This document shows positions 1 through 42,226 of a DNA stretch of 42,226 nucleotides, piece after piece. This DNA comes from a virus. Positions within the stretch are counted from its first letter, which is position 1, and every line of letters begins with the position of its first letter. The stretch covers positions 1 to 42,226 of the IMG/VR virus record IMGVR_UViG_3300020152_000040. One strand, given 5' to 3'. A model generated the notes under the pieces. That model ran no database searches and had not been told where the DNA came from. It saw only the letters and a list, made by a program, of their open reading frames with translations. The translations under genes and the position numbers were made by a program.

Positions 1-24
1 GCGTCGCGAGCGCGTTCCGGGACT

Positions 25-40
25 AGTCGCCGTTTTAGGA
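25..40 (+). repeat. Terminal 16-bp direct repeat, left copy
   Basis: AGTCGCCGTTTTAGGA is found here and again as the last 16 bases of the window (42211-42226). If the ends are joined, the two copies lie 40 bp apart in tandem. This could be a residual assembly overlap of a circular molecule, a very short terminal repeat, or two binding sites near a packaging (cos/pac) region just upstream of the terminase genes. The sequence alone does not decide between these. Confidence 0.8.
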
Positions 41-56
41 CTGTGAAAGGCGTTGT

Positions 57-821
57 ATGCCAGCGAAACCGGCCGAAAACCGCACACCGTCCCGCGCACC
101 GACGGCCGTCACCGTCCCGACGGCCGTCCCCGTCGGCGAAACGACGTCCGGCGTGCTCGTGTACACCCCGGGCCGCGTCCTCACCGAGGGACAGCGCTTG
201 CTCTGCACCGTCCCCGGCCGCCTCGCCGACCTGTCGGCCGCGGTCGGCGTCGGGATGCCCACGATCTGCCAGTGGCGCCGCGCCGATCGCGTCCCCGGAA
301 CCGAGCACCGCCGCCGCCTGTTCGACGCGTTCGGGATCCCCGTCGAGGCGTGGGACTCGCTCCCCATCGGCGCCGCCGTGTTCCCCACCGAGGACGAGCC
401 GGAGGACGAGCCGGAGGACGACGCCGAGGCCGACGACCTCGAGGACGAGGACGAGCCGGAACCGGTTCCGGAACCGCGCCGCCGCCGGAACCGCGCCGCC
501 GACGAGCCGCCGGACGAGACGCGGTCCGCGCTCGACGATTACAACGTCCTACTCGGCCAGCTCCGAAAGCAGCTGGCCAAGTCGAACCTCCCGAGCCGCG
601 AGCGGATCCAGGTGACGGACGCAATGACACGCGCGCTCGCGCACAAGGAACGGCTCGAGCGCTCCCGCGAGATGATCGAGGCGCGCACGATCAAGGAACA
701 CCCGAAGTGGCGGGAGCTCAAGGCCGCGATCATCGGCGCCTTGCTCGAGCATCCCGCCGCCGCACGCGACGTCGAGGCCGCGATCACGCGCGTCCTCGGC
801 GATGAGGGGGCCGTCCCGTGA
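57..821 (+). CDS. HTH DNA-binding protein, probable terminase small subunit
   Basis: 254 aa. Residues 51-100 form a Cro/CI-like helix-turn-helix unit (LADLSAAVGVGMPTICQWRR...). A strongly acidic linker with repeated DEPE units follows (111-138), then a basic patch and a charged helical C-terminus (155-250). First gene of the operon that leads to the large terminase; a DNA-binding N-terminus plus a helical oligomerisation region is what small terminase subunits look like, but no family signature is unmistakable. The HTH and the trailing 'IPVEAWD' resemble the small gene at 4384-4608 on the other side of the large terminase gene. AAAGG upstream fits the ATG. It overlaps the next gene by GTGA. 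Confidence 0.6.
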   Translation: MPAKPAENRTPSRAPTAVTVPTAVPVGETTSGVLVYTPGRVLTEGQRLLCTVPGRLADLSAAVGVGMPTICQWRRADRVPGTEHRRRLFDAFGIPVEAWDSLPIGAAVFPTEDEPEDEPEDDAEADDLEDEDEPEPVPEPRRRRNRAADEPPDETRSALDDYNVLLGQLRKQLAKSNLPSRERIQVTDAMTRALAHKERLERSREMIEARTIKEHPKWRELKAAIIGALLEHPAAARDVEAAITRVLGDEGAVP

Positions 822-1012
822 CCGAGATCCCGCCGAACGAGCCGACGCTCCGGCTACTCGCCGACATGGCGCAAACGGCCCTCACCTCGATCAAGTTCGG
901 CGCCGCGTTCTGGGTGCTGCTCGAGCTTCACAGCCTCGTCGGCCACCTCGGCGACATCGCGTGGGAGCTCCGCAAGGCCAACGTCGAGATCACGAGACTT
1001 GTGGACAAGTGA
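818..1012 (+). CDS. Small hypothetical protein
   Basis: 64 aa, GTG start overlapping the previous stop as GTGA, which supports translational coupling. Residues 25-45 form a hydrophobic/amphipathic helix (FGAAFWVLLELHSLV). No family recognised; the weakly hydrophobic middle could be a membrane-associated helix or a dimerisation helix. Confidence 0.6.
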   Translation: MTEIPPNEPTLRLLADMAQTALTSIKFGAAFWVLLELHSLVGHLGDIAWELRKANVEITRLVDK

Positions 1013-1035
1013 ACAAGGAGACAAACATGCAAGGT
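996..1035 (+). promoter_or_regulatory. 8-bp phased repeat array (GACTTGTG/GACAAGTG) over a start codon
   Basis: Five consecutive octamers GACTTGTG-GACAAGTG-AACAAGGA-GACAAACA-TGCAAGGT run across the end of the preceding gene, the Shine-Dalgarno (AAGGAG) and the ATG at 1027. The first two octamers are inverted relative to each other. Same motif family as the arrays at 24724, 29552, 30979 and 34411; probable operator (inference). Confidence 0.5.
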
Positions 1036-1236
1036 GAACATTCGCGCCGCCTCACCGAGGCACAGATCGACAAAGTGGCCGAGGAATACCGCGCCGGCGA
1101 TCCGGTCCACGTGATCGCCGCACGGTTCGGTTGCTCGGACGCGGTGATCCGCAACGCGCTCAAGTTGCGCGCCGTCACGATGCGAATCGGCGGCTCGCAC
1201 TCGAGCACCACCGGCCGAGGCTACCGGTACTCATGA
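1027..1236 (+). CDS. Small helix-turn-helix protein
   Basis: 69 aa. Residues 6-45 read as a resolvase/transposase-type HTH (LTEAQIDKVAEEYRAGD... VIAARFGCSDAVIRNALK), the arrangement seen in small phage HTH proteins that recognise DNA without an enzymatic domain. The ATG was chosen because AAGGAG lies 8 bases upstream. The start is embedded in an octamer repeat array, so the gene may be regulated by the protein that binds that motif, perhaps itself. Overlaps the next gene by ATGA. Confidence 0.75.
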   Translation: MQGEHSRRLTEAQIDKVAEEYRAGDPVHVIAARFGCSDAVIRNALKLRAVTMRIGGSHSSTTGRGYRYS

Positions 1237-1481
1237 CGGACCTATCGTGGATCTGGTCCGCGGCCGCGCTCGGCCTCGCGCTCGGCGTGCTGCTCGGTTG
1301 CTGGGCGCGCGAGGTCCGGTGGCGTGGCGCCGCACGTGAGCCGATGCGCGTCGAGTCCGGCGGCAAGCTCTATCACGTCGTCGCGCATGGCGACGTGGAC
1401 AAGGCGCGCGAGGTGCTCGACTGGACGCGCCGCGAGCAAGAGGCGGCGATTCTCAGCCATCGATTCGAGGCCGAGTCATGA
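1233..1481 (+). CDS. Small single-span membrane protein
   Basis: 82 aa. One N-terminal hydrophobic segment (about residues 5-24, WIWSAAALGLALGVLLGCWA), then a basic, soluble C-terminal part. N-out/C-in membrane anchor is likely. It is followed directly by a second membrane protein (1478-1783), both joined by ATGA overlaps; such pairs can be holin or spanin-like, but the recognised lysis genes lie at 23225-25111, so the function here is open. Confidence 0.7.
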   Translation: MTDLSWIWSAAALGLALGVLLGCWAREVRWRGAAREPMRVESGGKLYHVVAHGDVDKAREVLDWTRREQEAAILSHRFEAES

Positions 1482-1783
1482 CGGCCGCCGAACACGATCG
1501 CCGCGCGAGCACGCTGTTCGCCGTCTATCATGCGCTCGAGGGGCCAGCGTACGTGTCTGCCGTCGCCGCCATCGCGTTCGGCGGCCTGTACGCCGCGCGC
1601 CCTGACGGTTGGTGGCTCGCGATCACCGCGTCTCTCGTCGCCGGCGGTCTGTGGCTCATCCGCGCCGGCCTCGCGCGCCGCGCCGCGCACCACCGGTTCG
1701 CCTCCGAGTACCTCGACGCCGCCCCGCCGCCGCGCTCGAGCAGCGGCCGCACGATCCCGCCACCGCCGCCGGAGGCCGCATGA
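1478..1783 (+). CDS. Small two-span membrane protein
   Basis: 101 aa with two hydrophobic segments at about residues 25-40 (VSAVAAIAFGGLYAA) and 45-63 (WLAITASLVAGGLWLIRAG), then a basic region and a proline-rich tail (RTIPPPPPEAA). Two spans plus a charged tail is a holin-like topology, but a better holin candidate lies at 23225. Linked to its neighbours by ATGA overlaps. Confidence 0.7.
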   Translation: MTAAEHDRRASTLFAVYHALEGPAYVSAVAAIAFGGLYAARPDGWWLAITASLVAGGLWLIRAGLARRAAHHRFASEYLDAAPPPRSSSGRTIPPPPPEAA

Positions 1784-2127
1784 GCCGCCCCGTCCCCACC
1801 GACTATGAACGGCAAATGGCCGGCGTGGTCGCCGAGGCCGCGGCCGGCGACCCGACGGCGATTCCCGCGCTCGTCGCCGAGGCCCTCGCGAACCACCGCG
1901 CGCGCACCGTCCACCTCGCGCTCGCGATGGTCCCGCGCTCGGCCACACCGTCGGAACATGCGCTCGAGCTCATGCGCGACGGGTGGACGCCGCGTCAGGT
2001 GCTCGAGCTGATCGACGCGCACCGCGCACTCCTGATCCAGCTCCGCCGCATGCGCGAGCTGCTCCCCGCCACACTCGGCGCCGGCCCCGGGGCCGCGGCC
2101 GAGGGCTCGAACGGAGGCCGCACGTGA
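1780..2127 (+). CDS. Hypothetical helical protein
   Basis: 115 aa, predicted mostly helical, with an acidic alanine-rich N-terminal half and a glycine-rich end. The part around residues 55-85 (SEHALELMRDGWTPRQVLELID) looks like a short helical interaction domain. No family recognised. ATG overlaps the preceding stop (ATGA), and its own stop overlaps the next GTG (GTGA). Confidence 0.65.
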   Translation: MSRPVPTDYERQMAGVVAEAAAGDPTAIPALVAEALANHRARTVHLALAMVPRSATPSEHALELMRDGWTPRQVLELIDAHRALLIQLRRMRELLPATLGAGPGAAAEGSNGGRT

Positions 2128-2489
2128 CAGGCGGATGGAACCGGATCGAAGTCCAGGCCGGCGACAAGATCGGCCCGTTCACGCTCGTTCGCCGCGCCGG
2201 CGAGAACGGTTGCGGACAGGCCGTGTGGCTCATGCAGTGCGACGAGGGCCACCCGTGCGAGCACGCGATCTCACAGCTACGCATGCGCATCCGTCGCGGC
2301 GAGATGGTCAAGTGCAAGCTCTGTGAGCGCGCTCGACGTGCGCGCCACCGCGCCGTGCGGAACGAGTCCACCGCGCGCCGGTTCCTCGCGAAACACGGCG
2401 GCCCCACCGCCTACACGATGGGGGACGGCGGGTTCGACGCCGAGGCCGTGGACGGCGCGCTCGACGAGCTCGGACGGAGGTTGTGGTGA
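2124..2489 (+). CDS. Zinc-binding protein with phage 'GDKxG' N-terminal domain
   Basis: 121 aa. The N-terminal 70 residues carry GDKIGPFTLVRR, then WLMQCDEGH, then an arginine-rich stretch and CKLC. This is the layout of the small zinc-binding domain that often precedes HNH/AP2 parts in phage proteins (two Cys clusters around a beta hairpin). No nuclease domain follows. The same layout recurs in the minus-strand gene at 30665-31015 (GDKLGAWTALRR, WLWQCRCG, CNGC). GTG start set by the GTGA overlap; the nearby ATG is out of frame. Confidence 0.7.
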   Translation: MTGGWNRIEVQAGDKIGPFTLVRRAGENGCGQAVWLMQCDEGHPCEHAISQLRMRIRRGEMVKCKLCERARRARHRAVRNESTARRFLAKHGGPTAYTMGDGGFDAEAVDGALDELGRRLW

Positions 2490-2578
2490 GGCCGGAGCCG
2501 TTCGCGTTCTGGGCGCTGATCATGGCCCTCGCCGCCGTCGGCGTATGGGTCGCGTGGGTGTCGATGCACGGGAGGTAG
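2486..2578 (+). CDS. 30-residue single-span membrane peptide
   Basis: Begins with a GTG that overlaps the preceding stop (GTGA) and encodes MRPEPFAFWALIMALAAVGV followed by WVAWVSMHGR. Almost the whole peptide is one hydrophobic helix. Its stop region supplies the GGGAGG Shine-Dalgarno for the terminase ATG at 2583, so translation of the two may be coupled. Too short for similarity; the overlap pattern shared with all neighbours is the main support. Confidence 0.5.
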   Translation: MRPEPFAFWALIMALAAVGVWVAWVSMHGR

Positions 2579-2582
2579 AGCC

Positions 2583-4253
2583 ATGGCGACGAGCACGATC
2601 GGACGGGAGGTAGCGAAGCGCCGGCCGGGTGGACAGCTCAAGGAAGCACCACCACTCACGTTCGCCTCGGACTTCGCGGCCTCGTTCTTTCCCGCGCTCC
2701 ACGCCGCGAGCGGCGTCCAGTTCCCGAGTCCGCTCTACCGCAAGGATCCGGTGCGGTTCGCGCGCGAGATCCTCGGCGTCGAGCCGTGGAGCAAACAGAT
2801 CGACATCCTTGAGGCCGTCCGCGATCATCCGCGCGTCGCGATCAAGTCCGGCCACAAGGTGGGCAAGTCGCACTCGGCGTCGACGCTAGCGCTGTGGTTC
2901 TACTGTTCGTTCGAGGCCGCGCGCGTGGTCTGCACCTCGACGACGGCGCGACAGGTGGACGAGATCCTGTGGCGCGAGCTGCGCATGATGCACGCGCGGA
3001 GCGGCCGGTGCGTCGCCTGCAAGGCCGAGCTGCAACGTAACCCCGGCGCACGCATCCCGCGGCCGTGTCCGCACTCGTCGCTCGTCGACGGCGAGCTTGC
3101 AGACACCGCGCGGACCGGACTCAAGTCTGCAGACTTCCGCGAGATCGTCGGGTTCACCGCGCGACAGGCCGAGGCCGTCGCCGGTATCTCCGGCGAGAAC
3201 GTCCTTTACATCGTCGACGAGGCGAGCGGCGTGGCGGAGGAGATTTTCGAGGCGATCGAAGGTAACCGCGCCGGCTCCGCGCGCCTCGTCCTGTTCTCGA
3301 ACCCGACGCGGAACGAAGGGGAGTTTCACGCGGCGTTCAATGGCAAAGCGAGGTTCTACAAAGGGATCACGGTCAGCTCGGCGAGCACGCCGAACGTCGA
3401 GGCCGGCGAGCGGCTCGTTCCCGGCCTCGCGACGCGCGAGTGGGTCGAGGAAAAGCGCGAGGAATGGGGCGAGAAGTCTCCCCTCTACCGCGTGCGCGTG
3501 GAGGGGGAGTTTGCGGAACACGAGGCCGGCAAGATCTTCTCGCTCCACACGATCGAGCAGGCCGAGCAGCGGTGGCACACCGCGCGCGCGGAGGGCCGGC
3601 TCTACATCGGCCTCGATCCCGCCGGCGAGCGCGGCCGCGGCGACGAGATCATCTATGCGCCTCGTCGCGGTCGGAAGCTGCTCGAGCTGCTCCCCTACCA
3701 GGGCCTCGACGAACAGGGACACCTCGCGGAGCTGATCCGGATCGTCAAGCGGCTCCGCGTCCCGCGTGAGACGCCCGTGGTGGTGGTGGACCGGGAGGGC
3801 TCGGTCGGAAGCAAGGTGTACCTCGCGATCCGGAACTACGCCGACGCGAACCCCGGCATGTTCGAGGTGGTCGGCGTCCGCGCCTCCGACAAGGCCCTCC
3901 GCCAACCGGAGCTTTACGATCGCATGCGCGACGCACTCGCCGCGTCGCTCGTCGCCTGGTTCGACGCCGAGGGGGCGATTCCGGAGGACGCCAAGCTCGC
4001 GAAAGAGCTCCACGCGCTCGAGTGGAGTCAACGCGCCGACGGCCGCTCGAAAGTCACGCCGAAAGACACGCTCCGGAAGATCCTCGGCCGCTCGCCGGAC
4101 CGTTACGACGCGCTCGCGCTCTCGACGTGGGAGCCGCTCTCGCTCCGCGAGCAGGCGTACGAGCCACCGCCGGCGGCCGAACGCGAACCGGATCGCTACA
4201 TCGCCTCGACGCTCGATCCGTACGCCGGCGCGTCGGCGTGGGAGCGGCGGTAG
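2583..4253 (+). CDS. terL: Terminase large subunit
   Basis: 556 aa, the packaging motor ATPase and headful/cos nuclease. ATPase: Walker A GHKVGKS (90-96), Walker B LYIVDEAS (208-215), coupling region LVLFSNPT (235-242). Nuclease of RNase H fold: GLDPAGE with D345, VVVDREG with D403, and RYDALALS with D509 as the third acidic residue. Between Walker A and B there is an unusual Cys/His insert (C143, C146, C162, H164) that could bind zinc. Strong Shine-Dalgarno GGGAGG. The putative small subunit is the first gene of the operon. Confidence 0.95.
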   Translation: MATSTIGREVAKRRPGGQLKEAPPLTFASDFAASFFPALHAASGVQFPSPLYRKDPVRFAREILGVEPWSKQIDILEAVRDHPRVAIKSGHKVGKSHSASTLALWFYCSFEAARVVCTSTTARQVDEILWRELRMMHARSGRCVACKAELQRNPGARIPRPCPHSSLVDGELADTARTGLKSADFREIVGFTARQAEAVAGISGENVLYIVDEASGVAEEIFEAIEGNRAGSARLVLFSNPTRNEGEFHAAFNGKARFYKGITVSSASTPNVEAGERLVPGLATREWVEEKREEWGEKSPLYRVRVEGEFAEHEAGKIFSLHTIEQAEQRWHTARAEGRLYIGLDPAGERGRGDEIIYAPRRGRKLLELLPYQGLDEQGHLAELIRIVKRLRVPRETPVVVVDREGSVGSKVYLAIRNYADANPGMFEVVGVRASDKALRQPELYDRMRDALAASLVAWFDAEGAIPEDAKLAKELHALEWSQRADGRSKVTPKDTLRKILGRSPDRYDALALSTWEPLSLREQAYEPPPAAEREPDRYIASTLDPYAGASAWERR

Positions 4254-4387
4254 TGAAGCCACAGGCGCCGCCGTGCTCATACGCCGGCCGTATCTCGGCG
4301 CCCGATCGGATCGGACTCTTCGCCGCTTCTCGCGAACGCCCCGGCAAGCTCGCCGACGGCACCTGTAGCGGCCGGACCGTACCATGA
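4253..4387 (+). CDS. Small hypothetical ORF
   Basis: 44 aa, GTG start overlapping the terminase stop (TAGTG) and stop overlapping the next ATG (ATGA), the same junction style as the surrounding real genes. Composition is not distinctive (two cysteines, basic) and no domain is seen. It may instead be a short leader. Confidence 0.4.
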   Translation: MKPQAPPCSYAGRISAPDRIGLFAASRERPGKLADGTCSGRTVP

Positions 4388-4608
4388 CGCGCGGCCGCCG
4401 CGCGCTGCTCGCGGTGCTGCAAGTGATCAAGGGCCGGGAGGTGGCCGCACGCGTGCGCGTACATCCGGGGAGCGTCTCGCGCTGGTCGCACGGCCTGTGT
4501 CGGCCCTCGGCGCGTGCGCGGCGGATGCTCGAGCAGCACGTCCGGATCCCCGCGTCGGCGTGGGACGAGCTGGACATTCACAGTTCACAGCGGCGGACGC
4601 AACGCTAG
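4384..4608 (+). CDS. Small HTH protein
   Basis: 74 aa. Residues 10-50 form an HTH (LQVIKGREVAARVRVHPGSV, then SRWSHGLCRPSARARRML) followed by IPASAWDELD. The end of this unit matches the pattern in the probable small terminase (57-821: IPVEAWDSL), so the two genes flanking terL look like paralogues. It may bind packaging-site DNA or regulate the late operon. Overlaps the preceding ORF by ATGA. Confidence 0.65.
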   Translation: MTRGRRALLAVLQVIKGREVAARVRVHPGSVSRWSHGLCRPSARARRMLEQHVRIPASAWDELDIHSSQRRTQR

Positions 4609-4648
4609 TTGCACCGCGCGCGCGCGGGCCTGTGGCTTGCTCTCGGCC

Positions 4649-6034
4649 GTGGGGATCTCGGACATACTCCGCCGCGGCGCGGCGAGTCTGCTCGGACTGT
4701 CGGCCTGGCAAGCGAACGTCTCGCCGTTCGCCGCCTCGACGCCATCGGACGCGCTGATCGACGCCGGCCGCCGGATGAACGGCGGCAACATTCAGCCGAT
4801 CCCCGTCACGCGGACGCGGTGGTACCTGAGCGATCTCGAGACGGCCGAACACCTCGCCGACGCCGGCGATCTGTCGTGGGCCGGCGAGCTGATGAAGTCC
4901 GCTCGCAAGGACGGCGTCGTGTCCGGCGTCCTGTCGACGCGCACCGGCGGACTCGTGAGGTTGCCGAAAAAGTTCCGCGGCGATCCGGAGATCGTCGCCG
5001 CGCTCGAGCTTGGCCACGATTCCACGCGCTCGGTGTTCGACGAGATGTTTCCCGCCGCGGAGCTCGCCGCGCTCGCGGCGGACGGTGAGTTGCTCGGCGT
5101 CGGCGTCGGCGAGCTCGTCCCCGTCGAGGGCCGCTCTTACCCCGTGTTCGTCCGCCTCGATCCGTCGTTCTTACTGTTCAGGTGGAACGAGAACCGGTGG
5201 TATTACCGCTCGGTGATCGGACTCATCCCGATCACGCCGGGAGACGGTCGGTGGATCCTCCACGTCCCCGGCGGCCGCATGGCCCCGTGGCAAAACGGCC
5301 TGTGGCGCGCGATCGGCCGAGCGTACATCCGCAAGGAACACGCGAGCCTCCACTGTGACAACTGGGAGGCCAAGCTCGCGAACCCCGCGCGCGTCGCCGT
5401 CGCGCCGACGGGTGGCGTCGAGGCTCAGAAAGACAGCTTCTTTCGTCAGGTCATGGCGTGGGGAGTGAACACAGTCTTCTCACTGAGTCCCGGATACGAC
5501 GTCAAGTTACTCGAGTCGAACGGCCGCGGTTATGAGAGCTTCAAGGCGACGATCTCCGATCAGAACCAAGAGATTATCATCACGATCGCCGGACAGACCG
5601 TCACCACCGACGGCGGGACGGGGTTCGCGAACGCCGACGTTCACAAGTCCATCCGCGCCGACCTGATCAAGGCGACGGCCGACGGACTCGCCTACACCCT
5701 GAACACTCAGGGCCTCCCGGCGTTCGTGCTCGTCCGGTTCGGCGAGGCCGCGCTCACGCGCTCGGTGGTGGTGGAGTGGGACGTCACGCCTCCGAAGGAT
5801 CGCACCGCCGAGGCGTCGAGCCTCGTCACGATCGCCACCGCGATCGCACAGCTCGATCAGGCCCTCGCCGCGCACGGCCGCCGCCTCGACGTCGCGACGC
5901 TCTGTGCACGGTTCTCGGTGCCGATCCTCGGCGACGCCGACGGCGACGGGACACCGGACGCGGCCGAGAACGAGCCGCCGGAGCCGACGCTCACCGAACC
6001 GCCGGCACCCACGCCGATCCGGGAGGCCGCATGA
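4649..6034 (+). CDS. Portal protein, Mu gp29/DUF935-like
   Basis: About 461 aa. It forms the dodecameric head-vertex channel. The pattern of a DUF935 portal is visible: a helical N-terminal part with AGELMKSARKDGVVSGVLST, AELAALAADGELLGVGVGEL, the WILHVPGG segment, then GLWRAIGRAYIRKEH and a C-terminal helical region ending in acidic, proline-rich sequence. It lies directly after terL and before the protease, as expected. The start is uncertain: GTG at 4649 is preferred because everything upstream in frame is arginine-rich shadow sequence, but no clear Shine-Dalgarno is present; TTG at 4637 is an alternative. Confidence 0.85.
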   Translation: MGISDILRRGAASLLGLSAWQANVSPFAASTPSDALIDAGRRMNGGNIQPIPVTRTRWYLSDLETAEHLADAGDLSWAGELMKSARKDGVVSGVLSTRTGGLVRLPKKFRGDPEIVAALELGHDSTRSVFDEMFPAAELAALAADGELLGVGVGELVPVEGRSYPVFVRLDPSFLLFRWNENRWYYRSVIGLIPITPGDGRWILHVPGGRMAPWQNGLWRAIGRAYIRKEHASLHCDNWEAKLANPARVAVAPTGGVEAQKDSFFRQVMAWGVNTVFSLSPGYDVKLLESNGRGYESFKATISDQNQEIIITIAGQTVTTDGGTGFANADVHKSIRADLIKATADGLAYTLNTQGLPAFVLVRFGEAALTRSVVVEWDVTPPKDRTAEASSLVTIATAIAQLDQALAAHGRRLDVATLCARFSVPILGDADGDGTPDAAENEPPEPTLTEPPAPTPIREAA

Positions 6035-7470
6035 CGGGACGTGCGCGCGAGCTCCGACGCTACGATCGCTCCGGCGCACTCGCGTTGCAGCGCTCGGCGT
6101 TTTTCGATCTGTTCCTTGAGGCCGAGGACACCGCGAACGAGCAGCTCGCCGGCGTGACGGTCGTTACGATCAGGGGGCCGCTCGATCACCACGCCGGGTG
6201 GTGGTGCGACTCCTACGAAGCGATCCTTGAGCGCGTAGCCGTCGCCTGTCGCGCGCCGGCGCCGGTGGTGCTGCTCCGGATCGATTCACCCGGCGGACAG
6301 GTGTCGGGGATGCTCGACGCGGCACGCCAGATCCGCGCGCGCGCCGAGGCCGCGGGAAAGCGGCTCGTCGCCTACGTCGACGGCTGCGCCTGCTCGGCCG
6401 GCTACGCGCTCGCGTCCTCCGCCGAGCGGATCTACGCGAGCTCCACGGCGTTCGTCGGCTCGGTGGGCATCCTGATCACGCGCGTCGACGTGAGCGCACG
6501 CGACGCCGCCGAGGGGACCCGCTACGCGCTCGTCGCGTCCGGCTCGCGCAAGACCGACGGGAACGCGCACACCGCGCTCTCGGAGGACGAGCTCGCGAAC
6601 ATGTCGCGTGAGTGCGAGTCGCTCGCGTCCCTGTTTTTCGAGGCGGTCGCGATGCTCCGCCCACAGCTCACCGTCGACGCGCTCCGCGCACTGGACGCCG
6701 GCGTGTTCCACGGCCCCGCCGCCGTTCAGGCGGGGCTCGTCGATCAGCTCGCGAGTTTCGACGAGGCCCTCGCGGCTCTCTCGGGAGGCACCATGGAAGA
6801 TCAGAACGAACAGACAGAGGAGCGCACCGCGGGGCCGCTCGACGACGCGCGAGAAGCGCTCGAGCGCGCCGCCGATGGCGACGGGGACGAGGCCGAGCGC
6901 GCGCGCCGAGCGCTCGAGATCCTGAACGGCGGCGGCGGGAGCGAGGACGAGCCGGAGGAGCAGGCCGCCTCCGCGCGCTCGAGCACCGGCGCCACGGCGC
7001 GCGCCGCGCGAGCAGCGGCTCCGGCCACCGTCTCGGCGACCTCGGCGACGTCGCTTGCGACCACCGTCCAGGCCCTCGCCGCCGACGTCGCCGCGCTCCG
7101 CGCCGAACGCGAGTCGCTCGAGCGCAGCGCGATGATCTCGGCGCGGCCGGACCTCGCGCCACAGCTCGTCGCCGAGCTGCAGACCATGCCCATCGCCGAC
7201 GCGCGCCGCATCGTCGAGGCCATCCCGCGTCCCGCCGCACCTCAGCATGCGGCTACGGCCGTGGTGGGCGCGACGCGCGGCCTCGGTCAGGGGACGGCCC
7301 CGGCGCTCTCACCGGACGAGCTCCGGATGGATCGGGAGATGGGGATCGCTCCCGACGCCGGCGGCGTGAAGCGGTCCGCGCACTCCATGGAGTTCAGCGT
7401 CCCGGCGCGCGCCCCCCGTGCGCCGGCCGCTCGAGCAGCGGCTCCCGCCGCGGGAAAGGTAGGTAGGTAA
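6031..7470 (+). CDS. S49-family head maturation protease with C-terminal scaffold
   Basis: 479 aa. Residues 40-265 are an SppA/SohB-type serine protease: LLRIDSPGG (81-89), nucleophile S122 in CSAGYALAS, and lysine K174 in GSRKTDG. The 52-residue Ser-Lys spacing fits SohB-type enzymes. From about residue 255 the protein turns into an acidic, then alanine-rich coiled-coil region (VQALAADVAALRAERESLER) as in capsid scaffolds. A second in-frame ATG at 6793 with its own Shine-Dalgarno would make the scaffold alone, as with lambda C/Nu3. ATGA overlap with the portal gene. Confidence 0.9.
   Translation: MTGRARELRRYDRSGALALQRSAFFDLFLEAEDTANEQLAGVTVVTIRGPLDHHAGWWCDSYEAILERVAVACRAPAPVVLLRIDSPGGQVSGMLDAARQIRARAEAAGKRLVAYVDGCACSAGYALASSAERIYASSTAFVGSVGILITRVDVSARDAAEGTRYALVASGSRKTDGNAHTALSEDELANMSRECESLASLFFEAVAMLRPQLTVDALRALDAGVFHGPAAVQAGLVDQLASFDEALAALSGGTMEDQNEQTEERTAGPLDDAREALERAADGDGDEAERARRALEILNGGGGSEDEPEEQAASARSSTGATARAARAAAPATVSATSATSLATTVQALAADVAALRAERESLERSAMISARPDLAPQLVAELQTMPIADARRIVEAIPRPAAPQHAATAVVGATRGLGQGTAPALSPDELRMDREMGIAPDAGGVKRSAHSMEFSVPARAPRAPAARAAAPAAGKVGR
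6793..7470 (+). CDS. Nested scaffold protein (in-frame internal start in the protease gene)
   Basis: 225 aa if translated alone. ATG at 6793 is preceded by GGGAGG at 4-9 bases' distance, and lies exactly where the protease domain ends (GGT|MEDQNEQTEERT). The product would be acidic at the start, helical in the middle and basic/alanine-rich at the end, typical of scaffolds. The nested arrangement is established for lambda C/Nu3 and Mu I/Z; its use here is inferred from the ribosome site. Confidence 0.65.
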   Translation: MEDQNEQTEERTAGPLDDAREALERAADGDGDEAERARRALEILNGGGGSEDEPEEQAASARSSTGATARAARAAAPATVSATSATSLATTVQALAADVAALRAERESLERSAMISARPDLAPQLVAELQTMPIADARRIVEAIPRPAAPQHAATAVVGATRGLGQGTAPALSPDELRMDREMGIAPDAGGVKRSAHSMEFSVPARAPRAPAARAAAPAAGKVGR

Positions 7471-7886
7471 TGGCCGCGCTCACCGGTCCGCGCGCTCAGG
7501 TGATCGAGCGCTGGACACACCGTATGTTCGTCCTCGCCGCGGGACAGAAGGCGCAGAAAGGCTCGAACCTCGTCGGCGATCCGACGACGGGCCGCGTGCG
7601 CCTCGCCGGCCCCGGGACGGGCCGGATCTCGGTCGGCGTCTCGGATGAGGAGGTCGACGCCACGGCCGCCGAAAAGTCCGTCTCCGTCGACATGGGGATG
7701 GAGATCGAGGTGCGGTGGCTCGAGCAGGACGGCTCGATCGCCGACGCGAACACGTTCGGCACTTGCTATTGGGCCGACGATCAAACGGTGACGCTCACCG
7801 CCACGGGGAACAGCGTCGCGGGGCGTATCTGGCAGGTGGACGCGGCGCGCGGCGTCGCCGTTCAGCTGCTCCGGCCGACGACCTGA
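7470..7886 (+). CDS. Capsid decoration/stabilisation protein
   Basis: 138 aa, beta-rich, with TGRVRLAGPGTGRISVG and GRIWQVDAARGVAV. Size, position between scaffold and major capsid genes, and beta-rich sequence fit a lambda gpD or DUF2190-like decoration protein. ATG overlaps the TAA of the scaffold (TAATG), preceded by AGGTAGGTAGG, a repeated Shine-Dalgarno-like run. Confidence 0.65.
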   Translation: MAALTGPRAQVIERWTHRMFVLAAGQKAQKGSNLVGDPTTGRVRLAGPGTGRISVGVSDEEVDATAAEKSVSVDMGMEIEVRWLEQDGSIADANTFGTCYWADDQTVTLTATGNSVAGRIWQVDAARGVAVQLLRPTT

Positions 7887-7907
7887 GAAAGTAAGGGGTA
7901 ACAGACC

Positions 7908-8969
7908 ATGGGAGCTCTCACTCCACAGTTTCTCGCGTCGCTCGAGTCTCGGATGCAAGTCATCACCGAGAACGAGTATGGCCGTCTCCTGCAAAACCTG
8001 TGGTGGCGCGAGGTGGCGGCGGTTCGTCGCACCGAGGCCGCTAAGGACATCGTCGCGTGGCTCCTGCAGACTGCGCAGATCCGCGACGAGGGGACCAAGG
8101 GTGGAAACATCCATTTCGAGGACCTCGTCACGGCACAGACCACGATCGAGCATCGGTTCTCCGGTGCTGGTCTGAAGCTGCTCCGCCAACAGTTCGAGGA
8201 CACCGACGGCGCGGGACTCAACCTCGCCGCGGAGTGGTCCACGCAGATCGGCGCGCAAATGGCCTATTGGCCACAGCTCAAGATCGCCGACTTCCTCAAG
8301 AACGGACACCTCGCGAGCTACGCCACTGGATACGACGGGAAGGCGTTCTTCGCGACGAACCATCCGTCCAACCCTTACCGTCCGAACGGCCCGACGTTCG
8401 CGAACGTGTTCACCGGCGCCGCGGCGCCGGCGACGGCCACCGCGCCGGCGTACCCCGGTGCGATCGACGTGAGCGAGGCCGTCCCCGTCGACACCGCGCT
8501 CGCGAACCTGAACAGGGTTTACAGCTACATCGCGTCGATCAAAATGCCCAACGGCGACATGCCGCGCTATCTGCGGCCGCGCGCGATCCTCGCGCCGCCG
8601 GCGCTGATGTTCAGGCTCGTCCAGCTGACGAACACCAAGGTGATCGCGCAGGCGGCCACCGGCGGTGGTGCGGCGGCGGCGGACGTCGAGGCGTCGATCC
8701 GGATGCTCGGCTATGCCTCACCGATCCAGGTGGACGAGCTCGCCGGCTACGAAAACGACAAGACGTTTTTCGTGGTCGCCGAGCAGGCCGCCACGTCTCA
8801 GCTCGGCGCCGTCGTGTTCGTCGAGCGCGAGCCTTACAGGATCAACTACTACGGTCCGCAGACAGACGCGGAGCTCAGCCGTAAGGACGAGCTCGAGTGG
8901 CACTGCAAGGGCCGAAACGGAGTCACGGCGGGACACCCGTATCTGCTGTTCAAGGTGCGCGCCGCCTAA
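7908..8969 (+). CDS. Major capsid protein, Mu gpT-like
   Basis: 353 aa, the normal size for a Mu-like major head subunit. Family features include the N-terminal extended arm, DGKAFFATNHPSNPY around residues 143-157, the dimerising beta region, and the C-terminal ELEWHCKGRNGVTAGHPYLL. HK97-fold shell protein. Good Shine-Dalgarno (AAGGGG) 10 bases upstream. Followed by a 130-base gap with a tRNA-like sequence. Confidence 0.93.
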   Translation: MGALTPQFLASLESRMQVITENEYGRLLQNLWWREVAAVRRTEAAKDIVAWLLQTAQIRDEGTKGGNIHFEDLVTAQTTIEHRFSGAGLKLLRQQFEDTDGAGLNLAAEWSTQIGAQMAYWPQLKIADFLKNGHLASYATGYDGKAFFATNHPSNPYRPNGPTFANVFTGAAAPATATAPAYPGAIDVSEAVPVDTALANLNRVYSYIASIKMPNGDMPRYLRPRAILAPPALMFRLVQLTNTKVIAQAATGGGAAAADVEASIRMLGYASPIQVDELAGYENDKTFFVVAEQAATSQLGAVVFVEREPYRINYYGPQTDAELSRKDELEWHCKGRNGVTAGHPYLLFKVRAA

Positions 8970-8992
8970 TCACCTCCCGCGCACCGTCCCCT

Positions 8993-9067
8993 TGCGGCTG
9001 TGGAGGACTGGTACCTCGCCGGCGTTCACGGCGCCGGAGATAGCGGGTTCGACTCCCGCCGCCGCAA
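8993..9067 (+). tRNA. tRNA-like gene, unusual arms (CAC anticodon on the best fold)
   Basis: The T arm is canonical: stem GCGGG/CCCGC (9043-9047/9055-9059) with loop TTCGACT. D arm GAGG/CCTC (9003-9006/9014-9017) with loop ACTGGTA, T at position 8 (9001), and variable loop AGATA. The acceptor stem pairs 8993-8998 with 9061-9066 plus G9000-C9060, leaving T8999 bulged. The anticodon arm is CCGGC/GCCGG plus an extra G-C pair, giving either a 6-bp stem with loop TTCACGG (anticodon CAC, Val) or a 5-bp stem with a 9-nt loop (possible TCA). 3' CCA is not encoded (ACCT). Real but degenerate, or a tRNA-like structure. Confidence 0.55.
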
Positions 9068-9097
9068 CCTTACTGTTCACGCCGCCGAGGTTTCATC

Positions 9098-9574
9098 GTG
9101 GCCGCCTATCTCACCGTCGACGAGTTCAAGCTCCGTACGATCATGCCTGCAACGCAGGTGGATCGAATCGAGGCGACCTCGCCGGGGTGGCTCGCGGCGA
9201 ACCTTGAGAGCTCGTCGCGGTGGGCGGACATGTACCTCGCCAAGCGCTACCGCGTCCCGTTCCCCGCCCCGTATCCGGAGGCCGTCAAGTCGTGGGTGGC
9301 GCGCATGGTGACGCAACGCGCGTATCTGCAACATGGCATCCCCGCGAACGATCAACAGCTCGCGCTCGTCGGCGCCGACAGTGAGAAGGCCGAGAACGAG
9401 ATCAAGGCGGCGGCGGACGGACAGCTTTCGCTGATCGACCTCCCCGACGCCGGCGGACAGTCGCTCGTCCAGTTCGGCGGAACGCGCGTCTACTCCGAGT
9501 CCTCGCCGTACGTCGCCGGCGACGTCCAGCGCTCGACGGGACGGCGCGAGGACGGGTGGAGGCGCGGCACATGA
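9098..9574 (+). CDS. Head-tail joining protein, Mu gp36/DUF1320-like
   Basis: 158 aa. Begins AAYLTVDEFKLRTIMP and continues with ADMYLAKRYRVPFPAPYPEA and WVARMVTQRAYLQHG, the pattern of DUF1320 (Mu gp36) connector proteins that sit between portal and tail terminator. GTG start with GAGG upstream; position right after the capsid gene agrees. Confidence 0.85.
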   Translation: MAAYLTVDEFKLRTIMPATQVDRIEATSPGWLAANLESSSRWADMYLAKRYRVPFPAPYPEAVKSWVARMVTQRAYLQHGIPANDQQLALVGADSEKAENEIKAAADGQLSLIDLPDAGGQSLVQFGGTRVYSESSPYVAGDVQRSTGRREDGWRRGT

Positions 9575-9972
9575 AAAACGGGGACGCCGAGCTCGAGCGG
9601 ATGATCGAGCGGATCCGCGCCGTGCCGGGGATCGCCAAGCGCGCCGCGCCGGACGCCGCCGAGGCCGTCCGCGAGGCCCTCGCGCGCACCGCGGCGGCCG
9701 GGACGACGCCGGAGGGTCAGGCGTGGGCACCGCGCAAGGACGACGGCGGACGGCCCCTCGTGGGCGCCGGGGAGGCCCTCCGCGCGGCCGCGGTGGGGAC
9801 GCGGATCTTCATCCGGCTCGAGGGCCACGTAGCGCGCCACCACCGAGGCATCGCGCGCGGCGGCGTCGAACGTCGGCTCCTCCCTGAGAAGGGGATCACG
9901 CCGGCGATCGGCAAGGCGATCCGCGAGGTGGTCACCGACCACTTTCGCCGCACGGTGGAGGGCCGCGACTGA
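9571..9972 (+). CDS. Virion morphogenesis/tail completion protein (Mu G/gp37 position)
   Basis: 133 aa. Pattern of small tail-completion proteins: helical N-terminus (ELERMIERIRAVP), WAPRKDDGG, GAGEALRAAAVGTRIFI, then a basic region H-H-R-G. ATG at 9571 overlaps the previous stop (ATGA) and is preferred to the in-frame ATG at 9556. The family assignment rests on position and pattern, so it is less certain than its neighbours. Confidence 0.6.
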   Translation: MKNGDAELERMIERIRAVPGIAKRAAPDAAEAVREALARTAAAGTTPEGQAWAPRKDDGGRPLVGAGEALRAAAVGTRIFIRLEGHVARHHRGIARGGVERRLLPEKGITPAIGKAIREVVTDHFRRTVEGRD

Positions 9973-10523
9973 TGGCGATCGTCTTCGCACTTCCCCACCT
10001 GTTCGATCGGGTGGCCGCGCGGTTCGCGGCCGAGGGCCTCGACGTCCCCATGGCGTTCGGATGGCGCGCGGCCTCGGAGCAGATCCAGGGGACGACGCGG
10101 ATCGTGTGGACGCCGGGAGACGCCGGCGGCGGCCTCGGTGCGATCGGCGCGGCGCGGTTTCCGGGACAGGATCCTCGCCGGCCGCTCGCACAGCTGCTCG
10201 AGGCGTGCACGGTCGACATGTTCGCCGCCGATCCGCTGCTCGGCGCCGACGAGCGCGCGCAGTACCAGGCCGCGCGGACACTGTTCGATGCCTGGTTTCG
10301 CGCCGTCTATCTCGAGGCGCACGGCACCTTCAAGATCACCTCCGCCACGTGGGCCGGCGGTGATCGCGGCCGCCGTATGGGCGCCTCGATCCGCGTGGTG
10401 TTCACCGTCCAGGCGCCGATCTTCGACGAGCTCACCGACGCCGACGCCATCCCGCTCGACGCCGCCGCGCTCGACGTCGCCGAGTCTGATCACACCGAGC
10501 CGCTAACCGTCACCGCGACATGA
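9972..10523 (+). CDS. Tail terminator/neck protein
   Basis: 183 aa, TGATG overlap with the preceding gene. Lies directly before the sheath gene where tail terminator (gpU/gp38-type) proteins lie. It shows RIVWTPGDAGG near residues 42-52, RPLAQLLEACTVDMFA and FDAWFRAVYLEAHG, consistent with the alpha/beta terminator fold that caps the tail tube. The function is inferred mainly from position. Confidence 0.65.
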   Translation: MAIVFALPHLFDRVAARFAAEGLDVPMAFGWRAASEQIQGTTRIVWTPGDAGGGLGAIGAARFPGQDPRRPLAQLLEACTVDMFAADPLLGADERAQYQAARTLFDAWFRAVYLEAHGTFKITSATWAGGDRGRRMGASIRVVFTVQAPIFDELTDADAIPLDAAALDVAESDHTEPLTVTAT

Positions 10524-10533
10524 GAGGTAGGAC

Positions 10534-11979
10534 ATGAGTCAACCCGCAGTGCAGATCACCGAGCTGGACGGCGCGCTCGGTGTGCTCCCGCCGAGCGCGG
10601 GAAAGCTCTACGCCGTCGTCGGCGCGTCGAGTGGCGGACCGGTGAATCAGCCGGCGACCTACGCACGCGTCAAGGATCTGATCGCGACGTTCGGCGTCGG
10701 CCCCCTCGTCGAGGCCGCCGCGCACTACATCGAGCGCTACGGACGTCCCGTGCTCGTGGTCCGCACGGCCACCACCACCGACGGGGCGGCGAGCGCGGTG
10801 GCCGAGACGGGGACGGGAACGAGCGTCGTGACGCTCACCGGCACCCCGGCCGACGACGCCGAGCTCCTGTGGCAGGCGCTCACCGGCGGGACGATCGGCG
10901 TCGCGGGGATCACGTTCCGATGGTCTCTCGACGGCGGCCGGACGTGGTCGCCTACCACCGCGCTCGGGACGGCGAACACGTTCCCCGTCCCCGGCGCCGG
11001 CGTCTCGCTCGCGTTCGCGGCCGGGACAGTGGTCGCCGGCGACACGGCCTCGGCGACCACCACGGCGCCGGCACCGAACGCGACGGACCTCGGTGCGGCG
11101 TTCGACGCGCTCGCGGCCTCGGCGGCGTCGTGGGACCTCGTGCACGTCGCGACGCCGATCGACGGCGCGCTGTTCGACGCGCTCGAGCTCCGGCTCGCGA
11201 CCCTGTTCTCGGCCGGCAAGGAACGCGCGTGGATCGGTAGCGCGCGGATCCCGACGCCGGGGGAGACGGAGGCCGCCTACCTCACGGCTCTTACGGCCGC
11301 GTTCGGCGCGCGCGCCTCGGTGTTCGGCATGCTGTGCGCCGGCGCCTGCAAGCTCACGTCGAGCGTGACGGGGCGCAAGGTGCGGCGGCCGGCGAGCTTC
11401 CCGATCGCGGCGCGGGAGGCGTCGCTCGCCGAGCACATCAACAGCGCGGACATCAACCTCGGTCCGCTCGTCGGCGTGAGCATCCGCGACGCGAACGGCA
11501 ACCCCGACGAGCACGACGAATCGGTGAACCCCGGCCTCGACGATGCTCGGTTCACCGTCCTCCGCACGTGGGAGGGCGTGGCCGGCGTCTACGTGAACCG
11601 TCCGCGTCTGTTCTCGCCGGCGGGTTCCGACTTCCAACTCCTGCCGCACCGCCGCGTCCTCAACCTCGCCCACGGCGCGCTCCGCCTCTACTTCCAACGT
11701 CGGCTCAATCGTCCGGTGCGCGTGAGTCGCACCACCGGGTTCATTCTCGAGGACGAGGCCGTCGAGATCGAGGCCGGCGCGCGCGCGGTGCTGCGCTCGG
11801 TGCTGCTCGCGGCGCCGAAAGCCTCGGACGTCCTGTTCACGCTCTCGCGGACGGACAACCTCCTGTCCACGCGAACGCTCACCGGCGACGCGCGCGTGAT
11901 CCCGCTCGGCTATCCGGAGTGGGTGAACCTCGCGGTCGGCTTCTACAACCCGGCCCTCGCACTCCTACAGGCGGCGTAA
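10534..11979 (+). CDS. Contractile tail sheath protein
   Basis: 481 aa. N-terminal ITELDGALGVLPPSAGKLYA and the C-terminal region around residues 365-481 (NLAHGALRLYFQRRLNRPV, GDARVIPLGYPEWVNLAVGF) follow the sheath-protein pattern of Mu gpL relatives. This makes the virion a myovirus. The AGGTAGG sequence upstream is a good ribosome site. The tube gene follows after 3 bases, as in all sheath/tube pairs. Confidence 0.93.
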   Translation: MSQPAVQITELDGALGVLPPSAGKLYAVVGASSGGPVNQPATYARVKDLIATFGVGPLVEAAAHYIERYGRPVLVVRTATTTDGAASAVAETGTGTSVVTLTGTPADDAELLWQALTGGTIGVAGITFRWSLDGGRTWSPTTALGTANTFPVPGAGVSLAFAAGTVVAGDTASATTTAPAPNATDLGAAFDALAASAASWDLVHVATPIDGALFDALELRLATLFSAGKERAWIGSARIPTPGETEAAYLTALTAAFGARASVFGMLCAGACKLTSSVTGRKVRRPASFPIAAREASLAEHINSADINLGPLVGVSIRDANGNPDEHDESVNPGLDDARFTVLRTWEGVAGVYVNRPRLFSPAGSDFQLLPHRRVLNLAHGALRLYFQRRLNRPVRVSRTTGFILEDEAVEIEAGARAVLRSVLLAAPKASDVLFTLSRTDNLLSTRTLTGDARVIPLGYPEWVNLAVGFYNPALALLQAA

Positions 11980-11982
11980 CCC

Positions 11983-12462
11983 ATGTCCGATCAGATCCGC
12001 GTCAACGGGAACCTGTACAGCTGGGGTTCCATCAAACTCAAGATCGGCGGCGAGCTGTTCTACGGCTTCACGAGCATCTCTTACTCCGACAAGAGAGAGC
12101 GCGTGAAGGGCTATGGGATGGGCCGCCACCACGCTCCGCGCGGCCGCTCGTCCGGAAAGTACAGCACCGAGCCGGTGAAGCTCGGCGGACCGAAGGACAC
12201 GATCGCCGCGCTCATCCGCGATCTCGCGAAGCTCGCGCCGGACCGAGTGTCGTTCGGCAACGTCAACTTTCAGATCCTCGTGTCCTACGTCGAGCCGGGA
12301 CAGGACGGGATCACCGTCGAGATCGACGACTGCGTGATCACCTCGATCAGCTCGAGCGACGAGGAAAACGCGGATCCGAAGGCAACGGAGATCGAGATCG
12401 ACTGCATGCGCATCCGGCGCAACGGTCTGTCTCTCTATGACCAGACGGAGGGTGCGCCGTGA
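11983..12462 (+). CDS. Tail tube protein
   Basis: 159 aa. The beta-rich sequence begins IRVNGNLYSWGSIKLKIGGE and has VKLGGPKDTIAALIRDLAKL in the middle; size and place match Mu gpM/XkdM-like tube subunits that form the hexameric tube within the sheath. Ends in a GTGA overlap with the chaperone gene. Confidence 0.92.
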   Translation: MSDQIRVNGNLYSWGSIKLKIGGELFYGFTSISYSDKRERVKGYGMGRHHAPRGRSSGKYSTEPVKLGGPKDTIAALIRDLAKLAPDRVSFGNVNFQILVSYVEPGQDGITVEIDDCVITSISSSDEENADPKATEIEIDCMRIRRNGLSLYDQTEGAP

Positions 12463-12965
12463 GCGAACAGTCGAACGTGGCAACGTTGCCGGGAGCAGAC
12501 GATCGGGAGGCGCGCGAGCGCGCGGAGCTCGAGCAGCGGATCGAGGCCGTCCGCGTCGAGCGCGCGCGTGTCCAGGCCGAGCGAGATCGCCGTGAAAAGG
12601 AGCGGGAGCTCGCCGACGAGCTCGAGCGCGAGGAACGCGCGCTCAAGGACGATCAGGCGATCGCGGACGCGGAGCTCGAGCACGGTCCGCTCGGCAAGCG
12701 GATCGAGGCCGTGCGCACGGGGCAAGGCGTCGTGATCGTGCGGCGTCCGAGTCCGGCGAACTTCCGGCGATGGCAGGATCGGAGCGTCTCGAGCAAGGAT
12801 CTCACGATGGACGACGCCGAGCAGCTCGTCCGGCCCTCGCTCGTCTACCCCGACAAGGTCACGTTCGACGCGTGGGTCAAGAACGAGCCGGGGATCCTCC
12901 CGCGGTGCGCCGCGGCGTGCGGACGCCTCGCCGGTGCGCGCCTCGACGAGCTCGCGGGAAAATAG
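12459..12965 (+). CDS. Tail assembly chaperone, upstream frame (G)
   Basis: 168 aa. N-terminal 70 residues are a highly charged coiled coil (ERAELEQRIEAVRVERARVQ...); the rest is the compact chaperone domain with FRRWQDRSVS and LVRPSLVYPDKVTFDAWVKN. The reading frame ends ...G GGA AAA TAG, with the GGGAAAA slippery heptamer immediately before the stop. It coats the tape measure during tail assembly, in the established lambda G/GT manner. GTG start, GTGA overlap. Confidence 0.9.
   Translation: MSEQSNVATLPGADDREARERAELEQRIEAVRVERARVQAERDRREKERELADELEREERALKDDQAIADAELEHGPLGKRIEAVRTGQGVVIVRRPSPANFRRWQDRSVSSKDLTMDDAEQLVRPSLVYPDKVTFDAWVKNEPGILPRCAAACGRLAGARLDELAGK
12956..12962 (+). promoter_or_regulatory. 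Programmed -1 frameshift slippery heptamer GGGAAAA
   Basis: Zero frame reads G GGA AAA TAG, a canonical X XXY YYZ heptamer, and the stop is directly downstream of the slip site. A -1 slip continues as ATA GTC GAG CTC into the open frame to 13156. Position in the tail chaperone gene matches lambda G/GT and many tailed phages. Confidence 0.9.
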
Positions 12966-13156
12966 TCGAGCTCCGCGCCGAGGCGGGACGAGACGTCGGC
13001 GTCGGGGCGGAGTGTCTGCTCGAGCTACTCGGCGTCGAGCCGGAGGACGACAACGAACAGGCGCAAGCGCGCGCGTACACCGGAGCTCTGATGATCGCGC
13101 AAGCGCTCCGAGAGCTCGTCAACATCCGAAAGCTACTCACGGCGCCGGAGGAATAG
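12962..13156 (+). CDS. Tail assembly chaperone, frameshift extension (T part of GT)
   Basis: 64 codons read only after the -1 slip, giving a 232-aa fusion (12459-12962 joined to 12962-13156). Begins IVELRAEAGRDVGVGAECLL and ends TAPEE. It lacks a plausible own start near its beginning, so the fusion is the expected product. In phage lambda the T domain contacts the tail tube protein. It is followed by GGAGG, serving the tape measure gene. Confidence 0.88.
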   Translation: MVELRAEAGRDVGVGAECLLELLGVEPEDDNEQAQARAYTGALMIAQALRELVNIRKLLTAPEE

Positions 13157-13160
13157 GGCG

Positions 13161-15029
13161 ATGGCCACAAAGGACGAGCAGGCGACTTACTCGATCGACC
13201 TCGAGGACGGGACGAGTGGCCCCGCCGAGTCCGCCGCGGCCGCGCTCCGAACGCTGCAACGTCAAATGCAGGCGGACACCGCCGAGATCGCGGCCTTGCA
13301 AAAGGCCATGCGGAACCTGCAAGGCGGGACCAGCGTCAACATCGAACAGTTCCGCAAGCTCCGCGAGCAGCTCGCGCTGAAAAAACAGAGTCTCGCGCAA
13401 GCACAGAGCGCGTTTCTCAACCTCGGCGGCTCGGCCTCGGACATGAATCGCAAGCTCACGCCGGCGAGATCGGGGTTCGAGCGGTTCAAACAGACTGCAG
13501 ACCAAATGCCGGGACCGATCGGTGGTCTGCTCGGAGGGTTCGCCAAGCTCCGCGAGCTGCTCGCCGGTAACCTCATGACGGTCGGCCTCGTCGCGATCGC
13601 CGCCGGACTCGTCGCGATCACCGTCGCGGCCGTCGCCGCCACCGCCGCGCTCCTGAAATACGGGATCGCACAGGCGAACGCGCGCCGATCGGAGCTCCTA
13701 CGGCTCGAGGGCCTTACCAAAATGCGATCGTGGTGGGGTCTCGCCGCGGGAAACGCCTCCGAGATGCAAGCCAGTATCGATCGCGTGAGCGCGTCGTCCT
13801 CGCTCGGCCGCGACAAGATCGCCGGCTACTCGGCGGAGCTCTACCGGATGGGCCTCCGAGGCGAAAACCTGAGTCAGGCGCTCGAGGGGACCGCGATCAA
13901 GGCCGCCGCGCTCGGCGACGAGGGGGCGAAAGGGTTCATGGGCCTCGCCGCCGGCGCCGCACTCGCCGGCGGGAGCGTGAAACGGCTCGCGGACGACGTC
14001 CGAGCGCGGTTCGGACGCGTCGCGGCCGCACAGCTGCTCGATCTGGACGTCCAGGCCGCGAAACTCCGCGAGTCGTTCGCCGCGCTGTGGACCGGAATCG
14101 AGATCGAGCCGTTCCTCAAGGCCCTCCAGAGCGTGACGGCCCTGTTCTCTCAGTCCACGTGGTCCGGCCGCGCGCTCAAGGCCGTCGTACAGACGATCTT
14201 CCGGCCGATGATCGGCGCGGTGGAGTATCTCGCGCCGATCGTGCGTCGGTTTTTCCAAGGGATGATCATCGGCGCACTCGGTTTCGCGATCGTTATCGCG
14301 CGCGTCCGGAAGTGGTTCCGCGAGACGTTCACCGACGGGCCGACGATGGCCGGAATGACCACGCTCAAGGCCGCGCTCTACGCCGGCGTCGCCGCGGTGG
14401 CGCTGCTCGGCGTCGCGTTCGCGGCAACGGGCGTGATCATCGTCGGCGCGCTCGTCGCGGCGATGCCATTCATATGGGCCGGCGTCGCCGCACTCGGCGC
14501 GCTCGCGCTGCAAGCCATCGTCCTCGCGGCGCCGTTCATCCTCGGCGCGCTCGCGATCGGACTTCTCATCGCGACCGGCTACCAGCTGTATCGCCTGTGG
14601 AAGGAAATCGACTGGACGAGCCTCGGACAGTCCATCGTCGACGGGATCGTGGGCGGCCTCCGAAAGGGCAAGGAATGGGTGATCGAGACGATCAAGTCGC
14701 TCGGGACCGAGGCGCTCGCGTCCTTCAAGTCCGCGCTCGGGATCGCATCGCCGAGCAAGGCGTTCGCACAGCTGGGCTTGCAGATCCCCGCCGGCGTCGC
14801 GAGTGGCATCGAGCAAGGGGCGGGAGACGCGAAGAGCGCGGCCGCGGACATGGTGGGCGTCCCGGCCGGCGGTGGTAGGGGCGGCTCGAACGTCACGATC
14901 AACGCGCCGATCACGATCAACGCCACCGGCGGCGCGAGCGGGATCGTGGCCGAGGTTGAGCGCGAGCTCATGAACCTGCTCGAGCGCGTGGCGATCCAGA
15001 TCGGCGCTCCGGTGCCGCGGGGGACCTGA
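13161..15029 (+). CDS. Tape measure protein
   Basis: 622 aa, the longest protein of the window. The N-terminal coiled coil (about 20-100) with EIAALQKAMRNLQGG is followed by a hydrophobic segment at about 138-165, and a cluster of long hydrophobic stretches at about 403-475, typical of tape measures that insert into the host membrane. The end has a glycine-rich part, then NAPITINATGGASG. It is short, suggesting a tail of roughly 90-100 nm if the usual ~1.5 A per residue holds. The run of six A at 13378-13386 is ordinary Lys-Lys coding. Confidence 0.93.
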   Translation: MATKDEQATYSIDLEDGTSGPAESAAAALRTLQRQMQADTAEIAALQKAMRNLQGGTSVNIEQFRKLREQLALKKQSLAQAQSAFLNLGGSASDMNRKLTPARSGFERFKQTADQMPGPIGGLLGGFAKLRELLAGNLMTVGLVAIAAGLVAITVAAVAATAALLKYGIAQANARRSELLRLEGLTKMRSWWGLAAGNASEMQASIDRVSASSSLGRDKIAGYSAELYRMGLRGENLSQALEGTAIKAAALGDEGAKGFMGLAAGAALAGGSVKRLADDVRARFGRVAAAQLLDLDVQAAKLRESFAALWTGIEIEPFLKALQSVTALFSQSTWSGRALKAVVQTIFRPMIGAVEYLAPIVRRFFQGMIIGALGFAIVIARVRKWFRETFTDGPTMAGMTTLKAALYAGVAAVALLGVAFAATGVIIVGALVAAMPFIWAGVAALGALALQAIVLAAPFILGALAIGLLIATGYQLYRLWKEIDWTSLGQSIVDGIVGGLRKGKEWVIETIKSLGTEALASFKSALGIASPSKAFAQLGLQIPAGVASGIEQGAGDAKSAAADMVGVPAGGGRGGSNVTINAPITINATGGASGIVAEVERELMNLLERVAIQIGAPVPRGT

Positions 15030-15568
15030 TGGCGTCGTCGGTGTGGAACCCGATCGAACGGCCGTGCGATCACATCGTGCTCGCCGACAAGCGCTCGCCG
15101 GGGATCGCCGAGGTCGTGGGCGCGAGCTCGCCGCGCGAGTGGGACGAGCGCGAGGGGTTCGGCCTGAGCGGCGCGTGGATCGTGTACAGGGGGCGCGGAC
15201 TCGCGAAGTTCTCGGTCCGGATCAAGCTGCTCACGGTGGCCGATTGGGAGGCGTGGGCGGCGTGGCGTCCGCTCGTCGACGCCTACCCGAAGCGACGTCA
15301 CGCGAACGGCAAGGACAGCGGCGCTCTCAAGATCTGGCACCCCTACCTTGAGGCTCTCGACATCCGCGCCGTGGCCGTGGTGGAGGTGCTGCAACCGGTG
15401 ATCTCCGACGACGGCGAGGCCATCGTGGAGATCCGGTTCATCGAGTATCGGCACCCGAAGATCGCGCTTGCGAAACCGGACGCCGCCGACGCGGGGCCGG
15501 AGCCGGATCCCGTCGAGGAACGGATCATCAAACCACTCGTGAACCAGCTGGAGAGCCTGCTCGAATGA
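15029..15568 (+). CDS. Tail/baseplate adaptor protein (Mu gpN position)
   Basis: 179 aa, TGATG overlap with the tape measure gene. Beta-rich, with PREWDEREGFGLSGAWIVYR, FSVRIKLLTVADWEAWAAW and the C-terminal acidic tail. Located where Mu has gpN (a much longer DNA-circulation protein); the size suggests instead a compact hub-adaptor like those between tape measure and hub genes. Position gives the role; the family is not certain. Confidence 0.6.
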   Translation: MASSVWNPIERPCDHIVLADKRSPGIAEVVGASSPREWDEREGFGLSGAWIVYRGRGLAKFSVRIKLLTVADWEAWAAWRPLVDAYPKRRHANGKDSGALKIWHPYLEALDIRAVAVVEVLQPVISDDGEAIVEIRFIEYRHPKIALAKPDAADAGPEPDPVEERIIKPLVNQLESLLE

Positions 15569-16764
15569 CCGAGCGCGACGTCTACGCGGCCGTCGAGGGC
15601 CACCGCCTCACCGCGCTCCGTCTCACCGTGAGCAACGCGGGGCCGTGGATCGCGGACTGCGATTTCGAGGCCGAGCCGGAGCTCTCGGGACGCGTGACGA
15701 TCACCGTCGGCGACGCGCTCCGCCTGTCGGGGACGGTGGTCGCGAGCTCGAGCGGGACGTTCGGCGCACAGCGACGCGCGCGCATCATCGCCGGCGCCGG
15801 CGCGTGGGCCTCGGAGGTCCCGGCGAAGGGGTACCACGCCGACAACGGCGTCCGCGCGCGCACCGTCGCCGAGGACGCGGCGCGCGCCGTCGGCGAGCAG
15901 CTCGGCGACTTCATTCCCGCGTCCGAGCGCGTCGGCCGGGACTACGCAAGGCAGGCGGGGCCGGCCTCGCGCGCACTCGAGGACGTCCTCGGCGGGGTCG
16001 CGTGGTGGGTGGACTATGACGGAGTCACCCACGCCGGACCTCGGCCGGCGACGCCGCTCGACGCCGCGGCCTACCAGGTGCTCGCCTACGATCCGCGCGA
16101 CCGGATCGCGACGCTCGCCGTCGACGACCCCGCCGCCGTGCGCGTCGGCTCGGTGATCTCCGAGCGGCTCGACGGCGCGCACACCGTCCGTTCGCTCGAG
16201 CTGCGGATCACCGGCCGCGAGCTCCGCGTCCTTGCGTGGTGCGGCGGGTCCGAGAGCGGCTACGGCCCCGTCGCCGGCCTGCTCCGGTCCATCGTCCAGC
16301 ACACCGCCTCGGAGCGCCTCCACGGCCTCTACAGGTACCGCGTCGTCCGGATGGCCGGCGAGCGCGTCGAGCTGCAAGCGGTGCGGCGGATCGTCGGCCT
16401 CCCCGACCTGCTCCCGCTCTCGGTGTGGCCGGGAGTCGCCGGCGCGCACGCCGAGCTCGCGCCGGCGGCGGAGGTGCTCGTGGGGTTCATCGAGGGGGAC
16501 CGCGCACAGCCGATCGTGGTGGCGTTCGCCGGGGCCGACGGGCCGGGGTTCGTCCCGGTGCGCCTTACCCTCGGCGGTAAGGAGGGGGCACCGGTGGCGC
16601 GACAGGGGGACACCGTCCAGCTCTCGCTCACGACGGGGATGTTCGCCGGGATGCTCGGCCCTCCCGGTGCCCAGCAACCGATCAGCGGACAGATCACGTT
16701 CGCCGGACCGAGCATGGTCGGGATCATCACCGGCGGCTCGAGCCGCGTGAGGGCCGCGACATGA
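15565..16764 (+). CDS. Baseplate hub protein fused to OB-fold spike domain
   Basis: 399 aa. Residues 1-280 resemble gpP/gpD-type hub proteins (start VYAAVEGHRLTALRLTVS, ADCDFEAEPE); from about 285 a gp5/VgrG-like OB module follows with VLVGFIEGDRAQPIVVAF (around 302-320). Mu encodes hub (gp44) and spike (gp45) separately; here both appear in one chain. The C-terminal beta-rich part after the OB fold (QLSLTTGMFAGMLG) is short, so a full needle helix is not obvious. ATGA overlaps on both sides. Confidence 0.8.
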   Translation: MTERDVYAAVEGHRLTALRLTVSNAGPWIADCDFEAEPELSGRVTITVGDALRLSGTVVASSSGTFGAQRRARIIAGAGAWASEVPAKGYHADNGVRARTVAEDAARAVGEQLGDFIPASERVGRDYARQAGPASRALEDVLGGVAWWVDYDGVTHAGPRPATPLDAAAYQVLAYDPRDRIATLAVDDPAAVRVGSVISERLDGAHTVRSLELRITGRELRVLAWCGGSESGYGPVAGLLRSIVQHTASERLHGLYRYRVVRMAGERVELQAVRRIVGLPDLLPLSVWPGVAGAHAELAPAAEVLVGFIEGDRAQPIVVAFAGADGPGFVPVRLTLGGKEGAPVARQGDTVQLSLTTGMFAGMLGPPGAQQPISGQITFAGPSMVGIITGGSSRVRAAT

Positions 16765-17291
16765 CGGCGCGCTACCTCGGCTCGGTGACGGTCGGAAGTG
16801 CACTTCCGGGGGGCGTCCAGCTCGCCGCGGCGGGGTCGGCGGCGATCGGCGCGTCGCTCCCCGCGCTGAACGAGCAGCTCGCCGCGCTCGTCGCCTACGT
16901 GCCGGCGCCGATCGACTTCACGGCGCAGCTCTCGGCCCTTAAGGCGATGATCACCGCCGTCGAGACGTCGATCGCGCTCGGCCTCCCGGCGCCGTCGGTG
17001 AGCGTTCAGGTGGCCGAGATCGGCAAGCTGATCGCGGGACTCAAGGGCCAGATCGCGAACGTGAGTGCACAGCTCGCGGTGATCAGTCAGCTACAGGCCG
17101 CGTTCGGAGCCGCCGGCGTCCACGTCGCCGCGTTCGAGGGGCCGGCCGGGGCGATGGCCGCCGAGCTCGGCGCCGTCCTCGGTGGCGCTCCCGGCCTCGG
17201 TGCCGGCGACAAGGCACATGCGGTGCTGCTCGCGACCACCGTCCCCGCGACGTGGGCCGCGCTCTCGGCGATGATCAAGGCGACGCCATGA
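16761..17291 (+). CDS. Hypothetical structural protein between spike and wedge genes
   Basis: 176 aa, mostly alanine/leucine-rich helices with heptad-like spacing (LSALKAMITAVETSIALG, IGKLIAGLKGQIANVSAQLA). No charged catalytic motif. Lies in the Mu gp45 position but has no needle-like beta sequence. Might be a coiled-coil fibre-like hub component or a tip cap. Linked by ATGA overlaps. Confidence 0.65.
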   Translation: MTARYLGSVTVGSALPGGVQLAAAGSAAIGASLPALNEQLAALVAYVPAPIDFTAQLSALKAMITAVETSIALGLPAPSVSVQVAEIGKLIAGLKGQIANVSAQLAVISQLQAAFGAAGVHVAAFEGPAGAMAAELGAVLGGAPGLGAGDKAHAVLLATTVPATWAALSAMIKATP

Positions 17292-17758
17292 ACGACACCG
17301 TCCTCGCCGCCATCGATCGGGAGCTCGCCGCGCTCGAGCACGTCGCCGAACCGCCCACCGGCGATCTCGGGTGGGGCCGGGATCTGTCCTGTGTCGCCGA
17401 GCTCTCGCCGACGCTCGCCGAGGTCGATCCCTGGACGGTGCGCGCCATCGGCGAGGCGGCGATCCGGAGGCTCACCACGCCGCACGGGACGCTCGTCGAC
17501 GCGCCGGACTACGGCCTCGACGTGCGCTCGTTCTGCAATCGCGGCGTGACCCCGCTCGATCTCGCCGAGCTCGGCGGCCGCGCGCGGCTCGAGCTGCTCG
17601 ACGACGATCGGATCGACGAGGCCCTCGTCACCGTCACCGCGCCGAGTCCCGGCCTCCTGAACGTGAACGCGCGGCTCACGCCGGCCGATCCGCGGCTCAG
17701 GCCGTTCGCGCTCGTCCTCGCCGTCACCTCGGCGAGCGTGCTTGTGGAGGCCCTGTGA
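17288..17758 (+). CDS. Baseplate wedge protein, GPW/gp25 type (Mu gp46)
   Basis: 156 aa. DLGWGRDLSCVAELSPTLAE, then RRLTTPHGTLVDAPDYGLDV, the recognisable core of gp25-like/Mu gp46 baseplate proteins, followed by LNVNARLTPADPRLRPF. The protein nucleates sheath polymerisation from the baseplate in T4-like systems. The order gp46-gp47 is retained. ATG at 17288 in an ATGA overlap. Confidence 0.88.
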   Translation: MNDTVLAAIDRELAALEHVAEPPTGDLGWGRDLSCVAELSPTLAEVDPWTVRAIGEAAIRRLTTPHGTLVDAPDYGLDVRSFCNRGVTPLDLAELGGRARLELLDDDRIDEALVTVTAPSPGLLNVNARLTPADPRLRPFALVLAVTSASVLVEAL

Positions 17759-18933
17759 CCTACTCGATCGACGAGCTCACGACACCGCTCACGCGCGCCG
17801 AGGTGGAACAGCGGATCTACGCAGCACTCGCCGCGCGCGGGGTCACCGTCACCGCGTGGAAACCGGGAAGTGTCATGCGCACGATGATCGCGGCCTCGGC
17901 GATCGTCATGTCGGCGTTTTCGGAGCTCACTGCGCGCGCGGCGCGAGCGGGGTTCGCGGAGACGGCCGAGGGGCCGTGGCTCTCGCTCGTCGCGTGGCAC
18001 GGCCGCCGCGTCCAGCGAATCGAGGCGACGTACGCCGAGGGACAGATTACGCTCACGAATACCGGCGGCGGTGTCTACGTCCTCGACGTCGACGATCTGA
18101 TCGCCGCGAACGCCGAGAGCGGAAAGCAATACCGGAACACCGAGGCCGTATCGCTCGGTGCGCTCGAGACGGCAACGGTGGCCGTGCGTGCCGTCGAGGC
18201 CGGCGCGGCGTCGACGGCGGCGCCGGGGGAGATCACCGCGCTTGTGACACCGCTGCTCGGCGTGACGGTGACGAACGCGGCGCCGGTGGTGGGCGCCGAC
18301 GCGGAGACGGACGCCGAGCTCCGCGCGCGGTATGACGAGCGGCTCGGCGCGCTCTCGCCGATGGGGCCGTGGGACGCGTACACGTACGCCGCGCGGATGG
18401 CGACGCGTGCGGACGGCTCGCGCGTCGGCGTCTCGCGCGTGCGCACCGTGCCGGACGGCGCCGGCGGCGTAACGGTGTACGTCGCGACGGCGAGCGGCGG
18501 CGTGGGCGGCACGGCCGGCGACGTGGGGACGGACCTCGGCGCCATCGACGAGGCCATCGCACAGCGCGCCGAGCCGCTCGCGGTGACGGCCGTGGCGGCG
18601 TCGGCGGCGGTGGTCGCGGTGCCTGTCACGTACAAGGCGTGGATCCTGAACACGTCGGGGCTCACCGAGACACAGATCCGCGAGACGATCGAGGACGCGC
18701 TCGTCGCGTGGTTCGCGGTGCAACCGATCGGCGGCCACCGCGCCGGCGTGACGGGGCGGCTCTACCACGACGCGATCCGCACGGTGATCGGCGCGAGCAT
18801 CCCGCAGATCTTCCACGTCGAGATCACCGCGCCGGCCGGGGACGTCGTGCTCGCCGCGTCGGAGGTGGCGGTGCTCGGCGCGGTGACGGCGACGTCGATC
18901 GTCCAGGTGTCGCCGACGCGTGAGGGCGTATGA
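17755..18933 (+). CDS. Baseplate wedge protein J (Mu gp47)
   Basis: 392 aa. The N-terminal part up to about 90 (GSVMRTMIAASAIVMSAFSE) is followed by LVTPLLGVTVTNAAP, GADAETDAELRARYDERLGA around 180-200, and RLYHDAIRTVIGASIPQIFH near the C-terminus, which is the order of motifs in baseplate J-like proteins. GTG start, GTGA overlap with gp46. The next expected Mu gene, gp48, appears only after an inserted fibre-like gene. Confidence 0.9.
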   Translation: MTYSIDELTTPLTRAEVEQRIYAALAARGVTVTAWKPGSVMRTMIAASAIVMSAFSELTARAARAGFAETAEGPWLSLVAWHGRRVQRIEATYAEGQITLTNTGGGVYVLDVDDLIAANAESGKQYRNTEAVSLGALETATVAVRAVEAGAASTAAPGEITALVTPLLGVTVTNAAPVVGADAETDAELRARYDERLGALSPMGPWDAYTYAARMATRADGSRVGVSRVRTVPDGAGGVTVYVATASGGVGGTAGDVGTDLGAIDEAIAQRAEPLAVTAVAASAAVVAVPVTYKAWILNTSGLTETQIRETIEDALVAWFAVQPIGGHRAGVTGRLYHDAIRTVIGASIPQIFHVEITAPAGDVVLAASEVAVLGAVTATSIVQVSPTREGV

Positions 18934-19934
18934 CGGTCGTTTTTGAGCTTCCGACCGGCTCGCCGCTCCCCTCGCGCGCGGCCGCGATCCGCTTCGCGGC
19001 GAGCGGGGAGGTCCTCGCGGTGAGCGTGGCCATGCCGGGACACCAAGAGGAGCGCGCCTATCGCGACGGGGCATTCGTCGAGCCGTATCTCCGAAGCGCG
19101 CGCGATGGCTCGAGCTTCGCGGTGCGGCGGGATGGCGGATGGCCGGCCCCTCCTACGGTGTACGTCGACGAGGCGGAACCGCCGCGGCTCACCGCGTGGG
19201 ACACGCTCTATGAAATCGATTTCACCGCGCAGCCGAGCCAGGACTTTCACAGCTATCTCGAAAACTCGCTCGCGTCGTCGCGCACCGTCGCGATCGCCGG
19301 CCTTGCGTGGGAGGTCTACAACGGGTCGGCGAGCACGTATGGACAACGGCTCGTCGCCGGCGTCGGCGTGCAGCTCCACGCCGACGGCCGGATCTTCGCG
19401 GCCGGCCAGCAACGCCAGAACGCCGGCGCGTCCTGCAAGCTCGCGCTCTCACAGCTCGCCGGCTATGACCCCGCGAAAGCAACGGCCGTCCTCTGTCGGA
19501 TCACTGGCAACGCGAGCGGTGGCGGCATTCAGCAAGCGGGGGCGGCTCTCTATCGCGACGCGGCGTGGACGGCTACCACGACGTTCTCGGCCGCGCGCGG
19601 CATGGCGTGCCACTTTCAGACCGGAAGCGGGTTCGCGAGCGTGTTCTACGGCCTCACCGAGCGCACCGGCGGCCGCGCCGTCGGCCCCTCGGCGTTCGAT
19701 CGTGTGGTGGGTGTGGTGCGCGCGGCAGACGGGATCTTTGGCTACGGCGTGAGCGGCCCGTGGTCCGGCGATTTCCCGGCGATCGAGGTGATGGAACCCA
19801 TCGCGTCGGGGCTCACGCTCTCGGCGAGTACAGGCGCGCAGGAGGCCGCTTTCATCGTGGGCTCAAATAGTGCGCCGTTCGGCACGTTTTGGACCTGTAC
19901 ACACATGCGCGTTTTGCAGAGGGCCGCGACATGA
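18930..19934 (+). CDS. Tail fibre/lectin-like protein between J and I genes
   Basis: 334 aa. Residues 1-80 look like a small beta domain attached to the baseplate; residues 95-330 have the aromatic/glycine-rich beta pattern of a concanavalin/LamG-like sandwich (YEIDFTAQPSQDFHSYLE, VFYGLTERTGGR, GIFGYGVSGPWSG). Such domains bind surface carbohydrates. Its place between J and the gp48/I gene is unusual. The same beta-sandwich style recurs in the larger fibre at 21081. ATGA overlaps at both ends. Confidence 0.65.
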   Translation: MTVVFELPTGSPLPSRAAAIRFAASGEVLAVSVAMPGHQEERAYRDGAFVEPYLRSARDGSSFAVRRDGGWPAPPTVYVDEAEPPRLTAWDTLYEIDFTAQPSQDFHSYLENSLASSRTVAIAGLAWEVYNGSASTYGQRLVAGVGVQLHADGRIFAAGQQRQNAGASCKLALSQLAGYDPAKATAVLCRITGNASGGGIQQAGAALYRDAAWTATTTFSAARGMACHFQTGSGFASVFYGLTERTGGRAVGPSAFDRVVGVVRAADGIFGYGVSGPWSGDFPAIEVMEPIASGLTLSASTGAQEAAFIVGSNSAPFGTFWTCTHMRVLQRAAT

Positions 19935-20662
19935 CGAGCAGCGCGTCCTATCGGCTTCCGAGTAACTCCGGCTCCGGCGAGGGAAGTGGCGCCGGCCGAC
20001 GGACCTTTCGCGACGCCGTCCGCGAGCTCTCGCCGCCGTGGCTCCGCGGCGGACTCGGGGAAGCGATCCTCGGCGCCGTCGCCGAGCAGCTGGACGATCT
20101 CACCGATCGGCTCGTCGCCGGCGTCCGGGTGCGGTTTCCGGGGCTCGAGGGAATGGAGTCGCTCGCGCTCGTCGGCCGCGAGCGCCGCATCCGGCGCGGC
20201 CGCCTCGAGACGGACGCCGTCTACACCGAGCGCCTCGGCCGCTGGCTCGACGATCACCGCCGGCGGGGCGGGGCGTACGCGCTGCTCGGCCAACTTCATG
20301 CGCACTACGCGCCGGCGGCGTTCCCGGTCGCGCTTCGATATGCGTCGGGGCGGCGGTATGCGATGGACGCGGCCGGCGCCATCGTGCGGGACGTCGCCGC
20401 GTGGGACGTCCCCGGCGGGGCTGTGCCGCGGTGGGCGCGCTGGTGGCTGTTCTACGCGTGGCCGACGCCGATCTCGGATGATGGGGTGTGGAGCGATCCC
20501 GGCACGTGGGGAGACGGCGGCGTGTGGGGGTCCGATCTCACGCCGGCGGAGGTGCGCGATCTCCGACTTGTCCCGCGCGAGTGGGGCGCGGCGCACGCGA
20601 CGGGGCGAATCGTGCTCGAGTCGCCCACCATGACAGTTACGATCTCCGTCGAGGGAGGGTAG
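19931..20662 (+). CDS. Baseplate/tail protein I-like (Mu gp48 position)
   Basis: 243 aa. The helical N-terminal region (FRDAVRELSPPWLRGGLGEA, VAEQLDDLTDRLVAGVRVRF) is followed by ERLGRWLDDHRRRGGAYALL. The C-terminal half has an aspartate/glycine/tryptophan motif (WSDPGTWGDGGVWGSDLTPA) seen in baseplate-associated tail proteins. ATG at 19931 with ATGA overlap. It likely links the wedge to the fibres. Confidence 0.7.
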   Translation: MTSSASYRLPSNSGSGEGSGAGRRTFRDAVRELSPPWLRGGLGEAILGAVAEQLDDLTDRLVAGVRVRFPGLEGMESLALVGRERRIRRGRLETDAVYTERLGRWLDDHRRRGGAYALLGQLHAHYAPAAFPVALRYASGRRYAMDAAGAIVRDVAAWDVPGGAVPRWARWWLFYAWPTPISDDGVWSDPGTWGDGGVWGSDLTPAEVRDLRLVPREWGAAHATGRIVLESPTMTVTISVEGG

Positions 20663-20666
20663 AGAC

Positions 20667-21077
20667 ATGCCGTTGAGAGACCTGTTTCCGTCGCACGGCC
20701 GCGCGGCCGCGAGCGCGACGAGCTTGCGCGCACCACTGCGCGGCGAGATCCTCCCGATCACGGTCACCACCGCAAGCAAGCGATTCGCGACGCCGGCGGC
20801 GTGGCGCGGTTCGCTCGTTCGGATGCAGGCCGACGGCGGCGATCTGTACGTCCAGGTGTCGACGGCCGCGGACGCCGGTGTGAGCATCGCGGCGCGCGCG
20901 GCCGAGGCGGGGGCGCCGCTGATCACGCTCACCGCGCCGACCGGCGCCGAGACGGGGTGTTTCAAGATCCCCGACGGGACGTGGCTCGACGTCCCTTTCC
21001 CCGACGTGACGGACGGCTCGTTTGCGCTCGTCGGTTCGGCGGCCATGGTGGCGCGCTGCCACCTGTCGGAGACGTGA
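20667..21077 (+). CDS. Hypothetical small beta-rich virion protein
   Basis: 136 aa, beta-rich with no cysteine motif (GEILPITVTTASKRFATPAA, CFKIPDGTWLDVPFPDVTDG). Strong GAGGGAGGG ribosome site. Located between protein I and the main fibre, where fibre-assembly or tip proteins are found. No family recognised. Confidence 0.65.
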   Translation: MPLRDLFPSHGRAAASATSLRAPLRGEILPITVTTASKRFATPAAWRGSLVRMQADGGDLYVQVSTAADAGVSIAARAAEAGAPLITLTAPTGAETGCFKIPDGTWLDVPFPDVTDGSFALVGSAAMVARCHLSET

Positions 21078-21080
21078 GCG

Positions 21081-22655
21081 ATGGCGCCGCGGACGCTACT
21101 GGACGAGCTCGCCGCGCGCGCCGCGGCCTTCATCGATCGCCGGGGCGGCGCGGGCATGCGTCGGGGAGGCCGCGGGCGAGGGAGCGTGCTCGGGAGGAAG
21201 GTCGACCGGACGATCTACGGAATCCAGCCAGCCGCGGGCAGCTACTACGGAACGGCCGCGGGTGGCGGCGAGAGCGGCGACGCGAGCGGTTTCGGTGGTC
21301 TCCTGCTCGCGCAGGCCAACCGACTCTCGACCGGCGCGGTCCGCTTTCTCGCGGGGCGCGCATCGACTGGCGACGTCGGATACGGATTCTACATCAACAC
21401 CGCGAACGGCCTGTTTTTTGGCGCGCGCAACGGAGCGAACACCGCGCTCGTGCAGACCGGCGCCTACACGCTGCAGCCGAGCGACGTCGGCAAGATCTTG
21501 TGTATCGCCGGCCGGCACGAGGGTAACGCCGTACGACTGACGGTCAATCGCGACATCACGCCGGCGTCGGCGGCGATCACCGGATTTACGGCGCACACCG
21601 GGCCGCACTTCCTTGGTGCGCTCGGCGCCGTCGCGACCGCGCTCGACGTTGTGATCATCGACCACGTCACCTATCGCGGTGTGCTGTCCGAGGCGCAGAT
21701 CCGCACCGTGATGGCACAAGCGCGGGCTCTTGGCCGCTTCCCCGACTCTATCGACGGTGTGGCCCTTGCGCACCGTTGGCCGGAGCGCGCTGCGCTCAAG
21801 TCACTCGTCGCGCCCGCCGTGCTCGACGATGTTGTGACGAAGGCGCCGGCCGATGCGATGACGAAGACGGGCGCGCCGATCGTGGTCGCGATCGACCAGA
21901 CGGCGCCGAAGGCGTGGGGCTACGAGACGCAGCCGATCACCTACGGTGTGCGCGCTCCGAGCATGGCGGACTACTACGTAAACACCACGGGCGCGCTCGC
22001 GGGCCATCCGGCCGGCACGTTCTGGTGGCTCTGGCTCACGGTGCATTCGCAGGCAGTGGCGAGTGGGTCACGTGTCGTGTTCTCAAGGCGCGGCCCGTCC
22101 GGCACCTTCCCCGGCTGGAACTGGCAGACCCTCGGCGCGAACGCGAGTCTCACCTTTGCGCTCGGGACCGACAACGCGGGCGGCGCAAACTACCAGGCCC
22201 CGCTCATCTCTATCCCGGCCGCAGACGTGGGGAAGATGCTCCTCGTCTACGCGGTGCTCGACCCGGCCGCTCTGCGCGTTCGTTCGTACACGAAGCGCGC
22301 CGAGCAGGGCACCGGCACCACCGTCGCCGGCACCTATCTGCCGCCTGCGTCCGACGTGAACCTGATGCTCTTGCGTCGCGTGGACGGCCTCACCGCCGAT
22401 GGCGTCACGATCCACGCAGTGGGCGGCGGGTACGCCGTGCCGTCCCTCGCCACGATCCAGGCGCACACGGACGCCGTGGTCGCGACGGAGACGGCGCAGA
22501 GGATGCCCGGCGTCGACGTGCAGTGGGGTTGGGACTTCAAGCTCGCTGCCACCGCGCCCGCTCAGGTTCCCGAACGCCAGAGCGGCGCCGACCCACTCAT
22601 CCGGCAGGGGGCGCCTTCGATGGCGCCGACGCATGCGCGGGCATGGAACTTCTAG
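21081..22655 (+). CDS. Main tail fibre with two LamG/concanavalin-like domains
   Basis: 524 aa. After a basic N-terminus (about 1-50), two related modules of about 180 residues are visible: GYGFYINTANGLFFGARNGA...SDVGKILCIAG (about 90-160) and LTFALGTDNAGGANYQ...ADVGKMLLVYA (about 350-420). The repeated (S/A)DVGK(I/M)L signature supports an internal duplication. Receptor-binding protein by position. Codon choice is slightly less GC-extreme than in the head genes, consistent with exchange of receptor-binding genes between phages (weak). Confidence 0.75.
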   Translation: MAPRTLLDELAARAAAFIDRRGGAGMRRGGRGRGSVLGRKVDRTIYGIQPAAGSYYGTAAGGGESGDASGFGGLLLAQANRLSTGAVRFLAGRASTGDVGYGFYINTANGLFFGARNGANTALVQTGAYTLQPSDVGKILCIAGRHEGNAVRLTVNRDITPASAAITGFTAHTGPHFLGALGAVATALDVVIIDHVTYRGVLSEAQIRTVMAQARALGRFPDSIDGVALAHRWPERAALKSLVAPAVLDDVVTKAPADAMTKTGAPIVVAIDQTAPKAWGYETQPITYGVRAPSMADYYVNTTGALAGHPAGTFWWLWLTVHSQAVASGSRVVFSRRGPSGTFPGWNWQTLGANASLTFALGTDNAGGANYQAPLISIPAADVGKMLLVYAVLDPAALRVRSYTKRAEQGTGTTVAGTYLPPASDVNLMLLRRVDGLTADGVTIHAVGGGYAVPSLATIQAHTDAVVATETAQRMPGVDVQWGWDFKLAATAPAQVPERQSGADPLIRQGAPSMAPTHARAWNF

Positions 22656-22672
22656 TCGACAGGAGTGAGATC

Positions 22673-23098
22673 ATGGAGCGACTCACAGAAGCGGATCTCG
22701 AGGGCAACGTGGATCGGCTGGTGACCGAGCTGATAGAGGGCTCTCCCGTCGCCGACGCGGACATGCCCGAACGCATCGACGCCGAAGGGAACATCACGAC
22801 GGACGAGAGCGGCATCTTCGTCGACCACTGCGATCGTCAGGTGGTCTCGTACTACCAGGATCGTCAAGGCCGGTGGAAGCCGACCGCGCTCAAGGTCGGC
22901 GACGACGTCATCTGCGCGGGGATCCCCCTGCGTGTCGTCGCGCCTGCGCGCGGACGCGGCTATTTCAGCGGCTACTACAGTCCATGGTTCGGCGAGACCC
23001 TCGTACCCATCGAAGCCCGGTACGTGACCGAGCGTGCACCGCTCGATCCGAACGAGACGCCGATGCCCATCATTCCCGACGAGGAGGTGACGCCGTGA
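22673..23098 (+). CDS. Hypothetical protein downstream of the fibre
   Basis: 141 aa, acidic, with DRQVVSYYQDRQGRWKPTAL and RGRGYFSGYYSPWFGE, aromatic-rich. AGGAGTGAG Shine-Dalgarno decides for ATG 22673 over the in-frame ATG at 22643. Position suggests a fibre chaperone or accessory protein; no family recognised. Confidence 0.75.
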   Translation: MERLTEADLEGNVDRLVTELIEGSPVADADMPERIDAEGNITTDESGIFVDHCDRQVVSYYQDRQGRWKPTALKVGDDVICAGIPLRVVAPARGRGYFSGYYSPWFGETLVPIEARYVTERAPLDPNETPMPIIPDEEVTP

Positions 23099-23232
23099 AA
23101 CACACGAAGAAGAGGCGTGACGCCAAGTCGGATCTGCAGGCAGCGCTTCGCGCGATGCCGCCCAAGGTGGCGCAGATCGTACGCGAGGGCGTGAAGAAGC
23201 ACGCTCCGGAGCTGCTACGCGGCCATGGATAG
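23095..23232 (+). CDS. Small basic hypothetical protein
   Basis: 45 aa, start MKHTKKRRDAKSDLQ, very basic with one predicted helix. GAGGAGG immediately upstream and a GTGA overlap support translation. Overlaps the following holin gene by 8 bases. May be a small lysis accessory protein. Confidence 0.6.
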   Translation: MKHTKKRRDAKSDLQAALRAMPPKVAQIVREGVKKHAPELLRGHG

Positions 23233-23638
23233 CGCCACCGCGGCTCTTTGGACGCTTGCCGCCGCGGTGCTGCTCGGCCTCGCGTCGCTCGTTCCGCACG
23301 CGATCGCGGCCATGAAGGCGCGAATCGACAAGGATAAGGCGCAGGCCGAGCACGACAGAGAGCTGCTCGAGCTCGCGCGCGTGCGTGCCCGGCGCGAGGC
23401 AGCGTTCGACGCGGCCGCGACGATGGAGCTCGCGAAGTCTCCCGGCATGAGTGGCGCCGACAAGCTCGCCGCCGCGCTCACGATCGCGAACGCACAGACG
23501 CCGGACTCCATCACCGTCACGACGGCCGACGTCGAAGCCGCGCTCCCGCGCGTGCGCGCGAGCCTCGCGACGCCGACGAGCAGCTTCCCGCCGCCGGCCG
23601 ACGCCGACCGGCCGACGAACCCGATCCGCGCGAGGTGA
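23225..23638 (+). CDS. Holin, LLH/superfamily-6-like
   Basis: 137 aa. One N-terminal hydrophobic span (about 6-29, TAALWTLAAAVLLGLASLVP), then a charged coiled coil (KARIDKDKAQAEHDRELLEL) and a C-terminal part GADKLAAALTIANAQTPDSI ... VEAALPRV as in LL-H-type holins, whose tail carries a 'KLAAAL...I' helix and 'IEAAV' end. Inserts in the inner membrane to time lysis. The endolysin lies three genes downstream. Confidence 0.75.
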   Translation: MDSATAALWTLAAAVLLGLASLVPHAIAAMKARIDKDKAQAEHDRELLELARVRARREAAFDAAATMELAKSPGMSGADKLAAALTIANAQTPDSITVTTADVEAALPRVRASLATPTSSFPPPADADRPTNPIRAR

Positions 23639-23642
23639 GAGC

Positions 23643-23909
23643 ATGGGACTGTCCGATACGGCGAAGAAAGCAGGCGCCGCGGCCGGTGCCGCTGTGGCGG
23701 CCTACAAGGCCACGGTGACGGTGACGGGCCGGCCTGTCGCGAGACGGCTCGAGCCGGCATCGATCACCATCGCGGGGATCCCCGTGTTCGAGCGGAACGG
23801 CGAGCTGGACCGGACGTGGTTCGGCTTCATCCGACGAGGCAAGAGCCGTGTCGCGCGCGAGCACCTCGCCGCGAGGAGCGGCTCGGAAGGCGGCGACGAT
23901 GGACGGTGA
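23643..23909 (+). CDS. Hypothetical protein in the lysis cluster
   Basis: 88 aa. Alanine-rich N-terminus (AKKAGAAAGAAVAAYKATVT) may be a short membrane-associated helix; then AGIPVFERNGELDRTWFGFI and a basic tail. No spanin signature is evident. Lies between holin and endolysin genes. Confidence 0.6.
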   Translation: MGLSDTAKKAGAAAGAAVAAYKATVTVTGRPVARRLEPASITIAGIPVFERNGELDRTWFGFIRRGKSRVAREHLAARSGSEGGDDGR

Positions 23910-24189
23910 GGAGCGCGAGGCCATCGCCGCGGCCGAGCGGCGCCTTGTCGGCTCGACGCCGACGCCGACGAGAATCGCCGCGGTCCACGATCTCGCCACC
24001 GATCGCGCGGCGTGGCGGACGTACGCCGCGGCCGCGCTCACGGGCATGCTCGCCGCGCGCCTCATCCCGCCGCACGAGATGCACCGCGCCGACGGCCTCG
24101 CGTACGCCGCCGAGATCGCGGACGACATGCTCGAGCTCGAGCGCGCGCGGTTCGCGGAAGGGGGCGGCGGTGGCGACGCTCCCCGGTAA
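23899..24189 (+). CDS. Hypothetical helical protein in the lysis cluster
   Basis: 96 aa, ATG at 23899 overlapping the end of the preceding gene by 11 bases. Helical and charged (RRLVGSTPTPTRIAAVHDLA, ADGLAYAAEIADDMLELERA), ending in glycines. No membrane span. Function unknown. Confidence 0.6.
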   Translation: MDGEEREAIAAAERRLVGSTPTPTRIAAVHDLATDRAAWRTYAAAALTGMLAARLIPPHEMHRADGLAYAAEIADDMLELERARFAEGGGGGDAPR

Positions 24190-24724
24190 GACACCGACGC
24201 CGCCGATCGGCCCCGTGCCGGTGGTGATCCCGGCGTGGATCCCCGTCGCGCTCGGTGAGATCGGCGTGCTCGAGGACATCCGGCCGGGGCTCTCGACGGC
24301 GCGGATCGAGGACTACCACGCCGTCACCGGCGCCGGCCGCGCGCCGGACGACGTCCCGTGGTGCGCCTCGTTCGTCTCGTGGTGTCTCGAGCAGTGCGGC
24401 ATCCGCTCGACGCGCTCGAAAACGGCGCGCTCCTACGCCGCGTGGGGCGTCGCCTGCGTGCGCTCGAGCAAGGTGGCGCCGCCGCGGCCGCGGTGGACGA
24501 TCGGCGCGGTGACGGTGTTCGGTCCGAGGGACGCGGACGCCGGCGGGACGGGGCACGTCGCGTTCTTGCTCGGCGCGAGCGGGCCGGACGTGTGGGTGCT
24601 CGGCGGGAACCAGGGTAACCGCGTGAGCATCGCCCAACGCAAGGCCGCCGACGTGATCGCGGTGCGGTGGCCCGAGTCGGTGGCCATCCCTACCAGCATC
24701 CGGCCGCCACCGGTGGCGCGGTAG
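24170..24724 (+). CDS. Endolysin, TIGR02594/CHAP-like amidase
   Basis: 184 aa. Recognisable TIGR02594 signature: VALGEIGVLEDIRPGLST, EDYHAVTGAGRAPDDVPWCA, then H129 in GTGHVAFLL and VLGGNQGN (143-150). Cys-His-Asn triad is likely C65, H129 and N147. Cleaves peptidoglycan peptide bonds; no signal peptide, so it needs the holin. GTG start lies inside the previous gene and follows GAAGGGGG. Confidence 0.85.
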   Translation: MATLPGKTPTPPIGPVPVVIPAWIPVALGEIGVLEDIRPGLSTARIEDYHAVTGAGRAPDDVPWCASFVSWCLEQCGIRSTRSKTARSYAAWGVACVRSSKVAPPRPRWTIGAVTVFGPRDADAGGTGHVAFLLGASGPDVWVLGGNQGNRVSIAQRKAADVIAVRWPESVAIPTSIRPPPVAR

Positions 24725-24779
24725 ACACGGCGACTTATCACCTTGTAGACTTGTCACCATGTCGACAAGTCACGCCGTC
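24724..24779 (+). promoter_or_regulatory. 8-bp phased repeat array over a start codon
   Basis: Octamers GACACGGC-GACTTATC-ACCTTGTA-GACTTGTC-ACCATGTC-GACAAGTC-ACGCCGTC. Two direct GACTTRTC copies lie 16 bp apart (24732, 24748) and an inverted GACAAGTC follows exactly 16 bp later (24764). The last pair forms a perfect inverted repeat with an 8-nt centre holding the ATG of the next gene (24759). Same spacing and sequence as upstream of parA (29552). Confidence 0.65.
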
Positions 24780-24953
24780 GTCCGGATCCACCTCGACGCG
24801 CCGGAGGGCCTCCCCCGCGCGCTCGTCACGCTGAACACGCTCGACGCCACGGGGCCGAGCACCGTCCTTGCCGGCCTCGGCGTCGCCGCCACGGCGCCGG
24901 GAGCGGTGCGCGCGGCCGTCCGCGCTGCTCGAGCGCGCCGGAGCCGGACGTGA
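24759..24953 (+). CDS. Small hypothetical protein under octamer control
   Basis: 64 aa, start SHAVVRIHLDAPEGLPRALV and an alanine/arginine-rich end. Its start codon is the centre of the GACTTGTC/GACAAGTC inverted repeat, so a bound repressor would cover the start. Overlaps the following ORF by GTGA. Not a membrane protein; no family recognised. Confidence 0.55.
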   Translation: MSTSHAVVRIHLDAPEGLPRALVTLNTLDATGPSTVLAGLGVAATAPGAVRAAVRAARARRSRT

Positions 24954-25111
24954 GCCGCGGTCAGCTCGCCGCCGTCCTCGCCGTCGTGGCGCTGCTCGAG
25001 CTCCGCCACTGCGCGGCGCCGGCCCTCGCGAGCCGGGACGCGCTCGGCCAGATCGCCGACGAGCTCCCGCGCATCCGGCGCGCGCTCGAGCAGTCGGCGC
25101 GGTGCCGGTGA
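24950..25111 (+). CDS. Small protein with N-terminal hydrophobic helix and cysteine
   Basis: 53 aa. N-terminal hydrophobic helix (SRGQLAAVLAVVALLELRHC) ending in C21, then an amphipathic helix (ASRDALGQIADELPRIRRAL). A short hydrophobic leader with a Cys near its end at the end of a lysis cluster is reminiscent of an outer-membrane spanin lipoprotein, but the residues before the Cys (LRH) do not fit a clean lipobox, so this is tentative. GTGA overlap with the previous gene. Confidence 0.5.
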   Translation: MSRGQLAAVLAVVALLELRHCAAPALASRDALGQIADELPRIRRALEQSARCR

Positions 25112-25193
25112 GGCGTGGGCGGCTCGTCAAGCGTCGTCTGACTTGTTGCACAACTCAGACGTTCACGCGGCGATCTGCTGAACGCGCGCACCC

Positions 25194-25220
25194 CCCTATT
25201 CCACGATCTACGGAATAGGG
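25194..25220 (+). terminator. Perfect 9-bp inverted repeat in the convergent gap
   Basis: CCCTATTCC (25194-25202) and GGAATAGGG (25212-25220) with a 9-nt loop. It is not followed by a T run, so it may be an operator or attachment-type structure rather than a terminator. Sits between the last plus gene (ends 25111) and the convergent minus gene. Confidence 0.45.
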
Positions 25221-25311
25221 TGTGACGGATGTTCAGGCGTGAAGTGACTCCCGCCTAGACGCACGGCTCCGGCTATGCTCCGCCGCGGCGCCGCGGACAG
25301 ATCCCGGCCCG

Positions 25312-25345
25312 ACGGCCCCACTACTCACGTCTTAGGGGCCGTTTC
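25312..25345 (+). terminator. Probable rho-independent terminator of the late operon
   Basis: ACGGCCCC (25312-25319) pairs with GGGGCCGT (25335-25342) around a 15-nt loop and is followed by TTTCT. It ends at the stop codon of the convergent minus-strand gene. The 233-base gap 25112-25344 otherwise holds only this hairpin, the 25194 inverted repeat and a CCGCGGCGCCGCGG palindrome (25283-25296). Confidence 0.55.
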
Positions 25346-26559
25346 TACGTGCCGAACCACGCGACGAGCGCGAGGACGGCGGCGTACTCCGGGATCTCCG
25401 CGCGCACCTCCGGCGGGAGCAGCGCGTAACCGCGAGCTCGAGCCACCGGATCGGGCGGAGGGGCCGTCGGCGGGGGGCCGCGCGCCTCCCGTCTGTCCCG
25501 CTCGATCCGCCGCTGCTCGATCTCGCGGAGGTGCTCGAGCATCCGCGCATGCACCGGATCGGGAGGTTCCTCCGGCTCGAGCCGTGCGCGCACGATCGCG
25601 ATCGCCTCGGCGAGCTCGTCGGCGCGGTCGGTGTCGCCGCCGAGCCGGACGGCCGTGAGCCGCTGCTCGAGCTGCTCGAGTCGCTCGGCGAGCTCGTCCC
25701 GCGACGCGTCGGCGGGGCCGGTGAGCTGCTCGAGCTCGGCGGCCCTCGTCGCGGCCCTGTCCGCCCCCCGGTCGCACAGGGTGTCTCCGGCGCACGCGGC
25801 GCGGAACAGGTGGCGCCACAGCTTCCCGGGGACGTCGGCCGAGCGCTCGGCGAGCGTCCGCGCCGCGAGCAGGGCCTCTGTGGGCCTCTGCAAGCTCGCC
25901 GGCTCCCGGAGCAGGCGCTCTATCCGGTCGGCCGTTCCGAGGCCGTGGCGGCCGTCCAGGGCGGCGCGGAGCTCCCCCTCGATGCGCACCGCCGCGGGGC
26001 GGAGGATCGCGGGGTGCTCGAGCTCGAGCCGCACGGCGCGTCGACGCTCGCGAGCTCTCGAACCAGCCGACGATCTCGCGGGGGCACGCGTGCGCACGCG
26101 CGCGGGATCTGCGTTTGCCTTGTGAGATCTGCTCGCGGATCGCGTCGGCGGGGTGGCGCTCGGATCTCGCCTACGGCCTCGATCGCGAAGATCTACGCGA
26201 TCAGCGGGATCCGTAGAGATCAGCAGATCAGCCGGCACCCCCCGGCTTAACTGTGACGCGGATGGCTCGATCCACCGACGTGTCGCGAGCTGGCTCCGGC
26301 CATACCAGACCTGGATCTCGACGAGGCGGCGGCGGTAGCTCTTTCGGATCACCGCGTGGGCGCGCTCGATCTGCCGCTCGTCGACGTCGAACAGCTCGGC
26401 CAGCTCGGCCACCGACAGCTCACAGGGGCGGTTCGCCGAGTGCGCCGCGAGGTAGGCGCGGAGGCGCGAGGCCAGCGTCCACCCCGCGGGGTGGCTGCTC
26501 CTAAGAGGTAGCGGTACAAAACCTTGCGCCGCGCCGTGTTCGTGATAGTCGTTCGTCAC
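25345..26559 (-). CDS. Winged-helix protein, possible replication initiator or regulator
   Basis: 404 aa, minus strand, GTG start. Residues 25-90 read as a winged helix (LASRLRAYLAAHSANRPCEL, VAELAELFDVDERQIERAHA). A long arginine/alanine-rich linker (about 115-170), a helical middle (EGELRAALDGRHGLGTADRI) and a C-terminal coiled coil (ELAERLEQLEQRLTAVRLGG, HARMLEHLREIEQRRIERDR) follow. Plasmid Rep and phage O-like proteins start with such wHTH domains. It lies beside a 330-base repeat-rich gap and near ParA, which makes a Rep role plausible but unproven. Confidence 0.6.
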   Translation of the reverse strand: MTNDYHEHGAAQGFVPLPLRSSHPAGWTLASRLRAYLAAHSANRPCELSVAELAELFDVDERQIERAHAVIRKSYRRRLVEIQVWYGRSQLATRRWIEPSASQLSRGVPADLLISTDPADRVDLRDRGRRRDPSATPPTRSASRSHKANADPARVRTRAPARSSAGSRARERRRAVRLELEHPAILRPAAVRIEGELRAALDGRHGLGTADRIERLLREPASLQRPTEALLAARTLAERSADVPGKLWRHLFRAACAGDTLCDRGADRAATRAAELEQLTGPADASRDELAERLEQLEQRLTAVRLGGDTDRADELAEAIAIVRARLEPEEPPDPVHARMLEHLREIEQRRIERDRREARGPPPTAPPPDPVARARGYALLPPEVRAEIPEYAAVLALVAWFGT

Positions 26560-26889
26560 GTGGTGAGGCCACGTTCGTCAAACCGTGGGGAGGCCGTAGC
26601 GGGCCGTTGATCCACGGTTTTGACGTTCCGTCGTCATGGACGGTTGCCGTGTGGCGGATCAATGCACCGTTTTCGGCACTGTGAGCAAGGAAACGGACGA
26701 ACGTCGACGGCGGGGCGGACCGTGACACTGCACCTATTGCAGTGACGGTGCAGATCAATCGCGCGTCGACGGCGATCGCCGACGATCCCGGGGCCATGTG
26801 GTGACCCCCTCCCCGGGCCGAACGCGCGCGCGCGAGCAGGCTGCAAGCTGTTTTGCGTCGAGATCGGCCGCGAGTAGAGTCTCCGGCAC
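26560..26889. promoter_or_regulatory. Repeat-rich non-coding region, candidate origin/divergent promoters
   Basis: 330 bases without a gene, between a minus wHTH gene and a plus RHH gene, and visibly less GC-rich in places. It contains AAACCGTGG/CCACGGTTT inverted arms (26580-26588, 26612-26620), a related CACCGTTTT (about 26665), GTTCGTCA twice (about 26551 and 26574), and a CACTGCA-CCTAT-TGCAGTG inverted repeat (26726-26744). A weak sigma70-like promoter TTGCGT (26853-26858)-N16-TAGAGT (26875-26880) faces the RHH gene. Iteron-like repeats beside a Rep-like gene suggest an origin (inference). Confidence 0.45.
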
Positions 26890-27321
26890 ATGCCCACCTC
26901 CGACCTCCGCGACCGGTTCGGCCGGTTCGCCCCTCGGTCCCCTCGCTCGCCGACCACGCAACGCGAGCTCCCGTTCACCCCTCCGGCCGGCGGCGTCGCC
27001 GGCGTGATCGACGCGCTCGAGCAGCTCCGCGAGCGGCTCGTCCTGCTCGCCGACGTCGAGGCCGCCGCGCCGCCCACGCTCCGCCTCGTCGACGCCGAGG
27101 GGCCGCCGGCGCCGTCCCCACCGCCACCACCGCCACCGCCGCCGGCCGCCGCGGAGGACTCGGCCGCCCACCTCATCCGCGGCCGGCACTCCACGACGGT
27201 CTACCTATCGCCGGAGCTCCGCGCGCGCGTGAAACACTACTCGGTCGATCACGACGTCACGCTCTCGGACCTCACCGAGCGCGCGCTCCGCGAGCTGCTC
27301 GAGCGCGAGGCCGGACGATGA
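26890..27321 (+). CDS. Ribbon-helix-helix DNA-binding protein with long N-terminal arm
   Basis: 143 aa. The C-terminal part (about 99-140) reads as an RHH domain: TTVYLSPELRARVKHYSVDH strand and first helix, then DVTLSDLTERALRELL second helix. A proline stretch (about 74-85) links it to an N-terminal helical part (AGVIDALEQLRERLVLLADV). RHH dimers bind DNA through the paired strand. Possible repressor or partition partner; a second RHH gene lies at 28467-28829. Overlaps the next gene by ATGA. Confidence 0.75.
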   Translation: MPTSDLRDRFGRFAPRSPRSPTTQRELPFTPPAGGVAGVIDALEQLRERLVLLADVEAAAPPTLRLVDAEGPPAPSPPPPPPPPPAAAEDSAAHLIRGRHSTTVYLSPELRARVKHYSVDHDVTLSDLTERALRELLEREAGR

Positions 27322-27566
27322 ACCGCCCACCGTTCGAGTTCCCCGTGATCCACGAGGCCGGCGATCGCATGGGCAACCTGTCCGAGCGTCTCGCCGCGAT
27401 CGGCGTCCAACCGACGGCGGAGAACCTCGCTCTCATGCAGGCTATGATCATCGTCCAGGCGCAGTCTCTCCGCATGTCGCGCGAGACGTTCGTCGCGTGG
27501 GTGAGCCGGATGTTCGACTCGATCGCGGCCGATCTGAAAAAGGCGCAAGCAAGGGGCGGACGATGA
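27318..27566 (+). CDS. Hypothetical helical protein
   Basis: 82 aa, start NRPPFEFPVIHEAGDRMGNL, then helices with AENLALMQAMIIVQAQSLRM and a lysine-rich tail. ATGA overlap couples it to the RHH gene. No family recognised. It meets convergent minus genes shortly after. Confidence 0.65.
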   Translation: MNRPPFEFPVIHEAGDRMGNLSERLAAIGVQPTAENLALMQAMIIVQAQSLRMSRETFVAWVSRMFDSIAADLKKAQARGGR

Positions 27567-27885
27567 TCACACCGGATGGACGAGTGCCGAAAGCAGAGTG
27601 GCCGGCGGGGGACGGGGACGCAACCTCGGCGAGGTCGCCGAGGGCCTCGGACAGGGCGTCGGCGCGTTCCTGTTCGTCGCGCGTGAGCCCCGTCGAGCCG
27701 GGAGGGGCGTCGGTGCGGACCACCTGATAGCCCTCGGCGTCCGGTTCCCCTCGGCGCTCTTGTGCAAGGCGACGCATCCCGGCGTGTGCCTCGTCGAACG
27801 AGCGGAACGGGAAGGTTGCGACGAGGCCGCCGCCGTCCAGGCGGAACACCTCGACGGCGTATGGTGCGAGTGGAACACGTGGCAC
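27448..27885 (-). CDS. Hypothetical ORF overlapping a zinc-ribbon ORF
   Basis: 145 aa from GTG 27885. The first 90 residues look protein-like (VEVFRLDGGGLVATFPFRSF, DEAHAGMRRLAQERRGEPDA), but the last 55 are arginine/serine-rich and overlap the plus gene at 27318, as a shadow frame would. It overlaps the zinc-ribbon ORF in another frame. A single-base frameshift joining the zinc ribbon to this frame would give one sensible protein. Confidence 0.4.
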   Translation of the reverse strand: MPRVPLAPYAVEVFRLDGGGLVATFPFRSFDEAHAGMRRLAQERRGEPDAEGYQVVRTDAPPGSTGLTRDEQERADALSEALGDLAEVASPSPAGHSAFGTRPSGVIIVRPLLAPFSDRPRSSRTSGSPTRRTSRATCGETAPGR

Positions 27886-27965
27886 GCGCCGCAATAGCGC
27901 TCGCGGACGTCGTTCGGGTTGTGGGACGTGCGGCCGCACCGGGGACAGGTGATCGAGGCAGTCAT
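27567..27965 (-). CDS. Zinc-ribbon protein, C-terminal part doubtful
   Basis: 132 aa. The start TASITCPRCGRTSHNPNDVR followed by ERYCGACHVFH is a classic phage zinc ribbon: two Cys pairs (CPRC, CGAC). After residue 33 the sequence turns into Ser/Thr/Arg-rich text typical of a wrong frame, while the alternative frame (27448-27885) becomes protein-like at that point. Either the gene is short and out of register with a second gene, or there is a frameshift in the sequence. Confidence 0.6.
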   Translation of the reverse strand: MTASITCPRCGRTSHNPNDVRERYCGACHVFHSHHTPSRCSAWTAAASSQPSRSARSTRHTPGCVALHKSAEGNRTPRAIRWSAPTPLPARRGSRATNRNAPTPCPRPSATSPRLRPRPPPATLLSALVHPV

Positions 27966-27966
27966 G

Positions 27967-28470
27967 TCAGTGCACCCCGCTCGGAGGCGGAGCGCCGCCG
28001 AGGCTGCGTCGCATGAGATCCTTGAGGGACGCCGTCGCGAGTCGGACGCAGTCGATGCACAGGACCATCTGCAGTCCTTTCGGAGCGCCGCCGCCGAACA
28101 CTTGCAGCTTTACGATCCCGCCGGGGACGGCGTCGTCCGCGCCGCGGTGCGCGCACAGGCTCCGCAACGTCTCGCCGGAGTCCGGCGCGAACGTCCGCCC
28201 CGGCTCGAGCTTGCACAGGACGCCGAGCACCACCGGCCCCCACGGCGCCGCAAGGATGCACTCGAGCATACCGCCGAGCGTGAGCGGCCGGTGCTCGAGC
28301 CTGAGACGGTCGGCGACGCATTCGACGAACGCGGAGCACGCCGCCGTCTGTTGCACCGCGCTCGCGTCGCGGTCGGACAGGTGCTCGGTGCGCCGTTCGA
28401 GCAGCTCGAGCAGATCGTCCGCGAGTGCCATCGACTGTGCGGTGAGCTCGTCGGACCCGATCTCGCTCAC
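27967..28470 (-). CDS. Hypothetical protein, parA-operon member
   Basis: 167 aa. Starts VSEIGSDELTAQSMALADDL, then helices with ERRTEHLSDRDASAVQQTAA, a middle LEHRPLTLGGMLECILAAPW and a C-terminal LKDLMRRSL. Several cysteines, no clear motif. GTG overlaps the stop of the RHH gene (GTGA), so it is the third gene of the parA-RHH unit. Confidence 0.65.
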   Translation of the reverse strand: MSEIGSDELTAQSMALADDLLELLERRTEHLSDRDASAVQQTAACSAFVECVADRLRLEHRPLTLGGMLECILAAPWGPVVLGVLCKLEPGRTFAPDSGETLRSLCAHRGADDAVPGGIVKLQVFGGGAPKGLQMVLCIDCVRLATASLKDLMRRSLGGAPPPSGVH

Positions 28471-28829
28471 GACGCCGACTCCAGATCGATCGCCCACTGC
28501 TCGGACAGGGCCTCGGCGGCGGCGTCCGAGAGCGAGACGCGGCCGCGGCGCGCGCGTGCGTCGAGCTCGTCGGCGATGGGGAGCGGGAGGTAGAGCGTGG
28601 TCCGCCGCTTCACCGTGGCCCCCTTGCGCTCGCCGTTCACGAGCCGGCCTTTCATCTCGACGATCCCGCGGCCCTGTTTCGCCGTCTCCTTGTCGGCGGT
28701 GGGGTCGCGCTCGCGCTCGCGTGCTCGCCTGTCGATCTCGCGTTGCTGCTCGCGCGTGAGCTCGGCCGGTTTGGCGGTGTCGGTCCGGCGCGCGCGGCGC
28801 GGGGTGGCGGTGGGCTTCTTACTTGGCAT
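28467..28829 (-). CDS. RHH DNA-binding partner of ParA (ParG/omega-like)
   Basis: 120 aa. A basic, unstructured N-terminal arm (1-70) with many Arg/Lys is followed by an RHH domain (about 75-115: KRRTTLYLPLPIADELDARA, SLSDAAAEALSEQW). Small proteins with a flexible basic arm and RHH next to a ParA ATPase are the partner class of ParG and omega, which bind arrays of short direct/inverted repeats and stimulate the ATPase. The ATG overlaps the end of parA by 11 bases. Confidence 0.75.
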   Translation of the reverse strand: MPSKKPTATPRRARRTDTAKPAELTREQQREIDRRARERERDPTADKETAKQGRGIVEMKGRLVNGERKGATVKRRTTLYLPLPIADELDARARRGRVSLSDAAAEALSEQWAIDLESAS

Positions 28830-29535
28830 GCGGTGCGGCCTTTCGTGGTGGGTTGCGGACGAGCTCGAGCGCGGCCTTGCGGCGCGGGAGGCGGAGTAGC
28901 CGCTCGAGCTCGTCGACGAGCGCGCGGACCTCGTCGGCGGCCTCGCTCGTCGGTTCATACGTCGTCGGCCCCTTCCCGGCGCCGGGAGCGTACTGGTAGC
29001 CGTAGAGGAACGAGAGCTCGGTGCGCATCACCGGGATCTCGAGCGACTCGAGAGCCTCGCGCGCTTGTCGGCCGAGGACGGTCCGCTTGTCGCGACGGTT
29101 GAGCAGGATCACCGCCTCCGGCGCGTCACCTCGAACGGCCTGGACGTCGCGGACCTGATCGACGCTCCCTTGCATCGCCCAGATCTCGATCGGCGACGGG
29201 GACACACCGAGGATCGCGAGGTCGGCGAGCGCGAGCGCGTGGGCGACGCGACGGCCGTTCCTGCCGGGACAGTCGATCAGCGTGAGATCGTATTTCTCGG
29301 CCTCGGCCGGGAGCTGTGTTCGGAGCGCGTTCCCCATGCCCACGACGCGCGGCACGTCGACGCCTTTCTCGTCGGCGACGTCGGCCCACGTGAGCGCGCT
29401 CCGCTGTTCCTCTATGTCGGCGTCGACGATCAAGGTCGAGATCCCGCGGCGGTGCGTCTCGACGGCGATCGCGATCGTGTTCGTGGACTTGGCCGCGCCG
29501 CCTTTTTGGCCGACCATCGCGACGATCTTTCCCAT
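28819..29535 (-). CDS. parA: ParA-family partition ATPase
   Basis: 238 aa from ATG 29535. Deviant Walker A QKGGAAKST (10-18) with signature K11 and P-loop K16, Walker A' VDADIE (38-43), Walker B LTLIDCPG (84-91). The usual glycine before the P-loop lysine is alanine (GGAAKST), a small oddity. No N-terminal HTH, as in the ParF/delta class. An 8-bp phased array lies 17 bases upstream of the start (29552-29599), the expected place for a centromere-operator. Position between replication-like and structural genes suggests plasmid-like inheritance of the prophage. Confidence 0.9.
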   Translation of the reverse strand: MGKIVAMVGQKGGAAKSTNTIAIAVETHRRGISTLIVDADIEEQRSALTWADVADEKGVDVPRVVGMGNALRTQLPAEAEKYDLTLIDCPGRNGRRVAHALALADLAILGVSPSPIEIWAMQGSVDQVRDVQAVRGDAPEAVILLNRRDKRTVLGRQAREALESLEIPVMRTELSFLYGYQYAPGAGKGPTTYEPTSEAADEVRALVDELERLLRLPRRKAALELVRNPPRKAAPHAK

Positions 29536-29551
29536 GGCCGCGGAGCGTAGT

Positions 29552-29599
29552 GACAAGGCGACTTGTCGTCAAGGTGACTTGTCGACGTGTCTACATGGG
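29552..29599. promoter_or_regulatory. 8-bp phased repeat array upstream of parA (candidate centromere/operator)
   Basis: Six contiguous octamers: GACAAGGC-GACTTGTC-GTCAAGGT-GACTTGTC-GACGTGTC-TACATGGG. The two exact GACTTGTC copies start 16 bp apart (29560, 29576). RHH partition proteins such as omega bind contiguous 7-bp units in direct and inverted orientation; here the unit is 8 bp. Located between parA and the end of the upstream minus gene. Confidence 0.65.
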
Positions 29600-29863
29600 A
29601 ACAGAGTCGAGGACCGCGAGCACCTCGCGCCGGACGTAGCTCCACTCGCTCGGGAGGACGTCGTACCGCGCGGCGCGCGCACTGTCGGTGCTCACGAGCC
29701 GCGACGCGCCGTAGCGTCGCTCGCCGACCGTGACCACGAGCCGAAGCTGCAACATCCAGGCGTCGAGGGCCGTGGCCGTCTCGGTGTAGGTCCACGGCTC
29801 TTGATCGCGGCGCGCGTGGCGCTCCACCGCGAGCATTGCGTCGAGCATGCTGACGTCCTCCAT
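29591..29863 (-). CDS. Hypothetical protein upstream of parA
   Basis: 90 aa, start EDVSMLDAMLAVERHARRDQ, helical, with EPWTYTETATALDAWMLQLR. Its stop codon (TAG) lies within the octamer array that precedes parA. No family recognised. Confidence 0.65.
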   Translation of the reverse strand: MEDVSMLDAMLAVERHARRDQEPWTYTETATALDAWMLQLRLVVTVGERRYGASRLVSTDSARAARYDVLPSEWSYVRREVLAVLDSVPM

Positions 29864-29864
29864 C

Positions 29865-30581
29865 TCAGAAGTTCCGCGGCCCCGGATCGAGCCAGATCAG
29901 GCGGACGTATGAGATCGACCCGTAGTGGGCGCCGACCCCCGCGGTGAGCGTGTCGGACGAGCGGACGCGCAGCTCGAGCGTGTGGAGCGCCGCGTCCACC
30001 GCCTGATCGACGACGATCTCCGTCGTGGCGGGGACGCCGCTCGCGACGGCGCCGGCATAGGCGGCGACGCTATTCGAGCCCCCGTGCGTCACCTGCACGA
30101 AGCGCAGATCCACGCTCCCCGCAGCGACGCCGCGCACGTCGACGCGCATCAGCCGGGCGCCGGAGGGCAACACCAGGGGCAGCACGAAGTCATGGAGCGG
30201 CGAGCGCGCGACAGCGGAGCCGTCGACCACCTGCCATCCGTCGCCGGTGGTCGGCGCGAGCTGCGAGAGAGCCGCGAGCGGGACGTAGGTCGTGCGCGAG
30301 CGCGGCACCGGCGCTCCCGCCGCGTCGGTGTACGCGATCTCGTTCGTCCCGCCGGTGAGGTGGAGCGGCACACTGGATTGGAACCCACCGGCGAAGCGGT
30401 GAAGGTTCGTCCACTCGAACGCGGCCCCGGCGAGGTCGTTCAGGCGCGTGAGCAAGTGGCGCGTCCGGTTCGCGAGCGACTGAAACGCCGGCTCGACGCT
30501 TGCTGCGTTGCGATCGTCGCCGTCGTCGGGGACGGGGACGTCGGCCGTGAAGGCGTCGGCCTCGGTGAGTAGGTGCGACAT
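29865..30581 (-). CDS. Tail-fibre-like protein in the early minus operon
   Basis: 238 aa from ATG 30581 (GGAG upstream), preferred over the in-frame ATG 30644, which adds a hydrophobic start but lacks a ribosome site. The N-terminus SHLLTEADAFTADVPVPDDG with DRNAASVEPAFQSLANRTRH strongly resembles the attachment domain of phage fibre and appendage proteins; the rest is beta-rich (VSVDLRFVQVTHGGSN-like). A structural-looking protein outside the virion operon is unusual: possible lysogenic-conversion/moron gene or accessory virion protein. Confidence 0.65.
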   Translation of the reverse strand: MSHLLTEADAFTADVPVPDDGDDRNAASVEPAFQSLANRTRHLLTRLNDLAGAAFEWTNLHRFAGGFQSSVPLHLTGGTNEIAYTDAAGAPVPRSRTTYVPLAALSQLAPTTGDGWQVVDGSAVARSPLHDFVLPLVLPSGARLMRVDVRGVAAGSVDLRFVQVTHGGSNSVAAYAGAVASGVPATTEIVVDQAVDAALHTLELRVRSSDTLTAGVGAHYGSISYVRLIWLDPGPRNF

Positions 30582-30664
30582 GGGGACATCTCCGGTGAGC
30601 GCGGCCGCGGCCGCGAGGGTGCCGATCAGGAACGCGCGGTGCATCCCGCGGATTGTAAGAGCGT

Positions 30665-31015
30665 TCAGATCACGTCCGGTAGCTCGTCGACAGCGCCGGC
30701 CTCGTCGGCGAGCTCCGCAAGTTCGGAGTCGAGCGCCTCGAGGGCCTCGCCGTCGCCGGAGCGGAGCGCGTGCGCACGCTTTCCCCACAGGCGACGGCGC
30801 GGATCGCGACGGCGGAACCTGCCAGCGCAGCCGTTGCAGGCGGATCCCGCCGGGAGGTTCCGAACGTACGTCACCGAGTGGACGTGCTCGGCGCCGCACC
30901 GGCACTGCCACAGCCACCGCTCGCGGCCGCCTGTCGCCGTGGTGGCGTCGACGCGGCGGAGGGCCGTCCAGGCGCCGAGCTTGTCACCGGGGTTCACTTG
31001 AACACGTGTCGACAT
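30665..31015 (-). CDS. Zinc-binding protein with phage 'GDKxG' domain
   Basis: 116 aa. GDKLGAWTALRRVD, then WLWQCRCGAEH and CNGC: the same small zinc-binding layout as in the gene at 2124-2489. The C-terminal half is acidic and helical (ALDSELAELADEAGAVDELP). ATG 31015 was chosen for its GGAGA ribosome site and because it lies in a conserved octamer-type start region. Confidence 0.7.
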   Translation of the reverse strand: MSTRVQVNPGDKLGAWTALRRVDATTATGGRERWLWQCRCGAEHVHSVTYVRNLPAGSACNGCAGRFRRRDPRRRLWGKRAHALRSGDGEALEALDSELAELADEAGAVDELPDVI

Positions 31016-31037
31016 GGGGACTTGTCTCCGAGTCACC
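30979..31037. promoter_or_regulatory. Octamer-family motif over a minus-strand start
   Basis: Plus-strand octamers CACTTGAA-CACGTGTC-GACATGGG-GACTTGTC-TCCGAGTC. On the minus strand this reads GGAGACAAGTCCCCATGTCG, so the motif overlaps both Shine-Dalgarno and ATG of the gene starting at 31015, inside the C-terminal coding part of the exonuclease gene. Same phase as at 34411-34458. Confidence 0.5.
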
Positions 31038-31733
31038 GGAACCGAGCGCGAGCGTTTGCTGTGCCTCGCGCGCCTTGAGCTTCGCCTGATACTGCTCCCA
31101 CTGGCGATCCTGCTCGGCGCGGACCTGTTCGGAATAGGCGATCATCCGGCCGAGCGAGACGGTGGGCTTCACCTTGCCGCGCTCGATCAGCGCACCGAGC
31201 AGGCGGCCAACGGCGCGGACGTCGGCGAGTGCGTTGTGGGCCTCCCCCTCACCGAACGGGACTCCCCACCGATCGCACGTCGCGTCGAGGCGATGGCGGC
31301 CGGGGCCGCGCGCGTACCGGTCGATCTTCCGGATCATGACGAGCGGATCGAGCCATGGTTGCGCCGGATCAAACAGGGGGTGCGGCGCCGCGCCGGAGAG
31401 GTACCGGTGAAAGATGATCTTGTCGAACACCGTCCCGTTGTAGGCCGCGGGGATTGCGCCGGCGGCGAGCTCGGCGAGCGGGGCGGCGAGCGTCGAGAGC
31501 TCCGGCGCGTCGGCCACCTGCTCGTCGGTGATCCCGTGGACGGCCGACGCCTCCGGCGAGATCGGACACCCGGGCCGCGTGAGGCTGTAGAAGTGGCCGA
31601 CCTCGCGGCCCTGCTCGAGCCGCACCGCCGCGACGCTCACGGGGCCGCACTCGGTGGGGACCACGCCGGTGGTCTCGAAATCGACGATCACGAGGGGGTA
31701 GGACCACCACGGTTCGCGGGGATCGAGCGTCAC
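30984..31733 (-). CDS. DnaQ-like 3'-5' exonuclease
   Basis: 249 aa. DEDDh-type motifs: Exo I IVDFETTG (D18, E20), Exo II YNGTVFDKIIFH (N and D), Exo III HNALADVRAVG (H and D). It has the size of the epsilon-like exonuclease domain of phage proteins plus a C-terminal helical extension (EQYQAKLKAREAQQTLALGS). Proofreading or recombination-end trimming. Its 3' end overlaps the start of the next gene by 32 bases. GTG start, overlap with the preceding stop. Confidence 0.88.
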   Translation of the reverse strand: MTLDPREPWWSYPLVIVDFETTGVVPTECGPVSVAAVRLEQGREVGHFYSLTRPGCPISPEASAVHGITDEQVADAPELSTLAAPLAELAAGAIPAAYNGTVFDKIIFHRYLSGAAPHPLFDPAQPWLDPLVMIRKIDRYARGPGRHRLDATCDRWGVPFGEGEAHNALADVRAVGRLLGALIERGKVKPTVSLGRMIAYSEQVRAEQDRQWEQYQAKLKAREAQQTLALGSGDSETSPHVDTCSSEPR

Positions 31734-32065
31734 GCGAGCCTCGCGAGCACGCGCCGCATCGCCTCGCGGCACATGGGCCGCCGCCGCATATCCCGGAGCC
31801 ACGGCGCCACGTCCTCGGCCGCGAGCAGCACCGAGCGCGCACCGTCGAGGGACTCCCCGCTCCGCTTGCGTCGCTCCGCGCGGAGCGCGTCGTCCGCGAG
31901 TCCGGCGTAGAAACAGATCTCCGGATCGGGAAGCCTCCGCGCGATGGCGGCGAGCTCACGCGCTCCCCACTCGAGCAGCTCGAACCGATCGCGCTCGAAC
32001 CGCCAAGCTTCCATCTTGCGCGCGGCCGCCTGTCGCCGGCGCCGGTTGTCGCGCGCCTTGCTCAC
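31730..32065 (-). CDS. Hypothetical basic helical protein
   Basis: 111 aa, GTG start (32065) overlapping the stop of the gene before. Starts SKARDNRRRRQAAARKMEAW, a basic region, then helices with FELLEWGARELAAIARRLPD and FYAGLADDALRAERRK. No family recognised. Confidence 0.65.
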   Translation of the reverse strand: MSKARDNRRRRQAAARKMEAWRFERDRFELLEWGARELAAIARRLPDPEICFYAGLADDALRAERRKRSGESLDGARSVLLAAEDVAPWLRDMRRRPMCREAMRRVLARLA

Positions 32066-32385
32066 GGCGCACCGTGCGCGGGAGCAGGGTAGAGGCGGCG
32101 ATGCTCGATGGGGCGGCCTTCCATCTTGGCGACCTGGATCCCGGCCTCCATGCCGCGGCTCATTCCGTGATCGAGGTAGACCACGGTCCGCTCGGCCTTG
32201 CGTCCCCACGCGAACCCGGCGCGGATGCCAAGCTCGCGCTCGTCGGGGAGATCATCGTCGAGGACGCCGGCCGGAGTGAAGTTACAGTCGCGCATGCAAG
32301 CGCGCGCGTAGGCGAGGTTCCGTTCGACGTAGCCGGCGTAAGGCGACTCGAGCAGGACGAGGATCATCTCGCGAGGGGCCGTCAC
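32062..32385 (-). CDS. DUF7768/nucleotide-deoxyribosyltransferase-like protein
   Basis: 107 aa. ILVLLESPYAGYVERNLAYA, PDERELGIRAGFAWGRKAER and HGMSRGMEAGIQVAKMEGRP match the pattern 'SPY...N...YA', 'R..G...G' and 'S.GM..Ei..A...G.P' of DUF7768, a relative of the nucleoside 2-deoxyribosyltransferase/TIR-like Rossmann fold. Function of phage members is unknown; a role in nucleotide metabolism or in blocking a nucleotide-based defence is possible. GTGA overlap. Confidence 0.75.
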   Translation of the reverse strand: MTAPREMILVLLESPYAGYVERNLAYARACMRDCNFTPAGVLDDDLPDERELGIRAGFAWGRKAERTVVYLDHGMSRGMEAGIQVAKMEGRPIEHRRLYPAPAHGAP

Positions 32386-32996
32386 GGTGCACCGTCGAGG
32401 ACGGCGGCGTGGTGGTGGTCGGCGAGGGCCTCGGCGAGGCGTTGCTCGAGCTCGCGGACGCGCTCGCGGAGCTGGCCGCACTCGGACTCAAGGTCGCGGA
32501 CGACGGCGGCGCGGCGTAGATGTTGGGAACAGTAGGCCATGCCTTTCTTTGCCAGCGAATGACATGGCTTGCCAAGCGTCGAGAGCGCCGAGCAGCGCGG
32601 CCTGTCGACTCGATGCCATATGCACTTGTCACCATGTCGCCGAACGACGCGCTTACAGGGATAGCCGAGCGCGTCGACGGTGGCGCACTCGATCCGCTCC
32701 GGCGGTTCGCCGCGCGGCCTGTCGCGATGGACGGTGCAGTAGTCCGAACCGGGAACCGTCGTGTTGTGGCACCGCGAGCCGGTGGCATTCAGGGACGCGC
32801 ACCGCGGCCGCGGCGGGAAGGGGACAGGGGCCGCGACGGGGACGTTCTCGCGCGGTGGCTCGCGGCGGTGGAGGTAGCACCGGCCTCGGAAGGCGGGGCG
32901 GCCGATCGCGTCGCACGGGGCGCCGCTCGCGCATGGGGCGCCGCACCGCGGGACGGCGTCGGGGTCGCGGCGGATGCGTCGCGCGCCGCTTCTCAT
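32382..32996 (-). CDS. Tandem CCCH zinc-motif protein with coiled coil
   Basis: 204 aa. Four repeats of C-x(8-9)-C-x(7-11)-C-x2-H are visible: CDAIGRPAFRGRCYLH (with the preceding CGAPC), CASLNATGSRC..YCTVH, CATVDALGYPC..CIWH and CSALSTLGKPC..YCSQH. A C-terminal coiled coil follows (ESECGQLRERVRELEQRLAE). Related motifs occur in the gene at 33505-34002. ATG 32996 chosen because the in-frame sequence upstream is arginine-rich shadow. It could bind nucleic acid or protein. Single CCCH units are common in phages; four in a row is unusual. Confidence 0.75.
   Translation of the reverse strand: MRSGARRIRRDPDAVPRCGAPCASGAPCDAIGRPAFRGRCYLHRREPPRENVPVAAPVPFPPRPRCASLNATGSRCHNTTVPGSDYCTVHRDRPRGEPPERIECATVDALGYPCKRVVRRHGDKCIWHRVDRPRCSALSTLGKPCHSLAKKGMAYCSQHLRRAAVVRDLESECGQLRERVRELEQRLAEALADHHHAAVLDGAP
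32623..32638 (+). repeat. In-coding copy of the octamer motif CACTTGTC-ACCATGTC
   Basis: The 16 bases 32624-32639 (ACTTGTCACCATGTCG) are identical to 24749-24764. Here the motif lies inside the coding part of a CCCH repeat on the minus strand, where it encodes RHGDK, so it does not obviously serve a start codon. Confidence 0.5.
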
Positions 32997-33508
32997 GTCG
33001 ACGGATCCTTGTCCATCGCGTCGGCGGGAGGCGGCGCGGCGCGGCCCTCGGTGGGGTGTCTGTCGACGGCCGGTGGCGCGCTCGCGTCCTTGCCGCGGAC
33101 GGCGTGGAGCGTGATCTGCATGGGCCGCTTGCGCGGGAGGCGGACCTCGACGGTGCGATCGCGCTCGAGCTCCGGCGAACCCCAGATCCGCACCGCCGGT
33201 TCCCCCTTTTGCGAGCCGTGTTCGACTTGGCCCTTGTACAGGGTGATCTTGCGGCCGTGCCACGACGGGACGGCGCGGCCGAACATGCTCCGGATCAGCT
33301 GGCCATTCGTCGAGTTCAGGACGAGGGCGTAGGGCATCTCGCGGAACACGATCACGCCGCGCTTGCGCTCGCCGCCGGTTTTGTCATCGGGGAGGGACTC
33401 GACGTCGACGCGCTCGATCGTGAGCGTGGGCCGCTTGTCGCCGAGCTGGCCGGCCTTGAGGAACCGGCCGGGGAACAGCTCGTCATAGTCGGCGGGGCCG
33501 CGGCTCAC
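32993..33508 (-). CDS. Conserved-looking phage hypothetical protein
   Basis: 171 aa, GTG start. YDELFPGRFLKAGQLGDKRP, then VLNSTNGQLIRSMFGRAVPS WHGRKITLYKGQVE split as in a beta-rich domain, and RIWGSPELERDRTVEV. This pattern (F...FLKA... VLN.TN... W.G..I.LY... IR.WGSP) recurs in proteins near phage exonucleases and might be a recombination or ssDNA partner, but no function is established here. Stop overlaps the start of the CCCH gene. Confidence 0.7.
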   Translation of the reverse strand: MSRGPADYDELFPGRFLKAGQLGDKRPTLTIERVDVESLPDDKTGGERKRGVIVFREMPYALVLNSTNGQLIRSMFGRAVPSWHGRKITLYKGQVEHGSQKGEPAVRIWGSPELERDRTVEVRLPRKRPMQITLHAVRGKDASAPPAVDRHPTEGRAAPPPADAMDKDPST

Positions 33509-34002
33509 GGCTGCGCCTCGCCGTTCACCTTGGTGCCGGGCTTGCGCCACGCGCGGAGCAGCTGGAGTTCCGCGCGGACCTTCTCGAGCTGGACGCTCAG
33601 ATCGGTGATCTGCCGGCGGAGGTCCGTGTTCTCGTCCTCAAGGCGCCGCTCGTTCCGGACGCGCTCGTTCACCACCTCGACGCGCTTCTCACTCGGCCCG
33701 ACGCGCGGCGGTGGCTCCGGTGCCGGTGCGGCGCGGAGGACGGCGCGGAGGTGGAGGAAACAGTGATCGAACCCCTTGGCGGCGGAGTGCCGGCACGGCC
33801 ACCCGTTCGGGTTCACCGTTTTGCACCGCGGCTCCGGCGCGCGGCGGTTCCGCGTGCTCGTGTGCTCGCGGTCGGCGATCCCCTCCGGCGAGTGGAGGTA
33901 GCAGCGGCCGCCGTAGCGCGCGATCGCCGGGAGCATGCACCGGCCGCCGCCTTCCACCTTGGGAGCGCCGCACCGGCCCCTCCAGAACGCGTCCTCGCTC
34001 AC
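33505..34002 (-). CDS. CCCH zinc-motif protein with coiled coil (paralogue)
   Basis: 165 aa. Two repeats: CGAPKVEGGGRC..CYLH and CKTVNPNGWPC..HCFLH, with a C-terminal coiled coil (ERVRNERRLEDENTDLRRQI, ITDLSVQLEKVRAELQLLRA). The same architecture as 32382-32996 with fewer repeats. GTG start with AGGAGG upstream, and a GTGA overlap with the next gene. Confidence 0.75.
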   Translation of the reverse strand: MSEDAFWRGRCGAPKVEGGGRCMLPAIARYGGRCYLHSPEGIADREHTSTRNRRAPEPRCKTVNPNGWPCRHSAAKGFDHCFLHLRAVLRAAPAPEPPPRVGPSEKRVEVVNERVRNERRLEDENTDLRRQITDLSVQLEKVRAELQLLRAWRKPGTKVNGEAQP

Positions 34003-34011
34003 GTGGGCCTC

Positions 34012-34143
34012 CTACTCGGCGCCGTGGACGATACGCGCGAGCTTAGGAGACAGGCTCGAGCGCGGCTCGTGGTGGAACGCGCGCCGGCACCACGCGCGGA
34101 GCGACAGAGGCATCCCGCGGTTACGTCGCCGCGCCTCCCGCAT
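34012..34143 (-). CDS. Small basic ORF
   Basis: 43 aa, start REARRRNRGMPLSLRAWCRR. Ends TAG immediately before the AGGAGG that serves the next gene, and begins 6 bases after the stop of the upstream gene. Fits the tight packing of the operon. No family. Confidence 0.4.
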   Translation of the reverse strand: MREARRRNRGMPLSLRAWCRRAFHHEPRSSLSPKLARIVHGAE

Positions 34144-34148
34144 GCTGA

Positions 34149-34439
34149 TCACGTCCCGGCTCCGTTCGCCGGGAGCGACGCGACGGCGAGCGTCCCGTCC
34201 GCGCTCGAGCCGTGGGCGGTGGTCGGCTCGCGCTCGCCGAGGGCCGTGTTCAGGTTCGCGAGCTCGGCGCGTGCGGTGAGCAGCTCGCCGCGAACCTGCT
34301 CGGTCTCCACGTGGAGGCGCTCGAGCCGCGCGCCGAGCTTGTCGACGTTGCGCTGTGCTCGGTCGCGGAGCTCGGTGAGCGTGTTCGAGACGCTCGCGGG
34401 ACGACGTGGTTTCTTGTCGCTTTGTTCACTTTTAGACAT
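34149..34439 (-). CDS. Coiled-coil hypothetical protein
   Basis: 96 aa. Starts SKSEQSDKKPRRPASVSNTL, then a heptad-like helix (ELRDRAQRNVDKLGARLERL, VETEQVRGELLTARAELANL) and a low-complexity tail. The ATG is preceded by GGAGACAAATCACC, an octamer-family start motif. It may oligomerise with the coiled-coil zinc-motif proteins downstream. Confidence 0.65.
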   Translation of the reverse strand: MSKSEQSDKKPRRPASVSNTLTELRDRAQRNVDKLGARLERLHVETEQVRGELLTARAELANLNTALGEREPTTAHGSSADGTLAVASLPANGAGT

Positions 34440-34458
34440 GGTGATTTGTCTCCATTTC
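34411..34458. promoter_or_regulatory. Octamer-family motif over a minus-strand start
   Basis: Plus-strand octamers TTCTTGTC-GCTTTGTT-CACTTTTA-GACATGGT-GATTTGTC-TCCATTTC. On the minus strand it reads GGAGACAAATCACCATGTC, closely matching the array at 30979. It spans the end of the nuclease gene and the start codon at 34439. Confidence 0.5.
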
Positions 34459-35307
34459 CAGATCGGCGAGATCGTCGGGCTGCTCGGAAGGGTCGCGCCA
34501 CGGCGGGAGGCGCAAGATCCGCTCGGCCGTGGGCGCCTGTCCCGGCCACGTGTCGGCTTTGCGGCACTCGGCGAGGCGCTCGAGCATCTCGCGGTAGAGC
34601 GCCCGGCCGATCTCGAGCGTCTCGAGCAAGTCGTACACGATCACGTCGAACGGCGGCGTGTTCTCGACGGCGATGCACTTCGGGTAGAGCGCGCGGCCGG
34701 TGAGTGTCTGGTAGCCGTCGGCGTAGAGCGCGCACTGAACGTCGAACGAGCGGAGCGCGAAGTTCTTCTCGAAAAAGAACGGCGCGACGTCGCGGCTCGT
34801 TTTGATCTCGGCCATCGCGTCCGGCACCGAGTGCGAGATCCAGTCGAGGCGCCCCTTGCACACGATCCCCGTCGCCTCGTCGCGCCACACGAGCACTTGC
34901 TCCGCGGCGCCGCGTTCGAGGTAGCGTTTCGCGAGCGCGTTCGAGCGGACGGCGGCGGCCATGCCGTGCGCGAGCTCCACGTCCTCGCGGCGGACGATCG
35001 TGAGGCCGTCTCGCTCGGCGACCTCGACGAACGCGTCCCACAGCTTCCCTTGTCGACGTTGCGCCGGCCACTCCGCCGGCGGCCACACCGCATACTCGTG
35101 CGCGAGTCGCTCGGGTTCGAGGATCGCCGTGTGAGCGAGTGCGCCGAGGCGTTTCGCGTCCGTCGGCTCGTCCGGCGCGGTGAGGTGGTAGCGGTAGTGA
35201 AGCGGGGACTTCGCGATCGCCTTGAGCGTCGAGAAGTTCACCGCGTCCAGCTTGCGATACTCGGCCTCGCTGATCTTGTCGCGGCCGTAGATCCCGGGTT
35301 CGATCAC
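34432..35307 (-). CDS. RecE/Cas4-like PD-(D/E)XK exonuclease
   Basis: 291 aa, GTG start. Residues 20-60 have DAVNFSTLKAIAKSPLHYRY and LGALAHTAIL with H59; the core has CKGRLDWI (D155) and DAMAEIKTS (E167, K169), the catalytic D...EXK of the YqaJ/RecE-Cas4 fold; the C-terminal helix contains CALYADGYQTLTGR. Processes double-stranded ends for phage recombination. No RecT/Redbeta gene is visible next to it; candidates for a partner are the uncharacterised neighbours. Confidence 0.88.
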   Translation of the reverse strand: MIEPGIYGRDKISEAEYRKLDAVNFSTLKAIAKSPLHYRYHLTAPDEPTDAKRLGALAHTAILEPERLAHEYAVWPPAEWPAQRRQGKLWDAFVEVAERDGLTIVRREDVELAHGMAAAVRSNALAKRYLERGAAEQVLVWRDEATGIVCKGRLDWISHSVPDAMAEIKTSRDVAPFFFEKNFALRSFDVQCALYADGYQTLTGRALYPKCIAVENTPPFDVIVYDLLETLEIGRALYREMLERLAECRKADTWPGQAPTAERILRLPPWRDPSEQPDDLADLEMETNHHV

Positions 35308-35723
35308 TCCGCCGCCTCGCTCGGTGCGCGCGTGACGTCGCGCGGGTGGACGACTTCCATCTCGCCGCCGACCTCGCGCCGGACGTACACCTTGCCGTCG
35401 GCGCCGAGCGCGTGGAGCGTGCCGAACCACGGCCCCGCCTCGTCCATCACCTCGACGCGCTCGCCGACGCGGATTGCTGGCTCGTCCGGCTCGAGCGCGG
35501 ACGCGAGGTAGTCGAGGTGAACGCGCGCGTAGTCGAGAGCGTTCTCCGCGAACCGGATGTAGCCGAGGGCCTCGGTTCGCGTGACAGGCGAGCTCGGCGG
35601 ACTCGTGACGTACGTTCCGCGTCCCCGGCACCGCTCGCGGCCGGCGGCGCCGATCCGCTCGAGCTGCTCGAACACGTCCGCGAGCGCGCGTTGCGCAAGC
35701 TCGTCCACCCCCATCGCACCCAT
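35304..35723 (-). CDS. Hypothetical protein, first gene of the minus early operon
   Basis: 139 aa. N-terminal helices (DELAQRALADVFEQLERIGA), then an SH3-like beta stretch (VGERVEVMDEAGPWFGTLHA, GKVYVRREVGGEMEVVHPRD). ATG 35723 follows GGGGG; the ATG three codons later (35714) is an alternative. Directly downstream of the divergent control region, so it is the leader gene of the operon. Confidence 0.7.
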   Translation of the reverse strand: MGAMGVDELAQRALADVFEQLERIGAAGRERCRGRGTYVTSPPSSPVTRTEALGYIRFAENALDYARVHLDYLASALEPDEPAIRVGERVEVMDEAGPWFGTLHALGADGKVYVRREVGGEMEVVHPRDVTRAPSEAAE

Positions 35724-35748
35724 GGATCCCCCCGTGAGTCTGAGTGTC

Positions 35749-35916
35749 GCGTTATAACTCCCCGTCAGAATGCGAAGCAAGATGGCCGACAGAAAACGCG
35801 GGGTGCGTGGTGGGTAAGGTGATCTGCACTCCGCCTTGCGGCCGGTGGTCTGCAGACTTGCAGCCTTACACTTTCCTTTGCTCGCGGTCCGCACGCGGCG
35901 TTACAACTTACCGTCA
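35749..35916. promoter_or_regulatory. Divergent control region with a 19-bp imperfect direct repeat
   Basis: GCGTTATAACTCCCCGTCA (35749-35767) and GCGTTACAACTTACCGTCA (35898-35916) match at 16 of 19 positions. The left copy contains GTTATAAC, giving a minus-strand -10 TATAAC (35756-35751) with TTGCTT as -35 (35780-35775, 18-bp spacer), aimed at the early minus operon. The right copy runs into the ATG of the HTH gene at 35916. Also present: GTCTGCAGACTT (35848-35859). Probable operator pair for the neighbouring HTH proteins. Confidence 0.55.
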
Positions 35917-36152
35917 TGACTCTGGACGAGTGGCTCGAGCGGGAAGGGTACGGGGCCGCGCACCGGCTCACTTTCGCGGCCTGTGTCTCGGCGCCGACCG
36001 TCCAGCGTGCGCGCGAGGGCCGGTGCTCGCTCGCGTCGGCGCTCAAGATCAGCGCGGCGACGGAATACGCCGTCGAGGTCGCGAGCATGACGGCCGACGA
36101 GGTTCCGGACGGCGTCGCGGTGCCGCGTAAGCGCGTGCGGGGTCGCACGTGA
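35916..36152 (+). CDS. Cro/CI-like HTH regulator
   Basis: 78 aa. TLDEWLEREGYGAAHRLTFA ... VSAPTVQRAREGRCSLASAL reads as an XRE-type HTH with a divergent recognition helix. The GTGA junction couples it to a second HTH gene. Its start lies in the 19-bp repeat, consistent with autoregulation. Either repressor or antirepressor of the switch. Confidence 0.7.
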   Translation: MTLDEWLEREGYGAAHRLTFAACVSAPTVQRAREGRCSLASALKISAATEYAVEVASMTADEVPDGVAVPRKRVRGRT

Positions 36153-36421
36153 GTTTGCCGGCGGTGGCGCGTCGACAGGCGCTCGCGCTGGCCCTCGGAA
36201 CGGCCATTCGCCACCGGCGAACCGAGCTCGGGATGAGTGAGACGCTGCTCGCGCACGTGATCGAGACGCGTCCCGGCCTCGTCGCGCGCGTCGAGAGCGG
36301 CCGCCACGCGCTCTCGCTCGATCTGCTGTTCCGCTACGCCGAGGGCCTCGGAACGACGCCGTCCGCGCTGCTCGCGCTGGCCGAGCAGCTCGCCGGGGCG
36401 TCCGCTTCACTTACGGTGTGA
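36149..36421 (+). CDS. XRE-family HTH regulator, probable lysogeny repressor or Cro
   Basis: 90 aa, GTG start. ALGTAIRHRRTELGMSETLL, AHVIETRPGLVARVESGRHA and LSLDLLFRYAEGLGTTPSAL make a full five-helix XRE domain with no extra domain. Such small proteins serve as Cro or short repressors. Lies next to a divergent promoter region with repeats, so the switch function is well supported by context. A TCCGCGA-CGTC-TCGCGGA inverted repeat (36430-36447) follows. Confidence 0.8.
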   Translation: MSLPAVARRQALALALGTAIRHRRTELGMSETLLAHVIETRPGLVARVESGRHALSLDLLFRYAEGLGTTPSALLALAEQLAGASASLTV

Positions 36422-36467
36422 GAGGTAGGTCCGCGACGTCTCGCGGACGGAAGGGGTGGTGCGCGCT

Positions 36468-36938
36468 ATGCGTGGTGACGAGCTCGTGGAGAAGTTGCCG
36501 TGTCGGCTCACGTCGACGGAAAAGGCCCATCGCGCGGACGATCTCGCGCGCCAGCTCGCGCGGCTCGACGAGCTCCGCGTTCAGAAGGCGCAAGCGGCGC
36601 GCGTGATCGGCGAGTCGATCAAGGACGTCGAGAAGACGATCGCGGGGCTCTCGGAGCAGGTTCGGACCGGCGTCGAGCGGCGCGAGGTGGAGCTCGCCGA
36701 GCGGCCGGACTACGCGCTCGGGATCGTCCACGTGTACCGAACAGACACGGGCGAGGTGGTCCGCACGCGCGGGATCGAGCCGGCCGAGCGACAACAGGCC
36801 CTGTTCGACGAGGCCGAGGCCGAGGCCCGTCGCGCGCGGGACATCAAGCTCGTGAGTCACGGGTGGACGAAACCGGCCGCCGACGTCGCCGAGGCCGACG
36901 ACGACAAGGACGACGGCGAGGACTCGTCGGCGCACTGA
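36468..36938 (+). CDS. Hypothetical coiled-coil protein before the helicase
   Basis: 156 aa. The N-terminal RGDELVEKLPCRLTSTEKAH, long helices with LDELRVQKAQAARVIGESIK and a middle YALGIVHVYRTDTGEVV, then an acidic tail. ATG 36468 preferred (GGAAGGGG 11 bases upstream); GTG 36456 in frame is an alternative. Similar proteins precede replication genes in many phages; function unknown. Confidence 0.7.
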   Translation: MRGDELVEKLPCRLTSTEKAHRADDLARQLARLDELRVQKAQAARVIGESIKDVEKTIAGLSEQVRTGVERREVELAERPDYALGIVHVYRTDTGEVVRTRGIEPAERQQALFDEAEAEARRARDIKLVSHGWTKPAADVAEADDDKDDGEDSSAH

Positions 36939-36974
36939 ACGCCGCGCATGGGGGTGTGCGGTGACAGATAGAAC

Positions 36975-38588
36975 ATGGGGGACGTGGTGCGCGCCGTGAA
37001 GCCACCACACACCAACGGATCCGGCACCCACGGCGCCGGCGGGGGACGATCGGGCCGTCTCGGCGACGCGGATCGCGTCCGGCCCGTCGAACACCTGGAC
37101 ATCAATCTCGAGGGCGACGTCCTGAACGCGCTCGTCACCTATCCCGAGATGATCGGGCCGAGCGGCGTCCAGCCGTCGGACTTCTACGCCGGGGCGAACG
37201 AGACGATCTGTCGCGTCCTGCTTGAGCTCGTCGCGCGGGGCGGCCGCGTGGACTTCGCGGCGCTACAGGCCGCGCTCGCGGACGCACGGCTACTCGAGCA
37301 AGTCGGCGGCGCGGCCTACCTGCTCCGGTTCTCGGAGCGCTTTCCGGCGCGCGACGTTGACGTGAAGCGGCTTCGCGTCCTCGCACGCCGGCGCGTGGTC
37401 GCGGCGACGGCGAGGCGGGTCGCACGTGCCACCGGGGACGAACTCGGCGCCGCACTCCGCGCACTGCGCGAGGCCGAGGCGGAGCTACAGCTCGTCGAGC
37501 ATGGGGACGCGGGGCCGGAAGTCCTCACGCTCGAGCAGCACGCGCTGTCCATCCGGCCGAGCGGCGAGCGGCGCCGGACCGGGTTCCCGACGATGGATCA
37601 GGCGTTCCGGGGCGGGGTGCCGGACGGTTCGCTGCTCATGTTCAATGGTGCGCCGGGAAGTGGAAAGACGGCGTTCGCGACGGTGCTCGGCGACAGGTGG
37701 GAGCGCGAGGGGTGCGCGGTTCTGTACTACGCGGCCGACCAGCACCCCGACGGGATCCTGGTCCGCCTTGCCCAGCTCGCCGGGTTCTCGCGCGAGGCGT
37801 TCGAGGCGCCTGGACGGCCGGGGGAGGCGGTGCGCGCGGACTTCGCTCGCGGGGCGCGGGGTCGGCTCTTTACGTGCTTCGATCCGTTCGGCGAGCTGGT
37901 TCCGCGCACGCTCGAACAGGCGATCCGCGCGCTCGAGCGGATGGCCGGCGACAGGCCGCGCGTTCTGATCGTGGACAGTCTGCAGACGGCGCCGTGTGAG
38001 TCCGCCTCACTGATCGAGTCGCCGCGCGCACGCGTGGACGCCGTGATCGCGGTGCTCAAGGCCGCCGCTCGTCGCGGGGCGACGGTGATCACGCTGTCCG
38101 AGGCGCACCGAGGCACGTACGGGGCCAAGAGTAAGACACAGCAGAGCAAGGGGATCGCGTCGGGGAAAGAGAGCAGCGGGATCGAGTTCCAAGCGGACGC
38201 GCTGCTCTACTTCGCGGCCGTCGAGGGGGAGCCGAACCTGATCGACGTCGAGATCTCGAAAAACTCGCGGTTTGGCGACGGAACGCCGGACGTTCGCCTG
38301 TCGCTCGATCGCGGCTCGCACCGGCTGATCGAGGTCGCGCCGCCGGACGCGTCGACGCTCACGGCGGCGGAGATCGAGGCGCGCGAGGCCGCGGCGGCGA
38401 AAGAGCGCGCCATCGTGCTCAAGGCCATCCGCGAGCATCGGGAGCTCAAGTCGGCCTCGGCCGTCTATCGCAAGGTGAAAGGCCGGAAGGCCGACGTGAT
38501 CGCGATGGTTCGCGAGCTGCTCGACGAGGGGGTGATCGCCAAGGTTGGCGGGGCGTTGCGTGTCCAGGAATGGGGAGGGGAAAAGTGA
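36975..38588 (+). CDS. DnaB-like replicative helicase with C-terminal winged helix
   Basis: 537 aa. DnaB N-terminal domain (about 40-135: NLEGDVLNALVTYPEMI, DFYAGANETICRVLLELVAR), linker, then a RecA-like core with GAPGSGKT (225-232), acidic tract around 251-260, and VLIVDSLQ (329-336); QADALLYFAAVE and ISKNSRFGDG are further RecA-core elements. From about 475 a winged helix follows (KAIREHRELKSASAVYRKVK, VIAMVRELLDEGVIAKVGGA), absent in typical DnaB. It may load itself at a specific site. No clear ribosome site, ATG 36975. Confidence 0.88.
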   Translation: MGDVVRAVKPPHTNGSGTHGAGGGRSGRLGDADRVRPVEHLDINLEGDVLNALVTYPEMIGPSGVQPSDFYAGANETICRVLLELVARGGRVDFAALQAALADARLLEQVGGAAYLLRFSERFPARDVDVKRLRVLARRRVVAATARRVARATGDELGAALRALREAEAELQLVEHGDAGPEVLTLEQHALSIRPSGERRRTGFPTMDQAFRGGVPDGSLLMFNGAPGSGKTAFATVLGDRWEREGCAVLYYAADQHPDGILVRLAQLAGFSREAFEAPGRPGEAVRADFARGARGRLFTCFDPFGELVPRTLEQAIRALERMAGDRPRVLIVDSLQTAPCESASLIESPRARVDAVIAVLKAAARRGATVITLSEAHRGTYGAKSKTQQSKGIASGKESSGIEFQADALLYFAAVEGEPNLIDVEISKNSRFGDGTPDVRLSLDRGSHRLIEVAPPDASTLTAAEIEAREAAAAKERAIVLKAIREHRELKSASAVYRKVKGRKADVIAMVRELLDEGVIAKVGGALRVQEWGGEK

Positions 38589-38734
38589 GCGGTTCCGTCG
38601 GTTCCGTCAGTTCCGGAACCGGTTCCCGGAACCGGTGCCGCAAATCGGTTCCCGAAGGTATATGGGTACGTAGTACCCAATACCCCGGGGAACCGATGCA
38701 GCTCGGCCGGCACCGGTCGGACGGGGGGCTGTAG
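38589..38734. repeat. GGTTCC/GGAACC hexamer array with a 7-bp-arm palindrome
   Basis: 146 bases between helicase and resolvase genes. GGTTCC or GGAACC occurs at 38591, 38600, 38615, 38621, 38628, 38647 and 38689, with AGTTCC at 38609; the first copies are spaced 9 bp. TGGGTAC-GTA-GTACCCA (38663-38679) is a perfect inverted repeat. A 49-codon ORF (38585-38734) fits the overlap pattern but is low-complexity, so the repeats are more likely functional DNA: an origin, operator or helicase-loading site. Confidence 0.55.
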
Positions 38735-39421
38735 ATGGGAACCGATCACCGATCGCCTGTTCGGCGCGTGGTGGTGGGCCTCGATCAGGCCGTGCGGACC
38801 GGGTGGGGAATCGCGCCGGAGCATGGGCGCGTCCTGCGTCACGGCGTCGCGACCACGCACGCTCACCGGCTCGCGGTGCTCGAGCTGGCCTTGCAGTTCG
38901 CCGGCGGCGATCGGCGCGCGCTCTACGTGTGTCTCGAGAAGCATGACCACATGCCCGTCACGCGCTTGACGCGGTTCGACCACGACACGCAACGCGCCGG
39001 ACCGCGACAGGCGGCGCCGGAGCGAAGCAACGCGACGTTGATCGGGATGGGCAAGGCCGCCGGGAGATGGCTCGAGCTGTGCGACCTGTTCGGCGTACCG
39101 CTCTCGAACCGGTTCGAGGTGCGGCCCGCAACGTGGCGATCGATCGTGCACGGGACGACGCGCGGACAGACCGAGGTGATCAAGCGCGCGGCCATGGTGT
39201 TCGCATCCGGCGCCGTCGGGGAGGACGTCACCGATCCCGATCAGGCCGAGGGGGTGTGCATCACCGTGTGGGCCTCGATCCACGGCCTCGCGATGGTCGA
39301 CGGCGAACGCGCTCGAGCGCGGATGGACAGGCGGATTGAGAAAGAGCTCGCGCGGCAGGGGACACTCGCACTCGACGCGCTCGACGCCGAGGTGGCGAAC
39401 GACAACGGGAGGCGGAAGTAG
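38735..39421 (+). CDS. RuvC-like Holliday junction resolvase
   Basis: 228 aa. RNase H-fold pattern: VVVGLDQAVRTGWG with D17, YVCLEKH with E68, and DPDQAEGVCI with D169, followed by WASIHGL. Resolves branched DNA before packaging. C-terminus VANDNGRRK matches the end of the following methylase. GGGGGG upstream of the ATG. Confidence 0.85.
   Translation: MGTDHRSPVRRVVVGLDQAVRTGWGIAPEHGRVLRHGVATTHAHRLAVLELALQFAGGDRRALYVCLEKHDHMPVTRLTRFDHDTQRAGPRQAAPERSNATLIGMGKAAGRWLELCDLFGVPLSNRFEVRPATWRSIVHGTTRGQTEVIKRAAMVFASGAVGEDVTDPDQAEGVCITVWASIHGLAMVDGERARARMDRRIEKELARQGTLALDALDAEVANDNGRRK
39391..39415 (+). repeat. 25-bp direct repeat at a gene junction, copy 1
   Basis: These 25 bases are identical to 40197-40221. 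Each copy encodes VANDNGRR at the end of a gene and contains the GGGAGG ribosome site of the next gene. A third partial copy (15 bases) lies at 40173-40187. Confidence 0.85.
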
Positions 39422-40227
39422 TGCGCTATCTCGGTGGTAAGCCTCGGCTCGCAAAGCATCTCGCGGCGGCCATCGCGCCGAGGGGACGGTGGTGGGATCC
39501 GTTCTGTGGCGGCCTGTCGGTGTCTGTTCAGCTCGCGAAGTTTGGGCCGGGGCTCGTTTCGGACATCCATCCCGCGCTAATCGCGCTCTATCGCGCGGTG
39601 CGCGAGGGGTGGGAGCCGCCGGCGTCGCTCTCGCGTGAGGAGTGGGGCGCGGCGCGAGCGTTGCCGGACTCGGATCCGCGTAAGGCGTTCGCGGGGTTCG
39701 GCTGCTCGTTCGGGGGGAAGTGGTTCGGCGGCTACGCGGCGGAGTGCGGCGAGCGAGTCATGGAAAAGGGTCCGGCGCGGTGGCTCGGTGCCTGTTCGAT
39801 TGACCAGGCTCGAGCGACGAGGCGGGGGCTATTGCGCGACGTCGCCGCGCTCGAGCGGTGCGAGCTCCGGCGCTGCTCATTCTTCGATGTGGCGCCGCGG
39901 CGTGGGCTGTTCGAGGCGATCTACTGTGATCCGCCTTATCGCGGCGTGACGGCTTACGCGCTGCTCGAGCCGTTCGATCACGATCGGTTCTGGGCGCGGT
40001 GCGCGGAGTGGGCGGCCGTCGGCGCGCGCGTGTTCGTGAGCGAGTATGCGTGTCCGCTCGCCGGCGTGGACGTCGCGCTCGAGCGGCGGCACCGGGATCG
40101 CTTGCGGCGCGCGGACGGGGGGCAGACGCTCAAGATCGAGCGGCTCTATCGCATTGGTGCGGACGTCGAGCCGGCGAACGACAACGGACGCGCGCCGGTG
40201 GCGAACGACAACGGGAGGCGGCGGTGA
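39421..40227 (+). CDS. dam: D12-class N6-adenine DNA methyltransferase
   Basis: 268 aa, GTG start overlapping the stop before (TAGTG). YLGGKPRLAKHLAA, motif I WWDPFCGGLS (25-34), motif IV CDPPYRG with DPPY at 170-173. Dam/DpnM-type enzyme, likely protecting phage DNA from restriction or regulating replication. The C-terminus carries two ANDNGR units (ANDNGRAPVANDNGRRR). Confidence 0.9.
   Translation: MRYLGGKPRLAKHLAAAIAPRGRWWDPFCGGLSVSVQLAKFGPGLVSDIHPALIALYRAVREGWEPPASLSREEWGAARALPDSDPRKAFAGFGCSFGGKWFGGYAAECGERVMEKGPARWLGACSIDQARATRRGLLRDVAALERCELRRCSFFDVAPRRGLFEAIYCDPPYRGVTAYALLEPFDHDRFWARCAEWAAVGARVFVSEYACPLAGVDVALERRHRDRLRRADGGQTLKIERLYRIGADVEPANDNGRAPVANDNGRRR
40197..40221 (+). repeat. 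25-bp direct repeat at a gene junction, copy 2
   Basis: Identical to 39391-39415; lies at the end of the adenine methylase gene and provides GGGAGG for the cytosine methylase start. Confidence 0.85.
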
Positions 40228-41024
40228 TGATCACGATCGGTTCGCTGTTCTCGGGCATCGGCGGCCTTGAGCTCGGCCTCGAACGGGCGGGGCTGGGGCC
40301 TGTGCTTTGGCAAGTCGAGAAGGATGCTCGGTGTCGCGAGGTGCTCGCGAAGCACTGGCCGGGGGTGGAGCAGCATGAGGACGTGTGCACCGTCGACGCG
40401 CGCAAGCTCGCGGCCGTCGATCTCATTTGTGGCGGGTTCCCCTGCCAAGATCTCTCAAGCGCGGGGTCGCGAGCTGGCATCACTGGTCCTCGTAGCGGCC
40501 TGTGGAACGAGTTCGCTCGAATCGTTGCGGTCTGCCGTCCGCGGTTCGTCGTCGTCGAGAACATCGGCGGCGTCGCGAAAGCTTGGGTTGATCGCGTCCG
40601 GCGAGATCTGGGACAGCTCGGCTATCCGACGTTACCGATCCCGCTTAGCGCGCGCGATCTCGGCGCTCCCCATCGACGCTCACGCGTTTTCATCGTCGGG
40701 GCTACTGCCGACACCAACGGCCGCGGACAACATGCTCAGCGCGAGCATGCAGAAGTGGCCGGCGCACCGTTCTCTCTGGGCGACGCCATGCTCCACAGAC
40801 GATCATGGTCCGAAAGGCCAGGCGTCCAAGGGTGGACGGAATCTGCCTCGCGAGGCGGGTGGGCATCTGAACCCGCGGTGGGTCGAGTGGTTGATGGGGC
40901 TACCGGCGGACTGGACGGCCGTCGACGCCGAACCCGTATCCGCCAACTCGGGAACGCCGTCGTGCCGCAGTGCGCGGAAGTCGTCGGCCACGTCATTCGA
41001 CAACTCGCCGAGGAAGCGGCGTAA
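40227..41024 (+). CDS. dcm: C5-cytosine DNA methyltransferase
   Basis: 265 aa. Motif I FSGIGGLELG, motif IV GGFPCQDLS with nucleophile C73, motif VI ENIGG, motif VIII HRRSRVF, motif X RIRQLGNAVVPQ. All core motifs are in order; the target recognition part between VIII and X is short, so this is a compact enzyme. Follows Dam by TGATG overlap. Probably protects against host restriction. Confidence 0.92.
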   Translation: MITIGSLFSGIGGLELGLERAGLGPVLWQVEKDARCREVLAKHWPGVEQHEDVCTVDARKLAAVDLICGGFPCQDLSSAGSRAGITGPRSGLWNEFARIVAVCRPRFVVVENIGGVAKAWVDRVRRDLGQLGYPTLPIPLSARDLGAPHRRSRVFIVGATADTNGRGQHAQREHAEVAGAPFSLGDAMLHRRSWSERPGVQGWTESASRGGWASEPAVGRVVDGATGGLDGRRRRTRIRQLGNAVVPQCAEVVGHVIRQLAEEAA

Positions 41025-41066
41025 GGGTTCGCGCCGATCCTCGGCGCTACGAAAGGGATAGCAACC

Positions 41067-41585
41067 ATGGCAACGCTCACTCAGATCGACGAACAGGCAA
41101 TGCAGGCGCTCACCGAGTCGCTCAACGCGTCGCTCGGCGAGGGGAAGTGGTCTCAGCGCACCGAGCAGGACGCGAACGGGACAAAGCTGATCGTCTCGAC
41201 GCGCGAGCAGCCACCGCGCGAGTGGTCGACGCGGATCAGCGCGAGCGGCACACCGGAGCAGCAACGCGCGGTGCTGCAAGCGTTCGCCTCGCAAGTCCAG
41301 GCCGGCGCCTCACAGCCGGCCGGCGTCCAGCTCCCGCCGGACGTCCAGGCGACGGGGGGACAGCAGGCGCCGCGGCCGGCCGAGGACACGCAGGCCGAGC
41401 AGCAACCCGCCCCGGCGCCGACGGTGGACGCGTCGACGACGCTCGGTCAGCAGGCGGCCGTGGGCGGCGACGAGCAGGCCGCGCCGAGCTCGGCGGCCGA
41501 GTCGCGAGCGGACGCCGGGGTGGCGGACGCGGACGCCGCGAGCAGCACCACCGCCACCGAGGAGTCCGCGAGGCGGCGCCGATGA
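41067..41585 (+). CDS. Hypothetical protein with low-complexity C-terminus
   Basis: 172 aa. A structured N-terminal part (TLTQIDEQAMQALTESLNAS, WSTRISASGTPEQQRAVLQA) is followed by an alanine/proline/glutamine-rich tail. No family recognised. Overlaps the next ORF by ATGA. Confidence 0.7.
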   Translation: MATLTQIDEQAMQALTESLNASLGEGKWSQRTEQDANGTKLIVSTREQPPREWSTRISASGTPEQQRAVLQAFASQVQAGASQPAGVQLPPDVQATGGQQAPRPAEDTQAEQQPAPAPTVDASTTLGQQAAVGGDEQAAPSSAAESRADAGVADADAASSTTATEESARRRR

Positions 41586-41734
41586 AAAGCGCGCTTGCGG
41601 CACAACCGCGGGTTGGGGGGAGGGGGGTCGCGGACCGGGGCCGGCGAGGGCCGTTCCCGTGGCGCGGCGCCGGTTCCCGCCGGCTCGCGGGAGGGGGGCG
41701 CTACCTCCCTAGCTCCACGGGGGGTCGCACGTGA
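41582..41734 (+). CDS. Small glycine/arginine-rich ORF
   Basis: 50 aa, very rich in G and R, between ATGA and GTGA overlaps. Composition is suspicious because long G runs in the DNA produce such text. Kept because of the overlap pattern on both sides. Confidence 0.35.
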   Translation: MKSALAAQPRVGGRGVADRGRRGPFPWRGAGSRRLAGGGRYLPSSTGGRT

Positions 41735-41889
41735 GCGCGAGCGTCCTGAGACGCCTCCGCCGGCACATCGACCGGGACGCCGTCGAGACGGCCCGTCACC
41801 TGTGCCAGGTCCGGCACCGCCTCCCGGCCGCGGTGTCCCCGCGGGATGAGGGGCGGTGGGGCAAGCGTCGACGCGGGAGGGCCTCGTGA
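41731..41889 (+). CDS. Small basic hypothetical protein
   Basis: 52 aa, starts SASVLRRLRRHIDRDAVETA, one amphipathic helix and a basic tail. GTGA overlaps at both ends match the local gene style. No family. Confidence 0.5.
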   Translation: MSASVLRRLRRHIDRDAVETARHLCQVRHRLPAAVSPRDEGRWGKRRRGRAS

Positions 41890-42113
41890 ACGGGGCGTGG
41901 CTCGTGACCGGCGAGCTCACCACCGGCTACCCCTACACGTTTGGGCCGTTCGGACGTGTGCTCGCGGTGGCCGCGGTGCTGCGTCTGCTCCGGCGACAGG
42001 ACGTGCTCACGCTCCGACTCGAGCGCGTCCCCGGTGGGGAAGGGGTGGCAGACAAACCCCTCCCCGTCGGGGGGTCCTGGTACCCCTCGCGGCCGCCTCC
42101 CGGAAAAACGTAA
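41886..42113 (+). CDS. Small hypothetical protein, last gene of the window
   Basis: 75 aa, starts NGAWLVTGELTTGYPYTFGP, beta-rich first half, then RVLAVAAVLRLLRRQDVLTL. GTGA overlap with the preceding gene. Function unknown; last coding sequence before the end region. Confidence 0.6.
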   Translation: MNGAWLVTGELTTGYPYTFGPFGRVLAVAAVLRLLRRQDVLTLRLERVPGGEGVADKPLPVGGSWYPSRPPPGKT

Positions 42114-42116
42114 TCC

Positions 42117-42142
42117 TTTCCGTGCCCGTTTGGGGACGGAAA
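42117..42142 (+). terminator. Hairpin after the last gene
   Basis: TTTCCGT-G-CCC pairs with GGG-G-ACGGAAA around a 4-nt loop (7 bp, one G/G mismatch, 3 bp). No T run follows, so it could be a factor-dependent terminator or part of an end/packaging structure. The remaining 84 bases to the end hold G-rich sequence and the terminal repeat. Confidence 0.45.
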
Positions 42143-42210
42143 TCGGCCCCGGGGGTCTACAGTGCAGGGGGTTCCAAGGCCGGGGGGCGTCGCGCGCGTA
42201 GTGCGGGAGC

Positions 42211-42226
42211 AGTCGCCGTTTTAGGA
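42211..42226 (+). repeat. Terminal 16-bp direct repeat, right copy
   Basis: Identical to 25-40. See the left copy. Confidence 0.8.

Follow-up and report, generated by a model that had tools for sequence, protein, structure and literature searches.

Dispersed palindromic octamer arrays accompany a probable type Ib partition cassette in an uncultured contractile-tailed phage

The DNA analyzed here (hereafter the window) is a 42,226-nucleotide stretch of viral origin, covering positions 1 to 42,226 of record IMGVR_UViG_3300020152_000040. On its minus strand lies a gene for a 238-aa ParA-type ATPase (28819-29535, ATG at 29535), whose 3′ end is overlapped by 11 bp by a downstream frame on the same strand (28467-28829) encoding a parB-like RHH protein of 120 aa with a basic N-terminal arm and a C-terminal strand-helix-helix. 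A first-pass annotation had described these two genes and, at 29552-29599, a block of six contiguous octamers, all of which are present; the Walker A motif (QKGGAAKST) and the basic N-terminus that it had attributed to the two proteins were likewise borne out by the translated frames.

The Walker A motif of ParA is of the deviant kind (KGGAAKST at residues 11-18), and the protein carries no N-terminal DNA-binding domain. Matches were obtained to Pfam AAA_31 (E = 6e-13), to the PHROG family of ParA-like partition proteins (4e-31), and to NCBIfam ParA_partition (6.5e-45, under that model's strict cut-off), with a ParA (5u1g) and ParF (4dzz) as the closest solved structures. The RHH protein matched Pfam RHH_1 at residues 76-103 with an E-value of 0.002, slightly below the Pfam cut-off. 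Its AF2 model, built from two input sequences, was poor overall and reached moderate confidence only in a strand (80-82) and two helices (83-96 and 100-118), and a structure search with this model returned mainly RHH proteins (CopG, Arc, MatP, CdbA), none of them significant. The cassette nevertheless has the proportions of type Ib: ParA falls within the size range of 192-308 aa (PMC3235114), the partner within that of 46-131 aa, repeats lie beside the par genes, and the predicted secondary structure of the RHH protein agrees with a small DNA-binding partner of this type. Its N-terminal arm has M, KKPT, and R positions that are invariant in four phages (introduced below), and the strand before the helices is variable; by likeness to ParG (PMC7308502), the arm may activate ParA. 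A 90-aa ORF beyond the array was considered as a third gene, parC, and was rejected as it is unmatched in the other phages with parA.

The array at 29552-29599, third along the window and putatively both par operator and centromere, starts 17 bp upstream of the parA start codon and reads GACAAGGC GACTTGTC GTCAAGGT GACTTGTC GACGTGTC TACATGGG. Each octamer is near-palindromic (GAC-WW-GTC), a property that the earlier annotation had overlooked. With a symmetric-octamer score that uses no seed, this array ranked second in the 42 kb (z ~11), and we therefore do not consider it a chance occurrence. Periods 5-7 and 9-12 were also tested in the window and gave nothing comparable to period 8, while no array was found there directly downstream of the RHH gene. 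A sigma-70 promoter scan near the array gave no hit, such a scan being uninformative at the window's G+C.

In addition, a strand-symmetric octamer profile was derived from 29552-29599 alone and used to scan the window for contiguous runs, with 100 shuffled windows as the control. Five further phased arrays were recovered, with scores of about 27-48 compared to a shuffle maximum of 22.9, which rules out the single-array picture of the first-pass annotation: the array that it reported is one of about six, each of five or more units and none with an assigned strand. Each end of the late (packaging/structural) block is marked by an array that overlaps a start codon, namely that of a small HTH-like ORF (1026) for the array at the head (996-1043, score 26.8) and that of ORF 24759-24953 for the array at the end (24724-24771, 48.1). 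The array at 30995-31034 (32.7) overlaps a DnaQ-like exonuclease gene at its 3′ end and also takes in the minus-strand start codon, at 31014-31016, of a small Cys-containing ORF, the one at 34403-34458 (38.7) covers the start codon of ORF 34149-34439 (minus strand), and the weakest, at 32599-32638 (27.7), has two strong and three degenerate octamers. The unseeded score gave its top five places in the 42 kb to positions 24724, 29552, 34411, 996, and 30991, and the top three arrays exceeded all shuffles.

Single-sequence searches of viral contigs with ParA and with the RHH protein gave no match, and a DNA pattern scan for two copies of GACTTGTC 16 bp apart returned 10 contigs, a strong array being present in none of them. 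Relatives were gathered via the major capsid protein; the full comparison covered 11 phage records, the window among them, and some of the 11 are fragments. Both parA and the RHH gene occur in four of the 11, namely in the window, IMGVR_UViG_3300043496_000162 (G001), IMGVR_UViG_3300047092_000058 (G009), and IMGVR_UViG_3300046747_000131 (G006), which form one clade in the tree. The two genes always adjoin, and the window's ParA is ~47-50% identical to its three counterparts. By the unseeded score, two to five arrays stood above every shuffle in each of these four phages, compared to none in any of the seven relatives lacking parA, although the absence of arrays outside the clade may represent a single event. 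Among periods 5-12 only period 8 stood out, and an array is found just upstream of parA in all four. A small viral contig (IMGVR_UViG_3300046789_000062, 1-3500) also encodes a ParA (34%) followed by an RHH-like gene; in four places it has candidate arrays built on a GACGTC-like word, weaker (z ~6.5-6.8) than those of the main set.

Within each of the four genomes a single octamer word is common to all arrays, and this word differs between genomes (GACTTGTC in the window, TAGGTGTC/TACACCTA in G001, AGTGCACT in G009, and CACTAGTG/CACCGGTG in G006). In cross-scans, the sister phages G009 and G006 had profiles that detected each other's arrays; between the window and G001 detection was partial, and across the two pairs there was hardly any, so that word divergence roughly agrees with the phage tree. 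At the level of the sequences, such a pattern would arise if all arrays of a genome were read by one protein that diverges between phages. That protein could in principle be another clade-specific regulator, such as a predicted winged-helix protein (25345-26559) or an HTH protein (36149-36421), in which case the array at parA would be coincidental; further genes are indeed confined to the clade, and an HTH regulator is present. We regard this as very unlikely, given that the array lies upstream of parA in four of four phages and that contiguous octamers at an 8-bp pitch match what is bound by the ParB proteins of pMF1 and RedRock. With four genomes, each having its own word at several sites, the clade offers a natural data set on how an RHH ParB and the specificity of its sites change together.

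Some array positions are also shared. Once circular permutation is allowed for, G001 is collinear with the window. The late block is headed by an array in the window, in G001 (28306-28353), and, weaker, in G009 (22869-22908), and the arrays at its end lie in comparable places (G001, 9174-9221; G009, 871-918). This bracketing of the late block in three phages, together with the overlap of the arrays at 996, 24724, 30995, and 34403 with ORF starts, would suit a system in which the arrays serve chiefly as operators for a phage-wide repressor, the RHH protein, with partition secondary or absent. On pSM19035, several promoters are overlain by sites for the omega protein (PMC9499535), which has been termed a global regulator (PMC3235114). 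Such an arrangement is nonetheless unlikely here: the ORF starts are the calls of a simple heuristic, and a pure repressor needs neither a ParA ATPase, which always accompanies the RHH gene, nor the mutual exclusion of the cassette and an integrase described below. A combined role is possible, though less likely than not, in which an RHH ParB would read the dispersed arrays both as centromeres and as operators over gene starts where the late block begins and ends, and would thereby tie plasmid maintenance to the lysis-lysogeny decision. If the arrays do regulate genes as well, these phages would show partition and gene control combined.

With regard to lifestyle, no match to the tyrosine integrase, serine recombinase, or protelomerase families was found in the window, G001, or G002. 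A tyrosine integrase was detected in six of the seven relatives without parA (one match being below the family cut-off) and in none of the four with it, so that no phage has both, while a serine recombinase was absent from every relative searched. This exclusion supports, rather than proves, a plasmid-like prophage, as it may stem from one event, the phages with parA being one clade. A linear plasmid with a protelomerase, as in VP882, was rejected for want of any telomere-resolvase match. Two of the phages with parA (G001 and G009) have exact 127-bp end repeats and are circular, and the window, whose ends carry an imperfect 40-bp direct repeat (1-40 vs. 42187-42226, 33/40 identical, including 16 exact bases), is for this reason likely to be close to a complete genome, circular or permuted. 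The protein at 25345-26559 (minus strand, 404 aa, winged helix predicted at the N-terminus) is present in all four phages with parA and in none of the seven without; a search with its predicted winged-helix structure gave no significant match, and it might be a replication initiator or regulator. Only distant matches came out of a helicase scan, sequenced plasmids yielded no close relative, and ParA had a single distant match in a scan of a genome collection. Elsewhere in the window, a tRNA-Val (cac) gene (8993-9069, plus strand) immediately follows the major capsid gene, and DNA methyltransferase-like frames occupy 39421-41061 on the plus strand (MethyltransfD12 at 39421-40227, PHROG methyltransferase at 40267-41061), possibly as one split or frameshifted gene.

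The first-pass annotation had read the locus as a partition cassette that lets a prophage persist as a plasmid. This reading gains support from the family assignment of ParA, its RHH partner, the confinement of arrays to relatives with parA, the lack of an integrase next to its presence in related phages, and the circular relatives. We consider it likely that the cassette is a type Ib ParABS serving to maintain a phage-plasmid and that the RHH protein is its ParB, which suggests that the phage is passed on as a plasmid rather than by chromosomal insertion. By this model, the ParA ATPase would bind the host nucleoid, and ParB would bind the contiguous palindromic octamers of the roughly six dispersed arrays, probably as one dimer per octamer. 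The arrays would act as centromeres that stimulate ParA, prophage copies would thereby be moved apart before division, and the array before parA would double as an autoregulatory operator. Alternatively, the phage might be strictly lytic and the cassette mere cargo or a relic in it, since these phages are uncultured and have no proven immunity repressor, but this is very unlikely, as the intact frames, the conserved N-terminal arm, and the co-changed words in four lineages point to selection.

Several known partition systems share parts of this layout. TP228 ParFGH resembles it in having ParF (4dzz), which is among the closest solved structures, and an RHH partner, whose flexible tail bears an arginine finger-like motif (PMC7308502), but its sites are degenerate tetramer boxes with AT-rich spacers instead of palindromic octamers. 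In the delta-omega system of pSM19035 an RHH ParB is likewise combined with parS sites, six in number, at which contiguous repeats overlap promoters, and ParA activation needs at least four contiguous repeats (PMC9499535); the unit there is the 7-bp non-palindromic WATCACW, whereas only period 8 is seen here. The closest annotated ParA (44%) is that of the putative par locus of the Sandaracinus amylolyticus plasmid pSa001, which also has an 8/16-bp array upstream of parA, although this array is a single one of ~600 bp compared to the several short ones of the phage. At pSa001 2118-2862, this array is for the most part a 16-bp tandem repeat (ACCAAGCT CACGAGCT), with 75 octamers in one run.

The first-pass annotation had taken the 8-bp unit as a novelty, a claim that does not hold in view of pMF1 and RedRock. 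In plasmid pMF1 of Myxococcus fulvus, ParB binds six scattered sites that share a self-complementary 8-bp motif (PMC3235114). Its parCAB system matches the phage in the octamer phasing of this motif (AGATGTCT) and in the dispersal of the sites, and its ParA is 39% identical to that of the phage over 84%; in pMF1, however, a third gene, parC, directly precedes parA, a place held here by an array, with no conserved parC. The parS of RedRock is composed of 8-bp repeats recognised by ParB (PMC7157519). RedRock and LadyBird, extrachromosomal Cluster A mycobacteriophages, are similar to the present phages in their phage-borne ParA, small ParB (Arc-like in their case), contiguous 8-bp arrays, and absence of an integrase (PMC7157519), and the LadyBird word, GACTAGTC-like, is similar to that of the window. 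As a positive control, the octamer score recovered the two arrays flanking the LadyBird parAB as well as the ItA and ItB sites of pMF1. The mycobacteriophage arrays flank parAB on both sides (parS-L and parS-R, some with an additional one), unlike the approximately six arrays of the window, which are spread genome-wide without such flanking; the present contractile-tailed phages are unrelated to these mycobacteriophages. Neither the 8-bp unit nor the dispersed sites are new, pSM19035 being a further example of dispersal besides pMF1, and the kit is of a known kind; what appears to be new is its presence in this uncultured phage lineage. The RedRock-type substitution of parAB for an integrase seems to recur here, the two being mutually exclusive among relatives, and some members of these uncultured contractile-tailed phages thus seem to use parABS where their relatives use an integrase, as is the case in mycobacteriophages.
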